Source of the DNA: Aliiroseovarius sp. PrR006
GTDB taxonomy: Bacteria > Pseudomonadota > Alphaproteobacteria > Rhodobacterales > Rhodobacteraceae
Length of the DNA: 64,000 nucleotides
Direction: 5' to 3'
Assembly: GCF_010500215.1 (NCBI RefSeq)
Contig: NZ_JAAGOY010000004.1
Coordinates: forward strand, 1,302,001-1,366,000
Position numbers and translations under genes: made by a program. Positions 1 to 64,000 of the stretch are shown piece by piece; positions within the stretch are counted from its first letter, which is position 1, and each line of letters starts with the position of its first letter. The notes below the pieces were generated by a model, which worked only from the letters and a program-made list of their open reading frames with translations, was not told where the DNA came from and made no database searches.

Positions 1-1146
1 GTGTCGGCAGCCGCCTTTGCCGCTGCCGGATTCAGCGTGGTCATGGCCGACCCCTTCGTCCCCGTGACCACAGCGAACGAGGAAAAATCCGACCTGCGGT
101 CGACCGCCTTCTTGCGCCCCGCCCGACAGCTGTTTGACCGTATCGGGTTGTGGCCACATCTGAAAGATCATGCCAAACCGCTAGACCAACTGGCGGTGAT
201 CGACACAACCGGCTGGCCGCCCGAAGTGCGTGACCGGCGCGTGTTCCGTTCGGACGATATGGGCGACGAGCCTTTTGGCTGGAACCTGATGAACTGGGTC
301 GTTCGGCGTGAAATTTGGGCCTATCTGCAGAATCAACCGCTGATCACGCCGCTTTACGGCACGGGCTTTCGCTCGATGGTCCAACGCACCGGCGAAATCA
401 TCGTCACCCTGACCAACGGAGACCGCGTCCGCGCCCGGATGGGCATCGCGGCGGATGGCAAATTCTCGCCCCTGCGCGAAGCCGCGGGGATCACTGTTTC
501 GACCACACGCTATGGACAGAAATCGCTGGCCTTCACGGTCACGCACGACCTGCCGCACGGCAATATCTCGACAGAGATCTATAACGAGGGCGGCCCCTTC
601 ACCATCGTACCGCTGCCTGACATGGACGGTAAACATGCCTCTGCCATCGTGTGGATGAACCAAGGCCCGCGTGCAGTTGAGCTGATGAATATGGACGTGA
701 CCGAGTTCGAGGATGTGATGTTTCAGCGCTCGACCGGACTGTTGGGTCGGATGCATCTGGAAGGCAACCGCTCGGTCTGGCCGATCATCACACAGACGGC
801 GGATCAGCTGGTCTCGGGCCGTGTGGCCGTGGTGGCTGAAGCCGCCCACGCCCTGCCCCCGATTGGCGCGCAGGGGCTGAACACCTCGCTGAATGACGTG
901 ATCGCCCTGCTGGAACTGGCCGAGGCCGATCCAAGCGCCCTTGGCAATCCTGCTATGATGAAGGCCTATGACGCCGCTCGCATGACCGACATCGCACGTC
1001 GCGCCCGTGCCATCGACTTGTTCAACCGCGTCACGCGGTCTGGGGATGGCGTGATGCAAACCGTGCGTCTTCTGGGGTTGAAAGCGGTGCATGATGTGGC
1101 CCCGATGCGCAAGCGCGTGATGCGTGCTGGGCTCGGACCAAACTGA
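1..1146 (+). CDS. UbiH/UbiF/COQ6-type FAD monooxygenase (5' partial)
   Basis: Flavoprotein hydroxylase of the UbiH/UbiF/COQ6 family, which adds hydroxyl groups to the polyprenylated ring during ubiquinone synthesis at the inner membrane. The window opens inside the gene. The frame is open from base 1 and the N-terminal GxGxxG FAD loop that should precede AAAGFSVVMAD is missing, so the GTG at 1 is not the start. The LRSTAF segment near residue 33 and the second FAD motif near residues 279-294 (AEAAHALPPIGAQGLN) place it in the family. Most members read GDAAH where this one has AEAAH. Which ring position it hydroxylates cannot be told from sequence alone. Confidence 0.88.
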   Translation: MSAAAFAAAGFSVVMADPFVPVTTANEEKSDLRSTAFLRPARQLFDRIGLWPHLKDHAKPLDQLAVIDTTGWPPEVRDRRVFRSDDMGDEPFGWNLMNWVVRREIWAYLQNQPLITPLYGTGFRSMVQRTGEIIVTLTNGDRVRARMGIAADGKFSPLREAAGITVSTTRYGQKSLAFTVTHDLPHGNISTEIYNEGGPFTIVPLPDMDGKHASAIVWMNQGPRAVELMNMDVTEFEDVMFQRSTGLLGRMHLEGNRSVWPIITQTADQLVSGRVAVVAEAAHALPPIGAQGLNTSLNDVIALLELAEADPSALGNPAMMKAYDAARMTDIARRARAIDLFNRVTRSGDGVMQTVRLLGLKAVHDVAPMRKRVMRAGLGPN

Positions 1147-1259
1147 CCCGACGCCTGAATGCTGCACTGCGGCATGGCGCCACATGACAGGATTGTCGCA
1201 TTCCGCGTCCTGAACACATGCAGGATACCCATCCCGCAACGTGAACAGGAGACCTCATC

Positions 1260-1460
1260 ATGGCAACCGAACTGACCCCGGAACAGAAAGCCAAAGACGC
1301 ACGCGCCGAAAAAATCGCCTTTATGATCATTGGCGCAGTCATCGCGACCCTTGCCGCCGGCTTTCTTCTAAATGGCATCGTGGGCGTAGGGCTTGTGGCC
1401 CTGTCGACCGTCCCGGTGATCTACCTGCTGCTGGTCACTATGGCAGGCGGCAAAGGGTAG
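1260..1460 (+). CDS. Small two-helix membrane protein
   Basis: A 66-residue protein with a charged N-terminus (MATELTPEQKAKDARAEK) and two hydrophobic segments at about residues 20-38 and 42-62, so probably a small inner-membrane hairpin protein. The start is supported by AACAGGAG about 8 bases upstream. It lies 113 bases after the UbiH-type gene on the same strand and ends just before a strong terminator, so it may be the last gene of that transcript. I do not recognise the family; function unknown. Confidence 0.7.
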   Translation: MATELTPEQKAKDARAEKIAFMIIGAVIATLAAGFLLNGIVGVGLVALSTVPVIYLLLVTMAGGKG

Positions 1461-1487
1461 TCACACCAGCCTTCGGAATAAAAAATA

Positions 1488-1520
1488 CGGCGCGCAGATT
1501 CTGCGCGCCGTTTTGATTTT
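1488..1520. terminator. Bidirectional intrinsic terminator
   Basis: A perfect 10-bp stem (CGGCGCGCAG / CTGCGCGCCG) with a 3-base loop, followed by TTTTGATTTT on the plus strand and by a T-rich tract on the minus strand. It sits between the convergent small membrane gene and the class V aminotransferase gene and can serve both. Confidence 0.9.
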
Positions 1521-2646
1521 AAAGAACCTTCTTCAGCACGTCCTCAAGCCGGGCCACGCTGGCATCGACATCATAGAGCTTGTCGAGGCCAAAGAGCCCA
1601 AGACGGAAGGACGAATACTCGTCGCCCTCATCCACCATCAACGGCACACCCGCCGCGATCTGAACACCCTCAGCCGCAAAGGCTTTCCCCGCCTTGATGT
1701 CGGGATTTGCGGTATAGGACACGACTACACCCGGCGCTTCGAACCCCTCGGCAGCCACGGATTTGATGCCGTTCTCGGCAAGCAATGCACGCACGCGGCG
1801 ACCTTGTTCCCATTGGGCATCGCGTAGTTTTTCGAACCCGTATTCCTTGGTTTCCAACATGGTATCGCGGAAGGCGCGCAGTGCGTCAGTCGGCATCGTC
1901 GCGTGATAGGCATGCCCGCCGCCCTCATAGGCCTCCATGATCGACAGCCACTTGCCCAAATCCACCGCGAACGAGGTCGAGGTCGCGGCTTTCGCCATGT
2001 CCCGTGCGGTGTCGTTCATCATCACGATCCCTGCGGACGGCTGGGCCGACCAGCCTTTCTGCGGGGCCGAGATCAGGACATCCACGCCGGTCGCCTTCAT
2101 GTCGACCCACACACAGCCCGAGGCGATGCAATCCAGAACGAAGATCCCGCCCACGCCATGCACGGCTTCGGCCACGGCAGCGATATAATCATCGGGTAAG
2201 ATCATACCCGACGCGGTTTCCACATGCGGGGCGAACACGACGTCTGGCTTCTCTTCCCGAATTTTCGCCACAACCTCGTCGATCGGGGCAGGCGCAAACG
2301 GCGCATCCGGGGCGTTGCCCACACGGCGCGCTTTCATCACGGTTTCAGCCGATGGGATCGATCCCATCTCGAAAATCTGGCTCCAGCGGAAGGAAAAGAA
2401 CCCGTTTCGGATCACCATCACCCGCTTACCGGTCGCGAACTGGCGCGCGACGGCCTCCATCCCATAGGTGCCGCCGCCAGGAACAAGGGCCACGGCATCC
2501 GCATTATAGACTTCTTTCAATGTGGCCGAGATATCGGTCATCACACTCTGAAAGGCTTTGGACATGTGGTTCAGGGATCGGTCGGTAAACACGACCGAAA
2601 ACTCGAGCATTCCATCGGGGTCGATATCGGGCAGAAGTGCGGACAT
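1519..2646 (-). CDS. PLP-dependent class V aminotransferase
   Basis: A 375-residue fold-type I aminotransferase of class V, the group of alanine/serine-glyoxylate and phosphonate aminotransferases. The cofactor lysine lies in SAPQKGWS near residue 196, preceded by the PLP-phosphate loop GGGTYGMEA near residue 57 and the Asp of FVLDCIASG near residue 172. The length is normal for the family. It is followed on its own strand only by a terminator; upstream lie two Lrp-type regulators, also on the minus strand, then divergent ilvC. An amino-acid or glyoxylate transamination role is likely, but the exact substrates cannot be read from the sequence. Confidence 0.85.
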   Translation of the reverse strand: MSALLPDIDPDGMLEFSVVFTDRSLNHMSKAFQSVMTDISATLKEVYNADAVALVPGGGTYGMEAVARQFATGKRVMVIRNGFFSFRWSQIFEMGSIPSAETVMKARRVGNAPDAPFAPAPIDEVVAKIREEKPDVVFAPHVETASGMILPDDYIAAVAEAVHGVGGIFVLDCIASGCVWVDMKATGVDVLISAPQKGWSAQPSAGIVMMNDTARDMAKAATSTSFAVDLGKWLSIMEAYEGGGHAYHATMPTDALRAFRDTMLETKEYGFEKLRDAQWEQGRRVRALLAENGIKSVAAEGFEAPGVVVSYTANPDIKAGKAFAAEGVQIAAGVPLMVDEGDEYSSFRLGLFGLDKLYDVDASVARLEDVLKKVL

Positions 2647-2705
2647 TGGGATCTCCTTCGCTGTGCCGGATCAGCCTGACCCAGATTGCACCAACAGGGA
2701 AGAGG

Positions 2706-3161
2706 TCAAATTGGCCCGGGGCGCCGTTCTTCCGACAAAAGCACGTTGGCCTCGACATCCCCGACGCCCGGCATGGTCATAATTCGGCGACGTAGAACAC
2801 GTTCGAAATCCGAGATATCGCGGGCCACAACGCGCAAGCGGTAGTCGTAGAGGCCAAGCACGTGCTCGACCGTTTGCACCTCTGGGATCGCCGACACCGC
2901 GCGCTCGAAATCGTCCAGACTGACACGCCCTTTGGTGGCGAGTTTCACGCCCAGAAACACAGTTACGCCGAACCCCAACGCCTCGCGGTCCAGATCCAGT
3001 CGCCGTCCTGCAATCACGCCGTGATCGGTCAACCGCTTGATGCGACGCCACGCGGCAGGTTGGCTTAGCCCGACCTCGCGCCCCAAAGCACCGGCAGATT
3101 GGGTGGCGTCGTCGGCCAGCAAGCGCAGCAGAGCCAGATCAATCTCGTCAAATTCGGTCAT
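2706..3161 (-). CDS. Lrp/AsnC-family transcriptional regulator (second of pair)
   Basis: A 151-residue Lrp/AsnC protein with an N-terminal helix-turn-helix (DEIDLALLRLLADDATQSAG, then LSQPAAWRRIKRL) and a C-terminal RAM ligand-binding domain. Its start overlaps the stop of the preceding Lrp gene in ATGA (3158-3161), so the two are translationally coupled. The pair share the fold but are diverged, which suggests hetero-oligomers or separate ligands. Likely targets, inferred from position only, are the neighbouring aminotransferase gene and divergent ilvC. Confidence 0.92.
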   Translation of the reverse strand: MTEFDEIDLALLRLLADDATQSAGALGREVGLSQPAAWRRIKRLTDHGVIAGRRLDLDREALGFGVTVFLGVKLATKGRVSLDDFERAVSAIPEVQTVEHVLGLYDYRLRVVARDISDFERVLRRRIMTMPGVGDVEANVLLSEERRPGPI

Positions 3162-3613
3162 AGCGGCAAGCTTTCATCCGATTTGATCCGCGCCACGTGC
3201 ATCAAGGCTTCAATGTCGGCGATATGCGGCAACGCAAGGATTTGGTCGCGGTAGATGCCCTGATAATGCGGCATGTCGCGGGCGATGACGGACAGGCGCA
3301 CATCGACGCGGCCGACGAAGGTCTGGATCTCGATCACTTCCCGGATGTCGCGGGCGGCGTCAATGAAATCATCAAAGGCACGAGGCTGGGTTTTGTCGAG
3401 CGTCACACGCAGGCTGACTTCAACCTCGTATCCTAAGGCACGCCAGTTGATCACCGCACGCGGGCCGCGCAGGATTTTCTGATCGCGTAGCCGTTCGACC
3501 CGCCGCGAAAGGCGTGCCGCTGACAAACCCACCCGGTCTGCCAGTTCTGACCCGCCAAGAGTCGGATCCGCCTGCATTTGGCGCAGAATGCGTCTGTCGA
3601 GATCATCTAGCAT
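3158..3613 (-). CDS. Lrp/AsnC-family transcriptional regulator (first of pair)
   Basis: A 151-residue Lrp/AsnC protein (DDLDRRILRQMQADPTLGG; helix-turn-helix around LSAARLSRRVERL; C-terminal RAM domain). It is the first gene of a two-regulator operon and is divergent from ilvC across 139 bases. That intergenic stretch is clearly more AT-rich than its surroundings, as expected for Lrp-type binding, although I could not define a clean operator. Control of branched-chain amino acid synthesis is a reasonable inference from the ilvC divergon. Confidence 0.92.
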   Translation of the reverse strand: MLDDLDRRILRQMQADPTLGGSELADRVGLSAARLSRRVERLRDQKILRGPRAVINWRALGYEVEVSLRVTLDKTQPRAFDDFIDAARDIREVIEIQTFVGRVDVRLSVIARDMPHYQGIYRDQILALPHIADIEALMHVARIKSDESLPL

Positions 3614-3722
3614 GATTTCCTCGTTATCATATCAATTGACGAATAGTTAACCCCAATTGCCCGCAATAAACACCCAATATACATCTCGAACACCGCAAAT
3701 TCATGCCTATGATGCGACCTGA

Positions 3723-4775
<1,053 letters not shown>

Positions 4776-4829
4776 GGCCTGAACACGGTCACGCGGTGGG
4801 TTGATTTCCATCGCAACAAAAGATCAAGT

Positions 4830-4857
4830 GGGGCGTCCGACACCGGGCGCCCCTTTT
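4830..4857 (+). terminator. ilvC intrinsic terminator
   Basis: A 9-bp stem (GGGGCGTCC / GGGCGCCCC, one G-U pair), 6-base loop, then TTTT. It lies 55 bases after the ilvC stop and just before the exporter gene. Confidence 0.85.
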
Positions 4858-4881
4858 CATTGCGCATCACCGCGAGGTTCC

Positions 4882-5784
4882 ATGACCGACAATCCAACAC
4901 CCCGTGACTGGGCGGGCGTCATTGCCCTTGGTCTGATCTGGGGCGGCACGTTCATGGTCGTGTCGATTGCGCTGGAAGGCTATGGGCCGGTGACGGTTGC
5001 CACGGCACGCACCACGCTTGGGGCAGTGGCCTTGCTGGGGCTTGTGATGGCGACCGGACGCCGCCTGCCGGGGTGGGATCCGCTGCTGTGGCGCTCGATT
5101 GTGGTAGGCGGCGCCTTGTCGACCGCGTTTCCCTTCATGCTGCTCAGCTGGGGGCAACAATATGTACCGTCGGCCTTCGCGGGCCTGTCCATGGCGTCGA
5201 TGCCTCTGGTCATTCTGCCACTCGCGCATTTCTTCTCGGACGAGCCACTGAACCTGCGCAAGTTCACTGGGGTCACGATCGGCTTCATGGGGGCGCTTTT
5301 GTTGATTGGACCGGGACTTGCACAGTTGGGACAAGGCACTGAACCGTTGGCCCAACTGGCCTGTATGGCTGCCGTGCTGTGTTATGCGGTGTCCTCGATC
5401 GTGACACGTCGCTGCCCTCCGGTCGATCCGGTGGTCCTGTCCGCTCTGATGCTGGTCGTAGGTTCGGCGATCCTACTTCCGATCATGCTCCTCGTCGAAG
5501 GCATGCCCGGTTGGCAGGGCACTCGTCCTAGCCTTGCGATCATCACCTTGGGCCTGCTGCCTACGGCCTTTGCGACCCTTCTGCGTGTTGCAATCATCCG
5601 CAGCGCAGGCTCGGTTTTCATGACGCTGGTGAATTATCAGGTGCCTGCGTGGGCGATGGTATTCGGTGCTTGGATCCTGTCCGAGGCCTTGCCCCTGCGT
5701 TTCTTCGCGGCGCTTGCCCTAATTCTGACGGGTCTGGCGGTTAGCCAGTGGTACAGTCTGCGGAAGATGCTGACCGGGCACTGA
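4882..5784 (+). CDS. EamA/DMT-family transporter
   Basis: A 300-residue inner-membrane permease of the drug/metabolite transporter superfamily with about ten hydrophobic segments in two EamA halves (first starts WAGVIALGLIWGGTFMVV; second around LACMAAVLCYAVSSIVTRR). The frame is open further upstream, but the start at 4882 is chosen because GAGG lies 4 bases ahead and because an earlier start would place the ilvC terminator inside the gene. Exported substrate unknown. It is monocistronic as far as can be seen. Confidence 0.88.
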   Translation: MTDNPTPRDWAGVIALGLIWGGTFMVVSIALEGYGPVTVATARTTLGAVALLGLVMATGRRLPGWDPLLWRSIVVGGALSTAFPFMLLSWGQQYVPSAFAGLSMASMPLVILPLAHFFSDEPLNLRKFTGVTIGFMGALLLIGPGLAQLGQGTEPLAQLACMAAVLCYAVSSIVTRRCPPVDPVVLSALMLVVGSAILLPIMLLVEGMPGWQGTRPSLAIITLGLLPTAFATLLRVAIIRSAGSVFMTLVNYQVPAWAMVFGAWILSEALPLRFFAALALILTGLAVSQWYSLRKMLTGH

Positions 5785-5847
5785 TTGCCCTCGCAAATTT
5801 CGTAGAAATCGCCAATCGTGATACCCTGACGAATGGGGAGGGGTATC

Positions 5848-6384
5848 ATGAAACGTAGATTTCTTATGACACACGCAACCGCAGCGGCAGTTTTCGCGCC
5901 CAACTTGGTGCTAGGGTCTGAACGCGAGCGCCGCATTTCCGAGGCCCGCATTCACTTTATTCGCAACGGTTTACGCATCCTGCCAATCGCCTTGCTGGCC
6001 TTGACAGCGGCAGGCCCATACGGATGGAACCTGAGAAGAAACTTCCCACAGTTTCCAGTCGCATCCGCCTTGCTTGGGGCGCTTGCGTTGAACAGCTTAC
6101 GGGCAACACTGCCAGCCCGACTGGTCGGCGCTGTGCCGTGGGGCGATGTCTTTCTGTATGAAAACTTGCTGGCGCTGCGGCCACTCTCAAAAACGCCACT
6201 TCCAAGACGGTGCACAGTCACCCATGGCGACATAGAGTGGCAGATCAAGCAACGCGCCAGAAAGCTGGCGATAAAGAACATTCCCGGCCTTGACGCCTTG
6301 TTCAGAACGCGGATCGGTCGCGCCTATGCCACACAGTCCGAGCTGATCGTCTTCCTGCGTCCAACGCTTATCAAAGAGCCATAG
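5848..6384 (+). CDS. Hypothetical protein, possible membrane anchor
   Basis: A 178-residue protein I cannot assign. The start at 5848 is preferred over 5833 because GGGGAGGGG stands just before it. The N-terminus (MKRRFLMTHATAAAVFAPN) could be a weak signal sequence; hydrophobic stretches follow at about residues 44-58 and 72-86, and the C-terminal half is basic and soluble-looking. Base composition looks a little less GC-rich than the neighbours. It converges on glmM with a gap of 9 bases and no obvious terminator. Confidence 0.6.
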   Translation: MKRRFLMTHATAAAVFAPNLVLGSERERRISEARIHFIRNGLRILPIALLALTAAGPYGWNLRRNFPQFPVASALLGALALNSLRATLPARLVGAVPWGDVFLYENLLALRPLSKTPLPRRCTVTHGDIEWQIKQRARKLAIKNIPGLDALFRTRIGRAYATQSELIVFLRPTLIKEP

Positions 6385-6393
6385 GGAACGGCC

Positions 6394-7737
6394 TTAGATG
6401 ACGGCCTCGACCTCGGTGACGATGCCGTCGACGACTTGCGACAGAAGGGCGTCATCTTCGCACTCTGCCATCACGCGGATCAGCGGCTCTGTGCCGGATT
6501 TGCGGATCAAAAGCCGCCCTTTGCCGTTCAGCTTCACCTCAGCATCGGCGATCGCGGCCTTCACGCTGCCTGCCTCAAGCGGGGTTTGCCCCAAGGTGTA
6601 GCGCACGTTTTTCAGCATCTGTGGGACGGTGTCAAAGACTTGGCACAGCTCGGAGGCAGGTTTTCCGGTTTCGACCATGCAGGCCAAGAACTGAAGCCCC
6701 GCCAGCAGCCCATCACCCGTGGTCGCATAGTCCGTCATCACGATGTGGCCTGACTGTTCGCCGCCCAGATTGTAACCACCCGCACGCATCGCTTCGACCA
6801 CGTGGCGGTCGCCCACCTTGGTGCGCAGAAGCTCTAGCCCTTGCGCGGCCATGTGACGTTCCAGTCCGAGGTTGGACATCACTGTCGCCACCAGCTTACC
6901 GCCGCTCAAGCGACCTTCAGACGCCCAGTGTGTCGCGAAAAGCGCCATGAGCTGATCACCGTCAGCCACCTGACCTTTCTCATCGATGATCATGATGCGA
7001 TCCGCGTCGCCATCCAGACAGATGCCCAGATCCGCGCCGTGTTCCACCACGGTACGCGCCGCTAACGCCGTGTCGGTCGACCCGCAACCCTTGTTGATGT
7101 TGGTGCCGTCGGGCGAAACCCCCACGGGGATGATCTCGGCCCCCAGCTCCCACAATGTGTCGGGTGCTGCGCGATAGGCCGCCCCATTGGCGCAGTCGAT
7201 AACGACCTTGATCCCGTTCAGACGCTTGTCTTTCGGGAATGTGGTTTTCAGATATTCGGTATAGCGCTGGCGGGCTTCCTCGATCCGTTTGGCGCGCCCG
7301 ATATTCTGAGGCTGCACCGGGTCGACGCCATCGTGCACCATGCGCTCGATCTCGGCCTCGGCCTCATCTGACAGTTTGAAGCCATCGGGGCCGAAAAACT
7401 TGATGCCATTGTCGTGGAACGGGTTGTGCGAAGCCGAGATCATGATGCCCAGATCCGCCCGCATCGAATGGGTCGCCCGCCCCACAGCAGGTGTCGGCAC
7501 CGGCCCCAGCAGAAGCACATTCATGCCCGTAGAGGTCAGCCCCGCCGTCAGCGCGTTTTCCAGCATGTATCCCGACAGGCGCGTGTCCTTGCCGATCACC
7601 ACCCGATGTCCGTTGGAGTGATCGCGGCGGAAGTGACGGCCCGCAGCGGCCCCCAGTTTCAACGCCATCTCTGCTGTCATGGGCCAGGAATTTGCTAGTC
7701 CACGCACTCCGTCGGTTCCGAAGAGTTTTTCGACCAT
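6394..7737 (-). CDS. glmM: Phosphoglucosamine mutase
   Basis: A 447-residue enzyme interconverting glucosamine-6-phosphate and glucosamine-1-phosphate on the route to UDP-GlcNAc for peptidoglycan and lipopolysaccharide. The phosphoserine loop [16 protein letters not shown] lies near residue 99, the metal loop DGDADR near 243 and the phosphate-binding loop [11 protein letters not shown] near 413. It is the last gene of folB-folP-glmM, 15 bases after folP. This folate/cell-wall gene order is common in Rhodobacterales. Confidence 0.98.
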
Positions 7738-7752
7738 ACTGCCGCCTTGTTC

Positions 7753-8757
7753 TTACTTTTTCTCGGTCATGGCTGCGTGAAGGCGCAACGCCTGCCGTGT
7801 TTCAAATGTATCATGGACCCGCAAAATCTGCATGCCCTGCGCAATGCCGTGCATCGCAACGGCCACGGATCCGGCGACCCTGTCGCGGGCCACTTCTGCC
7901 TGCCCGATGGTGCCGATGAAGCGCTTGCGCGACACACCCAGCAGCACTGGAAGACCCAGATCATGTAGCAGCGACAGGTTACGCAGCAAAGTCACATTGT
8001 GTTCCAGAGTCTTACCGAATCCGATGCCCGGATCGGTGATAATCCGCTCACGCTTGATGCCTTTACCCTCGGCAAAGCTGATACGCTCTTCCAGATAGTC
8101 CATCACGTCGAACAGCACGTCATCATAGCGCGGATCGTTCTGCATGTCCTCGGGGCGGCCTTGCGAATGCATCAGGCAGACCGGCACGTCGCGTTCGGCC
8201 ACAAGGTCGGCCAGTTCCGGATCGAAGGTAAAGGCAGACACGTCGTTCACAATATCCGCGCCCGCATCCAACGCGGCCTCGGCCACGCGGGCCTTGCGCG
8301 TATCGATCGAGATCGGCGTGGTCACACCCGCCGCGCGGATCGCTTCGATCACCGGCGCGGTGCGTTGGATTTCTTCCTGAATATCCACCTCTTCCGCTCC
8401 CGGACGAGTGCTTTCCCCGCCAATGTCCAGAATGTCGGTATCCCCGGCCATCTGGCGGGCGCGGGTGACGGCGGCCTCGATCGTGTCCAGCTCGCCGCCG
8501 TCCGAGAAACTGTCGGGCGTCACGTTCAGAATGCCCATCAGGCGCGGTTGATCCAGCGTCAGACCACAGAGCGTCGGGCGCGAGGCGCTGAGGCGTTGAA
8601 TCGTTACGTTATCCAAGTCGGCTAGATCGACCGTCCGCACCTCGTCCCCACGCTGGCGCTCCAAGACCTGATCGAACCACAGGCTGTCGCTGCCGCACAG
8701 AGACTGACCTGAGAAGGGACGGCCGGTGCGGGCGATAGGCTGAATGCGTTGGCTCAT
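7753..8757 (-). CDS. folP: Dihydropteroate synthase
   Basis: A 334-residue TIM-barrel enzyme condensing p-aminobenzoate with hydroxymethyldihydropterin pyrophosphate, the step blocked by sulfonamides. Signatures are MGILNVTPDSFSDGG near residue 73, GGESTRPGA near 112 and the C-terminal LLGVSRKRFIG. It is longer than the usual 270-280 residues because of about 60 extra N-terminal residues before LDQPRLMGILNVT. The start overlaps the folB stop in ATGA (8754-8757), indicating translational coupling. Confidence 0.96.
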   Translation of the reverse strand: MSQRIQPIARTGRPFSGQSLCGSDSLWFDQVLERQRGDEVRTVDLADLDNVTIQRLSASRPTLCGLTLDQPRLMGILNVTPDSFSDGGELDTIEAAVTRARQMAGDTDILDIGGESTRPGAEEVDIQEEIQRTAPVIEAIRAAGVTTPISIDTRKARVAEAALDAGADIVNDVSAFTFDPELADLVAERDVPVCLMHSQGRPEDMQNDPRYDDVLFDVMDYLEERISFAEGKGIKRERIITDPGIGFGKTLEHNVTLLRNLSLLHDLGLPVLLGVSRKRFIGTIGQAEVARDRVAGSVAVAMHGIAQGMQILRVHDTFETRQALRLHAAMTEKK

Positions 8758-9653
8758 GACAGATCCTCCAACATGACAGAGTGCGAGTCGATACCCGGCG
8801 TGTCAGGCGCGTCACAGCCCACCCAAAGGATCTGGCAGGCCTGCACCTGATCGGCGAACCACAGGGTCAGGTCGGGAAGGTTGATCGCAACCGGTGCATC
8901 CACTGCGTCCAGTACCATCTTGGACGGGGCCCAGACGCTGAGCTGTCCGTTTTTCAGCCCCCAATCCAGCTCGGTCCGTGTTCCGACCGGCACCGCGCGG
9001 GGGTCAACGGATGCCAGCTGCCACGCGGCCTGATCCGCCTGAAGCAGCACGATGTTCCGGGCAGCCCAACTGTCCTGCATCTGCGGCAGGTCAGCATCGA
9101 CGATTAGGATGGTCGGCGCACCGTCTTCCTCGAATTGGTCAAGGAAAGTCGGCAGGGCTTCGGTGTTCAGAGCGTCAGAGGACAAGAAGGCCAGAATGGG
9201 CGCAGGGGCGTCCTGCGCTTCGATCTCTGCATCACCGCTAGAGCGATCGCGCACGATCTCGACACCCAGCTTGCCGGGGCCGCGGTCCAGCTTTTCAATC
9301 CGCACGAAAACGCGTTGGGGCTGCGGGGCCAGCAACAGGCGTTGTGCGATGCGTTCAGCCAGAGTTTCCAGCAGGTTCAGACGCTCGGCGTCCAGCTCGG
9401 CCATAATCGCTTCGGTGATCGTATCATAGGACAGGATGTCATCCACATCGTCCGTGTCAGCGCCACCGTGATCCGACACCTCGACCACCACGCTGAAACT
9501 GAGCCGCTGGGTCACACCACGCTCGGCCTGAAAGGCGCCGATTTCCACGTCGACCACATGGTCGCGCACGGAAATACGATCGGCAGGCGTGTCCCCTGCC
9601 ATGGCGCGCGCGCGCGCTTCCAAATCAGAAAATGCCAAGCTTGCCTCGGTCAT
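8754..9653 (-). CDS. folB: Dihydroneopterin aldolase with C-terminal extension
   Basis: The N-terminal 130 residues are a dihydroneopterin aldolase domain (IGAFQAERGVTQRLSFSVVVEV, catalytic Glu, then LNLLETLAERIAQRL and the lysine in VRIEKLDRGP). It makes hydroxymethyldihydropterin for folate. About 165 further residues follow, twice the normal size. They are acidic, soluble-looking, with no motif I recognise (a segment reads LTIL-like PTILIVDADLP). It is the first gene of folB-folP-glmM. GTP entry into the pathway would come from folE2, also in this window. Confidence 0.9.
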   Translation of the reverse strand: MTEASLAFSDLEARARAMAGDTPADRISVRDHVVDVEIGAFQAERGVTQRLSFSVVVEVSDHGGADTDDVDDILSYDTITEAIMAELDAERLNLLETLAERIAQRLLLAPQPQRVFVRIEKLDRGPGKLGVEIVRDRSSGDAEIEAQDAPAPILAFLSSDALNTEALPTFLDQFEEDGAPTILIVDADLPQMQDSWAARNIVLLQADQAAWQLASVDPRAVPVGTRTELDWGLKNGQLSVWAPSKMVLDAVDAPVAINLPDLTLWFADQVQACQILWVGCDAPDTPGIDSHSVMLEDLS

Positions 9654-9743
9654 TGCATGTCCCCTTTAAACTTGGCAGGACCATGCCCCGAACCTACCCC
9701 GAAACGCCAGCCCAAAGCGACGGATCAGCGCAACCTGACGCCT

Positions 9744-10394
9744 TTAGCCGGGCATCTTGTAGAAGCGATGCACGCCGATAGACGCGGTTTTCTGGAACGT
9801 GCGCGACCAGCGCGGCGCCACGGCGCTGGTGTGGTAATGTGTGGCGTCCAAAGTCAGGTCTCGCGGCGCACCATCCATCATCGCGCGCGCAATACGCCCC
9901 ATTCGGTCATAGGCTGCGGGTTCGTGAATGACCTCGGCCCGTCCATCACAGGTATAGGTGAATTGGCAGGCAAATTTCCGGCCAGTGCCTTGATTGACCA
10001 CTCCGCAGATCGTGTTCGGAAAGCGATGGTGATCAACGCGGTTCAGGATTACCTCGGCCACGGCGAACTGGCCGTAAATGCTTTCACCGCGCGCTTCAAA
10101 ATACAGCGCTTCCGTCAGGCAGGTCCATTCAGCGTCCTGTTTCGGAACAGGCTGTGCAGACAGCCAAGCGACCGAGCGTTCAAAGCTATCGGGCGCGGAT
10201 TTGCGCATCTTCGGCAGCACCGAAATCGCGCTCAGCTTCTCGCTTCCCATGGCACCAAGACCCGAATGCTCTTGCAGCAAGGCTGCGCCGAAAGGCGAAG
10301 CCGACGGGTCAGAATCCGATGCCAAAGCGGGCACAAGCGCGCCCGCCGCCACCGCGACAACAGCCAAAAGCTGAGATTTCCAAGTGATACGCAT
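9744..10394 (-). CDS. SleB-type cell-wall hydrolase
   Basis: A 216-residue secreted hydrolase of the SleB/CwlJ (Hydrolase_2) type, probably a peptidoglycan lytic enzyme in the periplasm. Signal peptide MRITWKSQLLAVVAVAAGALVPALA; the conserved core starts at LTEALYFEARGES with the catalytic Glu, followed by VAEVILNRV, FPNTICGVV and a C-terminal ATHYHT. The ATG at 10394 is chosen because it begins the signal peptide and has AGGGAC about 10 bases upstream; an in-frame TTG lies at 10415. It stands alone between folB and ppdK. Confidence 0.88.
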   Translation of the reverse strand: MRITWKSQLLAVVAVAAGALVPALASDSDPSASPFGAALLQEHSGLGAMGSEKLSAISVLPKMRKSAPDSFERSVAWLSAQPVPKQDAEWTCLTEALYFEARGESIYGQFAVAEVILNRVDHHRFPNTICGVVNQGTGRKFACQFTYTCDGRAEVIHEPAAYDRMGRIARAMMDGAPRDLTLDATHYHTSAVAPRWSRTFQKTASIGVHRFYKMPG

Positions 10395-10467
10395 AGAACA
10401 ACACGTCCCTGACAATTTCGCCGGGTCACATAGGGGTTTGTTGTCGTTACGTCTAGTCCCGCGCGAT

Positions 10468-13044
10468 TTACGTTACATTAGATTTCGGAGATGTGATCGC
10501 CAAATGCGCCGCGGCCAGACGCGCCACTGGCACCCGGAAAGGCGAACACGAGACATAGTCAAACCCCGCATCGCGACAGAAGCGGATGCTTTCGGGGTTG
10601 CCACCATGTTCACCACAGATCGACAGGGTTAGATCAGCGTTTTCTTCCCGACCACGTTCTGCACCCATCTCCAGCAATTCCCCCACACCATCAGCATCCA
10701 GCATGTGGAACGGATCTTCTTCGTACACACCCTGAGACACATATTCGCCCATGAAACGCCCCGCATCGTCTCGTGACAGGCCATAAGTCATCTGGGTCAA
10801 GTCATTGGTACCAAAGGACATAAACGCTGCGTGCTGCGCAATTTCGCCAGCGCGCAGCGCAGCCCGCGGCGTTTCCACCATCACGCCCAGGCGATAGGTG
10901 AAGTCGGCCCCTTGCTCGATCCGCACGGCGGCCGCGACGGCGTCAACACGGGCCTTCACAATCTCGACCTCGCGCTTGGCGGACACCAGCGGGATCATCA
11001 CCTCGGGCACCACGGGCGCCCCGGATTTCGAGGCCTCGACGGTCGCTTCAAAAATCGCACGCGCCTGCATGTCATAGATTTCGGGCACCGTGACACCAAG
11101 CCGCACCCCACGCATACCCAACATCGGGTTGAATTCACGCAATCCGCCCACGCGGCGTTCCACATCCTTCAAAGGTAGGTCCAACGCCTCGGCCAATTCA
11201 CGCAAGCCTTCCCGGCCATGGGGCAGGAATTCGTGCAGGGGCGGGTCGAACAGACGGATGCAGACTGGCTGACCCTGCATGATCTCGAACAGCTCGGTAA
11301 AGTCGGCACGCTGCATGGGCAGCAGACGATCCAGCGCGGCGCGGCGATCCTCGGTGTGATCGGCAAAGATCATCTCGCGCATGGCCAGAAGGCGGTCATC
11401 GTCGATGAACATATGCTCGGTCCGGCACAACCCGATCCCTTCCGCCGCAAACATCCGCGCGTTACGCGCATCCGGCGGTGTGTCGGCATTGGCGCGGACG
11501 CCGATGTCGCGCAGCTCGTCCGCCCAGGTCATCAAGGTCTGGAAGCTTTCGCCCAGTTCCGGCGGCAGCATGTCGACGGCACCAACCAGCGCCTCGCCTG
11601 CACTGCCATCAATTGTGATCACGTCGCCCTCGCGCAGCACCCGGCCATCCGCCGCGCGCAGCTTACCTTTACGCTTGTCCAATGTCAGATCCTGAGCCCC
11701 GACAACGCAGGGCAAACCAAGACCACGCGCAATCACCGCAGCGTGGCTGGTGATGCCACCGCGAATGGTCAGGATGCCCTTGGCCGCATGCATCCCGCGA
11801 ATGTCTTCGGGGCTGGTTTCGCGGCGCACCAGAATGCAGTTCTCACCTTGCGACGCCAGCGTCTGTGCCGCACGCGCATTGAACACAATCTTGCCAGTCG
11901 CTGCACCCGGACTCGCCGCGATACCGCTGGCAAAGTGATCACGAGTTCCTTCTGGGTCGATTTGACTGTGGAGAAGCTCGGCCAAGGCACGGGGCGGAAT
12001 GCGCAAAACGGCCTCGGAGCGGGTGATGATTTCGTCCTTGGCCAACCCCACGGCGATGCGCACGTTGGCCCGTTCGGACCGCGGCACACGCACGGCATCC
12101 AGAATAAACAGCGCTTCATTTTCGATGGTGAACTCGATCTCCATCTCTTCGCGCAGACGGGCGCGGCAGAAATCCCCGTAGCGCACGAGGTCCGCAAAGT
12201 TCTGCGGCAGCACCTCCTCGATGGACCGTCCACGCGGGTCTTTGGTCAGGTACATGACATCGCGGTCTTCCGCATCCGCCAGCGCATCGCGCCCCTGACT
12301 TTTGCACAGGTAACGACCCCGAATTTCGCGGTGCCCGGTGGTACCATTCACAAACTGAATTACGCCAGACCCGCAAATCCCCTGGCCAACACCCAGCACC
12401 ATCTGCTGCACGACAAGCCCAAGCCCGGCATCCGCAGGCGCACCTTTGGCCTGACGCAGCAGACGCGCCGTCGTGCCTTCCCAGGCACGCGCCATCGAAC
12501 GCAGGATTTCCGTCAGTTGGACCTTAGGATCTTGCGGGAAGTATTCGTCGGTCTCTTCCTCATAAAGCTCCAAGGCTTCGCGCAGCGTATCCGCAGTCGG
12601 AGTCGTCAGCGCGTCAAACTCATCCGGGTCCAGACGCCCGACATGCACCGCATAGGACTGAATAAACCGCAGATACAACGCGTTGGCGGCTGTTTCACCG
12701 TGGGTTTCGATGAGATGCGCATGCACTTTGTCGTTCATACCGATGTTTAGAATGGCCCCCGGCCCGCCCCAGTCCGGGTCTTCGGATGACGGTCGAACAG
12801 AAACCAAAGGATCGGACCCAAACAGCGACAGCATCGCGCCCAGATCAGGTAGATCCCCGGCCGACACGCCATGCACTGCATCGAAATCAAGCGCCACCGT
12901 GCGCGGCACCGGCATATCCAGCCGGATCAGCCGCTGCAGACACTTCGCCCGCCCGCCGTGCCGAGACGTTTCAATCTCGGCCGTTGGGGTGATTTCCGTG
13001 AAACCCAAGTCTTGATCTTTCTGCACCGCAGCACCGCCTTTCAC
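10468..13044 (-). CDS. ppdK: Pyruvate, phosphate dikinase-like enzyme
   Basis: An enzyme of the PEP synthase/PPDK family interconverting pyruvate + ATP + Pi and PEP + AMP + PPi. Domains in order: ATP-grasp (SVRPSSEDPDWGGPGAILN near residue 82; GLVVQQMVLGVG near 209), swivelling phosphohistidine domain (GGITSHAAVIARGLGLPCV near 429) and the C-terminal PEP/pyruvate TIM barrel (GIGLCRTEHMF; SFGTNDLTQMTYGLSRDD; ICGEHGGNPES). At 858 residues it is slightly short in the N-terminus. The start is unsure: GTG at 13044, or the in-frame GTG at 13026, which has the better AGGCGG site. Single gene. Confidence 0.93.
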   Translation of the reverse strand: MKGGAAVQKDQDLGFTEITPTAEIETSRHGGRAKCLQRLIRLDMPVPRTVALDFDAVHGVSAGDLPDLGAMLSLFGSDPLVSVRPSSEDPDWGGPGAILNIGMNDKVHAHLIETHGETAANALYLRFIQSYAVHVGRLDPDEFDALTTPTADTLREALELYEEETDEYFPQDPKVQLTEILRSMARAWEGTTARLLRQAKGAPADAGLGLVVQQMVLGVGQGICGSGVIQFVNGTTGHREIRGRYLCKSQGRDALADAEDRDVMYLTKDPRGRSIEEVLPQNFADLVRYGDFCRARLREEMEIEFTIENEALFILDAVRVPRSERANVRIAVGLAKDEIITRSEAVLRIPPRALAELLHSQIDPEGTRDHFASGIAASPGAATGKIVFNARAAQTLASQGENCILVRRETSPEDIRGMHAAKGILTIRGGITSHAAVIARGLGLPCVVGAQDLTLDKRKGKLRAADGRVLREGDVITIDGSAGEALVGAVDMLPPELGESFQTLMTWADELRDIGVRANADTPPDARNARMFAAEGIGLCRTEHMFIDDDRLLAMREMIFADHTEDRRAALDRLLPMQRADFTELFEIMQGQPVCIRLFDPPLHEFLPHGREGLRELAEALDLPLKDVERRVGGLREFNPMLGMRGVRLGVTVPEIYDMQARAIFEATVEASKSGAPVVPEVMIPLVSAKREVEIVKARVDAVAAAVRIEQGADFTYRLGVMVETPRAALRAGEIAQHAAFMSFGTNDLTQMTYGLSRDDAGRFMGEYVSQGVYEEDPFHMLDADGVGELLEMGAERGREENADLTLSICGEHGGNPESIRFCRDAGFDYVSCSPFRVPVARLAAAHLAITSPKSNVT

Positions 13045-13123
13045 CCGTCACCATAGCGCGGATGTTCTGTCACACAAGGGGGACATGCGTGATCGTATGG
13101 CGGAAGGGGCATTGCCCCGACAC

Positions 13124-15349
13124 TTAGCCTTCGATGCGGGACAAATCGGCCACGCCACCGCAGATCATGCGAATGCGCGACAACAGGTTCAGGCGATTGC
13201 GCCGGATCACCTGATTGTCCGCGTTAATCTGCACGGCCTCAAAGAACGCATCAATCGGCGCGCGCAGGGCAGCCATCGCGGTCATGGCAGCAGCGAAGTC
13301 TTCGCCTTCCATCGCCGGGGTGATCGCAGCTTCGGCAGCGTCAAGCGCAGTGAACAGAGCCTTTTCGCTGTCATCCTCGGCGAATTTCACATCCGCACCA
13401 TAGGAGTATTCGACACCGTCTTTGTCCTCGGCCTGCGCCAAAATGTTCGACGCGCGTTTCACACCTTGGATCAGGTTCTCGCCGTCTTCGGTCGACAGGA
13501 ACGTGGCCAAGGCCTCGGCCCGTTTAACCAGAAGCGTCAGGTCGTCATTACCTGGCATCGCAAGGCAGGCGTCGATCACGTCATGGCGAATGCCTTTGTC
13601 GCGCAAATAAACCTTCAGGCGGTCGTGGAAGAAGGACAGAAGATCGCTTGAGACATCCGGCAGGCTGTCCTTGACCTCGGCCAAGTGCTTGGAGAGGTCG
13701 CCATCAAAGTGATCCAGAACGGTGCGGATGGCTGCGCCGAACACGCCGTGATCCGCGATCTCATTGTCCAGATCACGCAGCAGGGCCGCGCGCGATTCTC
13801 CGTCTTCGTTCAGGGCGATCTCGTGACGCAGAAGTTGCGCGTCAAAGAGCTTGTCCAACTCAACCCGCAGGTTGTTGTCCAGCACAAGGCGAATAACACC
13901 CAGTGCGGCGCGGCGCAGTGCAAACGGGTCTTTCGAGCCAGTGGGTTTTTCGTCAATGGCCCAGAATCCGGTCAGCGTATCCAGCTTATCGGCCATGGCC
14001 ACGGCAACCGAAACGGGGGCCGAGGGCACATCATCAGACGGACCAAGCGGCGAGTAGTGTTCAAGTGCTGCATCAGCAACTTCAGCCGAATAACCCGCGG
14101 GGGCAGCATAGTATTTGCCCATCAGGCCCTGCAATTCGGGGAACTCATAGACCATTTCCGACGATAGATCGGCCTTGGCCCAACGGGCGGCCTTTTCAGT
14201 CAGCTTGGCGTCAGCGTTCACCGACGGGGCCAGCGCGCGCGCCATGGCAGCGATCCGGTCGATCCGGTCGGCCTGCGTGCCCAGTTTGTTGTGGAAGGTC
14301 ACGTTGCCAAGGCTATCCAGCCACGGCTGACCACCAGCTTCGGCCACGCGAATGTCGTTTTCCCAGAAGAACTTGGCATCTGCCAGACGGGCGAACAGCA
14401 CTTTCTGGTTGCCTGCCAGAATGGTCGCGCCGTGATCCGCGGTTTCGCGGTTGGCGACGGTGATGAATTTCTCGATCCGGTCCGTTTTCGGGTTCTTCAC
14501 GGAAAAGAACTTCTGGTGCTCTTTCATCGAGGTTTGCAGCACCTCGGGCGGCAGGTGGATGAAGTCCTCTGCGATGTCGCCCATCAGCACGACGGGCCAT
14601 TCGACCAGACCGGCGACCTCGGCCAGCAGTCCTTTATCTTCGACGATCTCAAGCCCTTGGGCGAAAGCCGCGCTTTGCGCGTCGGCCCAGATGTGATCGG
14701 CACGCTCGGCAGGCGATAGGATGACCTTGGCGGCTTTCAGTTTGGCTTCGTAGTCGGCAAAGCCCGTCACGGCGATACGGCCCGGTGCCATGAAGCGGTG
14801 ACCTTCGGTGGTATCGCCCGAGGCGATGCCGTCCACGTCCAGCGGCACAACGGTGGCGCCCGCCTCGTCCGACAGAATGCAGAGGATCGAGTGCAGCGGA
14901 CGCACCCAGCGCAGGCTGCCTGAGCCCCAGCGCATGGACTTCGGCCACGGGAAGTTGCGAATGGCGTTTTCCAGAACCTCGGCGATGATCTCGGCCGCGG
15001 GGCGACCTTTCTTTTCGATCGCGGCGTAATAGACGGCACCCTTGGGGGTCTCACGCTCTTCCAACTGATCGCGGGTTACGCCTGCACCGCGCAGGAAGCC
15101 CTCGATCGCTTTGTCCGGCGCACCCACCTTGGGGCCCTTACGCTCTTCGCACGTATCCGGCGACTGGGCCAGCAGACCTTCGACAGCCAGCGTCAGGCGG
15201 CGCGGTGTCGACAGCGCGGCAGCACCGGCATAGGTCAGGCCAGCCTCGACCAGACCGTCCGTCACCAGCTTTTTCAGATCCTCTGCCGCGCGCGTTTGCA
15301 TACGGGCCGGGATTTCTTCGGAAAAGAGTTCAATCAGCAGGTCAGGCAT
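13124..15349 (-). CDS. glyS: Glycyl-tRNA synthetase beta subunit
   Basis: The 741-residue beta chain of bacterial alpha2beta2 glycyl-tRNA synthetase, needed for tRNA recognition and charging. It begins MPDLLIELFSEEIPARMQ, the usual beta-subunit N-terminus, and contains the HD-like middle (WPVVLMGDIAEDF, HQKFFSV) and DALR-type anticodon-binding C-terminus (FFDRLKVYLRDKGIRHDVIDACL, written here from the segment SFFHDRLKVYLRDKG). It is the last gene of glyQ-membrane protein-glyS; only 5 bases separate it from the membrane protein. Confidence 0.97.
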   Translation of the reverse strand: MPDLLIELFSEEIPARMQTRAAEDLKKLVTDGLVEAGLTYAGAAALSTPRRLTLAVEGLLAQSPDTCEERKGPKVGAPDKAIEGFLRGAGVTRDQLEERETPKGAVYYAAIEKKGRPAAEIIAEVLENAIRNFPWPKSMRWGSGSLRWVRPLHSILCILSDEAGATVVPLDVDGIASGDTTEGHRFMAPGRIAVTGFADYEAKLKAAKVILSPAERADHIWADAQSAAFAQGLEIVEDKGLLAEVAGLVEWPVVLMGDIAEDFIHLPPEVLQTSMKEHQKFFSVKNPKTDRIEKFITVANRETADHGATILAGNQKVLFARLADAKFFWENDIRVAEAGGQPWLDSLGNVTFHNKLGTQADRIDRIAAMARALAPSVNADAKLTEKAARWAKADLSSEMVYEFPELQGLMGKYYAAPAGYSAEVADAALEHYSPLGPSDDVPSAPVSVAVAMADKLDTLTGFWAIDEKPTGSKDPFALRRAALGVIRLVLDNNLRVELDKLFDAQLLRHEIALNEDGESRAALLRDLDNEIADHGVFGAAIRTVLDHFDGDLSKHLAEVKDSLPDVSSDLLSFFHDRLKVYLRDKGIRHDVIDACLAMPGNDDLTLLVKRAEALATFLSTEDGENLIQGVKRASNILAQAEDKDGVEYSYGADVKFAEDDSEKALFTALDAAEAAITPAMEGEDFAAAMTAMAALRAPIDAFFEAVQINADNQVIRRNRLNLLSRIRMICGGVADLSRIEG

Positions 15350-15354
15350 ATCGC

Positions 15355-15822
15355 TTACTCGCTATATTTTTCGTTCAGCTGATGCCAGGCAAAGCCCCGG
15401 CCGTCAGGATAGATGGCGACGACGCGGTCGACCCCATCTTTGATGTTACGTTCGCCCAGAAAGGCCAGGGCGGTGCCCTGTTCGATGTCCGCGCCGATCT
15501 GCACCGCATCAAAGCAGTCGAACCAACCGGGTGCGGTCAGGGGCGTGGCCTCTTCATAGGGCTCGAAAGTCTCGGTCAGCATCGCAAGGCTCATCGTGGT
15601 GCTGAAGCAGCCACGATAGCGCAGGGGCGAGCTGTCGGCGTCGATGCCTTGGAAGCTGTCATAAAGCACGATTTCAGGCTGGCCGGTGACCAGATTGGTC
15701 ATGCGGATCCCATCCTCGGCCGAAACCTCGTCATAAAAGGCATACAGCTGGATCCAGTAGATCAAGCCGCCAGAGATCAGGGCCGTAATCACGATGAAGC
15801 TCCCAAGCAGGCGACCACTCAC
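15355..15822 (-). CDS. Membrane-anchored protein inside the glyQS operon (possibly DUF6446)
   Basis: A 155-residue protein with one N-terminal transmembrane segment ([25 protein letters not shown]) and a soluble, probably periplasmic domain. The GTG start overlaps the glyQ stop in GTGA (15819-15822), and glyS begins 5 bases after its stop, so all three are translationally coupled. I believe proteins at this position in Rhodobacterales are called DUF6446, but that is from memory. Function unknown. Two cysteines ([10 protein letters not shown] and WFDCFDAVQ) could form a disulfide. Confidence 0.8.
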
Positions 15823-16763
15823 GCCGCATCCCCTTCCGGTGTCCAACCAGCAGCAGCGGTCTGCACGAAGGCATCCGCACACAGCTTGGCCAGCGCACGC
15901 ACACGCCCGATATAGGCCTGGCGTTCCGTGACCGAAATCACGCCACGCGCGTCCAGAAGGTTGAACAGGTGCGAGGCCTTGATGCACTGGTCGTAGGCCG
16001 GGTGCGCCATGATGATACGCTTGCCGGTCTTGGGATCGTCATAGGCCTGATCAAGGATCATCCGGCACTCTTCCTCGGCTTCCTCGAAATGGCGCAAAAG
16101 CACGTCTGTGTTGGCCGTGTCGAAGTTCCAGCGCGCGTATTCTTCTTCGGTCTGTTTGAACACGTCGCCATAGGTCAGCGCGATCGGCGCGTCCGGCGCG
16201 TTGAACGGCATGTCCATCACGTGATCGACGCCCAGCACATACATGGCCAGACGCTCCAGACCATAAGTCAGTTCGCCCGAGACCGGTTTGCAGTCATGGC
16301 CGCCAACCTGCTGGAAATAGGTGAACTGGCTGACTTCCATCCCGTCGCACCAGACCTCCCAGCCCAGCCCCCATGCGCCCAGCGTGGGGCTTTCCCAGTC
16401 GTCTTCCACAAAGCGGATGTCGTGCAAATCCATGTCGATGCCAATGGCTTCGAGCGAGCCCAGATACAGATCTTGCAGGTTGGGCGGGCTGGGTTTGATC
16501 AGCACCTGATACTGATAGTAGTGCTGCAACCGGTTCGGGTTCTCGCCATAGCGGCCATCAGTCGGACGGCGCGATGGCTGCACGTATGCTGCGGCCCAAG
16601 GCTGCGAACCCAGCGAGCGCAACGTGGTGGCCGGGTGGAACGTACCAGCGCCCACCTCCATGTCATAAGGCTGCATGACAGCACAGCCCTTTTCAGCCCA
16701 ATAGTTCTGAAGCCGCAGGATGATTTCCTGAAAGCATTGCGGTTTGGTCTTGGTCTCGGCCAT
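15819..16763 (-). CDS. glyQ: Glycyl-tRNA synthetase alpha subunit
   Basis: The catalytic alpha chain (314 residues) of alpha2beta2 glycyl-tRNA synthetase; class II motifs are present ([66 protein letters not shown]). The frame is open to 16847, but ATG 16763 gives the normal [14 protein letters not shown] start. A good promoter (TTGACC, 17 bases, TATTGA) lies 38 bases upstream. It is the first gene of the operon with the small membrane protein and glyS. Confidence 0.97.
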
Positions 16764-16800
16764 GGCGCTGCCCTGAACTGGTTTGTACAAAGTCTGCCAC

Positions 16801-16829
16801 TCAATAGGCGTTGGTCTGGGTCGGGTCAA
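16801..16829 (-). promoter_or_regulatory. Predicted promoter of glyQ operon
   Basis: Minus-strand TTGACC (16829-16824), a 17-base spacer and TATTGA (16806-16801), close to the housekeeping consensus, about 38 bases before the glyQ ATG. Confidence 0.6.
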
Positions 16830-16977
16830 CGCGGGAAACGGGCACAAGGGTTGGGTTTTCCTGCCCTAGCGCGGCAGAAATTTCCGAAAGGCGGCGCGGC
16901 GATATTGACCTTCGCAGGTGCCGATGTGTTACTTGCGCGGAATTCAGCCTAATTTGCCCTTAGGGCGACGAGGATCC

Positions 16978-18810
16978 ATGACCAATAAATTTGCCTTTGC
17001 CTTGGCCACCGGCCTTCTTCCTATCGTGACCTCGGTGTCTGCTACCAGCGCCGTTGCACTGCTGTCGGCGGTACCGGCTGCAGCACAGCAAGCCACAAGC
17101 GGCCAGACAGTGCGATGGATCCAAGTGGAAGCCCAGCCGACGCTTGGCGAAGCCGAGGCCCGCGCGCGCGCCTATGCAGGTCGTCTGGACGGCGTAAGCG
17201 GATTTCGTGTCGGTGGTAATTGGTATGCCATCGTTCTAGGACCGTACACCGAGCGCGCCGCTGAAGTGCAGCTACTCAACCTGAAGAATGCAGGCCTGAT
17301 CCCGCAGGACAGCTTCATCGCGCTGCCCAACAAGTTCCGTCAGCAATACTGGCCTGTGGGAGCCAGCACGCTGGGCGCCGCGCCGATCGAAGCCCCTGCC
17401 GTCGAAACGCCCCCCGCGCCGCAAACCGAAACCGTCGCCGTGGTTCCTACAGCCCCAAGCGAACCGGTGGTCGTCATTCAAGACGAAACCAAACGCGAAG
17501 CACAGGCAAGCGAGCGTGCTCTGGATCGCGATGCGCGCAAGGCGTTGCAGGTCGCGCTGCAGTGGGAAGGCTATTACACCTCGGCCATTGACGGCGCGTT
17601 TGGCGCAGGCACCCGCCGCTCGATGGCGGCATGGCAGACGGATAAGGGCTATGATCCGACTGGCGTGCTGACCACTCGCCAACGCGCGGTGCTTCTGGAC
17701 AGCTACCAGTCTGTTCTGGATGCCCTGGGCATGGCCCCGTTCGAGGATCAGAACGCAGGCATTGCGATGGCGATCCCAGCTAGCATGGTTACATTCGACC
17801 GCTACGAAGCCCCCTTCCTGCATTTCAAATCCAAAGAGGGTAGTGATGTCCAGTTGGTGATGATCAGCCAGACCGGAGATCAGAATACGCTGTTTGGCCT
17901 CTATGACATCCTGCAAACGCTGGAAATCGTCCCCACTGATGGCCCGCGCGCGCGTGGCAAGAGCGGGTTCACCATTGAAGGTGCCGACGACAAGATTTCC
18001 TCCTTCACGCAGGCCAAACTGACGGACGGCACCGTGAAGGGCTTCACGCTGGTCTGGCCCAAGGGCGATGAAAAGCGCCGCGATCTGGCCCTGCGTGACA
18101 TGAAGGCGAGCTTTGCGTCGCTGGGCGCGCAAGCACTGGCCGATGACGCCGGGCTGGATGACGCCACGCAAAGTCTGGACCTGTTGTCCGGGTTGGAAAT
18201 CCGCACGCCGGAATACTCGCGCTCGGGCTTCTATGTAGATGGCGCCGGTCGCATCCTGACCACGACCGAGGCCGTGCAGTCCTGCACCCGTATCTCGATC
18301 AACAACGAATTTGACGCCAATGTGGTCGCCACGGACGACACGATGGGTCTGGCGCTGCTGGAACCCGCCACCGCGCAGGCGCCGATCTCGTTTGCGTCCT
18401 TCCTGACCGCCGAGCCGCGCCTGAAATCGGACGTGGCTGTGGCGGGCTTTTCCTACGAGGGTCGCCTGAGCGCGCCCAGCCTGACCTTTGGCACCCTGTC
18501 TGAACTGACCGGCCTGAATGGCGAGGCCGAGCTGTCCCGCCTGACCCTTGCCGCCCTGCCCGGCGATGCCGGCGGCCCGGTCCTGGACGCGGGCGGTTCC
18601 GTGATGGGGATGTTGCTGCCCGCCGGTGGCTCCACCGGTCGCACCCTGCCCGCCGACACCAGCTTTGCATTGGACGCGGGCACCGTGGCCGCGTTCCTGG
18701 CCGCGAACGGCGTGACAACCAGCGCCACGGACAGCGTCACCTCGGTCGATCCGGTCGAGCTGAACACCAAGGCTGCTGATATGACAGTTCTGGTTAGCTG
18801 CTGGAACTGA
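16978..18810 (+). CDS. SPOR / peptidoglycan-binding protein with inactive trypsin-like domain
   Basis: A 610-residue exported protein. Signal peptide to about residue 40 (SAVPAAAQQA); SPOR-like domain at about 45-105; alanine/proline-rich linker; PG_binding_1 domain near 180-245 (DARKALQVALQWEGYYT, GAFGAGTRRSMAAWQ); C-terminal trypsin/HtrA-like domain from about 405. In that domain the serine loop reads LPGDAGGPVLD instead of GDSGGP, the histidine site reads ILTTTEAVQSC and the aspartate site TDDTMGLALLEP, so all three triad residues appear replaced. It probably binds the septal or lateral wall and acts as a non-catalytic scaffold. The ATG at 16978 has GAGG 5 bases upstream. A terminator follows. 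Confidence 0.85.
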   Translation: MTNKFAFALATGLLPIVTSVSATSAVALLSAVPAAAQQATSGQTVRWIQVEAQPTLGEAEARARAYAGRLDGVSGFRVGGNWYAIVLGPYTERAAEVQLLNLKNAGLIPQDSFIALPNKFRQQYWPVGASTLGAAPIEAPAVETPPAPQTETVAVVPTAPSEPVVVIQDETKREAQASERALDRDARKALQVALQWEGYYTSAIDGAFGAGTRRSMAAWQTDKGYDPTGVLTTRQRAVLLDSYQSVLDALGMAPFEDQNAGIAMAIPASMVTFDRYEAPFLHFKSKEGSDVQLVMISQTGDQNTLFGLYDILQTLEIVPTDGPRARGKSGFTIEGADDKISSFTQAKLTDGTVKGFTLVWPKGDEKRRDLALRDMKASFASLGAQALADDAGLDDATQSLDLLSGLEIRTPEYSRSGFYVDGAGRILTTTEAVQSCTRISINNEFDANVVATDDTMGLALLEPATAQAPISFASFLTAEPRLKSDVAVAGFSYEGRLSAPSLTFGTLSELTGLNGEAELSRLTLAALPGDAGGPVLDAGGSVMGMLLPAGGSTGRTLPADTSFALDAGTVAAFLAANGVTTSATDSVTSVDPVELNTKAADMTVLVSCWN

Positions 18811-18832
18811 TCCTCAGCGCACAGAAAGCAAG

Positions 18833-18864
18833 AAGGCCCGGGCAGATCGCCTCGGGCCTTTTTT
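18833..18864 (+). terminator. Intrinsic terminator
   Basis: Stem AAGGCCCG / CGGGCCTT extended by GGC/GCC with one bulged base, followed by TTTT. It ends the SPOR/pseudoprotease gene and lies between it and convergent trkH. Confidence 0.85.
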
Positions 18865-18880
18865 GTTGGCGCGGAGTGCC

Positions 18881-20329
18881 TTAGCCCCGCCAGAAGGTCA
18901 CCGTGAACAGGACGAACACGGCCAGAAGCTCCAACCGACCGACCAGCATGGCGGCGATCAGGATCCATTTGGCGGTGTCATTTAGTCCGGCAAAGTTGCC
19001 TGAAGGTCCGATCTGATCCCCCAAACCGGGACCAATATTGGCCAAAGCCGCCGCAGCGCCCGACATGGAGGTGGTGAAGTCCAACCCAGTCAGGCCCAGC
19101 GCAACCGCCGTCACGCCCAAGGTGACGACGAAGAACACAAAGAACCCCATAACCGAGGACAGGACCTCTTCGTCCACGCGGCGTCCGCCGAACCGCGGCG
19201 TGAAGATCCCATGGGGCGAGTGGATCGACTGGATCTGCGCCTTGATCGACGAGAGCAGTAGTTGATAGCGGAAGATCTTGATCGAACACGCGGTCGAGCC
19301 AGCGCAGCCGCCGATCAAACCCACGAAAAAGAACACGACCACCGGGAAGCCGCCCCACAGCATATAATCCTGCGAGGCATAGCCCGTGCCCGTCAGGATC
19401 GAGGTCAGGTTGAATAGTGTTTTGCGCAACGATTGCTCACTTAGCTGCCCATCCGCCAACCAGCGCCACAGCACCATGATGGCGACGATGACGACCAGCG
19501 TCATGAAGAACCCACGTACCTGCGGGTCATGCAGCAGCGGGCGCGCGGTGCCTTGAAGGATCTGCACGTAGCGCACGAAGGGCAGCGCGGCCAGCAGCAT
19601 AAACACCACGGCGGCGTATTCTGGACCCGCTCCAAACGCCCCGAATGAGGCGTCATAATTCGCATATCCCCCCGTCGCGATGGTGGTCATCGCATGGGTC
19701 ACCGCGTCGAAAAAGTTCATGCCCAGCGCAAAATAGGCCACCGCACATAGCGCGGTCAGCGTAAAATAGATGACCGAGATACGCGACGAGATCTCAGTCG
19801 CGCGGGGCAGGATCTTGCCGAAGGTATCGAACCCCTCGGACCGGAAGATCTGCATGCCGCCGACGCGCAATTCGGGCAGGAACACCATCGCCACAACAAT
19901 GATGCCGATGCCGCCAAACCACTGCAAAAGCCCGCGCCAGAACAAAAGCCCCTTTGGCAGATCATCGAGCCCCGACAACACGGTTGAGCCGGTGGTGGTC
20001 AGACCGGACATAGCCTCGAAAAACGCATCCACGGGGCGGGCGTCAAGCTCGCCCAAGGCAAAAGGCAATGCGCCGAAGATCGGCAGCGCCACCCAAACCC
20101 CGGTGGTCAGAAGGAAGGTTTGTTGGATCGTCAGGCCTTTGCCCACGCCATTTGCGGTGGACAGGGCCATTGATCCGCCGATCAGCATCGTCACGACGGC
20201 GCTTTGCAAAAACACCTGCCAATCAGGGTTGTTGTCCGCCAAGTCGATCACGACCGGGATCAGCATCGTTGCGCCCAGAACGGCGACAAGAAGCCCGATA
20301 ACATAGATGACAGGTCGCAGATCCAACAT
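18881..20329 (-). CDS. trkH: TrkH-family potassium uptake channel subunit
   Basis: A 482-residue integral membrane protein of the Trk/Ktr/HKT superfamily that conducts K+ inward, normally gated by cytoplasmic TrkA. Four pore-loop repeats are visible: MSGLTTTGSTVLSG (about residue 107), TTIATGGYANYD (about 218), SILTGTGYASQ (about 310) and LANIGPGLGDQ (about 437), each followed by a hydrophobic helix. No trkA lies nearby. It is convergent with the SPOR gene and 58 bases downstream of no other minus-strand gene except the DUF1127 gene. Confidence 0.94.
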   Translation of the reverse strand: MLDLRPVIYVIGLLVAVLGATMLIPVVIDLADNNPDWQVFLQSAVVTMLIGGSMALSTANGVGKGLTIQQTFLLTTGVWVALPIFGALPFALGELDARPVDAFFEAMSGLTTTGSTVLSGLDDLPKGLLFWRGLLQWFGGIGIIVVAMVFLPELRVGGMQIFRSEGFDTFGKILPRATEISSRISVIYFTLTALCAVAYFALGMNFFDAVTHAMTTIATGGYANYDASFGAFGAGPEYAAVVFMLLAALPFVRYVQILQGTARPLLHDPQVRGFFMTLVVIVAIMVLWRWLADGQLSEQSLRKTLFNLTSILTGTGYASQDYMLWGGFPVVVFFFVGLIGGCAGSTACSIKIFRYQLLLSSIKAQIQSIHSPHGIFTPRFGGRRVDEEVLSSVMGFFVFFVVTLGVTAVALGLTGLDFTTSMSGAAAALANIGPGLGDQIGPSGNFAGLNDTAKWILIAAMLVGRLELLAVFVLFTVTFWRG

Positions 20330-20387
20330 GAGCGCAGGGTTGGCCCCCTACGCCCATAGTGTCAAGCACCGTCAGTGACGTCTTTGC

Positions 20388-20615
20388 TTAGACGTACATC
20401 AAATCCTTAAAAACGTGGCGCACAATCTCGTCGCGTTTCAGGCCGCGTTCCGCCAGTTGTTCGTCCGTCATCGCATTCAGAGCTTCAATCCGCTTCATGC
20501 GCGACGAGTTTTCAGCAGCGACGACCAAGCCACGGCCGATTGCCGCAAAAAAAGCGCGGATAGGTGCGAACAGCGAAAATGCTGGTGTGTGGAGATTTGT
20601 TGTTTGCGTAGCCAT
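20388..20615 (-). CDS. DUF1127 (YjiS-like) small protein
   Basis: A 75-residue protein whose C-terminal half is a DUF1127 module (SSRMKRIEALNAMTDEQLAERGLKRDEIVRHVF), an arginine-rich helical motif that in several alphaproteobacteria takes part in RNA-linked regulation and phosphate/carbon responses. The N-terminal half has an amphipathic helix (FAPIRAFFAAIGRGLVVAA). AGAGG stands 7 bases before the ATG. It lies alone between trkH and folE2. Confidence 0.9.
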   Translation of the reverse strand: MATQTTNLHTPAFSLFAPIRAFFAAIGRGLVVAAENSSRMKRIEALNAMTDEQLAERGLKRDEIVRHVFKDLMYV

Positions 20616-20720
20616 TGGAAACCTCTTGTCAAAGCCGTTGGTTTCCTCCCTGACACCAAGTTAGGTCAGCAATAGTGACGCAACCACTGCCAAATCTGCA
20701 ATCCTGCTATGCGCTAACAG

Positions 20721-21827
20721 TTAGCCGACGTGGAACAGGGTCGAGAACAGCTTGGGATCCAGGCTTTCAGCCTCAAACGTGTCGCCTTCGATCAGGATCG
20801 ACACGGCATCGTGGCTGTGCAGGCTTTCCTGGTGGCTGGCAACGATGCGGAAATCTCCGATCCGGTCGTCTTGCTGCAATTGCTCGCAGAACAGGCGCGC
20901 GGCGTCTTCAACGAAGATCGGGTTCGCGGCGTTCAGTTCTGCAAAGGCCTGTTCGTCTTCGCGTTTCACCATCACCTGCGTTTCGGTCGGCACCGCCACG
21001 CGGCACAGATCAATCAGATCCTCGAACCACAACGTGCCCGAGGGCTGGTGGATCTTCTCAACCGAAATCCGCGCGACCGAACGCTGCGAATGCGGCGTCG
21101 CCAGCTGCCCGCGCATCTGGCGGGCGTGCTCGGACAGTTCCAGCGAACACGGGCAGGTCGAGCTGTAGACATAGTCCAGATGCAGGAACTTGCGCCGCTT
21201 GCCGCGATGTTCCACCAGCTCCAGCGCGATGTCGTAGTACTGATAGCCGGACAGGCCCGAGCGCAGGCTTTCCACCCGCGCCGGATAGGAAAAGCGCATC
21301 TCAATCCGCGCGTCCAAGCTTTCCAGATCGGTTTTGTAGTCGTCCAGCGCCGCTTCGATCACGTCAAAGCTGAAGGTCTTCTCGGCATGACCATAGAAGC
21401 TGCGCATGATGCGCGACATGTTGATGCCCTTCTTGCCAGCCTCAAGGCTGACCGACCCGGTGACCGAGGTTTCCAACGTCACGTCCGAGCCATCGCGGGT
21501 GTGATAGCGGATCGGCAGGCGGAAATTGGAAATCCCCACGTGCTGAATATGCCGCTTCGCCCCTTGGATCAGGCTGGCGGGACCGTTTTGCAGATCGGGC
21601 ATCGACGCCTTGTAATCTGCGTCCGGCGCGAAATCGCTGGGATAGGTACGGCTCAGCTCGGGGTAATTCGGCAACTCGGCCGACGGCAGAAGCCGCGCAA
21701 TGGCCGGATCAAGCGCAGCGACTTCGACCGGGTCCGCTGAGGCCGCCCAGTTACGCAGAACTTCGAGGGCATCCTGTGCCTGCGCGGTATCCACCGCATC
21801 ACCGCCCTTGCGCTTCATCTGGTTCAT
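20721..21827 (-). CDS. folE2: GTP cyclohydrolase I, FolE2 type
   Basis: A 368-residue metal-flexible GTP cyclohydrolase IB (COG1469/FolE2), which makes dihydroneopterin triphosphate for folate and, in many bacteria, queuosine. The catalytic cysteine is in SSTCPCSLELSEHAR near residue 217, with RSVARISVEK and a C-terminal ESLHSHDA segment typical of the family. In other bacteria FolE2 takes over when zinc is short; here no Zur site was recognised. Monocistronic, 106 bases from the DUF1127 gene. Confidence 0.95.
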   Translation of the reverse strand: MNQMKRKGGDAVDTAQAQDALEVLRNWAASADPVEVAALDPAIARLLPSAELPNYPELSRTYPSDFAPDADYKASMPDLQNGPASLIQGAKRHIQHVGISNFRLPIRYHTRDGSDVTLETSVTGSVSLEAGKKGINMSRIMRSFYGHAEKTFSFDVIEAALDDYKTDLESLDARIEMRFSYPARVESLRSGLSGYQYYDIALELVEHRGKRRKFLHLDYVYSSTCPCSLELSEHARQMRGQLATPHSQRSVARISVEKIHQPSGTLWFEDLIDLCRVAVPTETQVMVKREDEQAFAELNAANPIFVEDAARLFCEQLQQDDRIGDFRIVASHQESLHSHDAVSILIEGDTFEAESLDPKLFSTLFHVG

Positions 21828-21913
21828 ATCGAACCCCCAATCCTGCTATCGCACGCCTTTATCATATTCATTTGGCACATAAACGCCAAACGTGAAGGAC
21901 GAAATGCGACAGA

Positions 21914-23092
21914 TCAGGCTGCGTCCAAGCCGTTCAGCAGATCCGCGATCAGATCATCGACATCTTCCAATCCGATCGACAAGCGCACCAAACCATCCGA
22001 GATGCCCAGCATGTCTTTCTGTTCCTGAGGAAGACGCTGGTGCGTGGTCGTCGCCGGGTGGGTCGCGATGGATTTAGCATCGGCGAAGTTGTTCGAAATC
22101 GTAAAGATCTGAAGCGCGTTCAGGAAACGGAAGCACGCCTCTTTGCCACCGTCCACCTCGATTGCTAACACGGTGCCGCCCGAAGGTGCCTGTTGGATCG
22201 CAATGTCATACTGCGGGTGCGACGGGTGAGTCGGAAAGCTGATCCGCGACAGCTTCGGATGGCCCTGCAGCGCATCCGCGACTTTCAGCGCAGCATCTGC
22301 CTGCGCCCGCACACGCAAATCCAGCGTTTCCAGAGCTTTCAGATGCGTCCATGCGGCGAACGGATTGATCGCCCCGCCCGTGTGCTTGACATAGGTCTCG
22401 ATCGGACCACGGATCAGCTCGCGCGAGCCGCAGATCGCGCCGCCCAGCATCCGGCCTTGACCATCAACGTGCTTGGTCGTCGAGTAGACCACAAGGTCGG
22501 CGCCCAGCTCGGTCGCGTAGGAAAAGATCGGTGTCGGCATCGCGTTGTCCACCACGACCAAAGCACCGTTCGCATGGGCCAGCTTCACCACATGGGCCAA
22601 GTCGATCACTTCCAGCGTCGGATTCGAGATCGCTTCGAGGAACACAAGTTTGGTATCCGGACGGATCGCGTCTTCCCACGCTTGGTTATCTGTGCCGTCG
22701 ACCAGAGTGATTTCCACGCCAAACCGGCCCAGAATATCCTCGAGCACGTAAAGGCAGGACCCAAACAAAGCGCGCGAGGACACAACGTGGTCGCCCGCCT
22801 GCGTCAGGGCCATCAACGCGCCGTTCACTGCAGCCATGCCCGAGGCACAGGCGAAGGCGTCTTCCGTGCCCTCCATCGCCGCAATGCGGTCTTCGAACAT
22901 GCGGTTGGTGGGATTGCCGTACCGCGCATAGATGAACTCGTCCTGGCCACTTTCGATAAAGCGCTGCTCGGCGGCTTCCGCGGTCGGATAGACGAATGCC
23001 TGCGTCATGAACATGGCCTCGGACAGCTCGTTATACTGGCTGCGGCGCACGCCACCATGCACGGCTTCAGTCCGTTTACCCCATTTTGTCAT
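21914..23092 (-). CDS. metZ: O-succinylhomoserine sulfhydrylase
   Basis: A 392-residue PLP enzyme of the Cys/Met metabolism family making homocysteine directly from O-succinylhomoserine and sulfide. The PLP lysine lies in VVYSTTKHVDGQGR near residue 200, with ARYGNPTNRMFEDRIAAMEG near 56. The frame is open to 23152, but ATG 23092 is chosen: AAAGGAA lies 6-8 bases upstream, and the extension would run into the riboswitch terminator. Expression is almost certainly controlled by the SAM-II riboswitch and terminator immediately upstream. MetX/MetA is not in the window. Confidence 0.95.
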   Translation of the reverse strand: MTKWGKRTEAVHGGVRRSQYNELSEAMFMTQAFVYPTAEAAEQRFIESGQDEFIYARYGNPTNRMFEDRIAAMEGTEDAFACASGMAAVNGALMALTQAGDHVVSSRALFGSCLYVLEDILGRFGVEITLVDGTDNQAWEDAIRPDTKLVFLEAISNPTLEVIDLAHVVKLAHANGALVVVDNAMPTPIFSYATELGADLVVYSTTKHVDGQGRMLGGAICGSRELIRGPIETYVKHTGGAINPFAAWTHLKALETLDLRVRAQADAALKVADALQGHPKLSRISFPTHPSHPQYDIAIQQAPSGGTVLAIEVDGGKEACFRFLNALQIFTISNNFADAKSIATHPATTTHQRLPQEQKDMLGISDGLVRLSIGLEDVDDLIADLLNGLDAA

Positions 23093-23110
23093 CGCGCGTT
23101 CCTTTCGCAC

Positions 23111-23142
23111 AAAAAAACCCCCACCGCAGCGAGCGTCGGGGG
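23111..23142 (-). terminator. SAM-II expression-platform terminator
   Basis: On the minus strand, a CCCCC...GGGGG stem with an inner CGC/GCG helix followed by seven T. It lies between the SAM-II aptamer and the metZ start, 19 bases before the ATG, so it is the likely off switch when SAM is bound. Confidence 0.85.
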
Positions 23143-23173
23143 ATTGCAACACGGGATGCCCCGCCTACCCTGA

Positions 23174-23228
23174 CCTCTTTAGCGGAATATTTTACGAGGC
23201 CCGCAATCCGGTGGACAAATCGCCTCGA
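23174..23228 (-). promoter_or_regulatory. SAM-II riboswitch aptamer
   Basis: The minus-strand leader of metZ matches the SAM-II (metA-motif) consensus closely: P1 CGAGGC / GCCTCG (23227-23222 with 23200-23195), the conserved GATTTG...CC and GGATTGC segments in the loop, then a TAAAA stretch and CCGCTAAAGAGG forming the 3' half of the pseudoknot. It binds S-adenosylmethionine and shuts down methionine synthesis genes in alphaproteobacteria. An intrinsic terminator follows before metZ. Confidence 0.92.
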
Positions 23229-23233
23229 ACATC

Positions 23234-23262
23234 GCCATATCGCCTGTAAACTAAGGCGTCAA
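23234..23262 (-). promoter_or_regulatory. Predicted metZ promoter
   Basis: Minus-strand TTGACG (23262-23257), a 17-base spacer and TATGGC (23239-23234). Transcription would start near 23227, exactly at the first base of the riboswitch P1 stem. Confidence 0.65.
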
Positions 23263-23358
23263 GAGCAACGAAAGACTGGCTCGCCATATCGTGAAAGCTG
23301 CATACTTGTCATTTCGTGACGGACACCCAAGTTCAATGGGACGCAAAAAGGAAACACG

Positions 23359-24060
23359 ATGCCCAATCCCATTGAACTTTACTATTGGCCTACACCGAAC
23401 GGCTGGAAAATCTCGATCGCTCTGGAAGAGATGGGCCTGCCTTACGAGGTGAAGCTGATCAATATCGGTGCAGGTGATCAATTCGCGCCCGAGTTTCTTG
23501 AGATCGCGCCGAATAACAGGATGCCCGCAATTATTGACCCAGACGGGCCGGATGGCGCACCCATTTCCGTGTTTGAAAGCGGGGCAATCCTGCAATACCT
23601 CGCCCGCAAGACCGGGAAGTTCTATGGCGAAACCGAGCGGGATCGGATTGCCGTCGACGAGTGGCTGATGTGGCAAATGGGCGGACTGGGTCCGATGGCC
23701 GGGCAGGCACATCACTTCCTGAAATACGCCCCGGCGATGGATCCGCCGCAGGATCTGCCCTATGCCAAGGATCGCTACCGGGCCGAGGTTGCCCGACTTT
23801 ATGGCGTCATGGATCGGCGTCTGGCCGAGAACCGCTATCTGGCGGGCGACTTCTTCTCTATCGCGGATATGGCCTGCTGGGGCTGGGCGTCGCTTTGGGA
23901 AGGTCAGCAGCAGGATCTGGACGACAAACCGCACTTGGCGCGGTGGCTCGAAGAGGTCGGCGCACGCCCCGCCGTTCAGCGCGGGCGCGCAGTGGCCGCG
24001 GAACTGCGCAGCAATCTGCAAACAGACCGCAAAGCGCAGGATCTTCTGTTCAGACGATAA
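23359..24060 (+). CDS. Glutathione S-transferase (YfcG/Nu-class-like)
   Basis: A 233-residue GST with the N-terminal thioredoxin fold (IELYYWPTPNGWKISIALEE; cis-Pro in NRMPAIIDPDG near residue 57; ESGAILQYLA near 74) and an all-helical C-terminal domain ending RPAVQRGRAV. The TPNGWK active-site loop and length resemble YfcG/Ure2-like Nu-class enzymes, which act as glutathione-dependent disulfide reductases. AAGGA lies 7 bases before the ATG. It is divergent from the metZ riboswitch. Confidence 0.9.
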   Translation: MPNPIELYYWPTPNGWKISIALEEMGLPYEVKLINIGAGDQFAPEFLEIAPNNRMPAIIDPDGPDGAPISVFESGAILQYLARKTGKFYGETERDRIAVDEWLMWQMGGLGPMAGQAHHFLKYAPAMDPPQDLPYAKDRYRAEVARLYGVMDRRLAENRYLAGDFFSIADMACWGWASLWEGQQQDLDDKPHLARWLEEVGARPAVQRGRAVAAELRSNLQTDRKAQDLLFRR

Positions 24061-24081
24061 TTCCCTGCCGTCGGGGCGGAC

Positions 24082-24684
24082 TTAGGACGCTTCTTCGTCC
24101 GTCCCGAACCGCTTGAATAAACCCGCCTGAGACATGAAGAACCCGAATGTCGCCGCAGGCAGCCCGAAGGTTTTAAAGTTCACCCAGGCATCGGTGGACA
24201 TCATGCGCCAGATCGCCTCGTTCGCGACGGCTAGAAGCAGGAAGAAGATGGCAAGCCGCTTGGTCAAAAGCATCCAGCCCTGACGCTCCAGCGGCAGCGC
24301 CTTGTCCATCACCGCCTCAAGATAGCTTTCACCGCGCATCAGGCCAAAGCCCAGAAGCCCCGCGAATAGCAGATAGATCATCGTAGGCTTCATCTTGAAG
24401 AAGCGTTCGTCGTTGAACCAGATCGACAACCCGCCGAACCCGATCACCAAGACCAGCGTCACAATCTGCATTTTCGACAGGTGCCCAGTCAGCTTCCACA
24501 TGGCAAGCGTGGCCGCGACCAGCACCGGGATGAACATTGCGGTGACAGCGACAAAGCCGGAATACTCGGTCCCCGCGACCATGAAGCTCTGGTCTTTCAG
24601 GAACGTATAGGCGGCGAAAAACAGGATGATCGGTCCATATTCCAGCGCGCCACGCAGGGCGGGATTTACCTGTTTCTCGGTCAT
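24082..24684 (-). CDS. yciB: YciB / intracellular septation protein A family
   Basis: A 200-residue inner-membrane protein with five or six transmembrane segments (YGPIILFFAAYTFL, FVAVTAMFIPVLVAATLAMW, MIYLLFAGLLGFGLM, with family residue pattern ALEYGPIILFF and NEAIWR). YciB is linked to envelope integrity and septation. AAGGAG lies 6 bases before the ATG. It is the last gene of ftsY-EamA-yciB, 10 bases after the EamA gene, a conserved Rhodobacterales order. Confidence 0.93.
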   Translation of the reverse strand: MTEKQVNPALRGALEYGPIILFFAAYTFLKDQSFMVAGTEYSGFVAVTAMFIPVLVAATLAMWKLTGHLSKMQIVTLVLVIGFGGLSIWFNDERFFKMKPTMIYLLFAGLLGFGLMRGESYLEAVMDKALPLERQGWMLLTKRLAIFFLLLAVANEAIWRMMSTDAWVNFKTFGLPAATFGFFMSQAGLFKRFGTDEEAS

Positions 24685-24694
24685 GGGAACTCCT

Positions 24695-25597
24695 TCATCC
24701 GCCCATTTCGACTAGCACGGCACCTGCCGCGATCAAAGCCATCATCACCAGCCGTCGCGGTCCGACCTTCTCGCCCAGCACGATCCAGCCGATCAGGGCC
24801 GCAAACACGGTCGAGGTTTCACGCAGCACCGCCGCCTCACCCACGCCGCCCAGCCGTGTGGCCAACATGATCGAGCCGAAGCTGAAATACGCCACGAACG
24901 CGCCCAAAACACCGCGCCCCATCAAGGGAGCAAGCGCAGGACGCTCGGCCATGTTTTTCCATCTAAGGGCTGCAATCACCGGCATGAAGAACCCGTCGAT
25001 AAAAAAGAACCACGCAAGAAAGGTAAACGGGTCCGCCGTCGCGCGAATGCCATAGGCGTCATAGGTGGTATAGGCGGCCACGAAACCGCCGGTCAGAACC
25101 GCCATGGCAAGTGCCGGTTTCAATTGTGCGCGCCCCAGCGGCCAATGGCGCAGGTTGTACGCGGCCAAGGCAAAGATCCCGGCCACAAGGGTCAGAACGC
25201 CCACCCATTGGGCCCCGGTGAAGGTCTCGCCGAACAGGAAGCCAGCGCCGATGACCGTGAACAAAGGCCCGGTCCCGCGCACCACGGGATAAACCACCGT
25301 GTACGACCCCAGCACATAGGTATAGCTCTGCGCGAGCTTGTAGCCCACGTGGATCAAGAACACGATGGCGAAGATCGGCCACATATGCGGCTCGGGCCAC
25401 GGGACCACGAACAGTGCAAAGGGGGCCGCGATTACACCATAGCTGAAATCAATCGCACCGCGCGATAACCACGGATCATGGCGCCCTTTCTGAAGCGCGC
25501 CGAACAGCGCATGCAGGAACGCGGCAAACAACGCCAGCGCCAGTGCAAGGTCATGCCCGGCGGGCGTTCCTTCAAGCGAGGTGAGCCAGTCGCTCAT
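24695..25597 (-). CDS. EamA-family permease of the ftsY operon
   Basis: A 300-residue permease with about ten transmembrane segments in two EamA halves (LALALFAAFLHALFGALQKG; AVYPVVRGTGPLFTVIGA-like VVYPVVRGTGPLF; RETSTVFAALIGWIVLGE). It starts 6 bases after the ftsY stop and is followed by yciB. Substrate unknown. The tight spacing means it is co-transcribed with the membrane-targeting GTPase gene, though no functional link is evident. Confidence 0.9.
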   Translation of the reverse strand: MSDWLTSLEGTPAGHDLALALALFAAFLHALFGALQKGRHDPWLSRGAIDFSYGVIAAPFALFVVPWPEPHMWPIFAIVFLIHVGYKLAQSYTYVLGSYTVVYPVVRGTGPLFTVIGAGFLFGETFTGAQWVGVLTLVAGIFALAAYNLRHWPLGRAQLKPALAMAVLTGGFVAAYTTYDAYGIRATADPFTFLAWFFFIDGFFMPVIAALRWKNMAERPALAPLMGRGVLGAFVAYFSFGSIMLATRLGGVGEAAVLRETSTVFAALIGWIVLGEKVGPRRLVMMALIAAGAVLVEMGG

Positions 25598-25603
25598 CCC
25601 GGA

Positions 25604-26803
25604 TCAATCCGTGATGCCGATCAAGGCACGGGCAAATTCTTCGGGGTCGAACGGGGCCAGATCGTCGATCTGCTCGCCCACGCCAATCGCGTGAATGGGC
25701 AGGGCGAACTTATCGGCCAGCGCGACCAGTACGCCGCCTTTCGCGGTGCCGTCCAGCTTGGTCATGACAAGGCCCGACACATCGGCCAGATCTTGGAATG
25801 TGCCGACCTGAGACAGCGCGTTCTGCCCGGTAGTCGCATCCAGCACCAACAGCGTGTTGTGCGGCGCGGTCTCGTCTTTTTTCTTGATGACCCGAACAAT
25901 CTTGGCCAGCTCTTCCATCAGGTCGGAACGGTTCTGCAGACGCCCCGCCGTGTCGATCATCAGAAGGTCTGCGCCATCGGCCTCGGCTTGCGTCATGGCG
26001 TCAAAAGCCAGCGATGCGGGATCGGATCCTTCGGGCGCGGTCAGGACCGGCACACCAGCGCGATCTCCCCAGACCTGAAGCTGCTCGACCGCTGCTGCGC
26101 GGAACGTATCCCCTGCGGCGATCACAACCTTCTTGCCTGCGGCGGTGAACTGGCTGGCCAGCTTACCGATGGTTGTGGTCTTGCCCGCACCGTTGACGCC
26201 AACGATCAGCACGACCTGCGGGCGCTTGGGGTAAATCGGCAGCGGAACGGCCACGGGTTCCATAATCCGTGTGACTTCATTGGCCAGCACGGCCTTGATT
26301 TCATTCACCGAGAGCTTTTTACCGTAGTGGCTTTCCGAGATGTTGGCCGTCACGCGCATCGCGGTATCGACGCCCATATCAGACGTAATCATCAGGTCTT
26401 CAAGGCTTTCCAGCATGTCATCATCAACCGTGCGGCGCACAACTTTCTGCGCTTCGCGACGACCAAACATGCGGCCAAGAAGACCGGGTTTGGCGGCTTC
26501 TTCGGGTACGGATTCAACAAGGGCTTCAACGGGTTGCGCAATGGGTTCCGGTTCCGGTTCCGGTTCCGGTGAAGCGTCGGCAGGAGTTTCGGCAACGGCA
26601 ACAGGCTCGGGCTCGGGCTCGGGCTCGGGCGTTGCTTCCTCGACTGGCGCTTGTACGTCAACGGGTGCAGGTTCCGGTGCCTCAGCCTCAGTGGCCTCGA
26701 CCAGCTCTTCCTCGCCGCCATCCTCGACGATCGCCTCAAGCCCTTCTTCAAGCTTCGACGACGATTTGAACAACCGGTCCTTCAGTTTCGAGAAGAATGC
26801 CAT
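25604..26803 (-). CDS. ftsY: Signal recognition particle receptor FtsY
   Basis: The SRP receptor GTPase, 399 residues, docking ribosome-SRP complexes at the inner membrane. N-terminal acidic A domain (residues 1-100) rich in Glu/Pro with two PEPEPEPE-type runs, N domain helices around 110-190, and G domain with P-loop GVNGAGKTTTIGK (about 203), DTAGRLQNR (about 290) and TKLDGTAKGG (about 348). MAFFSKLKDRLFKSS is an amphipathic membrane-binding start. GAGGGCG precedes the ATG. First gene of ftsY-EamA-yciB. Confidence 0.97.
   Translation of the reverse strand: MAFFSKLKDRLFKSSSKLEEGLEAIVEDGGEEELVEATEAEAPEPAPVDVQAPVEEATPEPEPEPEPVAVAETPADASPEPEPEPEPIAQPVEALVESVPEEAAKPGLLGRMFGRREAQKVVRRTVDDDMLESLEDLMITSDMGVDTAMRVTANISESHYGKKLSVNEIKAVLANEVTRIMEPVAVPLPIYPKRPQVVLIVGVNGAGKTTTIGKLASQFTAAGKKVVIAAGDTFRAAAVEQLQVWGDRAGVPVLTAPEGSDPASLAFDAMTQAEADGADLLMIDTAGRLQNRSDLMEELAKIVRVIKKKDETAPHNTLLVLDATTGQNALSQVGTFQDLADVSGLVMTKLDGTAKGGVLVALADKFALPIHAIGVGEQIDDLAPFDPEEFARALIGITD
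26544..26627. repeat. Hexanucleotide repeats inside ftsY
   Basis: Two tandem arrays of four hexamers each: GGTTCC x4 at 26544-26567 and GGCTCG x4 at 26604-26627 (plus-strand reading). Both encode Pro-Glu pairs in the acidic A domain of FtsY. Being in units of six bases, gain or loss of copies keeps the frame. Confidence 0.9.
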
Positions 26804-26883
26804 CTAAGCGCCCTCATAGTCCCTTTCCTTTCCAAGTAAGCCACAATCGGGTCGGATGGAAGGGGGGCTTCAAGCCTTACTAA

Positions 26884-27522
26884 CTACAGCGCAGCCAGCC
26901 CGCCCAGAAGGATCAGCACCTGCCCGGCAATATAGAAGCCCCAGATCGCATAACCCGCTTTCAGCCGGTGGTGATAGGTATCGGACATCCGAAACAGGCT
27001 GATCGCCAAAATGACGTCCGAGATGATGAACAAGCCCGCACCGATGACCGTTAAACCAAAGGGCAGCGCCAGAGCCGTCAGGCCCATCACGCCGATGATG
27101 ATCACATAGATCCGCACCGGCCATTGCAAGTGTCCTGTGTGTGTCGCCAACCAAACCTCGGTCGAGACCATCAGGCCCACTAGCACAAGCGCAGGGATGG
27201 GCGCGGTAGTGAATACTTCATAGATGGGGGCACCCGACAGACCCAGAAAATGCAGAATGTAGAGCAGATGCGCCAAGGCGAAAGCGGACAGACCATAGAG
27301 GAACGGGCCATCCCCGTCGCGCGATAGACCGAAATCGCCCAGCGCAGACAGGAACAATCCGGCGACCAAATAGGCAGAGCCTCCGCCAAGATAGGCCGCC
27401 AGCGAGAACACCGAAAGCGGGATCGTCTTGATGAGCGAGCGCGGCCACGAGGCCGGGCGCGATGTCAGCGGGAAATAGGCCAGTGAGATCAGAAGGCCTA
27501 GGATAAGGGGCAGTTGAGCCAT
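26884..27522 (-). CDS. YhhN/TMEM86-family lysoplasmalogenase-like protein
   Basis: A 212-residue integral membrane protein with about eight helices. Family residues FLSALGDFGLSRDGDGPFLYGLSAFALAHLLY (residues about 57-88, read in two parts: SALGDFGLSRDG and FLYGLSAFALAH) and ISDVILAISLF match the YhhN/TMEM86 family, whose animal members hydrolyse the vinyl-ether bond of lysoplasmalogen. The bacterial substrate is unproven. No clear Shine-Dalgarno before the ATG. It is 110 bases downstream of the diaphorase gene on the same strand and may be co-transcribed with it. Confidence 0.88.
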   Translation of the reverse strand: MAQLPLILGLLISLAYFPLTSRPASWPRSLIKTIPLSVFSLAAYLGGGSAYLVAGLFLSALGDFGLSRDGDGPFLYGLSAFALAHLLYILHFLGLSGAPIYEVFTTAPIPALVLVGLMVSTEVWLATHTGHLQWPVRIYVIIIGVMGLTALALPFGLTVIGAGLFIISDVILAISLFRMSDTYHHRLKAGYAIWGFYIAGQVLILLGGLAAL

Positions 27523-27583
27523 GTCTTTGCGTAATCCAAATGGGTTAACGGCGCATTGACCACCGCCAACACGCGCCCAGCCA

Positions 27584-27604
27584 ACCCGCGCATGACGCGC
27601 GGGT
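27584..27604. other. Perfect hairpin between the diaphorase and YhhN genes
   Basis: ACCCGCGC / GCGCGGGT, 8 bp with a 5-base loop, 29 bases after the diaphorase stop. No T-tract follows on either strand, so it is an mRNA-stability or processing hairpin rather than a standard intrinsic terminator. Confidence 0.5.
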
Positions 27605-27632
27605 CAAGCATGACGTTACCGTACTTGGAAGA

Positions 27633-29318
27633 TCAGACTTCGTCGGGGAAGTGCTTCATGGTCAGACGGATCGGGTTCGGCGCCGCCTGCCCCAGACCAC
27701 AGATTGATGCGTCAACCATCGTCTGGCTCAGCTCTTCCAGCAGATCCTGATCCCACTTGTCCGCCTGCATCAGCTTCACAGCTTTCTCGCAACCGACACG
27801 GCAAGGGGTGCACTGACCGCAGCTTTCATCCTCGAAGAACCGCAGCATGTTCAAAGCGGCTTCCTTGGCGCTGTCTTTGTCGGACAGAACCACGACGGCG
27901 GCCGAGCCGATGAAGGTGCCATGCGGCTGCAGCGTGTCGAAGTCCAGCGGGATATCCGCCATCGACGCGGGCAACAGACCCGAGGACGGGCCACCCGGTT
28001 GATAGGCTTTGAAGCTGTGACCCTCGGCCATGCCACCGGCAGCCTCGATGATGTCGGTGATGGTCGAGCCCGCGGGCAGCAGATGCACACCCGGTTTGGC
28101 AACGCGACCCGAAACGGAATACGAACGCAGCCCCTTGCGGCCATTCTTCTCGACCGAGGTCAGGATCTCTGGGCCTTCGCGCATGATGCGGGCGACCCAC
28201 AGCAGGGTCTCGACGTTGTGGACCAAGGTCGGGCGGTTAAAGATGCCGACTTGAGCCACGAAGGGCGGGCGGTGACGTGGTTCGCCACGTTTGCCCTCGA
28301 TCGACTCGATCATCGCGCTTTCTTCACCGCAGATATACGCACCTGCACCGCGGCGCAGGTCGATAAAGCCGGGGGCGACGATGCCCGCGACTTCCAGCGC
28401 TGCAATCTCACGTCGCAGGATGTCCAGCACTGCGGGGTATTCATCGCGCATGTAGATAAAGCAGGTCTCAGCCTCGACCGCCCAAGCGGCGATCAGCATG
28501 CCTTCCAGCATAAGATGTGGGGTGCGTTCCAGATAATAGCGGTCTTTGAACGTGCCAGGCTCGCCCTCGTCGCCATTCACGGCCAGATAGCGCGGACCTT
28601 CGTTGGCGCGCACGAAGCCCCATTTGGTGCCCGAGGGGAAGCCCGCGCCACCAAGGCCGCGCAGGCCGGCGTTCAGAACGGTTTCCTGAACGTCCTTCCA
28701 GTCACCACCGTCGCGTAGCTCGGCCAGCTTGGCATAGCCACCCTCGGCCTGATACGCGGCCAGATCTTGATAGTCGGGGATGTGGGCGTGGGTGTCATCG
28801 GCCTGCAGCGCTGCCAGCGTTTTGTCAAACGTGGCGTGGTCAATGTGGTTGTGGCCCAGCTCCAGCACCGGCGCGGTATCGCAACGACCCATGCACGGCG
28901 CACGCACGACGCGCACTTCCGAGGCATCCAACCCGTCTTCAAGCGCCTTTTGCAGCGCTTCGGCGCCAGCCAGTTCGCAGGACAGGGAATCACAAACGCG
29001 GATGGTCAAAGCGGGCGGAGGCGTCTCACCTTCTTTCACCACGTCGAAATGGGCATAGAAGCTGGCGACCTCGTAAATCTCGGCCTGTCCGGTGCCCATT
29101 TCCTGCGCCAGCGCGCGGATGTGGTCAGCCGACAAATGGCCGTATTCGTCCTGAATCAGGTGCAAAAACTCGATCAGCAGATCGCGGCGACGCGGACGGT
29201 CGCCAAGCAAAGCCTGCACACGCTCCAGCGCATCCATATTCAGCTGACGGCCCTTCGGCGTCCGACGCCCTTTGCCTTTGCCCGATTTCCAGATGCCTTT
29301 TTTGTCGTCCAGCGCCAT
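27633..29318 (-). CDS. NuoE-NuoF fusion diaphorase, FDH beta-like
   Basis: A 561-residue fusion of a NuoE-like [2Fe-2S] thioredoxin-fold domain (Cys at CDSLSCELAGA and APCMGRCDTAPV, about residues 120-165) and a NuoF-like domain: FMN loop RGLGGAGFPSGTKW (about 242), NADH loop GDEGEPGTFKDR (about 270), ICGEESAMIESIEGKRGEPR (about 350) and [4Fe-4S] ESCGQCTPCRVGC (about 510). Such proteins pass electrons between NAD and a partner, usually as the beta subunit of soluble molybdenum formate dehydrogenase. No alpha subunit or fdsC/D is adjacent. ATG 29318 is chosen because AAGGGG lies 6 bases upstream. Confidence 0.88.
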   Translation of the reverse strand: MALDDKKGIWKSGKGKGRRTPKGRQLNMDALERVQALLGDRPRRRDLLIEFLHLIQDEYGHLSADHIRALAQEMGTGQAEIYEVASFYAHFDVVKEGETPPPALTIRVCDSLSCELAGAEALQKALEDGLDASEVRVVRAPCMGRCDTAPVLELGHNHIDHATFDKTLAALQADDTHAHIPDYQDLAAYQAEGGYAKLAELRDGGDWKDVQETVLNAGLRGLGGAGFPSGTKWGFVRANEGPRYLAVNGDEGEPGTFKDRYYLERTPHLMLEGMLIAAWAVEAETCFIYMRDEYPAVLDILRREIAALEVAGIVAPGFIDLRRGAGAYICGEESAMIESIEGKRGEPRHRPPFVAQVGIFNRPTLVHNVETLLWVARIMREGPEILTSVEKNGRKGLRSYSVSGRVAKPGVHLLPAGSTITDIIEAAGGMAEGHSFKAYQPGGPSSGLLPASMADIPLDFDTLQPHGTFIGSAAVVVLSDKDSAKEAALNMLRFFEDESCGQCTPCRVGCEKAVKLMQADKWDQDLLEELSQTMVDASICGLGQAAPNPIRLTMKHFPDEV

Positions 29319-29685
29319 GATGATCCCCTTGAAGCACCCATATATCATAACGGTCCCGCAGCACCGCACGCCATTCAAAAACGACATACGCATGGCGGAT
29401 TGCGTAGAACGACACATTCACGTTGACGCGTGCGCCCAGACATTCGCCATATTAATCCCAAAGCAGCATGTCTTGGCCGAACAGATTGCGCCGCCCATTG
29501 CGGTGCGTAATTTCCCGCCAAGGGGGAGCCTGTAAAACCATTCCCCCTTGTTTATCACCCCACCGGGCTTATTCTTCTTCCTGATACAAAACACATGGAA
29601 CGTGTTGATCTGAAAGGCCGCACGCGCGTGTTCGCGTCCCGGCCTTATAGGCTTTAGACGCGCCGTTTTTGGAAGGGACCTGAAC
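29319..29685. other. Divergent intergenic region with two hairpins
   Basis: No gene could be supported in these 367 bases. They separate the minus-strand diaphorase from the plus-strand XpaC-TelA cassette and should hold both promoters; I could not pick a convincing -35/-10 pair for either. Two hairpins are visible toward the cassette: AACAC...GTGTT at 29589-29605, and a long one at 29614-29646. Confidence 0.6.
29614..29646 (+). other. Long stem-loop upstream of the XpaC-TelA cassette
   Basis: AAGGCCG-c-ACGCG, loop CGTGTT, CGCGT-cc-CGGCCTT: 12 base pairs with a small asymmetric bulge, ending 40 bases before the 27-residue peptide gene. No T-run follows at once (ATAGGCTTT), so terminator, attenuator and protein-binding site all remain possible. 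Confidence 0.55.
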
Positions 29686-29769
29686 GTGTCGGAAAATGGA
29701 TTGCAGAAAACTGCATTCTTTATGCTTCTCGCGCTGATCCTCTATGTTTCGATCATGGGAGGCGCGTAA
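29686..29769 (+). CDS. 27-residue single-pass membrane peptide
   Basis: GTG-initiated open frame of 28 codons: a polar MSENGLQKT start followed by one hydrophobic helix (AFFMLLALILYVSIMGGA). GGAAGGG lies 8 bases before the GTG, and the TAA overlaps the ATG of the XpaC gene by one base (TAATG), a typical coupling arrangement. It reads as a real small protein that leads the cassette, or as a translated coupler for XpaC. No family recognised. Confidence 0.7.
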   Translation: MSENGLQKTAFFMLLALILYVSIMGGA

Positions 29770-30653
29770 TGGCACAGCGATATGGGGGCGACTTCAGCCC
29801 CGGTGGACAGCCCAAAACGCCGCCGCCCACTCGCCGTCCGTTCGACGGACAAGAACCGGCCCGCAGTGCCGGGCGGGTGAACTTTCTGTTTCTTGCCCCC
29901 CTGCCCCTTGCGATCCGTGCGTTTTTTCAACCACCGACCGAGATGGCCCTGACCCTTATGGCGTTCGGCATTCTGATCGCGTCAGCGTGGCTGACCCGCG
30001 ATGGCGTGATGGCCCATCAGGCCTATGACGCCCGTAAAATTGCGCGCCGCCCCGCGATCCCGCGCAAACTGTTCGGTGCGGCCCTGATGGGGGCTGGTCT
30101 GGCGCTGGTGGGTTTTGCGGGGGGCTCGGTCCTGAATGCCGCGATCTTTGGTGTGCTCGGGTCGGGTCTGCATCTGGCCGCGTTTGGCCCCGACCCCCTG
30201 CGCAACAAAGGCGCCGAGGGCGTGGACGAGTTCCAAACTGACCGCGTTGCTCGTGCCGTGGGTGAGGCTGAAAAGCATCTGAACGCTATGCGCGAGGCCA
30301 TTTCTCGCATCCGCGACCGCCGCGTCGAAGCGCGCCTTGATCAGTTCATCGCCACCGCCCGCGACATGTTCCGCACGGTCGAAGACGACCCCCGCGACCT
30401 GACATCGGCCCGGAAATATCTGGGCGTCTACCTGCTGGGCGCGCGTGACGCGACGACCAAATTTGTCGACATCCACCTGCGCGACCCGCATGGCGGCGCG
30501 TTGGCCGACTACGAAATCCTGCTGGATGATTTGGAAGCAAATTTCGCAGCCAAAACGAAGCAATTCCTAAAAGATGATCGCAGCGATCTTGATGTCGAAA
30601 TCGAGGTGCTGCGGGAGAGATTGGCACGCGAAGGCGTGCGCAGCGAAGATTAA
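29769..30653 (+). CDS. XpaC-family protein (5-bromo-4-chloroindolyl phosphate hydrolysis)
   Basis: A 294-residue protein: proline-rich N-terminus (residues 1-35), three or four membrane segments (FLFLAPLPLAIRAFF; MALTLMAFGILIASAWLT; LFGAALMGAGLALVGF; LNAAIFGVLGSGLHL), then a soluble helical domain (AEKHLNAMREAISRIRDRRVEARLDQF) matching the XpaC family. XpaC is named for a Bacillus phosphatase-stain phenotype and commonly stands beside telA; no catalytic site is evident. It is coupled to the upstream peptide and followed by telA after 17 bases. Confidence 0.85.
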   Translation: MAQRYGGDFSPGGQPKTPPPTRRPFDGQEPARSAGRVNFLFLAPLPLAIRAFFQPPTEMALTLMAFGILIASAWLTRDGVMAHQAYDARKIARRPAIPRKLFGAALMGAGLALVGFAGGSVLNAAIFGVLGSGLHLAAFGPDPLRNKGAEGVDEFQTDRVARAVGEAEKHLNAMREAISRIRDRRVEARLDQFIATARDMFRTVEDDPRDLTSARKYLGVYLLGARDATTKFVDIHLRDPHGGALADYEILLDDLEANFAAKTKQFLKDDRSDLDVEIEVLRERLAREGVRSED

Positions 30654-30670
30654 GTGACGAGGATAATGTG

Positions 30671-31864
30671 ATGACCCAGACGACCCGCGAACAGGCGCAA
30701 GCCGCCCTGAAAGAGATTGAGGACACCACCGCTGTGATCCTGCCCGAACCCTCGACCGCTCTGGTCCCTCTGGCGGAGGCAGATGAGCCCACCAGCGCCG
30801 AAATCCAGAAGCGCATGGACGAAATCGACATGACGAACACGCAGTCGATCATCGAATTCGGCTCGGCCGCGCAGTCGGAATTGCAGGTGATCAGCCAAGA
30901 CATGCTGCAGGGCGTGCGCAACAAGGATGTTGGCCCGGCGGGCGACAGCCTACGCAATATCGTGACCACGATCCGCGGCTTCTCGATCAGCGAATTGGAC
31001 ATGCGCCGCAAGCGCAGCTGGTGGGAAAAACTGCTGGGCCGCATGGCGCCTGCAGCCAAGTTCATGGCGCGTTACGAGGATGTTCAGGGTCAGATCGACA
31101 AGATCACCGACAACCTGCTGAACCACGAACATGTGCTTCTGAAAGACATCAAATCGCTCGACAAGCTCTATGAGAAAACACTCGATTTCTATGATGAGCT
31201 GGCTCTGTACATCGCCGCCGGTGAAGCCAAACTGGCCGAGCTGGACGACACCGTAGTCCCCGCAAAAGAGGCCGAGGTCGCCGCCGCCCCCGAAGAGGAT
31301 GGCGTGATCAAGGCACAGGAACTGCGCGACCTGCGCGCCGCGCGTGACGATCTGGAACGCCGGGTGCATGACCTGAAGCTGACCCGTCAGGTGACGATGC
31401 AGTCGCTGCCCTCGATCCGTCTTGTTCAGGAAAACGACAAGTCACTGGTGACCAAGATCAACTCGACCTTGGTGAACACAGTACCGCTTTGGGAAACCCA
31501 GCTGGCGCAAGCCGTGACCATCCAGCGCTCGTCCGAGGCTGCTGCCGCCGTGAAAGACGCCACTGACCTGACCAACGAGCTTTTGACCGCCAATGCCGAA
31601 AACCTGCAAGAGGCCAACCGCATGGTCCGTCAGGAAATGGAGCGCGGTGTCTTCGACATCGAAGCGGTGAAATCGGCCAACGCCACCCTGATCGCCACGA
31701 TCGAGGAAAGCCTGGCCATCGCAGACGAGGGCAAAGCCAAACGCGCCGCTGCCGAAGAAGAACTGGTGAAAATGGAAGCCGAGCTGAAAGAGACTTTGGC
31801 AGCCGCGAAGGCACGCGGCACCGCATCAGGTCACAATCTGGCCGAAAGCGTGTCGGACAGCTAA
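30671..31864 (+). CDS. TelA/KlaA-family toxic-anion resistance protein
   Basis: A 397-residue cytoplasmic, mostly alpha-helical protein of the TelA family (MRRKRSWWEKLLGRMAPAAKF near residue 115 and the coiled-coil C-terminus RTRQVTMQSLPSIRLVQENDKS-like LTRQVTMQSLPSIRLVQ near 240 are diagnostic). Family members were found through tellurite and colicin resistance plasmids, but chromosomal copies beside XpaC suggest an envelope-stress role. ATG 30671 is used because GAGG lies 8 bases upstream; an adjacent GTG at 30668 is the alternative. The DUF2927 lipoprotein gene follows after 20 bases. Confidence 0.92.
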   Translation: MTQTTREQAQAALKEIEDTTAVILPEPSTALVPLAEADEPTSAEIQKRMDEIDMTNTQSIIEFGSAAQSELQVISQDMLQGVRNKDVGPAGDSLRNIVTTIRGFSISELDMRRKRSWWEKLLGRMAPAAKFMARYEDVQGQIDKITDNLLNHEHVLLKDIKSLDKLYEKTLDFYDELALYIAAGEAKLAELDDTVVPAKEAEVAAAPEEDGVIKAQELRDLRAARDDLERRVHDLKLTRQVTMQSLPSIRLVQENDKSLVTKINSTLVNTVPLWETQLAQAVTIQRSSEAAAAVKDATDLTNELLTANAENLQEANRMVRQEMERGVFDIEAVKSANATLIATIEESLAIADEGKAKRAAAEEELVKMEAELKETLAAAKARGTASGHNLAESVSDS

Positions 31865-31884
31865 GAAGGGCGAGAGGCAAGCAG

Positions 31885-32850
31885 GTGAGCAGAACCGCGT
31901 TTCACAAAATCACAGGGGCCGTTATTGCGATGACAGCCCTGACTGCTATGGCGGGCTGCACGTTGCAGACGCCTGCCTCGGCGCCGCCTCAGCCTGTCGA
32001 AACCCTTCCGCATCTGACGATTAACCCCGCGAAAGACAACAGTGCCTATCTTCGGAACTACTACGCCAAGATACAGGCCAGCCGTCTGGTGCATGATCAG
32101 TTGCGTAGGGATGGCGGTGGTCCCGACACGCCCTTCACCGACGCAATGCTGGCGCGGAATTTTGAACGCATCGCCTTCAACAGCGAATACACTCGTGTGG
32201 GCAATCGCCGGATCACACAGGAACACGCCGTCAAGTTGACCCGGTGGACCCGGCCTGTGCGTTTCGGGCTGAACTTCGGGGACGCGGTACCCGAGGAACA
32301 GCGCGAGGTCGACCGGCAGGTCTTTGCGCCCTATGTCGCCCGACTGGCCCGCTTGACGGGCCACCAGATCAGCGCCGCCTCGGGTGCCGTTCCGATTGGT
32401 GTGAACTTCACCGTCTTCATCCTGACCGAGAGCGAGCGCCGCGCGAGTGCGACGGCACTCCGTCGTGCGGTGCCAGGCATAAGTGACGCCGATCTCTATC
32501 AAATCGCTAATCTGAATCGCGACACACAATGCGTTGTCTTCGCCGGAGACCGCGATGACGATAACCGTATCGAGCGCGCCGTCGCCGTGATCCGCGCCGA
32601 GCTGCCCGACCTGATGCGCACGGCCTGCATCCACGAGGAACTGGCGCAAGGCCTTGGCCTACCCAATGACAGCCCCTTGGCGCGTCCCTCGATCTTTAAC
32701 GATTCCGACGAATTCGGGCTTCTTACCTCGCATGACGAGCTGTTGTTGCAGATGCTCTATGACAAGCGTCTGCAGCCCGGTATGACCGCCGACGAGGCGC
32801 GCCCGATCTTTACCAAAATTGCAGCCGAACTTATGGGCGGCTCTGCGTGA
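31885..32850 (+). CDS. DUF2927 lipoprotein
   Basis: A 321-residue protein with a lipoprotein signal (KITGAVIAMTALTAMAGC, Cys near residue 25) and a DUF2927-type domain. The segment TACIHEELAQGLGLPNDS near residue 249 has the spacing of a metzincin zinc site with the ligands changed (E-E-x-x-Q-x-x-G-x-x-N). That points to a peptidase-like fold without obvious zinc ligands. GTG start with GAGAGG upstream. Third main gene of the XpaC-TelA cassette; likely membrane-anchored facing the periplasm. Confidence 0.82.
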   Translation: MSRTAFHKITGAVIAMTALTAMAGCTLQTPASAPPQPVETLPHLTINPAKDNSAYLRNYYAKIQASRLVHDQLRRDGGGPDTPFTDAMLARNFERIAFNSEYTRVGNRRITQEHAVKLTRWTRPVRFGLNFGDAVPEEQREVDRQVFAPYVARLARLTGHQISAASGAVPIGVNFTVFILTESERRASATALRRAVPGISDADLYQIANLNRDTQCVVFAGDRDDDNRIERAVAVIRAELPDLMRTACIHEELAQGLGLPNDSPLARPSIFNDSDEFGLLTSHDELLLQMLYDKRLQPGMTADEARPIFTKIAAELMGGSA

Positions 32851-32878
32851 CCCCATTGCCCCCTAGGAGGATTTAACC

Positions 32879-33994
32879 ATGGGTATTCTTGATTTTCTGA
32901 CCGGAGAATTCATCGACGTCATTCATTGGGTGGATGACACGCGCGACACGATGGTCTGGCGCTTTGAGCGCGAAGATCACGAGATCAAGTACGGCGCGAA
33001 GCTGACCGTGCGCGAAGGTCAGGCCGCCGTGTTCGTGCATGAAGGCCAGCTGGCGGATGTGTTCACGCCCGGCCTTTACATGCTTGAAACCAACAACATG
33101 CCGATCCTGACGACGCTGAACCACTGGGATCACGGCTTCAAGTCGCCTTTCAAGTCCGAGGTTTATTACGTCAACACGACCCGTTTCAACGATCTGAAAT
33201 GGGGCACCAAGAACCCGATCATGCTGCGCGATCCGGAATTCGGCCCGACCCGCATCCGCGCCTATGGCACTTACTCGGTCCGCGTGACGGACCCAGCGAA
33301 GTTTCTTGTGGAAATCGTCGGCACTGATGGCGAATTCACGATGGACGAGATCAGCTTCCAGATCCGCAACATCATCGTGCAGGCCTTCAGCCGCGTGATC
33401 GCAGGCGCGGGCATTCCGGTTCTGGACATGGCCGCCAACACTGCTGATCTGGGCAAAATTGTCGCCGCCGAGATCACCGGCATTGTCGCCGATTACGGCC
33501 TGTCGATCCCTGAATTCTATATCGAAAACATCTCGCTTCCCCCCGCGGTCGAGGCGGTGATGGACAAGCGCACCTCGATGGGCATCGCTGGCAATCTAGA
33601 CAACTACATGAAGTTCAACGCGGCCGAGGCGATGGGGGCCGAGAACTCGGCCATGGCATCGTCGATGGGCGCTGGTATGGGTGCTGCGATGGGTATGGGC
33701 ATGGCCGGTCAGATGCAGTCCGGCCCGTGGGGCGCCGCCCCTGCTGCCCCGGCGGCACCGCGCGCACAAACACCGCCTCCTCCGCCGCTGGAACGCGTCT
33801 GGCACGTGGCCGAGAACGGCAATACCAAAGGTCCGTTTTCCAAGGCCGCAATCGGGCGCATGGCCGCTGCAGGCAGTCTGACCCGCGACAGCCACGTCTG
33901 GACCCCCGGCCAAGACGGCTGGATGCGCGCCGAGGATGTGGCCGAGCTGGCACAGCTCTTCACCATCTTGCCGCCGCCCCCGCCCGGTGCCTAA
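32879..33994 (+). CDS. SPFH-domain protein with C-terminal GYF_2 (DUF4339) domain
   Basis: A 371-residue protein: SPFH/band-7-like domain of the YdjI 'virion core' type at about residues 20-245 (MLETNNMPILTTLNHWDHG; SEVYYVNTTRFNDLKWGT; RAYGTYSVRVTDP), a Met/Gly/Ala-rich linker (about 250-305), and a GYF_2 domain (WHVAENGNTKGPFSKAAIGR to WMRAEDV, about 312-360). SPFH proteins scaffold membrane microdomains; GYF_2 mediates protein contacts. AGGAGG stands 8 bases before the ATG, the strongest ribosome site in the cassette. Confidence 0.9.
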   Translation: MGILDFLTGEFIDVIHWVDDTRDTMVWRFEREDHEIKYGAKLTVREGQAAVFVHEGQLADVFTPGLYMLETNNMPILTTLNHWDHGFKSPFKSEVYYVNTTRFNDLKWGTKNPIMLRDPEFGPTRIRAYGTYSVRVTDPAKFLVEIVGTDGEFTMDEISFQIRNIIVQAFSRVIAGAGIPVLDMAANTADLGKIVAAEITGIVADYGLSIPEFYIENISLPPAVEAVMDKRTSMGIAGNLDNYMKFNAAEAMGAENSAMASSMGAGMGAAMGMGMAGQMQSGPWGAAPAAPAAPRAQTPPPPPLERVWHVAENGNTKGPFSKAAIGRMAAAGSLTRDSHVWTPGQDGWMRAEDVAELAQLFTILPPPPPGA

Positions 33995-34054
33995 GTCGTC
34001 GGGCGATCCGACCGGGTCGCCCTTCCCCTTTCCTCGAGACAAGGTTTCCTCCGG

Positions 34055-35170
34055 ATGACCTATCCGCGCGAAGACACCCAATCGCCCGTCGAAGAACATC
34101 GCTTTCCCTGCGACCAATGCGGGGCAGATCTGCGGTTCGATCCCGAGCACAACCAGCTGACCTGTGACCATTGTGGCTTCAAGGCTCCGATCGAGGATCG
34201 CCAACCGCCACAGGCCGTCATCCGCGAGCTGGACCTGAAACGCGCCCTGTCCGCTGATCTGCCGGATCACGAACTGGAAGAAACCCGTGTGGTCGCCTGC
34301 CCGAACTGCGCCGCTCAGTTCGAATTTGACGCGGCCACCCATGCTGCAGAATGCCCCTTCTGCGCCACACCAGTTGTGACTGACACCGGCACGCATCGGC
34401 ATATCAAGCCCAAAGGGCTCGCCCCGTTTGAATTAGAGGAACGCGAGGCTCACAAAGCCATGAGCGACTGGCTGGGTCGACTCTGGTTTGCGCCGAACGG
34501 GTTGCAGGAGTACGCCCGCAAGGGGCGCAAGATGACGGGCATTTATGTGCCCTATTGGACCTTCGATGCGGACACCAAAACGCGATATACCGGCCAGCGC
34601 GGGACCGAGCACCAACGCACACGCACCGTCATGGTAAATGGCAAACGCGAAACGCGCACGACGACACATGTCCGCTGGACCTCGGTCTCGGGCCGGGTGG
34701 CGCGGTTCTTTGATGACGTGCTGGTGCTGGCCTCTCGTGGTCTTCCCAAGAAATACACCGACGCGCTGGAGCCGTGGGATCTGTCGCGATTGGAGCCCTA
34801 TCGCCCCGAGTTTCTGGCAGGCTTCCGCGCCGAGGGCTACACCGTCGATCTGGACGAGGGCTTTGACGAAGCGCGCGAGTATATGAACCGCGTCATCCTG
34901 CGCGATGTGAAATTTGACATTGGCGGGGACCGTCAGCGCGTCAGTTCGATGGACACGGAAATGTCCGATCTGACCTTCAAGCACATCCTGCTGCCGGTTT
35001 GGCTGGCCGCCTACAAGTATCGCGGCAAGACCTATCGGTTTGTGGTGAACGGGCAGAATGGTCGTGTACAAGGGGAACGCCCCTACTCGGTCTGGAAAAT
35101 CGCCTTTGCTGTGATTTTGGGACTGATCGTGGCCGGTGTGATCGGCTATCTGTCGGCGCAAAGCCAATAG
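34055..35170 (+). CDS. Double zinc-ribbon protein with C-terminal membrane anchor
   Basis: A 371-residue protein with two N-terminal zinc ribbons (FPCDQCGADL...LTCDHCG, residues 24-44; VACPNCAAQFEF...AECPFCATPV, residues 84-109), a middle domain with aromatic-rich YVPYWTFDADTKTRYTGQRG, and a single C-terminal helix (IAFAVILGLIVAGVIGYLSA). Relatives are often labelled 'primosomal protein N'-like', but no helicase motifs exist here. It follows the SPFH gene by 60 bases and probably works with it at the membrane. Confidence 0.85.
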   Translation: MTYPREDTQSPVEEHRFPCDQCGADLRFDPEHNQLTCDHCGFKAPIEDRQPPQAVIRELDLKRALSADLPDHELEETRVVACPNCAAQFEFDAATHAAECPFCATPVVTDTGTHRHIKPKGLAPFELEEREAHKAMSDWLGRLWFAPNGLQEYARKGRKMTGIYVPYWTFDADTKTRYTGQRGTEHQRTRTVMVNGKRETRTTTHVRWTSVSGRVARFFDDVLVLASRGLPKKYTDALEPWDLSRLEPYRPEFLAGFRAEGYTVDLDEGFDEAREYMNRVILRDVKFDIGGDRQRVSSMDTEMSDLTFKHILLPVWLAAYKYRGKTYRFVVNGQNGRVQGERPYSVWKIAFAVILGLIVAGVIGYLSAQSQ

Positions 35171-35180
35171 AGGGCAGCCG

Positions 35181-35861
35181 ATGACTCCCGACCAATTCGA
35201 CACGCTTCTGAGCGCCCGCCATTCCTGCCGTGCCTTCCGCCCGGATCCGATCCCCACGCCGGTGATCGAACAAATCTTGCGCTCGGCCCAAAAGGTGCCA
35301 AGCTGGTGTAACGCGCAGCCGTGGCAGGTTGAAGTGACCACCGCGTCCGAAACCGACCGCCTGCGCGATGCCTTCTATGCCCACGCGATGCAATCCGCGC
35401 AGACGCCGGATATAGACTGGCCCAGCGCCTATACCGGGCTGCATCAACGCCGCCGCAAGACCTGTGGCTTGCAACTTTACAAAAGCGTGGGTGTAGCGCC
35501 GGGGGATCGCGCCGCATCCGGTCAGCAGATGCTGGAAAACTTCCGCTTCTTCGGCGCCCCGCATATCGCCCTGATCACCGCTCCCGCCGAGCTTGGCCCC
35601 TATGCCTATCTGGATTGCGGGGGCTTCGTGACCGGGTTCTGTCTGGCTGCCACCGCCCAAGGTGTCGCAACAATCCCACAAGCCGCCGTGGCCGCGTTCG
35701 CGCCCTTCCTGCGCGACTGGTTTAATCTGCCAGACGATCGCGTGATCCTGTGTGGCATTGCCTTTGGTTTGAGCGACGAGGAGCACCCCGCCAACAGGTT
35801 CCGCACCGAACGGGCGGATTTGGACGAGTGGGTGCATTGGCACGGAAAGGACAGTAAATGA
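35181..35861 (+). CDS. Nitroreductase-family flavoprotein
   Basis: A 226-residue FMN/NAD(P)H oxidoreductase (family start [36 protein letters not shown] near residue 34; C-terminal [16 protein letters not shown]). Such enzymes reduce nitro compounds, quinones or flavins; the physiological substrate cannot be told. It begins 10 bases after the zinc-ribbon gene and overlaps dtd by four bases, so it reads as part of the same transcript as the XpaC-TelA cassette. Confidence 0.9.
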
Positions 35862-36295
35862 GAGCTTTGATCCAACGCGTTAGCGAGGCTGCGGTTCGTG
35901 TCGACGGCGAGGTTATTGGCGAGATCGGCCCCGGCCTTCTGGTTCTGGTCTGCGCGATGGAAGGCGACGCCGAGGCGAATGCCGACACGCTGGCGGCCAA
36001 AATCTCGAAACTGCGGATCTTCAAGGATGACGCGGACAAGATGAACCGGTCCTTGCTGGATACGGGCGGGACGGCGCTTGTGGTCAGCCAGTTCACGCTG
36101 GCCGCCGACACCTCGCGCGGGAACCGTCCGGGGTTTTCTACAGCAGCCCGCCCGGACGAGGGCGAGCGGCTTTATGAATACTTCGCAGACCAGCTACGCG
36201 GTCACGGGATTGAAGTGGCGCAGGGGCGTTTCGGCGCGGACATGAAAGTGTCGCTGGTGAATGACGGTCCAGTCACGATCTGGATGGAGTTCTAA
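35858..36295 (+). CDS. dtd: D-aminoacyl-tRNA deacylase
   Basis: A 145-residue DTD-type deacylase that removes D-amino acids (and mischarged glycine) from tRNA. Diagnostic segments: [18 protein letters not shown] at the N-terminus, the active-site [20 protein letters not shown] (about residues 75-94) and the C-terminal cross-subunit motif [12 protein letters not shown] containing the Gly-cisPro-like GP. The ATGA overlap (35858-35861) couples it to the nitroreductase gene. Last gene of the plus-strand run. Confidence 0.96.
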
Positions 36296-36300
36296 GGCCA

Positions 36301-36395
36301 AGGGGGCTCACTTCGTGAGCCTGTAGGGGCTTTGCCCCAGAGGGAAAGCAAGCTTACCCTCTTCCCCAGGATATTTTCAGCAAGAAAATGAGGGG
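36301..36395. repeat. Intergenic multi-hairpin element, Rhodobacterales type
   Basis: Three hairpins in under 100 bases between convergent dtd and ghrA: GGCTCAC-TTC-GTGAGCC (36305-36321), GGGGC-TTT-GCCCC (36326-36338) and ATTTTC...GAAAAT (36373-36389), the last inside CCCCAGGATATTTTCAGC. From memory, elements with a CCCC(G/A)GGATATTT core are dispersed between genes in Rhodobacterales genomes. Only one copy is evident in this window. It may also end transcription for both genes. Confidence 0.65.
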
Positions 36396-37328
36396 TTAGT
36401 AGCCCGCTTTTTTATCGACCAGATGCAGGAAGGGTTCCTTGGCCTCGCCGCGACGGATGTTTTCGGCAATGACCTTTGCCGCCGTGTCGGGGCGCGTATC
36501 TGACGCGATATGCGGCGTGACCGTCACTTTCGAGTGGGCCCAAAAGGGATCGTCAGCGGGCAGAGGTTCGACGCGGAACACGTCCAGCGTCGCGTGACCG
36601 ATATGGCCGCGATCCAGCGCGCCCAGCAGGGCGGAATCGTCAATCAGCGGGCCACGGCCCGGATTGATGATCACAGCGCCTTCGGGCATCATTGCGATCC
36701 GTTCGGCGTCCAGCACGTTTTCGGTCGCTTTGGTAGCGGGCAGCAGCAGGACCAGAATGTCAGAATTGCGCAGCACCTGTTCCAACCCTTCATCGCCGTG
36801 CAGACAGGTGACGCCGTCGATCGACTTGGCACCGCGGCTCCAGCCAGACACGGGGAAGTTCAGATCGGTCAGCGCCTTAGCACAGACGCGGCCCAGCTCT
36901 CCTAGCCCCAGAATGCCAACGCGGCGGTCGCGGGCCAAGGGCGGGGCGAGACGGCCCCACGCGGGGCTGGTGTTGTGAATGTCCTGATCCATTTCCAGAT
37001 GGTGGCGTAGCACGTGGCCCACGACCCATTCGGTCATGCCTTCGCTTAGCCCCTGATCCACCATACGCGCATAGGGCTGGGTCAGCGTGGGGTTATAGAC
37101 GATCCGTTCGACCCCGGCCCACAGGCCCAGCACCGCCTTGGCACGTGTAAAGGGGGTGAAATCCTGAAGCGCGCTGTTTGGGTCGTAGACGATGTAATCC
37201 ACCTGATCGGCGGGCAGGTCGCAGGATAGCGCCGCCTCGATCTCGATCTCGTCAAGCGCCTTGCTGATCTCGCGTTGATAGACATCCCAGCGTTTGGGGT
37301 TGCCGGCATAAAGGACGTTGATGGGCAT
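36396..37328 (-). CDS. ghrA: Glyoxylate/hydroxypyruvate reductase A
   Basis: A 310-residue NAD(P)H-dependent D-2-hydroxyacid dehydrogenase of the GhrA type, reducing glyoxylate to glycolate and hydroxypyruvate to glycerate. Rossmann loop RVGILGLGELGRVCAKAL near residue 137; catalytic Arg in INPGRGPLIDD near 225, Glu in DVFRVEPLP near 252 and His in VTPHIASDTRP near 275. Its ATG overlaps the rodA stop by one base (TGATG), so it is translated as the last gene of the rod-shape operon despite an unrelated function. Confidence 0.93.
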   Translation of the reverse strand: MPINVLYAGNPKRWDVYQREISKALDEIEIEAALSCDLPADQVDYIVYDPNSALQDFTPFTRAKAVLGLWAGVERIVYNPTLTQPYARMVDQGLSEGMTEWVVGHVLRHHLEMDQDIHNTSPAWGRLAPPLARDRRVGILGLGELGRVCAKALTDLNFPVSGWSRGAKSIDGVTCLHGDEGLEQVLRNSDILVLLLPATKATENVLDAERIAMMPEGAVIINPGRGPLIDDSALLGALDRGHIGHATLDVFRVEPLPADDPFWAHSKVTVTPHIASDTRPDTAAKVIAENIRRGEAKEPFLHLVDKKAGY

Positions 37329-38473
37329 CACTTTTGTCTCGCTCTGTGCACATGTGCGCTTTGGACCAAACCGAATCCGACCAGCAATATCAACATGGCT
37401 GATCCGCCATAACTGACCATCGGCAACGGCACCCCGACCACCGGGGCAAGGCCCATCACCATGGACATGTTCACAGCAAAGAACAAGAAGAAGGTGACGG
37501 AAATCCCAAGGATCAGAAGCGAGCTGAAACGGTCCTTGTTTTGGAAGGCTGACACGGCGCAGAAGATCAGGATCAGCACATAGAGCGTCAAAAGCGAGGC
37601 GCCCCCAAGAAAGCCGAACTCTTCTGCCAATGTGGTGAAAATGAAATCAGTGTGCTTTTCCGGCAGAAAGTTCAGGCGTGACTGCGTGCCCTGCATAAAG
37701 CCCCGCCCGGTCCAGCCCCCGGACCCTAGCGCGATCTTGGATTGGGTGATGTGATAGCCCGCCCCCAGCGGGTCCGAAGATGGGTCTAGAAACGTATCGA
37801 TCCGACGGTACTGATAGTTTTTCAGTAGCTGCCATTCCGTCCCGCGCGACATGAATACAGACGCAACCAGCCCCACGCCCGAGGCGATAACCGCCCCGAA
37901 ATACCACAAGCTGACACCTGCCAGAAACATGATCACGCCGCCCCCCGTGACCAGCAGGATCGAGGTTCCGAGGTCGGGCTGACGCAGCACCAGAAAGGTC
38001 GGCAGCATGATCAGGATCACCGGGATCAGCACCCAAAGCGGACGCGAGACCTTCTTGATATCGAGCCAGTCATAATAAGCTGCCAGCATCATCACCAAAG
38101 TGATCTTCATCAGCTCGGACGGTTGCAGACGCATGAAGCCAAGGTCGATCCAACGCTGCGCGCCCATCCCGACGGATCCGATCACCTCGACCAGAACCAG
38201 CAGGACCAGAGAGATCAGATAACCTAGCCCGGCCATGTTGCGCCAGAACCAGATGGGCACCATGGCGATGACAAACATCAGGAACATACCCAACGCAAAG
38301 CGCTTCATCTGCGCCATCGCCCACGGGTCCATCTTGCCGCCCGCAACCGAGAACAGCATCAGGAAACCCACGCTGGCCACCGCGATCAGAAGCAGCACAA
38401 GCGACCAGTTCAGATAGAGCACCTTACGCAGCCCTGACGGAACGGTTTTGACGTTATACTCAAGATAACTCAT
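37328..38473 (-). CDS. rodA: Rod-shape peptidoglycan glycosyltransferase RodA
   Basis: A 381-residue SEDS-family polymerase with ten transmembrane segments that builds lateral-wall glycan strands with PBP2. Family signatures: GAQRWIDLGFMRLQPSELMK near residue 108, ALGSGGWTGRGFMQGTQ near 247 with LPEKHTDFIFTTLAEEFGF after it, and the C-terminal LPMVSYGGSAMLILLVGFG. Its start overlaps mrdA by four bases (38470-38473). Part of mreB-mreC-mreD-mrdA-rodA-ghrA. Confidence 0.97.
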   Translation of the reverse strand: MSYLEYNVKTVPSGLRKVLYLNWSLVLLLIAVASVGFLMLFSVAGGKMDPWAMAQMKRFALGMFLMFVIAMVPIWFWRNMAGLGYLISLVLLVLVEVIGSVGMGAQRWIDLGFMRLQPSELMKITLVMMLAAYYDWLDIKKVSRPLWVLIPVILIMLPTFLVLRQPDLGTSILLVTGGGVIMFLAGVSLWYFGAVIASGVGLVASVFMSRGTEWQLLKNYQYRRIDTFLDPSSDPLGAGYHITQSKIALGSGGWTGRGFMQGTQSRLNFLPEKHTDFIFTTLAEEFGFLGGASLLTLYVLILIFCAVSAFQNKDRFSSLLILGISVTFFLFFAVNMSMVMGLAPVVGVPLPMVSYGGSAMLILLVGFGLVQSAHVHRARQK

Positions 38474-40425
38474 GCCCGGCCCTCGGCGGCTTTCACACGC
38501 TCGTCATGCGGCATGTCCAACATCTCTTCGATGTCGCGTTGGCGGGTCTGGATGGTGCCGCGCTGGTTCGCTGGATAGGCCTCAAGCGGGGGCTTACCTT
38601 TGTAAAACGCCTGCAGCATCACATCGCGCGCGATAGGCGCCGCCGCCGTCGATCCGCCACCCCCATGTTCGACCACGACGGTCACCGCATAGCGCGGGTT
38701 GTCATGGGGTGCGTAGCAGACGAACAGCGCGTGGTCGCGACGCTCCCACGGCAGATCCTCGTTGCGGAATACTCCGCGCGCGCGTTCGGCGGCGGTGATG
38801 TTGCGCACCTGACTGGTGCCAGTTTTGCCTGCCATGCGCAGGTCATCGCCGACAATTTTCGAGCGTCCAGCCGTGCCACGCCGCGCGTTCACGACCTCGT
38901 ACATGCCCTCGCGAATTGCGTTCAGATTGCTAGTGCCGATCTGAAGCGGGCCGTCATTGCGGACCGGTGTTTCGACCCCGTTGACCGAGCGGACTAGTCG
39001 CGGAGAAATCGCCTGTCCGGTCGCCAGTCTTGCGGTCATCACTGTCAACTGGAGGGGCGAGGCCAAGACGAAACCCTGACCGATGCCTGCGTTCAGACTG
39101 TCTCCAATTACCCAGTCAGCACCCCGTTGCTCGCGCTTCCACGCCTTGGTGGGGATCAGACCCTGCGCAATTGCCGAGAGGGGAAGGTCGTGACGCTCCC
39201 CCAGTCCCAACTTGCGCGCCATCGCGGCGATCTTCTCGATCCCAACGCGTTGGGCGATGTCGTAATAGTAGATGTCACAGCTTTCGCGCAGGCTTTTCGC
39301 CAGATCGACCGGCCCATGTCCCCCGCGTTTCCAACAGTGGAACCTGCGTTTGTGGACTTCGACATGACCCCAGCATTTGATGGATTCGCCGGGTTCGATC
39401 ACACCCTCTTCCAGCGCGGCCAAGGCCGTAACCATCTTGAATGTCGATCCGGGCGGGTAAGTGCCCTGCGCCGGTTTTGCCGCCAGCGGACGGTATTTGT
39501 CGTTCAGAAGCCCGCTGTAGTCCTTGCTGGAGATCCCGCGCACGAACTTGTTGGGATCAAACGTAGGCGCCGAGCCGATGGCCAGCACGTCCCCCGTCTG
39601 AGTGTCCATCACCACCGCAGCAGCACTTTCACCCGCAAGGCGCGCTTGCACATAGGCTTGCAGGTCGGCGTCCACAGTCAGCTGGATGTTGTCGCCTGCG
39701 CGGCCTTCCTCGCGGTCCAGCTCGCGCATCTCGCGGCCCACGGCGTTTACTTCAACCTCGCGCGTGCCGGCGGATCCGCGCAGATCCAGCTCCATCTTCG
39801 CTTCAACACCGCTTTTGCCGATCTGGAAACGCGGGATTTGCAAAAGCGGATCTGGATCTTCCAGCTTTGACAGATCATAATCCGACACCGGTCCCACATA
39901 GCCAATCACATGGGCGAAATCGTCGGCGCGTGGATAGCTGCGCGACAGGCCCACTTCGGCGGTGATGCCGGGCAGCGCGGGGGCGTTCACGGCAACCTCG
40001 GCCACGTCTTCCCACGCAACGCGGTCGGCGACGGTGACGGGCACGAAAGGGCTGCGACGGCGCATTTCGTCCAAGATGCGTTTCACCTCTGCGTCATCGA
40101 TCCAGACGATCTTGCGCAGGCGGTTCAGCACCGCTTCGGGATCGTCTGCATCCTCACGCACGATGACGATGCGATAGTTCTGTTCGTTGCCCGCGATCAG
40201 CACGCCATTGCGGTCATAGATCAACCCGCGCGCGGGCGGTAGCAACGAGAACTTCACCCGGTTTTCTTCGGCCAGATCGCGGTATTCGTCGGCCTGCTCG
40301 ACCTGCATATAGCGCATCCGCCCCACCAGCATTGCCGCGAACGAAACCTGAAGACCGCCAAGAAACAATCCCCGACGGGTGATCTTGCGGGCGCTGGCAT
40401 CGGTATCTTGGGGGGATCGCTTCAT
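38470..40425 (-). CDS. mrdA: Penicillin-binding protein 2
   Basis: A 651-residue class B PBP, the transpeptidase of the elongation machinery. One N-terminal membrane anchor (RRGLFLGGLQVSFAAMLVGRMRYM), pedestal dimerisation domain (residues 60-260), then the transpeptidase with SxxK as STFKMVTALAAL near residue 332, SxN/SCD as RESCDIYYY near 390 and KTGTS near 540. The start overlaps mreD by four bases (40422-40425). Beta-lactam target; periplasmic. Confidence 0.97.
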   Translation of the reverse strand: MKRSPQDTDASARKITRRGLFLGGLQVSFAAMLVGRMRYMQVEQADEYRDLAEENRVKFSLLPPARGLIYDRNGVLIAGNEQNYRIVIVREDADDPEAVLNRLRKIVWIDDAEVKRILDEMRRRSPFVPVTVADRVAWEDVAEVAVNAPALPGITAEVGLSRSYPRADDFAHVIGYVGPVSDYDLSKLEDPDPLLQIPRFQIGKSGVEAKMELDLRGSAGTREVEVNAVGREMRELDREEGRAGDNIQLTVDADLQAYVQARLAGESAAAVVMDTQTGDVLAIGSAPTFDPNKFVRGISSKDYSGLLNDKYRPLAAKPAQGTYPPGSTFKMVTALAALEEGVIEPGESIKCWGHVEVHKRRFHCWKRGGHGPVDLAKSLRESCDIYYYDIAQRVGIEKIAAMARKLGLGERHDLPLSAIAQGLIPTKAWKREQRGADWVIGDSLNAGIGQGFVLASPLQLTVMTARLATGQAISPRLVRSVNGVETPVRNDGPLQIGTSNLNAIREGMYEVVNARRGTAGRSKIVGDDLRMAGKTGTSQVRNITAAERARGVFRNEDLPWERRDHALFVCYAPHDNPRYAVTVVVEHGGGGSTAAAPIARDVMLQAFYKGKPPLEAYPANQRGTIQTRQRDIEEMLDMPHDERVKAAEGRA

Positions 40426-40961
40426 GCTGCCTGGCTCCGCACCGGATCGTCACCGGGTTGAAGCTTTTCAACGCCCAACACGAAGACTGACACGAAGACC
40501 ACCGCCGGGTAGATCGCAACGGTTGCCATAAACTGCAACAAAGCGCGGCCAACGGGAATCTGGTCAACAAAGAAGACCGTAAGGAAGATCCGCTCGGCCA
40601 ACAGCATCGCCAGCAGAACGGCGGCGACAACGCCCCATTCGATCATGAAGGGCTGCTCGCGCAAGCCGACCTCGCGCCGCCTTAGCATCTCGAGCCCGAT
40701 CACCGCCATCAGCGCGCCGACGGCGGGAATGTCCTGATACAGAAGATCGTTCAGGAAAATCAGGGCGACGACCAGAAGGATGGGCACATAGTCCGGGCGG
40801 CGCAGCATCCAAGCCACCACGACGGCCATGAAGATGTCGGGGCCGGGGAAGCGTCCGGCGCTAAGGTCTAGTGGCAGGAGCCTCACAAACAGAAGGCCCG
40901 CCGAGATCGCAATCAACAGCCCCCAGAAGCCCCAGCGCAGAAGCGTCACGCGATCTGTCAT
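40422..40961 (-). CDS. mreD: Rod shape-determining protein MreD
   Basis: A 179-residue inner-membrane protein with five or six helices (LLRWGFWGLLIAISAGLLFVR; DIFMAVVVAWMLRRPDYVPILLVVALIFLNDLLYQ in two parts; VVAAVLLAMLLAERIFLTVFF). It belongs to the MreBCD elongasome. Overlaps mreC (40958-40961) and mrdA (40422-40425) by four bases each, so its translation is coupled on both sides. Confidence 0.93.
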   Translation of the reverse strand: MTDRVTLLRWGFWGLLIAISAGLLFVRLLPLDLSAGRFPGPDIFMAVVVAWMLRRPDYVPILLVVALIFLNDLLYQDIPAVGALMAVIGLEMLRRREVGLREQPFMIEWGVVAAVLLAMLLAERIFLTVFFVDQIPVGRALLQFMATVAIYPAVVFVSVFVLGVEKLQPGDDPVRSQAA

Positions 40962-41884
40962 TCGCCCTGCCCTCCGTCCGCGCTGGCGGCATCCTCCGCG
41001 TCGACCGGTTCGGGTGGCACGGCAGGGCTGGCAACGATCAGGCTACCCTCGCCCTCGACCATTTCGCCGGGGTGGCTGCGCAGGACGCGTAGGAACTGAA
41101 GCCGTTCATAGTCCGCGGCCAGCCGGACGCGCAGACGCCGGTCGGTGCCCAGCGCCACATGCCCGACAAGCAGCCCCGCGGGGAACACGCCGCCATCACC
41201 GGACGACACCACGCGATCGCCGGGCCGGACCTTTTCGGGGCTTTCTAGAAACTCGATCGGCGGGACGGCCGAGTTGTCGCCCACCAGAAGCGCATCCTGC
41301 CCCGAGGGCTGAACAGTGATCGGAATGCGGCTGTTGCTGTCCGTCAGCAGGATCACACGACTGGTGCTTTTCCCCACGCCCGCGATCCGCCCTGCAAGCC
41401 CAAGGCCATCAGTCGTCGCCCAGCCATCCACCAGCCCGTCGCGGGTGCCGATGTTCAGCAGCACTGACTGTCGGAAGGGCGAGCCGCTATCAGCCAGCAC
41501 AACGCCGGTCACATAGCTGAGCTGCGCATCCAGTCGCACATTATTCAGGTTCAGAAGCTGGGCGTTTTCCTGTTCCAACTGAAGGGCTGCTTCCTTCCAC
41601 GCCTTCATCTGTTGAAGCTCGCGGCGCAGTTCCTGGTTCTGTTCGTAGATCCGTTGGTAGGACTGGAAGTCCTCGACCATGCCGACCAACTTGGTCACGG
41701 GCACCAAGGCCCAGTCGAAGCTGGGCACCACAGTGTCGATCAGATTTGCGCGGAAGCGTTCAACCCGAGGGCTATCGATCCGCCAGACCAGAAAGACCAG
41801 AAACAGGCACAGCATAAGCAGGCCGACAAAAAGCCTGCGCAGCGGACGGCCGTATTCCTCGGTCTGGTTCGGTTTGCGTGCCAA
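40958..41884 (-). CDS. mreC: Rod shape-determining protein MreC
   Basis: A 308-residue bitopic protein: one membrane helix (RRLFVGLLMLCLFLVFLVW), a coiled coil (FQSYQRIYEQNQELRRELQQ to QLEQENAQLLNLNN) and the periplasmic beta domains (TGVVLADSGSPFRQSVLLN, GRIAGVGKSTSRVILLTDSN). MreC bridges MreB and PBP2. An acidic C-terminal tail (VPPEPVDAEDAASADGGQGE) is dispensable-looking. It follows mreB by 51 bases. Confidence 0.96.
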   Translation of the reverse strand: MARKPNQTEEYGRPLRRLFVGLLMLCLFLVFLVWRIDSPRVERFRANLIDTVVPSFDWALVPVTKLVGMVEDFQSYQRIYEQNQELRRELQQMKAWKEAALQLEQENAQLLNLNNVRLDAQLSYVTGVVLADSGSPFRQSVLLNIGTRDGLVDGWATTDGLGLAGRIAGVGKSTSRVILLTDSNSRIPITVQPSGQDALLVGDNSAVPPIEFLESPEKVRPGDRVVSSGDGGVFPAGLLVGHVALGTDRRLRVRLAADYERLQFLRVLRSHPGEMVEGEGSLIVASPAVPPEPVDAEDAASADGGQGE

Positions 41885-41935
41885 TCTGGCCTCCGGTTAC
41901 CCGACGGGCGCGCCCCACCGGCGGGGCAGACCCGA

Positions 41936-43159
<1,224 letters not shown>

Positions 43160-43177
43160 TCACTTTTCGAACTAAAC

Positions 43178-43209
43178 GTAAAAATGCGGGCAAATTGCTT
43201 TGCCCGCAT
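43178..43209 (-). terminator. leuA intrinsic terminator
   Basis: Perfect 11-bp stem (ATGCGGGCAAA / TTTGCCCGCAT) with a 4-base loop, followed on the minus strand by TTTTT. It begins 12 bases after the leuA stop. Confidence 0.93.
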
Positions 43210-43220
43210 CTTGTTTCAGA

Positions 43221-44759
43221 TCAGACGCCCTCGGGCTTGGTCTTCTCGCGGCGCGTGATCAGGTTGTTCAGCGCGTTCACGTAAGCCCGAACCGAGGCCA
43301 GGATCGTATCGGTGTGCGAAGACTGGCCGGTCACGATCTTGCCGTTCTCTTCCATCCGAACCGAGACCGTCGCCTGTGCGTCGGTGCCTTCGGTCACAGC
43401 GTGGACTTGGTACAGCTGCAGACGTGCTTCGTGCGGGAAGATCATCTTCACACAGTTGAATGCTGCGTCGACCGGCCCGTCACCTTCCGAACTGACCTTA
43501 TGCTCGACCCCGTTCACGGTCATGGTCAGATCGGCGGTATTCTTCTCTTCGGTGCCCGCAACCACGCGCAGCGATTTCACCTGCAGCTGGTCATTGGCAT
43601 CGTCGGTACCGTCGGTCATCAACGCGACGATGTCCTCGTCGAACACCTCTTTCTTGGTGTCGGCCAGTTCCTTGAAGCGCACGAAGACGTCCTTCAACTG
43701 ATTGTCGCCCACATCAAAGCCCAGATCATTCAGCTTGGCCTTCAATGCCGCCCGGCCCGAGTGCTTGCCCAAGGGCAGCGAGGTTCCAGCCAGACCGATG
43801 TCTTCGGGGCGCATGATCTCGAAGTTTTCCGGGTTCTTCAGCATGCCGTCCTGATGGATCCCGCTTTCATGGGCGAAAGCGTTCTTGCCGACGATGGCCT
43901 TGTTGTACTGCACCGCAAAACCCGACACCTGCGCCACGCGACGCGAGATGTTCATGATCTTGGTGGTGTCGATCCCGGTTTGATACGGCATAATGTCGTT
44001 GCGCACTTTCAAGGCCATCACGACCTCTTCCAGCGCAGTGTTGCCGGCCCGCTCGCCCAAACCGTTGATGGTACATTCGATCTGGCGCGCGCCTGCTTCA
44101 ACAGCGGCCAAGGCGTTGGCGGTCGCCATGCCCAGATCGTTGTGACAGTGGGTGGCAAACACGATTTCGTCCGCGCCCGGCACACGTTCGATCAGCATGC
44201 GGATCAGGTCCGCACTTTCACGCGGGGCGGTATAGCCCACCGTGTCGGGAATGTTGATCGTGGTCGCACCCGCTTTGATCGCAATCTCGATCACGCGGCA
44301 CAGATAGTCATGTTCCGTCCGGGTCGCGTCCATCGGCGACCACTGCACATTGTCCACCAAGTTGCGCGCATGGCTGACGGTCTCGTGGATCAGGTCGGCC
44401 ATTTCATCCTGCGACAGGTTCGGAATGGCACGGTGCAGGGGCGAGGTGCCGATGAAAGTGTGAATGCGCGGCTTAGCTGCCTTGCGCACCGCTTCGGCAC
44501 AGCGGTCGATGTCTTTGAAATTCGCGCGGCTCAGGCCACAGATCACCGAGTTCTTCGAACGCTCGGCGATCTCGGACACAGCGGCAAAGTCGCCTTCCGA
44601 CGCAATCGGGAAGCCCGCCTCGATGATGTCCACGCCCATCTCGTCCAGCATCTCGGCGATCTCGAGCTTTTCGTCATGAGTCATGGTCGCGCCGGGGCTT
44701 TGTTCACCGTCACGCAAAGTGGTGTCGAAAATCAACACGTGATCCGAGGGATTGGTCAT
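43221..44759 (-). CDS. leuA: 2-isopropylmalate synthase
   Basis: A 512-residue enzyme of leucine synthesis: acetyl-CoA + 2-oxoisovalerate to 2-isopropylmalate. DRE-TIM motif LIFDTTLRDGEQSPGATM near residue 9, metal ligands in ATHCHNDLGMATANALAAVE near 200, and a C-terminal LeuA regulatory domain (from about residue 390) that binds leucine for feedback inhibition. An upstream leader peptide with a Leu-codon run suggests attenuation as well. Single gene with its own terminator. Confidence 0.97.
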   Translation of the reverse strand: MTNPSDHVLIFDTTLRDGEQSPGATMTHDEKLEIAEMLDEMGVDIIEAGFPIASEGDFAAVSEIAERSKNSVICGLSRANFKDIDRCAEAVRKAAKPRIHTFIGTSPLHRAIPNLSQDEMADLIHETVSHARNLVDNVQWSPMDATRTEHDYLCRVIEIAIKAGATTINIPDTVGYTAPRESADLIRMLIERVPGADEIVFATHCHNDLGMATANALAAVEAGARQIECTINGLGERAGNTALEEVVMALKVRNDIMPYQTGIDTTKIMNISRRVAQVSGFAVQYNKAIVGKNAFAHESGIHQDGMLKNPENFEIMRPEDIGLAGTSLPLGKHSGRAALKAKLNDLGFDVGDNQLKDVFVRFKELADTKKEVFDEDIVALMTDGTDDANDQLQVKSLRVVAGTEEKNTADLTMTVNGVEHKVSSEGDGPVDAAFNCVKMIFPHEARLQLYQVHAVTEGTDAQATVSVRMEENGKIVTGQSSHTDTILASVRAYVNALNNLITRREKTKPEGV

Positions 44760-44797
44760 TGTCTTGGTCTCTTTAGATATAAGTTCTTAGCCTTTGT

Positions 44798-44876
44798 GGC
44801 CCATAAAGTTCGGGCCGGTTCGTGGCGCGGCTGGCGTGTCCCCTGAGCGGTCGCGCCAAAACGGCACGCTCAGAGG
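44798..44876 (-). promoter_or_regulatory. leuA leader RNA structures (putative attenuator)
   Basis: Competing helices after the leucine codons. Stem A pairs CCTCTGAGCG (44876-44867) with CGCTCAGGGG (44849-44840) and overlaps the last Leu codon and the stop of the leader peptide. Stem B pairs TGGCGCG (44858-44852) with CGCGCCA (44829-44823), using bases inside the loop of stem A. A third short stem, GGCCC/GGGCC, lies at 44816-44798. No U-tract follows, so control may be translational or Rho-linked instead of by an intrinsic terminator. Confidence 0.6.
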
Positions 44877-44938
44877 CGGCTAAGTAGTAGCAGAAGGCCC
44901 TGTGCGGGGCGGAAAGTGATATGGGTCTGCGTGTTCAT
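44870..44938 (-). CDS. leuA leader peptide (22 residues)
   Basis: A short open frame upstream of leuA encoding MNTQTHITFRPAQG followed by LLLLL, S, R, L and TGA: five consecutive leucine codons (CTT CTG CTA CTA CTT) and a sixth near the stop. This is the hallmark of ribosome-mediated attenuation by charged tRNA-Leu. There is no Shine-Dalgarno; the predicted -10 box ends 7 bases before the ATG, so the message likely begins at or within a base or two of the AUG (leaderless). Confidence 0.85.
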   Translation of the reverse strand: MNTQTHITFRPAQGLLLLLSRL

Positions 44939-44945
44939 GGGCGCA

Positions 44946-44973
44946 AATATACGTCGGTTTCCGTCGAGTTAAA
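44946..44973 (-). promoter_or_regulatory. Predicted leuA promoter
   Basis: Minus-strand TTTAAC (44973-44968), 16-base spacer, TATATT (44951-44946). Transcription would start at about 44939-44938, the first base of the leader-peptide ATG. Confidence 0.55.
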
Positions 44974-45020
44974 GCCCTTTTTTACGGAATATCGCCCAAA
45001 GAGGGTCAACCAAGCGGGTG

Positions 45021-46535
45021 TCACTCGCTATCAGTCTGATCCTCGGTGGGCTCAGCAATTGTCCCCGCGGTCGAGGCACCCCCTGCCGCTTCAGCCGCCG
45101 CCGCGGCCGCGTCGCTGTCCAGCGCAGGGGCCGGGGCGGCTTCGATCGCACCCGCGATCAAGCCGTTTTCCCAAGCGCCTTCTTCCTGGCTGCCATCCGC
45201 ACGCGTGACCACACCTTGACCGTGGCGCTTACCGTCCTTGAAGCCGCCTTCATAGCGGTCGCCGCCGGGGTAGATCGCGATGCCCTGCCCGTGGAACACG
45301 CCTGCGGCCCATTCGCCGTCATAGCTGAACCCGTCAGCTGTCTTGTAGGTGCCGCGCCCTTCACGGTTGCCGCCCACGAAACCGCCCTCATAGACCGATC
45401 CATCCGCCAGTTTCGAGACACCCAGACCGTGGAACATCCCCAACTGCCATCCGCCGGTATAGCTGGCGCCATCGGCGGTTTCCAACGTGCCCTCGCCGTC
45501 AAATAATGCGTCTTTGAACGCCCCTTCGTAGCGCGCACCATCAGCAAGCAGCGCGATGCCGCTGCCCTCAATCACGCCCCCAGTCCAGTCGCCTTCAAAG
45601 CTGCCGCCATCAGGATAGGTAATCATGCCCACACCATCGGGAAGACCCGCGCGGAACTGGCCCTTGTAGACCGAGCCATCGGGATAGGTCACGCTCCCAT
45701 CGCCTTCGATCACACCGGCCACCCAGCTGCCCTGATACCGATAGCCATCGGCTCCGACAAAGATGCCCTGACCATGCCGCTGATCGACGTCAAAGCCGCC
45801 CTCATAGCGGTCACCATTGGCGTAATCGACCGTCCCGGCCCCTTGACGAGCCCCAGCCTGAAACTGGCCCGAATACACATCCCCGTTGGCCTGCGTCAGC
45901 ACGCCGTCGCCATTCATCTGACCCTGCGCCCAGTTGCCCTCGTACATCATGCCATCCGATTGCGTTAGCTTGCCCGTACCGTCGCGTTCTCCGCCACGCA
46001 TACCGCCTTCGTAAACCGAGCCGTCCGGATAGGACGACGTGCCCCGGCCTTCCTTCACGCCGGAAACCCAATCGCCTTCATAGATATAACCCGAGGGGCT
46101 TTGCAGCCGCCCCTGCCCGTGGTGCATCGCGTTGCGAAAACCGCCTTCGTACTGAAGACCATTGGCATAGAGCGCCAGACCCGAGCCATTGATCTTGCCA
46201 TCGACCCAGTCCCCTTCGAAGCTAGCACCATCGGCAAAGGTGATCTTCCCGAAGCCCTCGGGTTTGCCCTTCACGAAACTACCTTCATAGAGCGATCCAT
46301 TGGGGAAGCGCGCAACGCCCTGCCCGACGATCTCGCCTTCCATAAACTCGCCAGTATATTCATAGCCCGACGGCAGGGTCAGCGTGCCCATGCCATGCTG
46401 CAAGCCACCCTTGAACGTCCCCTCATAGACCGATCCGTCTTCGTATTGTTTGGTATCAACCTGCGCCAGCGCCACCGTGGGCAACACAAGCGCCAAAGCG
46501 ACCATGCTGCGAATTCCGATCAGGGGGCTTTGCAT
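45021..46535 (-). CDS. Exported MORN-repeat protein
   Basis: A 504-residue protein with a signal peptide (MQSPLIGIRSMVALALVLPTVALAQ, read as start MQSPLIGIRSM and cleavage after ALA) and 18 full MORN repeats of exactly 23 residues from about residue 36 to 450, plus a partial 19th. Each follows YEGxFxxGxxxGxGxxxxxDGxx. An Ala/Glu-rich low-complexity tail closes it. MORN arrays form elongated beta sheets that bind proteins or lipids. ATG 46535 has GAGG 7 bases upstream. It is 110 bases upstream of the leuA leader on the other side; no partner gene is adjacent. Confidence 0.88.
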   Translation of the reverse strand: MQSPLIGIRSMVALALVLPTVALAQVDTKQYEDGSVYEGTFKGGLQHGMGTLTLPSGYEYTGEFMEGEIVGQGVARFPNGSLYEGSFVKGKPEGFGKITFADGASFEGDWVDGKINGSGLALYANGLQYEGGFRNAMHHGQGRLQSPSGYIYEGDWVSGVKEGRGTSSYPDGSVYEGGMRGGERDGTGKLTQSDGMMYEGNWAQGQMNGDGVLTQANGDVYSGQFQAGARQGAGTVDYANGDRYEGGFDVDQRHGQGIFVGADGYRYQGSWVAGVIEGDGSVTYPDGSVYKGQFRAGLPDGVGMITYPDGGSFEGDWTGGVIEGSGIALLADGARYEGAFKDALFDGEGTLETADGASYTGGWQLGMFHGLGVSKLADGSVYEGGFVGGNREGRGTYKTADGFSYDGEWAAGVFHGQGIAIYPGGDRYEGGFKDGKRHGQGVVTRADGSQEEGAWENGLIAGAIEAAPAPALDSDAAAAAAEAAGGASTAGTIAEPTEDQTDSE

Positions 46536-46717
46536 CTCGAAACCTCGTTCAATTTCTTTGACTTGTTCTTGGACGGCCGAAGCCCATTCCGGCACAGACT
46601 ATGCCGTCCAAAAAGCGTAGACAACGCTTTTCCCGTTCAGCCTCTTTATCCTGCGGGCAAACCTGCTACATCTGTGCCGAACCATCCCCCGCAAAGCCGG
46701 GAAGAAGGACAAGCGCG

Positions 46718-48379
46718 ATGAGTGATAATTTCCGCCTGACACTGGCACAACTGAACCCAACCGTGGGCGCAATTGCGGGCAACTGCGACAAGGCGCGTGA
46801 TGCGTGGAATGTGGCGAAAGAGGCTGGCAGCGACATGTTGGCCCTGCCCGAGGCGTTCGTGACCGGCTATCAGACGCAGGATCTAGTGATGCGCCCGCAA
46901 TTCTTCCGCGACGCGATGGACGCGGTCGAGGCACTGGCGAAGGACTGCGCCGACGGCCCGGCGATCGGCATCGGCGCGCCGTATCACGATGGCAAGGACC
47001 TCTATAACGCCTATTACATCCTGAAGGGCGGCAAGATCGCCACGCGGATCCTGAAGCAACGTCTGCCCAACGAAACCGTTTTTGACGAGGAACGTCATTT
47101 CACCTCGGCCGACCCGCAAGGCCCGTATTCCATGGGCCCGATCCGCATCGGGACGCCCATCTGTGAAGACGCATGGCATGCCGAAGACGTCTGCGAAACG
47201 CTTGCCGAAAGCGGCGCCGAGTTTCTGCTGATCCCGAACGGCTCGCCCTACTACCGCAACAAATTCGACGTGCGCTTGAACCACATGGTGGGCCGCGTGG
47301 TCGAAACCGGTCTGCCGCTGGTCTATCTGAACATGGTCGGCGGGCAGGATGATCAAGTGTTCGACGGCGGCACCTTCGCGCTGAACCCCGGCGGCGAGAT
47401 GGCCCTAAAAATGAGCGCCTTTGACGAGGAGATTCAGCACATCGACCTGACCCGCACGGATGACGGCTGGCGCATCACGCCGGGCCTCATCGCCACGCAT
47501 GGCGATGAGTGGGAACAGGACTACCGCGCGATGGTCGAAAGCCTGCGCGACTACATGGGCAAGACCGGCTTCAAACAGGTGCTGCTGGGTCTGTCCGGCG
47601 GGATCGACAGTGCCATTGTCGCCACCATCGCAGCGGATGCCTTGGGGCCGGAAAACGTGCGTTGCGTGATGCTGCCGTCCGAATACACGTCGCAAGGATC
47701 GCTGGACGACGCCAAGGACATCGCGACCCGTCTTGGCTGCACCTATGACTTCGTGCCGATCAAGGAAGGCCGCGACGCGATCACCAACACGCTCGCACCG
47801 TTCTTTGAAGGCTTGGAACCCGACATCACCGAGGAAAACATCCAGTCCCGTCTGCGCGGCTTGCTGTTGATGGCGCTGTCCAACAAGACCGGCGCGATGC
47901 TTTTGACCACCGGCAACAAGTCCGAGGTCGCGGTGGGCTATGCCACGATCTATGGCGACATGTCGGGCGGCTATAACCCGATCAAGGACCTCTATAAGAC
48001 CCGCGTCTTCGAACAATGCCGCTGGCGCAACGCCAATCACCACGACTGGATGAAAGGCCCCGAGGGCGAGGTCATCCCGGTCTCGATCATCGACAAGCCC
48101 CCATCCGCCGAACTGCGCCCGGACCAGAAGGATGAAGACAGCCTGCCGCCCTATGACGTGCTGGACACGATCCTAGAAGGGATCATTGATGACGAGAAAT
48201 CGGTGGCCGAGCTGGTCGCGGAAGGATTCGACAAGGCGACCGTCAAGAAGGTCGAGCACCTGATTTACATCAGCGAATACAAACGCTTCCAGTCCGCGCC
48301 CGGCACCCGTCTGACCATGCGCAGTTTCTGGCTTGATCGCCGCTATCCGATCGTGAACCGCTGGCGGGACATGAGCTGA
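46718..48379 (+). CDS. nadE: Glutamine-dependent NAD+ synthetase
   Basis: A 553-residue two-domain enzyme making NAD+ from nicotinate adenine dinucleotide with glutamine as nitrogen donor. N-terminal nitrilase-type glutaminase (Glu in ALPEAFVTGYQ near residue 44, Lys in LKQRLPNETVFDE near 112, Cys in GTPICEDAWHAED near 148) and C-terminal ATP-pyrophosphatase synthetase with the P-loop LGLSGGIDSAIVATIA near 288. ATG 46718 has AAGGA 9 bases ahead. Divergent from the MORN gene. Confidence 0.97.
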   Translation: MSDNFRLTLAQLNPTVGAIAGNCDKARDAWNVAKEAGSDMLALPEAFVTGYQTQDLVMRPQFFRDAMDAVEALAKDCADGPAIGIGAPYHDGKDLYNAYYILKGGKIATRILKQRLPNETVFDEERHFTSADPQGPYSMGPIRIGTPICEDAWHAEDVCETLAESGAEFLLIPNGSPYYRNKFDVRLNHMVGRVVETGLPLVYLNMVGGQDDQVFDGGTFALNPGGEMALKMSAFDEEIQHIDLTRTDDGWRITPGLIATHGDEWEQDYRAMVESLRDYMGKTGFKQVLLGLSGGIDSAIVATIAADALGPENVRCVMLPSEYTSQGSLDDAKDIATRLGCTYDFVPIKEGRDAITNTLAPFFEGLEPDITEENIQSRLRGLLLMALSNKTGAMLLTTGNKSEVAVGYATIYGDMSGGYNPIKDLYKTRVFEQCRWRNANHHDWMKGPEGEVIPVSIIDKPPSAELRPDQKDEDSLPPYDVLDTILEGIIDDEKSVAELVAEGFDKATVKKVEHLIYISEYKRFQSAPGTRLTMRSFWLDRRYPIVNRWRDMS

Positions 48380-48420
48380 CAGGCTGGACGACTGCGCCCA
48401 GCCTGCCCTACTCTGCCCTC

Positions 48421-48849
48421 ATGGCCCAGAACAAAACCCAGCCAACCGACCTCTCACCCGGCGAATTCATCGCCGCCATTGAACCGACCTCAAGACGCGA
48501 AGACGCACTAGCGCTCGACCGTCTGTTTCGCGCGGTCACAGGGTTTCAGCCCGTGATGTGGGGGCCGTCGATCATTGGCTATGGGCAGTATCACTATGTC
48601 TATGACAGCGGACGGCAGGGTGATTTTCTGGCCACCGGATTTTCACCGCGCAAGGCACGCCATTCGATCTATATCATGCCGGGCTATGCGGACTTCGGGG
48701 ACATTCTGGCGCGTCTGGGCAAGCACAAGATGGGCAAGTCCTGCCTTTATGTGAACAAGTTGGCGGATATTGATCTGGAGGCGCTGGCCGAGCTGATCCG
48801 TGCGGGATTGGCAGACCTAAACCAGAAATGGCCGGTCCAGCCGACCTAA
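48421..48849 (+). CDS. DUF1801 (YdhG-like) protein
   Basis: A 142-residue soluble protein with the DUF1801 fold (EFIAAIEPTSRREDALALD; GFQPVMWGPSIIGYGQYHYVYDSGR in two parts; GFSPRKARHSIYIMPGY; LGKHKMGKSCLYVNKLADID). Function unknown in the family; members are small cytosolic proteins. A GC-rich hairpin (48380-48405, CAGGCTGG/CCAGCCTG) lies between it and nadE without a T-tract. It converges on the zincin gene with a 5-base gap. Confidence 0.88.
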   Translation: MAQNKTQPTDLSPGEFIAAIEPTSRREDALALDRLFRAVTGFQPVMWGPSIIGYGQYHYVYDSGRQGDFLATGFSPRKARHSIYIMPGYADFGDILARLGKHKMGKSCLYVNKLADIDLEALAELIRAGLADLNQKWPVQPT

Positions 48850-48854
48850 GCGCA

Positions 48855-49250
48855 CTATTCCCACCACTGATCAATCATGGCGATGTCTTCGTCTGACCAG
48901 CCGAAGTGATGCGCGAATTCGTGCACCACTATATGGTTCACCAGCTCAGCCAAGGTGACATCTGGGCGGATTGCCAACTCGTTCAAAATCGCGCGCCGAA
49001 ACAGCCAGATCGCATCCATCGCAAGCGGCTGATCGCTGACAGATTTCTCGGTCATTGGCACACCGACATACAGCCCCGTCAGCGTATAGGGATCCCCAAT
49101 ATCGTGATCAGCCAGAATGCTGGCATCCGGCATCTCGGCCACGTGGACCCCGACATCCAAGGCTGGCTCGGCAAACGGGTCAGGCAGATGGGCACGCGCT
49201 TCAAGCGCCATTTGCTCGATCTGCATCAAACTGGGTGCAGACGTTTCCAT
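48855..49250 (-). CDS. Small zincin-like metallopeptidase family protein
   Basis: A 131-residue protein of the minimal zincin (DUF1025-type) family. The zinc site is VVHEFAHHFGWSDEDI near the C-terminus (HExxH plus a downstream acidic residue), preceded by PDVTLAELVNHIV. Proteolytic activity is not established for this family. ATG 49250 is used, though it lacks a clear ribosome site; an in-frame TTG at 49268 is an alternative. Divergent from gltX across about 60 bases. Confidence 0.85.
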   Translation of the reverse strand: METSAPSLMQIEQMALEARAHLPDPFAEPALDVGVHVAEMPDASILADHDIGDPYTLTGLYVGVPMTEKSVSDQPLAMDAIWLFRRAILNELAIRPDVTLAELVNHIVVHEFAHHFGWSDEDIAMIDQWWE

Positions 49251-49311
49251 AGGGAATATTATGGACAAATCCGGGCCAATATGAAAGAGGGACCGCCAAG
49301 GAGATCAACCC

Positions 49312-50637
49312 ATGACCACCACCCGTTTCGCCCCCTCGCCCACCGGCTACATCCATGTGGGCAACCTGCGCACCGCGCTGTTCAACTATCTGATCGCCGC
49401 CAAATCGGGTGGCCAGTTCATCCTGCGTTTGGATGACACGGACCCGGAACGCTCGAAACAGGAATATGCCGACGCGATCATGGAAGATCTGGAATGGCTG
49501 GGCCTGACCTGGGACCGCGTTGAAAAACAGTCGGACCGTCTGGACCGCTACGAGGCCGCCGCGCAGGAGCTGCGCGACATGGGCCGTTTCTATGAGTGTT
49601 TCGAGACCCCGACCGAGCTGGACCTGAAGCGTAAGAAGCAACTGAACATGGGCAAGCCGCCGGTCTATGACCGCTCGGCGCTGGCCCTGTCGGAGGACGA
49701 GAAAGCCGCCCTGCGCGCCGAGCGTGGTCAGGGCCATTGGCGTTTCAAGCTGGATCACGCGCGGATCAACTGGACCGACGGCATTCTGGGCGACATCTCG
49801 ATCGACGCGGCATCCGTGTCGGACCCGGTGTTGATCCGTGGTGACGGGCAGTTCCTGTATACGCTTGCCTCGGTTTGTGACGACATCGACTTCGGCATCA
49901 CCGACGTGGTGCGCGGTTCGGATCACGTGACCAACACCGGCACGCAGATTCAGATCATCGAAGCCCTCGGCGGCGCGGTGCCCAGCTTTGCCCACCACTC
50001 GCTTCTGACCGGCCCGCAGGGCGAGGCGCTATCCAAGCGTCTTGGCACGCTGGCCATCCGCGACCTGCGCGAGCAAGGCGTGCAGCCGATGGCGCTACTC
50101 AGCCTTCTGGCGCGTCTGGGATCATCGCAACCGGTCGAGCTGCGCAGCTCGCTGGATGAGATCATCGAAGGCTTCGATCTGTCGACCTTCGGCGCAGCAC
50201 CGACCAAGTTCGACGTGCAGGACTTGTTCCCGCTGACCGCCCGCCATCTGGCTTCGCTGCCCGTAGATGCGGTGGCTGACAAGCTGGACGCCATCGGCGT
50301 GCCCGCTGATATGACCGAGGCCTTCTGGTCCGTCGCCCGCGAAAACATCACCACGCTGGGTGATCTGGAAGGCTGGTGGATCCTGTGCCGCGACGGCGCC
50401 GAGCCGCTGATCGATGACGAGGACCGCGACTTCATCGCCGAAGCCATGACCCTTCTGCCCGATGCGCCCTACGACGCCGACAGCTGGTCGAACTGGACGT
50501 CTGCCGTAAAAGAGGCCACCGGTCGCAAAGGCAAAACCCTGTTCATGCCGCTGCGCAAAGCCGTCACCGGCATGGAGCGCGGCCCGGACATGTCGTCGCT
50601 GATGCCGCTGTTGCAGGTTGTGCGGGCGAAGGGGTAA
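49312..50637 (+). CDS. gltX: Glutamyl-tRNA synthetase
   Basis: A 441-residue class I aminoacyl-tRNA synthetase charging tRNA-Glu (and, in bacteria with GatCAB, tRNA-Gln). HIGH-type motif APSPTGYIHVGNLRTALFNY at residue 7 and the KLSKR-type loop GEALSKRLGTLAIRD near 236; the C-terminal anticodon-binding domain follows. AAGGAG stands 9 bases before the ATG. It is the shorter GluRS form; many alphaproteobacteria carry two gltX genes, and only one is in this window. A terminator follows. Confidence 0.96.
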   Translation: MTTTRFAPSPTGYIHVGNLRTALFNYLIAAKSGGQFILRLDDTDPERSKQEYADAIMEDLEWLGLTWDRVEKQSDRLDRYEAAAQELRDMGRFYECFETPTELDLKRKKQLNMGKPPVYDRSALALSEDEKAALRAERGQGHWRFKLDHARINWTDGILGDISIDAASVSDPVLIRGDGQFLYTLASVCDDIDFGITDVVRGSDHVTNTGTQIQIIEALGGAVPSFAHHSLLTGPQGEALSKRLGTLAIRDLREQGVQPMALLSLLARLGSSQPVELRSSLDEIIEGFDLSTFGAAPTKFDVQDLFPLTARHLASLPVDAVADKLDAIGVPADMTEAFWSVARENITTLGDLEGWWILCRDGAEPLIDDEDRDFIAEAMTLLPDAPYDADSWSNWTSAVKEATGRKGKTLFMPLRKAVTGMERGPDMSSLMPLLQVVRAKG

Positions 50638-50659
50638 GCCCCCAGCAGCATTGAATTTG

Positions 50660-50690
50660 AAAAGGCCGTGCAGTTTTGCGCGGCCTTTTC
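50660..50690 (+). terminator. gltX intrinsic terminator
   Basis: AAAAGGCCG / CGGCCTTTT stem with a 12-base interior loop region and T-rich 3' side, 23 bases after the gltX stop. Confidence 0.88.
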
Positions 50691-50792
50691 ATTTCATCCG
50701 CATCCCCGCACAGACCCTGTGCGCCCGACCCACTGGCGCTGTGTGCCGTTCTGCGTCATGCTGAGCGATAGCGAACAGGTAAGGTGACGATT

Positions 50793-52193
50793 ATGGCCGA
50801 GGCGCAGGCGAAGTTTCTAGAAGGCAATCTGCTTCGGCACATCACGGTGATGTCGCTGACATCCTCAATCGGTTTGATGGCCATTTTCCTTGTCGATCTG
50901 GTCGACATGATTTTCATCTCGATGCTGGGCCGGGACGAACTGGCCGCGGCGGTCGGCTATGCGGGTGCGCTGTTGTTTTTCACCTCGTCTTTCGGGATCG
51001 GCATGTCCATCGCAGCCGGGGCGCTGGTCGCACGGGCTTTGGGGGAAGGCGAGCCGCATACCGCGCGCCGCCGAGCAGCCACAGCGCTGTTCTATGGCAT
51101 GATCATCGGGGCCGTTTTCGCAGCCGTTGTCTGGTATTACACCCCCACTCTGGTCGCCCTTCTGGGTGCGTCGGGGGACACGCTAGCGCTTGCCACATCT
51201 TATCTACGGATCATCCTGCCCAGTCTGCCCATCCTGATCGCAGGCATGGTCGGCGGCGCGATCCTGCGCGCACACGGAGACGCCCGCCGGGCCATGATGG
51301 CAACCATCGGCGCTGGCGTGGTGAATGCGATCCTCGACCCGATCTTGATCTTCGGCTTGGGTCTGGACCTGACCGGCGCGGCGCTGGCATCTGTCGCGGC
51401 CCGCCTAACTGTGGCCGTCATGTCGATCTATCCGATCTTCAAGTACTATGGCGGCTTGGATCGCCCAACGCGGGCCGAGTTCCGCGTGGACTTCCCCGCC
51501 ATCGCCACCATCGCCCTGCCCGCCATCCTGACCCAGTTCGCCACCCCCGTAGGGCAGGCCTATGTCACACGTTCCATGGCAGAATTTGGCGAGGACGCCG
51601 TCGCGGGCATGGCCATCATCGGTCGCCTGACGCCGGTCGCCTTCGGGACCATCTTTGCGCTGTCCGGGGCCATCGGACCTATCGTGGGGCAAAACTTCGG
51701 GGCAGGTAAAATGGATCGTGTGCGCGGATCGATCCGCGACGGACTGTTGTTCGTACTGGTCGTAGTGCTGGTCGTCACCGGCATCCTGTATCTGGCACGC
51801 GGCGCGATCGCGGATCTGTTCAGCGCCGAGGGTCTGAGCCGCGAGTTGGTCTTCCTCTTTTGCGGTCCACTGGCGCTCGCGTGGTATTTCAACGGCGTGA
51901 TCTTTGTGACCAATGCCAGTTTCAACAATCTGGGCCACCCGTTCTATTCCACATGGGTGAACTGGGGCCGCCAGACGCTGGGCACCATCCCATTGGTCAT
52001 TATCGGAGCCGCCTATTGGGGCGCCCCCGGCGTGCTGATCGGACAAGCGATTGGCGGTGTGGTGTTTGCAGGTATCGCGATGTTCTTGTCCGCACGCGTG
52101 CTGAACAAAGCCGAAGCCGGGCTATGCCCCGGTGCCGCGCATCCTTACCAGCGACAGACCCGTCTCATCTCGCTCTTTCACAACCGCCGATAA
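50793..52193 (+). CDS. MATE-family efflux transporter
   Basis: A 466-residue multidrug/toxin extrusion-type exporter with twelve hydrophobic segments in two homologous halves (SLTSSIGLMAIFLVDLVDMIF; second half around ATIALPAILTQFATPVGQAYV). Such pumps use Na+ or H+ gradients. ATG 50793 is preferred because AAGG lies 8 bases ahead; a GTG at 50784 is in frame. Its last 72 bases overlap the end of the convergent cyclotransferase gene, and its tail after residue 445 is polar and arginine-rich. Confidence 0.92.
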   Translation: MAEAQAKFLEGNLLRHITVMSLTSSIGLMAIFLVDLVDMIFISMLGRDELAAAVGYAGALLFFTSSFGIGMSIAAGALVARALGEGEPHTARRRAATALFYGMIIGAVFAAVVWYYTPTLVALLGASGDTLALATSYLRIILPSLPILIAGMVGGAILRAHGDARRAMMATIGAGVVNAILDPILIFGLGLDLTGAALASVAARLTVAVMSIYPIFKYYGGLDRPTRAEFRVDFPAIATIALPAILTQFATPVGQAYVTRSMAEFGEDAVAGMAIIGRLTPVAFGTIFALSGAIGPIVGQNFGAGKMDRVRGSIRDGLLFVLVVVLVVTGILYLARGAIADLFSAEGLSRELVFLFCGPLALAWYFNGVIFVTNASFNNLGHPFYSTWVNWGRQTLGTIPLVIIGAAYWGAPGVLIGQAIGGVVFAGIAMFLSARVLNKAEAGLCPGAAHPYQRQTRLISLFHNRR

Positions 52194-52742
52194 GCGGGAC
52201 AGGCCTTCGTCGACCAGTGCGGTCTCTTCTGCGCTCAGCACCTGTGCGCGGGGATATTTGGGATCCGCGCGGTCGTTCAGAATGGGCGCATTCCAGCCCT
52301 CGGTCGTCTCGAAGAAATGGGTGACACCGTCCAGCCCAAACTCGCGGAAATAGCCCTGCACAACCACATCCAGATAGCTAAGCAGAACCGGATTGTCGTC
52401 CGTCGGCGCGTGGTGCTCGCCGGGCGCGATCGCATAGATCGCCACGTCCAGATCACCACCATCATGGCGGATTTCTGAACCCAACTGCACCCGCGCATAG
52501 GCGCGCTCGCGTTCATCCAACGCCGCCCAATCCGCGCCGGGAACCGAGGCGATTAGCCCCTCGATATAATCGGAACTATCCGGCACCGCTGTCAGGTAAC
52601 ACAGCGCCCGATGCGGAGACCGCCGCCACGCCCGATGCCAGCCCGACACACGTGCCGCACGCGGGTTGTCATAGCTGTGGGTCTGGCGGTTCACCAAGGA
52701 ACCGTAGCCAAAGAAATGCGGATCATTCACTGGGGTCGTCAT
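52122..52742 (-). CDS. Gamma-glutamylcyclotransferase-like protein
   Basis: A 206-residue protein of the GGCT/ChaC-like superfamily, defined by the N-terminal FFGYGSLVNRQTH loop and the acidic catalytic region (YIEGLIASVPGADWAALDERE). Family members form 5-oxoproline from gamma-glutamyl peptides or remove gamma-glutamyl adducts. The frame is open far upstream to 53606, but ATG 52742 starts the domain, and the extension would run antisense through gcvH. Tail-to-tail overlap with the MATE gene is 72 bases; divergent from gcvH. Confidence 0.85.
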   Translation of the reverse strand: MTTPVNDPHFFGYGSLVNRQTHSYDNPRAARVSGWHRAWRRSPHRALCYLTAVPDSSDYIEGLIASVPGADWAALDERERAYARVQLGSEIRHDGGDLDVAIYAIAPGEHHAPTDDNPVLLSYLDVVVQGYFREFGLDGVTHFFETTEGWNAPILNDRADPKYPRAQVLSAEETALVDEGLSRLSAVVKERDETGLSLVRMRGTGA

Positions 52743-52838
52743 GGGGCGCAGCCTGCACCGGCATGCGGCGGGATACAAGCTCTTGCCGCCACGCGCGGGC
52801 GGCGATACGGTCAGGGAAATACCAGCAGGAGACACCGA

Positions 52839-53198
52839 ATGTATTACACCGAAGAACACGAATGGCTGCGCGAAGAGGATGGCGTTTACGTGGTCGGCAT
52901 CACCACCCACGCAGCCGAGCAGCTGGGCGACGTGGTTTTTCTGGAACTGCCCGAAGCCGGCGACACGGTCTCGAAAGATGATGAAATCGTCGTGATCGAA
53001 AGCGTCAAAGCTGCATCCGATATTCTTAGCCCGCTGGATGGCGAGATCACGGAAGTGAACGAAACCATGGTAGACGAGCCGGGCAAGGTCAACGACGACC
53101 CCGAAGGCGACGCGTGGCTGTTCAAGATCAAAGCGTCCGACACCAGCCCGCTGGACGACTATATGGACGAAGCGGCGTATAAAGACTTCATCGCCTGA
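52839..53198 (+). CDS. gcvH: Glycine cleavage system H protein
   Basis: A 119-residue lipoyl carrier shuttling the aminomethyl group between GcvP, GcvT and dihydrolipoamide dehydrogenase. The lipoylated lysine is in VVIESVKAASDILSP near residue 56; YYTEEHEWLREEDGVYVVGIT is the usual start (given in shorter pieces: YYTEEHEWL). AGGAG lies 7 bases before the ATG. No gcvT or gcvP is beside it, unlike the common gcvTHP order, and no glycine riboswitch was recognised in the 96-base upstream gap. Confidence 0.96.
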   Translation: MYYTEEHEWLREEDGVYVVGITTHAAEQLGDVVFLELPEAGDTVSKDDEIVVIESVKAASDILSPLDGEITEVNETMVDEPGKVNDDPEGDAWLFKIKASDTSPLDDYMDEAAYKDFIA

Positions 53199-53217
53199 TC
53201 GCTTCGCATTGAAAAAG

Positions 53218-53253
53218 AAGGGGCGCGGACCATTCCGGTGCGCGCCCTTTTTT
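53218..53253. terminator. Bidirectional terminator between gcvH and ocd
   Basis: GGGCGCG / CGCGCCC stem extended by ACC/GGT in the loop, T6 on the plus side and a T-rich tract on the minus side; it separates two convergent genes. Confidence 0.88.
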
Positions 53254-53256
53254 ATG

Positions 53257-54306
53257 TCAGTCCTTCGACCGTTCCAGCATCCCGAACAGATCGCGCGGAT
53301 CATCCGGGTCTGCCAGCATATCCAGCCGGGTGAAATAGGCCGTGCCCTCGATCGCTTTCGAGATATAGCGCAGCGCCGAGAAGTCCTCGATCGCGAAGCC
53401 CACGCTGTCAAACAGTGTGATCTGCTTGTCTGATGTCCGCCCCTTGGCCTGACCGGTGATGACCTGCCACATCTCGGTGATTGGGTGGTCTTGGTCGAGC
53501 TGCTGGATCTCGCCCTCGACCCAAGTCTGTTCCGGGTATTCCACGAAAATGTCCGAGCGCAGCAAGATGTCCTTGTGCAGTTCAGTTTTGCCCGGGCAGT
53601 CGCCACCGATGGCGTTGATATGCACGCCCTCGCCGATCATGTTGTCGGTCAGGATCGTCGCATATTGCTTGTCGGCTGTGCAGGTCGTGACGATCTGCGC
53701 ACCTTCCATGCTTTCCTCACCGGTCTTGCAGGACACGACATTCAGCCCATGCCCCGTCAGGTTCCGCGCAGCTTTCGCCGTCGCCGCCGGATCGATGTCG
53801 TAAAGCCGCACAGTGTCGATGCCGCAGATCGCCTTGAAGGCCAGACACTGGAATTCCGACTGCGCGCCATTGCCAATCATCGCCATCGTGGTCGAGCCTT
53901 TGGGCGCCAGATGCTTGGCGACCATCGCACTGGTTGCAGCGGTCCGCAGGGCGGTCAGCACGGTCATCTCGGTCAGAAGCTTCGGATAGCCGGTGTCCAC
54001 ATCCGCCAGAAGGCCAAAGGCGGTGACGGTCTGCAGCCCCTCCTTCGTGTTCTTCGGGTGTCCGTTCACATATTTGAACCCATACATCTCGCCGTCCGAG
54101 GTCGGCATCAGCTCGATCACACCCACATCCGAGTGGCTGGCCACGCGGGGCGTCTTGTCAAACAGCTCCCACCGTTTGAAATCGGCTTCAATCTCGTCGG
54201 CCAGCTCGCGCAGGACGGTCTCGATCCCGATGTGATGAACCAAGCCCATCATATGCTCAACCGAGACGAAGGGGACGTAGGCAAGTTCGGAAGGAAGAGG
54301 CGGCAT
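53257..54306 (-). CDS. ocd: Ornithine cyclodeaminase
   Basis: A 349-residue NAD-dependent enzyme of the OCD/mu-crystallin family converting ornithine to proline and ammonia. Rossmann-like TTMAMIGNGAQSEFQCLAF near residue 136, substrate region KYVNGHPKNTKEGLQTV near 75 and NAIGGDCPGKTELHKDIL near 230, consistent with true OCDs. Last gene of ctlX-rocF-ocd, 11 bases after the arginase gene. Together the three lead arginine or citrulline through ornithine to proline. Confidence 0.94.
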   Translation of the reverse strand: MPPLPSELAYVPFVSVEHMMGLVHHIGIETVLRELADEIEADFKRWELFDKTPRVASHSDVGVIELMPTSDGEMYGFKYVNGHPKNTKEGLQTVTAFGLLADVDTGYPKLLTEMTVLTALRTAATSAMVAKHLAPKGSTTMAMIGNGAQSEFQCLAFKAICGIDTVRLYDIDPAATAKAARNLTGHGLNVVSCKTGEESMEGAQIVTTCTADKQYATILTDNMIGEGVHINAIGGDCPGKTELHKDILLRSDIFVEYPEQTWVEGEIQQLDQDHPITEMWQVITGQAKGRTSDKQITLFDSVGFAIEDFSALRYISKAIEGTAYFTRLDMLADPDDPRDLFGMLERSKD

Positions 54307-54317
54307 GGGGGCGCTCC

Positions 54318-55247
54318 TTAATAGCTGGTGGTGAAACGGTCGAGCACACGGCGGCCAAACAGGCTTGCCGTCAGGTCGACCATCAGACGGGCGGTACGGC
54401 CACGTTCGTCAAGGAAAGGGTTCAGCTCGACCAGATCGAGCGAGGTAACAAGGCCGCTGTCATGCAGCATCTCCATGATCAAATGCGCCTCACGGAAGGT
54501 GGCGCCGCCGGGGACGGTGGTGCCAACGGCAGGGGCAATGCCGGGCTCGATAAAGTCCACGTCGAGGCTGACGTGAAGTAGCCCGTTCGCCTGTGCGACT
54601 TCGTCCAAAAACGGGCGCAGGATCCGCGCCACGCCATGTTCGTCAATCGCGCGCATATCATGGGCCTGTACGCCCGAGCTTTGCAGAAGGTCACGCTCCT
54701 CGCGGTCGACCGAGCGCAGCCCCATCATGCACAACTTTGTCGGGTCCAGTTTCGCGGGCAACGGTTTACCCAGCAGATCCGGGAACCCGTCCAGCCCGCA
54801 GGCAAACGCCATCGGCATCCCGTGGATATTCCCACTGGGCGAGCTTGCAGGCGTGTTGAAATCAGAATGCGCATCCAGCCACAACACGTATTGCGGGCGC
54901 CCCATGTCGGCCGCCGCAGCCACGTGGCCCGTTACGGTTCCGAGTGCTAGCGCGTGGTCGCCGCCCATGTAGATCGGCAGCGCATCCTCTTGCGCCTGTT
55001 CGAACGCATGGGTGTGCAGGCTACGCGTCCAACCGGCCACTTCAGGCAGGAATTTCAGGTGGGTGTGTTCGGTCTCGACCGCGTCGACGTCTTCGCGCTG
55101 CGCGTCGCCCAGATCGGTCACGTCATGACCCAGCGCCGCCAGTTCTTCAGCCAGACCTGCGGTGCGATAGGCTGCAGGGCCCATGATGCAACCGCGACGG
55201 CCTGCGCCTTCCTCCATCGGAACGCCCAGAAGGTGGATATTGGTCAT
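54318..55247 (-). CDS. rocF: Arginase
   Basis: A 309-residue Mn2+ ureohydrolase splitting arginine to ornithine and urea. Metal ligands: MGGDHALALGTV near residue 94, WLDAHSDFNTPASS near 123 and SLDVDFIEPGIAPAVGT near 226; a Glu in DLVELNPFLDERG near 270 completes the active site. The start is coupled to ctlX by ATGA (55244-55247). Middle gene of the catabolic operon. Confidence 0.95.
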   Translation of the reverse strand: MTNIHLLGVPMEEGAGRRGCIMGPAAYRTAGLAEELAALGHDVTDLGDAQREDVDAVETEHTHLKFLPEVAGWTRSLHTHAFEQAQEDALPIYMGGDHALALGTVTGHVAAAADMGRPQYVLWLDAHSDFNTPASSPSGNIHGMPMAFACGLDGFPDLLGKPLPAKLDPTKLCMMGLRSVDREERDLLQSSGVQAHDMRAIDEHGVARILRPFLDEVAQANGLLHVSLDVDFIEPGIAPAVGTTVPGGATFREAHLIMEMLHDSGLVTSLDLVELNPFLDERGRTARLMVDLTASLFGRRVLDRFTTSY

Positions 55248-56200
55248 GCGGCGGCTCCTTCGGGTTTTGCTGTAGGACGGGGGCTCAGGTGAATCCCGGC
55301 GATGGTGCAGCGCACCGACCCCCCCGCCATCTCAAGAGTCGGAATTTCCAAAGGCAGAATTTTCAAATGCGCTTCGATCCGCCATTTCTGTTCGGGCTCT
55401 AGAGCTTCGAAAGCCCGGCGCGACATCGCGAGAATACGCCCTTCGCGTCCTTGCAGCTCGATGGCGTTGCCCGCAAAACTGGCGATTTGACCTTGGCTCA
55501 GTGCAATCACGTCGCGCCCACCGCGCGCCAGACGTTCGCGCACCTCGTCCCGGCGGTTCGTGTCCAAAATGGTGTCCAGTCCAATCAGCGCCATATCCGT
55601 CCCGATGCACATCAGCACGTTGGTGTGATAGATCGGCAGCCCGTCCGCATCATGGGCGTCAAACACCATCGGTTCATAGTTGAAATGGGTGCAGAAGCGT
55701 TCCAACAGCACCTCACTGGTGCGTTTCGAGCGCGCGGCATAGGCGACACGTTCCACGTGATCCAGCACCATCGCGCCGGTGCCTTCCAGAAATAGGCCGT
55801 CCTGCTCAAGCCCTGAATAGTCGATGATGTCCTGCACACGGTAGCGCATCTTGAGCATCTCAAGCACGTCCTGACGACGCTCGATCCGGCGGTTTTTCGA
55901 ATACATCGGATAGACCGCCACATGGCCGCCGGGATGGGTCGAGAACCAGTTATTGGGGAAGACCGCATCGGGGCGATCAGCGCGCGGGTCTTCGAACAGG
56001 TTCACCTCGATCCCTTCGCTGCGCAGAGCGTCAACCATACCCGTCACCTCGTCCTGAGCGCGCTTGGCCAGCTCTGGCCCCGCGCCATCGACGGGCGCGG
56101 TTTGGAACCCATTATCCTGCGCCGTTTCCGCGTTGGGCTGGAAATGGTGCGGGCGGATCATGATGACGGCATCTGGGGCTTGAAGCGATGTCTGTGGCAT
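55244..56200 (-). CDS. ctlX: Amidinotransferase-fold hydrolase, CtlX-like
   Basis: A 318-residue guanidino-group-modifying enzyme (ADI/DDAH superfamily). N-terminal IMIRPHHFQPNAETAQDN, FPNNWFSTHPGG near residue 87, LEGTGAMVLDH near 146, His near IYHTNVLMCIG (about 195) and the C-terminal cysteine MAGGSVRCTIAGIHLSP match citrulline/arginine-utilisation members named CtlX. Probable product is ornithine. ATG 56200 begins the domain; the frame is open further. First gene of ctlX-rocF-ocd, divergent from lrp. Confidence 0.88.
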   Translation of the reverse strand: MPQTSLQAPDAVIMIRPHHFQPNAETAQDNGFQTAPVDGAGPELAKRAQDEVTGMVDALRSEGIEVNLFEDPRADRPDAVFPNNWFSTHPGGHVAVYPMYSKNRRIERRQDVLEMLKMRYRVQDIIDYSGLEQDGLFLEGTGAMVLDHVERVAYAARSKRTSEVLLERFCTHFNYEPMVFDAHDADGLPIYHTNVLMCIGTDMALIGLDTILDTNRRDEVRERLARGGRDVIALSQGQIASFAGNAIELQGREGRILAMSRRAFEALEPEQKWRIEAHLKILPLEIPTLEMAGGSVRCTIAGIHLSPRPTAKPEGAAA

Positions 56201-56293
56201 TGTCGGTCTTGTTCGCGGTGGAGGATATTTACAGGTTAACAACGCCACTATTTCAAAAAATAGGTCACTAATGCGTAACTCGTTCATCTATTT

Positions 56294-56322
56294 TTGACAT
56301 TTCGCTATATCTAATATAGCAA
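56294..56322 (+). promoter_or_regulatory. Predicted promoter of the catabolic Lrp gene
   Basis: Consensus TTGACA (56294-56299), 17-base spacer, TAGCAA (56317-56322) as -10; TATAGC at 56315 is an alternative with a 15-base spacer. The start would fall near 56329, the A of the lrp ATG. Confidence 0.5.
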
Positions 56323-56330
56323 ATTGCTAT
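56304..56330. promoter_or_regulatory. Double inverted-repeat operator at lrp start
   Basis: Two overlapping palindromes: GCTATAT-CTA-ATATAGC (56304-56320) and ATAGCAA-A-TTGCTAT (56316-56330). The second ends on the start codon of the Lrp gene. Three GCTAT/ATAGC half-sites in 27 bases fit Lrp-dimer binding. The site lies in the ctlX-lrp divergent gap and over the predicted -10 box. Confidence 0.75.
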
Positions 56331-56754
56331 GCATACCTTTGATGACCTCGACCGAGAGCTGATTGCCATCCTGCGCGAAGACGGGCGAGCGCCGATCTCG
56401 AAACTCGCCACGATCCTTGGCGTGTCGCGCGCCACGGTGCAGTCCCGACTGGACCGCCTTCAGGACAGCGGTGCGGTGCTGGGCTTCACCATCCGTGCGC
56501 GGCAAGATCACGGGCCGGACGGCGTACACGCGATCATGATGATCGAGGTATCGGGGCGCTCGACCACTGCCGTCATCAAACGCTTGCGCGGGTTGCCGCA
56601 GCTACGGTCGCTGCATTCGACCAACGGCAAATGGGATTTGGTTGCGCAACTTACCGCTGACAGTCTGACCGATTTCGACCGTGTCCTGCGCGAGGTCCGC
56701 GTGGTCGAGGGCATCACCAACAGCGAAACCAGCATTCTTCTCAGCACGGTTTGA
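56329..56754 (+). CDS. Lrp/AsnC regulator of the arginine/citrulline operon
   Basis: A 141-residue Lrp/AsnC protein: N-terminal DDLDRELIAILREDGRAPIS helix-turn-helix region with LGVSRATVQSRLDRL, and a RAM domain (VHAIMMIEVSGRSTTAVIKR; STNGKWDLVAQL). It stands divergent from ctlX-rocF-ocd and most likely senses arginine, ornithine or a related compound to switch that operon; this is inferred from position. There is no Shine-Dalgarno before the ATG and an operator overlaps it, suggesting a leaderless, autoregulated message. Confidence 0.92.
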   Translation: MHTFDDLDRELIAILREDGRAPISKLATILGVSRATVQSRLDRLQDSGAVLGFTIRARQDHGPDGVHAIMMIEVSGRSTTAVIKRLRGLPQLRSLHSTNGKWDLVAQLTADSLTDFDRVLREVRVVEGITNSETSILLSTV

Positions 56755-56814
56755 TCTTGACCTGCGTGCAGGCAGAACACATATGCACTTTACCGAATGC
56801 GAATGGAGCCCGTC

Positions 56815-57255
56815 ATGTCGAACGCCCTGAAAATGACCTGTCTGGAATGCAGCGCGGTGAACCGCGTGCCGAAAGACAAATTGTCAGCGGGACCGAAATG
56901 CGGCACCTGCGGGACCAAGCTGAATGACGGCAAGGTCCGCCAACTGGATCCAGCCACGCTGGCCAAGGCCCAGCGCAATGACGACACGCCGCTTCTGGTG
57001 GATTTCTGGGCGCCGTGGTGCGGGCCTTGCCGGATGATGGCCCCGGCGTTTGAGCAGGCCGCCCGTTCGATTGCACCACACGCCCGTTTTGCCAAGATCA
57101 ACACGGAAGATCACCCGAATGTCTCGCGCAAGTTTGGCATTCGTGGCATTCCCGCGCTGATCCTGTTTCAAGGTGGTAAGGAAATTGCCCGACAGGCCGG
57201 CGCCGTTCCCGCCCCCGCAATCGAGCAATTCGTTCGGTCGAAAGCGCGGTTTTAA
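56815..57255 (+). CDS. trxC: Thioredoxin 2
   Basis: A 146-residue zinc thioredoxin. N-terminal zinc-binding CxxC pairs (TCLECSAVNRVP and GPKCGTCGTKL, residues about 8-32) precede a thioredoxin fold with active site WAPWCGPCRMM near residue 66 and cis-Pro in RGIPALILFQGG. TrxC reduces protein disulfides and often responds to oxidative stress. ATG 56815 is chosen because GGAG lies 6 bases upstream and it gives the normal length; an in-frame ATG at 56797 lacks a site. Confidence 0.95.
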   Translation: MSNALKMTCLECSAVNRVPKDKLSAGPKCGTCGTKLNDGKVRQLDPATLAKAQRNDDTPLLVDFWAPWCGPCRMMAPAFEQAARSIAPHARFAKINTEDHPNVSRKFGIRGIPALILFQGGKEIARQAGAVPAPAIEQFVRSKARF

Positions 57256-57323
57256 CGCGTTACTTTCCCAGATGTGCCAGCACCGCGTCAGCCGGCCCAA
57301 GGATCGTCTCGTCTCAGGTCGCG

Positions 57324-57473
57324 TTAGAAATCTGGGAATTGAAACAGCGTGATTTCAGAGCCCTGAGCTAAGACAATCATCCCGCCGAAAACCACGAGGA
57401 TCAGAAAAACTTGCGCCAGCCACGTCTTCTTTCTACGCCGAAGGAACACCCACAGCTCTCGTAGGAATGACAT
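57324..57473 (-). CDS. DUF5989 small membrane protein (orphan)
   Basis: A 49-residue protein (start MSFLRELWVFLRRRKKTW; helix VFLILVVFGGMIVLAQGS) that I recognise as DUF5989: a short amphipathic start, a basic cluster and a single membrane helix ending in L(A/T)QGS. In other genomes DUF5989 genes sit between an SxtJ-type membrane protein and a carbamoyltransferase. Here the frame is intact, the SxtJ-like remnant directly precedes it, and no carbamoyltransferase is present, so it is likely a relic. Confidence 0.72.
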   Translation of the reverse strand: MSFLRELWVFLRRRKKTWLAQVFLILVVFGGMIVLAQGSEITLFQFPDF

Positions 57474-57489
57474 ATTCACTCTCCACACA

Positions 57490-57683
57490 TTAAAACCCGT
57501 TACTCATACTGCCGGACATGCTTTCCGGTTTGGTCACCCGCGGCATCCAGTATGCCCGCGCACCGCCGCCAAGCTTGCGCCCCAGAAAATCGGCACCCTT
57601 CAACAGGAAATCAGTTCGGTCACACCGCCAAAGCGTCTATCGGAGCCCATGGTCACGTCAGTCTTCGAAATATGTTCAGACAT
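57490..57683 (-). pseudogene. SxtJ-family membrane protein, internally deleted remnant
   Basis: Two pieces in different frames. The first (57683-57600) starts MSEHISKTDVTMGSDRRFGG and stops after 27 codons; MGSDRRFG is the usual SxtJ beginning. The second, in another frame, reads LLKGADFLGRKLGGGARAYW then MPRVTKPESM and SGSMSNGF and stops at 57490, matching the SxtJ C-terminus (RxY/SYWxxR...SMxNxF). The hydrophobic middle of the usual ~130-residue protein is missing. DUF5989 follows 17 bases later, as in intact loci. Confidence 0.7.
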
Positions 57684-57857
57684 AAAAAATTGCCTCGTAA
57701 ACTAAAGTCAACGTAACTCATTTCCATGAAATCACAAAATTCCACCCGAAGATGTGCTTGTCGCATACGACACGCCTTAATTCTGAGTGTTTTTATCAAC
57801 CAGCTTTGCCTCGCTACGATAGCATCCTAGAACGCCGCTGGAATAGGAGCAGACTCG

Positions 57858-58405
57858 ATGTGCAAAACGGCTTTTCTGGCGGGGATGATGGCAATAGCCA
57901 CGCCGGGGTCTCGGCCCATGGGGCGAACCGTATCTGTTCCCTACACCGCGCTCTGACACCGAACGTGCGCGTATCCGAACCGCCCTTTTGCCGCCCATCG
58001 TTTTCTCGGCCCCGAATAGGTTTGAACCCCGAAACACCAGGGCGGCCACGCAGATGGACCCGCGCGGCATTGTCTTGGCTCAGACGATCACACAGGATTG
58101 GTGCTGCGTTTATCCGTTCCCGGCGAGGTTTCGGGCCGTGTTCTGACCAATCTGGACGCCAAGGGCAGTATTACCGATCAGGCCGTGCTGGACAGCGAGG
58201 TACATCAAAACTCAATCCGCCATATCGCGCTGGATCACCGGGACCACGCGGTCGCCGCACTGCAATGGCAGGGGCCGCGCGGCGCCGTACCGGCGGGTTG
58301 ATGATCACCCGCGACGGTGGGCTTGTGCATCGTGTGAACGGAGGGAAAACGCTTATTCCGGTCACCGGAGACTGGGCGTGGGGCAATCACCTGGTTGCGC
58401 TCTAG
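57858..58405 (+). pseudogene. DUF1513 family protein, degraded
   Basis: Pieces of a DUF1513 protein (exported beta-propeller-like proteins often near iron-uptake genes) survive in several frames. A signal-peptide start with good AGGAGC site (MCKTAFLAGMMAIATPGSRP, stop at 57956); an internal block around 58150-58301 (ITDQAVLDSEVHQNSIRHIA then ALQWQGP); and the C-terminus near 58302-58405 (LMITRDGGLVHRV; WAWGNHLVAL). About half the normal length is gone and frames change at least twice. It converges on the broken GFA gene, their stops overlapping at CTAG. Confidence 0.75.
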
Positions 58406-58766
58406 TCCAAAAACTCAAAACTGTCGGCCCCATCGAAATGGCGCGCCGTCAGCGCATTCATGACCTCAAGCGGCGCCATGCGCAGGTTGACCGCGAACCG
58501 TTCCTGATCCGCGTTTTTCCCCGGCCCCCAATGAGTGATACAGCCGCAGGTTTTGCAGGCGTGGAAGTCGATCATGTGATCGCCCCAGCTGTGGGTTCTT
58601 GTGTGGCCATGCCCGGTCAGGATCGCGCCTTCATTGGGCGGGCAATGCGCCCAGAGCGCGCCATACGGCGACACATCGAACAATTGCAGGACACCACGAA
58701 TTCAGGTTGGCTCACCTCGAATGTCACCGCACCGCAGTGGCAGGATCCTTGGATTTCTTCGGGCAT
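58402..58766 (-). pseudogene. GFA/CENP-V family zinc protein with frameshift
   Basis: The reading frame starts at 58766 after AGGAGG with MPEEIQGSCHCGAVTFEVSQ and continues to the zinc-site SCNCSMCRR, then the frame breaks near 58665. The downstream frame resumes at YGALWAH and runs to the end (HACKTCGCITHWGPG; FEFLD). Adding one T (CGT-TAT) would rejoin them as CRRYGALWAH, so a single-base deletion is the simplest cause. Family members bind zinc and are linked to glutathione/formaldehyde chemistry. A sequencing error is the alternative. Confidence 0.82.
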
Positions 58767-58798
58767 TGAACACCTCCTGAGCGATGCTTGCACAAAGA

Positions 58799-58826
58799 AA
58801 AAGGCCCCGCGATCGCGGGGCCTTTT
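58799..58826 (-). terminator. Intrinsic terminator of the dimethylglycine dehydrogenase gene
   Basis: A fully palindromic 28-base hairpin, AAAAGGCCCCGCG/CGCGGGGCCTTTT around GATC, with T-runs on both sides, 18 bases after the stop at 58844. Confidence 0.92.
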
Positions 58827-58843
58827 GTCTGTTTCTGAAGCGA

Positions 58844-61348
58844 TTAGCCGTTGACGCGGATCGTTTCGTTTTTCGGGTCATAGGGGCTGTCGACCGTAAC
58901 TTCGGCGTCATAAAGACCACCCATGATCTTGACCTTCAGCTTCTGGCCCGGCACCGCCAGTTCAGGCGGCAGATAGCCCATGCCGATCGACTTCTCGAAC
59001 GCGACCGAATAGCCGCCCGAGGTCAGACGACCCACTTTCTTGCCATCCAGGAACAGCGCCTCGCGACCCCACGGATCGGCATCATCCGGACCGTCGATCA
59101 GAAGGGTGCAGCACTTCACGCGCACGCCGGTTGCCACCATGGCGTCCTTACCGTGGAAGTCTTTTTCCAGATCAATGAAGCGCGGCAGGTCGGCTTCGGC
59201 CGGGGTTGCATCGCGGCCCAGTTCGGTGCCGAATGCACGGTAGGATTTCTCCTGACGCAGCCAGTTCTGGGCGCGGGCGCCAACCAGCTTCATGCCGTGC
59301 TTCTCGCCTGCATTGACCAGCAGATCCCACAGATAGTTCTGCATCTCGATCGGGTGGTGAAGTTCCCAACCCAGTTCGCCGGTATAGGCCACACGGATCG
59401 CGTTCACCGGGCACATGCCCAGTTCGATCTGCTTCGCCGACAGCCACGGAAACGCTTTGTTGGTCAGCGCGTTTTCCGGGTCTGCATCGACGATGATCTC
59501 TTTCAGAACATCACGCGATTTCGGACCTGCGATGGCGAAAACGCCCCACTGGGTGGTCACGTCCTGGATCTCGATGTAGCCGAACTCGTCCATCTTGTCC
59601 TCGGCGGCCTTACGCAGGAAGTCGGCGTCGTACTCGGTCCATGCACCGGCCGAAACGAGGTAGTAGTTATCCTCGCCATTGCGGACGATGGTGTATTCGG
59701 TGCGGGTGGTGCCGTGCGAGGTCAGCGCATAGGTCAGGTTGATCCGGCCAACGCGCGGCAGCTTGTTACAGGTGAACCAGTCCAAGAACTGAGTCGCACC
59801 GGGGCCTTTGACGACGTGCTTGGTGAACGCGGTTGCGTCGATCAGGCCAACGCCCTCACGCACGGCTTTCGCCTCGTCCACGGCATATTGCCACCAGCCA
59901 CCGCGACGGAACGAACGCGATTCCTCGTCGAAGTTCGAGGGCGCGTCGATGGGACCGTAATAGTTCGGACGTTCCCAACCATTCACCCAACCAAACTGAG
60001 CGCCTTTTTCTTTCTGGCGATCAAAGGCAGGCGAGGTACGCAGCGGACGGGCCGCCGGGCGCTCTTCGTCGGGGTGGTGCAGGATGTAGACGTGCTCGTA
60101 GCATTCTTCATTCTTGCGGGCGGCAAACTCGGTGGTCATCCAGTTCGACGAGTAACGCTTGGGGTCAAGCGATGCCATGTCGATCTCGGCCTCACCGTCG
60201 ACCATCATCTGGGCAAGGTAATAGCCGGTGCCGCCAGCAGCGGTGATCCCGAACGAAAAGCCTTCGGCCAGCCACATGTTGCGCAGACCGGGGGCCGGAC
60301 CCACCAGCGGGTTGCCGTCAGGGGTATAGCAGATCGGACCGTTGAAGTCGTCTTTCAGACCGCTTTCGGCACAGGACGGCACGCGCTCGGCCATCGCCAT
60401 GTACTGATCCGCGATACGGTCCAGATCCAGCGGGAACAGGTCGGCACGGAAGCTGTCGGGCACGCCGTGTTCAAAACGGGCGGGTGCGCCGCGCTCGTAG
60501 ATGCCAAGGATCCAGCCGCCACGCTCTTCACGGGCATAGGATTCGTTGTCGGCGTCGCGCACAACGGGGTGCTCGGGGTTACCAGCTTCGCGCCATTTCA
60601 CCAACTCGGGGTCTTTGTCCATGACGATGAAGGTGTGCTCGACCGGGATGGCGGGCATCTTAATGCCCAACATCTTGGCGGTGCGTTGTGCGTGGTTGCC
60701 CGAGGCGGTCACGACGTGCTCGGCGGTGATCACAACTTTCTCGTCGCTCTCGATCAGGTTGCCGCCTTTTTCCACCATCTTGGTGCAGGTGACTTCCCAG
60801 TGGGTGCCGGTCCAGTTGAAGTCATCGGCTTGCAGCTTACGGTGAATTTCCACACCGCGCTGACGCGCGCCTTTGGCCATCGCCTGTGTCACGTCTGCCG
60901 GGTTAATGTACCCGTCTTCGGTGTGATACAGCGCGCCCTTCAGGTCCGAGGTCTCGATCAGCGGCCAACGCTCTTTGATCTGATCCGGGGACAGGAATTC
61001 ATAATTGATGCCAACGGTATCCGCGGTCGAGGCGTAGAGCTGGTATTCATCCATACGCTCGTCGGTCTGCGCCATCCGCAGGTTGCCCACAACGGCAAAG
61101 CCCGCGTTCAGACCGGTTTCGGCCTCAAGCTCTTTGTAGAACTTGACCGAGTAGTCGTGGATGTGGGTCGTCGCATAGGACATGTTGAACAGCGGCAGCA
61201 GACCGGCAGCGTGCCAGGTCGAGCCCGAGGTCAGCTCGTCACGCTCGATCAGCATCACATCATCCCAGCCAGCTTTGGCCAGGTGATAGGCGATCGACGT
61301 ACCGACGGCACCACCGCCGACGACAAGCGCTTTTACATTGGTTTTCAT
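58844..61348 (-). CDS. Dimethylglycine/sarcosine dehydrogenase-like flavoprotein
   Basis: An 834-residue protein: N-terminal DAO-type FAD domain (LVVGGGAVGTSIAYHLAKAG at residue 8; STWHAAGLLPLF near 43, with the histidine that carries covalent FAD in relatives; PVEHTFIVMDKD), then FAO_M and GcvT domains from about residue 420 (FRRGGWWQYAVDEAKAVREG; VAYTGELGWELHHP) binding tetrahydrofolate. Homologues oxidatively demethylate dimethylglycine or sarcosine in glycine-betaine breakdown, passing one-carbon units to folate. Monocistronic with a strong terminator. Substrate assignment is by family only. Confidence 0.9.
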   Translation of the reverse strand: MKTNVKALVVGGGAVGTSIAYHLAKAGWDDVMLIERDELTSGSTWHAAGLLPLFNMSYATTHIHDYSVKFYKELEAETGLNAGFAVVGNLRMAQTDERMDEYQLYASTADTVGINYEFLSPDQIKERWPLIETSDLKGALYHTEDGYINPADVTQAMAKGARQRGVEIHRKLQADDFNWTGTHWEVTCTKMVEKGGNLIESDEKVVITAEHVVTASGNHAQRTAKMLGIKMPAIPVEHTFIVMDKDPELVKWREAGNPEHPVVRDADNESYAREERGGWILGIYERGAPARFEHGVPDSFRADLFPLDLDRIADQYMAMAERVPSCAESGLKDDFNGPICYTPDGNPLVGPAPGLRNMWLAEGFSFGITAAGGTGYYLAQMMVDGEAEIDMASLDPKRYSSNWMTTEFAARKNEECYEHVYILHHPDEERPAARPLRTSPAFDRQKEKGAQFGWVNGWERPNYYGPIDAPSNFDEESRSFRRGGWWQYAVDEAKAVREGVGLIDATAFTKHVVKGPGATQFLDWFTCNKLPRVGRINLTYALTSHGTTRTEYTIVRNGEDNYYLVSAGAWTEYDADFLRKAAEDKMDEFGYIEIQDVTTQWGVFAIAGPKSRDVLKEIIVDADPENALTNKAFPWLSAKQIELGMCPVNAIRVAYTGELGWELHHPIEMQNYLWDLLVNAGEKHGMKLVGARAQNWLRQEKSYRAFGTELGRDATPAEADLPRFIDLEKDFHGKDAMVATGVRVKCCTLLIDGPDDADPWGREALFLDGKKVGRLTSGGYSVAFEKSIGMGYLPPELAVPGQKLKVKIMGGLYDAEVTVDSPYDPKNETIRVNG

Positions 61349-61457
61349 GGGGCGACTCCCTTGGGAAAAATCTGTTGCATCATAGATGCCGAAAGGCAGC
61401 GGTCAGGTCCGAACCTGCCCGACCTTACAAAGATAGAAAACGACATAGGTGGCGGAA

Positions 61458-62114
61458 TCAACGCCCTAGCACGTCCGCCAACTGGTCCACGGGGATCACG
61501 GGCGTGATCAGCGCCTCAAGCTCTTTGCGGCGTGGATGGTCGGGGACGAACAGCGTCATGCATATATAGTCCTCGACCAAAGCCGCCTGCGCTTCGAAGT
61601 TATAGGACAAGTAAGCGCCGGGTTCGCGCCCCGGCCAGTAGTATGGATCGCCCGGTTGAAAGCTCTCGGCGCCCGATTTGGTGGGCGTATAGCCCGTGCG
61701 GTCGCGGTTCTGCCATTGCCAGACATGCACCAGCTCGTGCGCCATCAAAAGCGCATGAGGCATAGGCAGGCTTTCGGGCCAGCCTTCGAACATGTCCTCG
61801 CGATAAAGCGCGCGCTTCAGATAGATCTGATTCCACAACGCGAAGCCCGGTGGAAACTCCCATTCCCTGTCGGGCTGGGGCACGCGATCGCACACCGTTT
61901 TCGGAATGTCGCGCGGCGCGGTCTTCGGCGCGTTTTGAGGAACCGGATCGGGTTTCGGCAACGGCAGCGCGCCGATCCCGGCCCGTACGCGGACTTTGCT
62001 GGTGTCCAGACTGTCCCCGAACAAGGTCTTGGACATCTGGATCTCATTTTCGGAGAGAGGGCGCGAACAGGCGGTTAAACAGACCAGCGCGACAAGGGCG
62101 GTGGGTTTCAGCAT
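61458..62114 (-). CDS. HELVH lipoprotein
   Basis: A 218-residue lipoprotein (signal MLKPTALVALVCLTAC, lipid Cys at residue 16). The segment ALLMAHELVHVWQWQNR near residue 128 holds an HExxH zinc motif, followed by YNFEAQAALVEDY, whose glutamates could be the third ligand as in gluzincins. No family recognised. GAGGGG lies 7 bases before ATG 62114. It begins one base after the stop of the membrane-protein gene, so they are probably translated together. Confidence 0.75.
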   Translation of the reverse strand: MLKPTALVALVCLTACSRPLSENEIQMSKTLFGDSLDTSKVRVRAGIGALPLPKPDPVPQNAPKTAPRDIPKTVCDRVPQPDREWEFPPGFALWNQIYLKRALYREDMFEGWPESLPMPHALLMAHELVHVWQWQNRDRTGYTPTKSGAESFQPGDPYYWPGREPGAYLSYNFEAQAALVEDYICMTLFVPDHPRRKELEALITPVIPVDQLADVLGR

Positions 62115-62115
62115 G

Positions 62116-62649
62116 CTACTGCCCCTCAGAGGGTGCCTTGAAAGCTTTCCGACGTGCTGCGCGCACCTGCGCCCCCACATAGATAAGCCCGACCACCAAC
62201 CCGATCATTCCCGCCATATACGAGGTGTCATGCATCATCGCCGCACGGCCATATCCGATGGGGTCCTTGGCCGCCGCAGGTACTGGGATATGCTCCATCG
62301 GCGGATCAAAGGCGAGACTCACCAAGCCCAGCGCCAGCGTGATCGCGACCACCAGAAACGCCGCCCGCAGAAACACGCGCCATGCCTGTGTAGATGACGG
62401 GATCCCCAGTGACATGACGGCGATCGGAATGCCGATCACCAGCCCCATCCACCAGCTGGCCTGCCAGCCGACATAACCCGCGCCAACCCGGCTTTGCAAA
62501 AGCTCCGGGATGCGGAATTGCGGAAATTTCAGAGCGTAGAAATAGTCCGGCCCGACCGTGAAGCTGATCTGGTTGTGCACAATGCCATAGACACCGGCCA
62601 GAACACAGGCGAAGCCTACCATCACGGGAAGGGCCAGAAGGCGGCGCAT
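62116..62649 (-). CDS. Four-helix membrane protein, unknown
   Basis: A 177-residue protein with four hydrophobic segments (LLALPVMVGFACVLAGVYGI; WMGLVIGIPIAVMSLGI; FLRAAFLVVAITLALGLVSL; MAGMIGLVVGLIYVGA), N- and C-termini probably cytoplasmic, C-terminus basic. Family not recognised. It is coupled to the HELVH lipoprotein gene downstream and follows the 2-hydroxyacid dehydrogenase by 6 bases, so the three form an operon. Confidence 0.75.
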   Translation of the reverse strand: MRRLLALPVMVGFACVLAGVYGIVHNQISFTVGPDYFYALKFPQFRIPELLQSRVGAGYVGWQASWWMGLVIGIPIAVMSLGIPSSTQAWRVFLRAAFLVVAITLALGLVSLAFDPPMEHIPVPAAAKDPIGYGRAAMMHDTSYMAGMIGLVVGLIYVGAQVRAARRKAFKAPSEGQ

Positions 62650-62655
62650 ACCGGG

Positions 62656-63642
62656 TCAGAGCATTCCGGGCACGACCTGATCGGGCGGACGGTGACCGTC
62701 GGCGAAGGTCTTGATGTTGATCAGAACCTTCTCGCCCATCTCGACGCGCCCTTCGACCGTCGCCGATCCCATATGCGGCAGAGCCACGACATTGGGCAGA
62801 TCGCGCAGACGGGGATTAATTTCGTTGCCGTGTTCATACACGTCCAGACCAGCGCCGGCGATCTCGCCCGCGCGCAACATCCGGGTCAGCGCGTTTTCAT
62901 CAATCACCTCCCCGCGCGAGGTGTTCACGATCACCGCATCCGGCTTCATCAGCTTAAGGCGCCGTGCGTTCATCAGGTGAAAGGTCGACGGCGTGTGCGG
63001 GCAGTTGATCGACAGGATGTCCATCCGCGCAACCATCTGATCGAGGCTTTCCCAATAGGTCGCCTCGAATTGCTCTTCGATCTGCGGATGCAGACGTTTG
63101 CGGTTATGGTAATGCACCTGCATCCCAAAAGCGCGTGCACGGGCGGCGACGGCCTGACCGATGCGACCCATGCCCAGAATGCCCACGCGGCGCCCTTGAA
63201 TACGGCGGCCCAGCATGGCTGTAGGCGACCAGCCCTCCCATTCACCGGATGCCATCATGCGAATACCTTCCGGGAAACGGCGAGTAACGGCGAGAATCAG
63301 CGCGATGGCCATATCCGCCGTGTCATCGGCCGAGACGCCCGGCGTGTTGGATACCAGAATGCCGCGCTGACGGGCCGATCCGACATCAATGTGGTCCACA
63401 CCTGCGCCATAGTTGGCGATTAAACGCAGACGTTCGCCGGCGCCCGCCAACATATTGGCATCAATTCGGTCGTTGATGGTCGGCACCAGCACGTCGCAAC
63501 GCTTCATCGCGTCGGCAAGCTCGGCTTGGCTCATCGGTTTGTCATCGTCTCGAAGCTCGACATCAAACAGTTCCATCATCCGGGTCTCGACAACCTCGGG
63601 CAACCGTCGCGTCACGACAACACTTAGACGTTCAGCACTCAT
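62656..63642 (-). CDS. D-2-hydroxyacid dehydrogenase (glyoxylate reductase-like)
   Basis: A 328-residue NAD(P)H-dependent dehydrogenase. Rossmann loop VGILGMGRIGQAVAARARAF near residue 150; catalytic Arg in VNTSRGEVIDE near 240, Glu in GLDVYEHGNEINPRL near 265 and His in ALPHMGSAT near 288. It resembles GyaR-type glyoxylate/hydroxypyruvate reductases and is only distantly like the GhrA in this window. First gene of a three-gene run with the membrane protein and HELVH lipoprotein. Confidence 0.9.
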   Translation of the reverse strand: MSAERLSVVVTRRLPEVVETRMMELFDVELRDDDKPMSQAELADAMKRCDVLVPTINDRIDANMLAGAGERLRLIANYGAGVDHIDVGSARQRGILVSNTPGVSADDTADMAIALILAVTRRFPEGIRMMASGEWEGWSPTAMLGRRIQGRRVGILGMGRIGQAVAARARAFGMQVHYHNRKRLHPQIEEQFEATYWESLDQMVARMDILSINCPHTPSTFHLMNARRLKLMKPDAVIVNTSRGEVIDENALTRMLRAGEIAGAGLDVYEHGNEINPRLRDLPNVVALPHMGSATVEGRVEMGEKVLINIKTFADGHRPPDQVVPGML

Positions 63643-63776
63643 GCCAGCCCTCCCTGCGGGTTTTCTTTTGCGCGTGTCCCTGACAAAGTGACAAGGAACG
63701 AGGCAAGGTACAAGCTCTCTCCGGATCGCAGACGAAATAAAATTGCGCGGGCGGTGTTGGGCAGCAGGAGATCACT

Positions 63777-64000
63777 GTGCGTTTTCGATTTGGCATCCGT
63801 TTTGCGGCTTCCGTTCTGGCTGTGTGCTTGGCCACGCAGGTAGGGCATGCGCAGTCTGATACAACACCCGAGGCCGCACCGGAACGCGGCGCAGTCACCA
63901 ACCTACCGATTCCCCGCTTCGTGTCCCTAAAAGGGTCCGAAGGTAACGTGCGCCGGGGACCATCGCTGCGCCACCGGATCGACTGGGTCTTCAAACAGCG
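63777..64000 (+). CDS. Exported SH3-domain protein (3' partial)
   Basis: The reading frame is open to the window end. GTG start with AGGAG 6 bases upstream; signal peptide VRFRFGIRFAASVLAVCLAT with GHAQ cleavage, then RFVSLKGSEGNVRRGPSLR, a typical beginning of a bacterial SH3-like (SH3b) domain of the periplasm. The rest lies outside the window. Divergent from the D-2-hydroxyacid dehydrogenase gene. Confidence 0.8.
   Translation, partial: MRFRFGIRFAASVLAVCLATQVGHAQSDTTPEAAPERGAVTNLPIPRFVSLKGSEGNVRRGPSLRHRIDWVFKQ

Follow-up and report, generated by a model that had tools for sequence, protein, structure and literature searches.

In Bacillus subtilis, the membrane foci of PspA require the proteins YdjI, YdjG, and YdjH (PMC8581546), and chaperone-like roles in assembly have been argued for the partners of band-7 proteins (PMC11237479). 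In Listeria, the neighboring genes xpaC and telA are induced by a bacteriocin, and disruption of telA is reported to raise the sensitivity to nisin 4-fold and to tellurite 2-fold (PMC12791056). The lactococcal telA belongs to the CesSR envelope-stress regulon and is induced along with ftsH and oxaA2 when membrane proteins are overproduced (PMC3164122). TelA and XpaC are annotated as toxic-anion resistance proteins, with an unclear role. Here, we describe a block of six genes in a window of 64,000 nucleotides (the whole stretch of DNA that was analyzed) from the alphaproteobacterium Aliiroseovarius sp. PrR006, which we consider, with a probability of about 0.6, to encode a PspA-free variant of the YdjGHI-type complex for inner-membrane care under envelope stress, with XpaC-TelA as the partner. 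The parts of the block are known; the joining of the XpaC-TelA and SPFH-YdjG modules with a microprotein and a DUF2927 lipoprotein is a gene combination that as a whole was not found in the literature library searched. The term undescribed, used in an earlier sequence-only reading of this DNA, is therefore too strong, since the SPFH and zinc-ribbon half is the Bacillus phage-shock YdjI/YdjG module and XpaC-TelA is a known pair. That reading was right, however, in that the parts point to the envelope.

Conservation of the Block

The genes for the micropeptide, XpaC, TelA, the DUF2927 lipoprotein, the SPFH-GYF_2 protein, and the zinc-ribbon/TM protein lie on a common strand with intergenic gaps of -1 to 60 bases between the ORFs of the window, and may form a single transcript. 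The tight arrangement of six genes had been noted from the sequence, and the reading frames on which that rested lie at the coordinates reported here. Among 120 genomes of the Rhodobacteraceae, one per genus, TelA, XpaC above its cut-off, and an SPFH protein above 200 bits were each present in 109, and the zinc-ribbon protein in 110; in the 11 genomes that have no TelA, XpaC over the cut-off and a strong SPFH match are missing as well. The lone surplus zinc-ribbon gene (genome G232) adjoins an SPFH gene truncated by the end of its contig. The order of five genes is intact in 93 of 110 family loci, DUF2927 is absent and the other four genes are retained in 3 of 110, and the halves of the block are split in several genomes, in one case (G169) by 38 kb.

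Neighborhoods were counted in those 97 of the 109 family loci whose fetched sequence was 14.5 kb or longer; the loci had been picked by TelA, so that telA is present in 97/97 by construction; xpaC was found in 94 and duf2927, spfh, and the zinc-ribbon gene in 92 each. The nitroreductase (35181-35861) and dtd (35858-36295) that follow the block as called ORFs are retained in only 24/97 and 66/97 loci, compared to 92-97 for the block genes, and thus look like neighbors rather than members. Of the more distant flanks, the downstream gene at 36396-37331 recurs in one of the 97 loci and the upstream gene at 26884-27522 in none, and the upstream gene at 27633-29417 and the downstream gene at 37328-38473 had no match at E 1e-15 in these loci. 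A replicon of Paracoccus ferrooxidans carries annotated TelA-DUF2927-SPFH-zinc-ribbon genes among neighbors that differ from those of the window. In the Paracoccus denitrificans record NZ_CP141053.1, TelA and the zinc-ribbon protein are encoded about 4 kb apart. The block is a real conserved unit within the family, with an order that outlasts its scattering flanks; joint presence and absence and the order kept in 93/110 loci bear out the earlier view of the genes as one unit.

Outside the family the picture is looser. In a phylum sample of 239 genomes without the family, 5 had both SPFH and TelA, 30 TelA only, 12 SPFH only, and 192 neither, an association that is not significant (Fisher p 0.08, a test that ignores shared ancestry). 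Independent occurrence of the genes in related genomes had been named as what would speak against a joint system: within the family the core is co-present and co-absent, but in the phylum sample SPFH and TelA are not significantly linked. Of 11 loci that lie within the class but outside the family, three, from three further families, carry XpaC-TelA-SPFH-zinc ribbon without DUF2927, and eight have TelA without an adjacent SPFH or zinc-ribbon gene. At 13 further loci outside the family, a zinc-ribbon match adjoins the SPFH gene in 12 (6 strong and 6 weak), and in Enterococcus the SPFH, YdjG-like, and TPM (YdjH-type) genes stand in a row; SPFH and zinc-ribbon protein thus form a core with exchangeable partners. 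In one genome outside the class (G414), XpaC-TelA lies beside a degenerate SPFH-GYF_2 gene.

These distributions bear on the explanation that two or three unrelated functions have been co-located by long habit and form no joint machine. The halves do occur apart in other classes, and DUF2927 is multi-copy (of the 115 family genomes with DUF2927, about 100 show at least two matches) and missing from some blocks, which speaks for such an explanation. However, the core is jointly absent from the same 11 genomes, its order outlasts its neighbors, and it recurs in three further families, and XpaC-TelA adjoins a degenerate SPFH-GYF_2 gene in G414, which makes mere co-location very improbable, the least likely of the readings considered here.

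XpaC, TelA, and the Microprotein

The left half of the block is the known XpaC-TelA pair, which is linked to envelope stress (PMC12791056), in agreement with the sequence-only reading that XpaC and TelA are known neighbors; adjacent genes with PF10112 and PF05816 were found. XpaC (29769-30653, forward strand; PF10112, Halogen_Hydrol, E 6e-29) has two TM segments by hydropathy, a soluble tail, and an N-terminal motif MAxR[FY]GGK[YF]SP. TelA (30668-31864, forward strand, with an ATG at 30671 equally possible as start; PF05816, E 1e-107) is 38% identical to the TelA of a Cytobacillus XpaC-TelA pair and is predicted to be a long helical rod; its model gave only helical rods in Foldseek, none at E <= 0.001. 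No kinship of TelA with PspA was detectable (hhalign probability 0.3%), and XpaC has no detectable similarity to an Enterococcus TPM (YdjH-type) protein; these results count against the preferred reading given below. Ahead of xpaC, a GTG-started ORF (29686-29769, forward strand) encodes a 27-residue microprotein with one predicted TM, whose stop codon overlaps the xpaC ATG (TAATG). A hydrophobic micro-ORF occupies this position in 104/106 family loci, against 0-2 of about 100 in controls, and the peptide is thus an ORF conserved family-wide.

The name of TelA recalls tellurite resistance, and the block could protect from toxic oxyanions by means of TelA and XpaC, with the zinc-ribbon and SPFH proteins as accessory metal-stress parts. 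The plasmid protein KlaB, annotated for tellurium resistance, is about 29% identical to TelA, the Listeria telA mutant is reported to be 2-fold more sensitive to tellurite (PMC12791056), and a nitroreductase gene follows the block in the window. Yet a block TelA found in 109/120 genera is unlike an occasional metal-resistance trait, the reported effect for nisin exceeds that for tellurite in the same mutant, and the partners SPFH and YdjG are of the envelope-stress kind. Moreover, a Pfam scan found no metal transporter among five block genes, and the nitroreductase is retained in only 24/97 loci. We therefore regard a dedicated anion resistance as quite unlikely. PADLOC models of anti-phage defence matched none of five block proteins at E <= 0.01.

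The SPFH and Zinc-Ribbon Proteins

The right half of the block is the known YdjI/YdjG envelope-stress module, since it pairs a YdjG homologue, the zinc-ribbon protein, with a YdjI-type SPFH protein. The latter (32879-33994, forward strand; PF13421, Band_7_1, E 2e-100) is assigned by that family and by an Enterococcus relative rather than by YdjI itself: an hhalign profile comparison matched it to an SPFH protein of Enterococcus, encoded beside YdjG- and TPM-type genes, with 97.9% probability and 23% identity. A C-terminal GYF_2 domain (33800-33949, forward strand; PF14237, E 5e-20) precedes a poly-proline tail; GYF_2 was found on all 37 of a scanned subset of block proteins, where it takes the place of a C-terminal zinc ribbon, which was not found on these SPFH proteins, and PPP occurs within the last 50 residues of 104/104 locus-derived SPFH proteins. 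The zinc-ribbon protein (34055-35170, forward strand) has two zinc ribbons with four CxxC motifs, a middle domain, and one predicted C-terminal TM, and is 27% identical to the YdjG of B. spizizenii over 343 columns in a single BLASTP comparison (E 3e-40). The four CxxC motifs are conserved in 101/101 zinc-ribbon proteins, and none of the 25 Pfam matches listed for the window protein passes its cut-off.

PspA (PF04012) had no match at E <= 0.001 in the genome of Aliiroseovarius sp. PrR006, and no TPM match was found among the eight window proteins scanned. Over the family, PspA exceeds the cut-off in only 21/120 genomes; since 20 of the genomes that carry PspA also have the cassette, exclusion of PspA is not the rule.

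The DUF2927 Lipoprotein

The DUF2927 protein (31885-32850, forward strand; PF11150, E 2e-60) is a predicted lipoprotein. A strict lipobox pattern is found in 73/103 block proteins and a relaxed one in 83/103, and the lipobox of the window protein (MAGC) satisfies the relaxed pattern only. Its model has the fold of a matrix metalloprotease (metzincin, MMP family), a prediction that agrees with the degenerate metzincin-like motif recognized earlier. The zinc site HExxHxxGxxH/D was not found; in its place stands E251-E252-x-x-Q255-x-x-G258-x-x-N261-D262 (32635-32670, forward strand, the register being read by eye from the sequence), with E251, E252, and G258 in 103/103 and Q255, N261, and D262 in 102/103 block proteins. 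A motif scan found the same EExxQxxGxxN-D pattern in 10/10 non-block loci. The lipoprotein is thus not expected to be a zinc protease.

This bears on a further explanation, in which the block serves quality control or assembly of membrane proteins: the SPFH protein would resemble HflKC- or stomatin-type assemblies, TelA and the zinc-ribbon protein would be assembly factors, and the DUF2927 protein would bind substrates in the periplasm. The joint induction of lactococcal telA with ftsH and oxaA2 (PMC3164122) and the roles argued for band-7 partners (PMC11237479) are consistent with it. Against it, DUF2927 has no zinc ligands at its site, and no known protease or insertase family was found among five block genes in the Pfam scan. 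As a separate explanation we consider it unlikely, although less so than the anion resistance discussed above; it overlaps with the PspA-free envelope-stress complex and may be its molecular content.

A Possible Mode of Action

In the preferred reading of a PspA-free membrane-care complex, the SPFH protein would build a scaffold on the cytoplasmic side of the membrane, with the YdjG-like protein as its anchor, and GYF_2 and the conserved poly-proline tail could cross-link its subunits or recruit partners. XpaC in the membrane and the rod-like TelA would fill the role of the Bacillus YdjH, also in the membrane, and PspA, and act as client or effector on strained membrane. The DUF2927 lipoprotein may be a family-specific addition for binding or sensing on the periplasmic side, a metzincin fold without zinc ligands, and the microprotein may tune XpaC through translational coupling and membrane contact. 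A more specific version, which we offer only tentatively and hold to be rather doubtful, is a phage-shock-like machine that repairs the membrane without PspA: XpaC-TelA replaces YdjH-PspA as client of SPFH/YdjG, the oxygen-ligand triad Glu-Gln-Asn of the zinc-less lipoprotein senses the periplasm, perhaps by binding another metal or peptides, and the 27-residue TM peptide gates XpaC.

The block ties TelA and XpaC to an SPFH scaffold that, in its Bacillus form, is known to localize a membrane-repair protein; their role is thereby opened to direct tests in laboratory alphaproteobacteria, Paracoccus denitrificans among them. For DUF2927, the analysis yields a fold prediction and an unusual site that is conserved; it also adds a family-wide microprotein.

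Comparison With Known Systems

With the pspA-ydjGHI genes of B. subtilis the block shares an SPFH protein of the Band_7_1 type whose gene adjoins that of a YdjG homologue with two zinc ribbons and a TM. It differs in that no PspA was found in the genome and no TPM gene in the block, that XpaC, TelA, DUF2927, and the microprotein are additions, and that GYF_2 and a poly-proline tail stand where the Bacillus SPFH protein has a C-terminal zinc ribbon (PMC11237479, where it is printed as YdjL). The XpaC-TelA (YaaN) pairs of Bacillota, such as Listeria lmo1966-1967 and that of Cytobacillus, belong to the same families, with identical order in Cytobacillus; there, two genes lie side by side, whereas here the pair is built into a longer block that also holds the SPFH-YdjG module. 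KlaB is of the TelA family, but is plasmid-borne, unlike the TelA of the block. The predicted fold of DUF2927 agrees with that of the metzincins, whereas all three of their zinc ligands are swapped, for Glu, Gln, and Asn.

Layout of the block and its protein families

The sequence-only reading had described a one-strand run from a micropeptide to a zinc-ribbon gene, followed by a nitroreductase gene and dtd, and both statements were borne out. The micropeptide, xpaC, telA, duf2927, spfh and znr genes lie on the plus strand at 29686-35170 with gaps of -1, 14, 20, 28 and 60 bases, and the nitroreductase gene and dtd follow after gaps of 10 and -4 bases. The products match XpaC (PF10112), TelA (PF05816), DUF2927 (PF11150) and, in the SPFH protein, Band_7_1 (PF13421) and GYF_2 (PF14237) in Pfam. 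For the zinc-ribbon protein (ZnR), all 25 Pfam matches listed were sub-threshold and mostly to zinc-ribbon models. The closest named TelA matches come from Pseudorhodobacter (78%) and Paracoccus (72%).

Conservation in the Rhodobacteraceae

Each component was searched separately in 120 family genomes from 120 genera. TelA, XpaC above its curated cut-off and SPFH above 200 bits were each found in 109 of these, the zinc-ribbon protein in 110 and DUF2927 in 115, mostly with at least two matches per genome. The 11 genomes without TelA, a presence/absence count that may reflect fewer separate losses, are the same 11 that are without XpaC over the cut-off and without strong SPFH; in G227 an XpaC match reaches 21 bits and falls short of its cut-off, and in G203 an SPFH match of 28 bits exceeds the low cut-off of 24. 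The zinc ribbon is also missing in 10 of the 11. In the exception (G232) a contig end truncates the SPFH gene adjoining the zinc ribbon, and a broken assembly may therefore explain it. The window's own genome encodes, outside the block, a second DUF2927 protein within a longer open frame and with the same EExxQxxGxxND site as the block's protein (G000:C4:314700-315293, locus L210).

Neighbourhoods were taken from 108 other TelA-bearing sample genomes and one extra family member (G018). Other families contributed 11 loci, drawn from 10 genomes. The order xpaC-telA-duf2927-spfh-znr is collinear on one strand in 93 of 110 family loci, the window included; among the other 17, DUF2927 alone is absent in three, the zinc ribbon is on the opposite strand in two, and at least one gene is missing in 12 through a contig end or split genes (in G169, for example, SPFH lies 38 kb away). 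As a synteny control, 97 of 109 loci, those of at least 14.5 kb, were searched with phmmer at E 1e-15: each of the five block genes was found in 92-97 of the 97. Beyond the block, dtd had matches in 66 loci and the nitroreductase in 24; of four other genes that flank the block in the window, one matched in a single locus and three in none. Different neighbours also surround the annotated TelA-DUF2927-SPFH-zinc-ribbon genes on a Paracoccus ferrooxidans replicon. The nitroreductase gene and dtd are probably not members of the block. In 18 family loci (e.g., L069) a small multi-TM gene, resembling cytochrome b561 by eye, stands between spfh and znr.

The upstream microprotein

A hydrophobic open frame of 20-46 codons, whose end falls within an interval from 45 bases 5' to 25 bases 3' of the point where the xpaC match begins, was found in 104 of 106 family loci with strong xpaC, the misses being L146 and L175. 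The same test gave 0/110 before telA, 1/104 before duf2927, 1/103 before spfh and 2/99 before znr. With a consensus of about MSxTGLQKxAYxLLxxLxxYVxxxGG, the micropeptide is a conserved microprotein with a single predicted TM segment within the family loci. In 45 of 104 the position of its stop implies the same overlap with the beginning of xpaC that the window shows, and it is probably translationally coupled to xpaC. Two promoter-like words occur 5' of the micro-ORF (e.g., in L063), CCCCCTAG in 27 of 104 upstream stretches and CTAG-N18-CCTA in 26 of 104, with 0 in controls for both. An extra xpaC-like gene lies directly 5' of the block in L063, L104, L106, L107, L112, L122, L134, L140, L155, L161 and L170; the raw count was 12/110, and by its coordinates the case in L175 consists of two pieces of one gene.

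The SPFH and YdjG-type genes

Bacillus pspA-ydjG loci were located via a primer sequence printed in a B. subtilis paper, and in them ydjG adjoins pspA. The window's zinc-ribbon protein aligns with B. spizizenii YdjG at 27% identity over 343 columns covering both ribbons (E 3e-40, single comparison). Thirteen further SPFH loci outside the family were taken, from G128 and from 12 of the 17 such phylum-sample genomes. A YdjG-like match adjoins the SPFH gene in 12 of them, six strong and six weak (16-34 bits), and the remaining locus is truncated where its contig ends. Four scanned SPFH proteins from outside the family carry GYF_2 (twice), HTH_17 and SHOCT as C-terminal adaptors, and in Enterococcus a TPM gene follows the SPFH and YdjG-like genes. 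SPFH-YdjG thus seems to be an ancient core whose adaptors and partners can be exchanged. On a Vibrio coralliilyticus plasmid (L236), the SPFH and YdjG-like pair lies beside a divergent gene group with a TIR-domain gene.

Linkage of XpaC-TelA with SPFH

Of the 11 TelA loci that lie outside the family but within the Alphaproteobacteria, three have XpaC-TelA-SPFH-ZnR without DUF2927 (L089, L091, L092), five have TelA with a weak XpaC match, and three have TelA alone. In a class sample of 153 genomes, SPFH above 200 bits was found in eight, all within the 13 having TelA over cut-off (Fisher p 2e-10, shared ancestry ignored), with 45 more genomes with weak SPFH (at most 31 bits, 12 above the low cut-off) left uncounted; the two genes are adjacent in six of the eight. 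The phylum sample of 259 genomes was reduced to 239 once the family was removed. At E <= 1e-20 for SPFH and E <= 1e-6 for TelA, five of these had both, 30 TelA only, 12 SPFH only and 192 neither, a non-significant link (p 0.08). The proposal that the genes belong together holds within the family, where the core genes are present or absent together, but not for SPFH and TelA in the phylum sample without it, where their link is not significant. We infer that the halves were joined within the class and that the joining was kept by the Rhodobacteraceae. Outside the class, a degenerate SPFH-GYF_2 gene adjoins XpaC-TelA in G414 (L226), which hints at an independent link; a lytic-transglycosylase (SLT) gene lies nearby.

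PspA and the TelA model

PF04012 (PspA) gave nothing at E <= 0.001 in the window's genome, and it exceeded its cut-off in 21 of the 120 family genomes; the block's TelA is present in 20 of these. The majority of family genomes sampled must therefore operate the module without a PspA that can be recognised. TelA is predicted to form a long helical rod (pLDDT 75, pTM 0.59), for which no significant relative was found, and similarity between TelA and PspA was not detectable. From genomic context, one idea is that TelA stands in PspA's place.

Proposed role and comparison with known systems

In B. subtilis, PspA is reported to require YdjI, YdjG and YdjH to form foci at the membrane (PMC8581546). 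XpaC-TelA is a known pair, for example in Cytobacillus and Listeria, and the Listeria report describes induction of xpaC-telA by a bacteriocin and, upon telA disruption, a 4-fold increase in nisin sensitivity and a 2-fold increase in tellurite sensitivity (PMC12791056). Lactococcal telA is listed in the CesSR envelope-stress regulon (PMC3164122). The literature on the two halves thus points for both to a stressed inner membrane. In the complex that we propose, the SPFH-YdjG scaffold would organise XpaC-TelA at the membrane, and the DUF2927 lipoprotein would lie on the periplasmic side.

The block had been called a candidate undescribed system. This does not apply to its parts, as every one belongs to a known family and the annotated P. 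ferrooxidans record already names four of them individually; it may hold for the combination, the PspA absence, the predicted pseudo-metzincin (the DUF2927 lipoprotein) and the microprotein, none of which was found in the literature searched, mostly outside subscription journals. The window's SPFH protein is assigned by sequence to the YdjI type (Band_7_1), with an SPFH protein of Enterococcus as its profile match; this is a type from which window-type proteins differ in a C-terminus of GYF_2 (37/37 scanned) and then a poly-proline stretch (104/104). At L224, SPFH-SHOCT is followed by a zinc-ribbon/DUF4178 protein, with neighbours that, read by eye, resemble a TM spermidine synthase and a DUF350 protein, and this arrangement is like a PspA operon class described in PMC11237479 (section 19).
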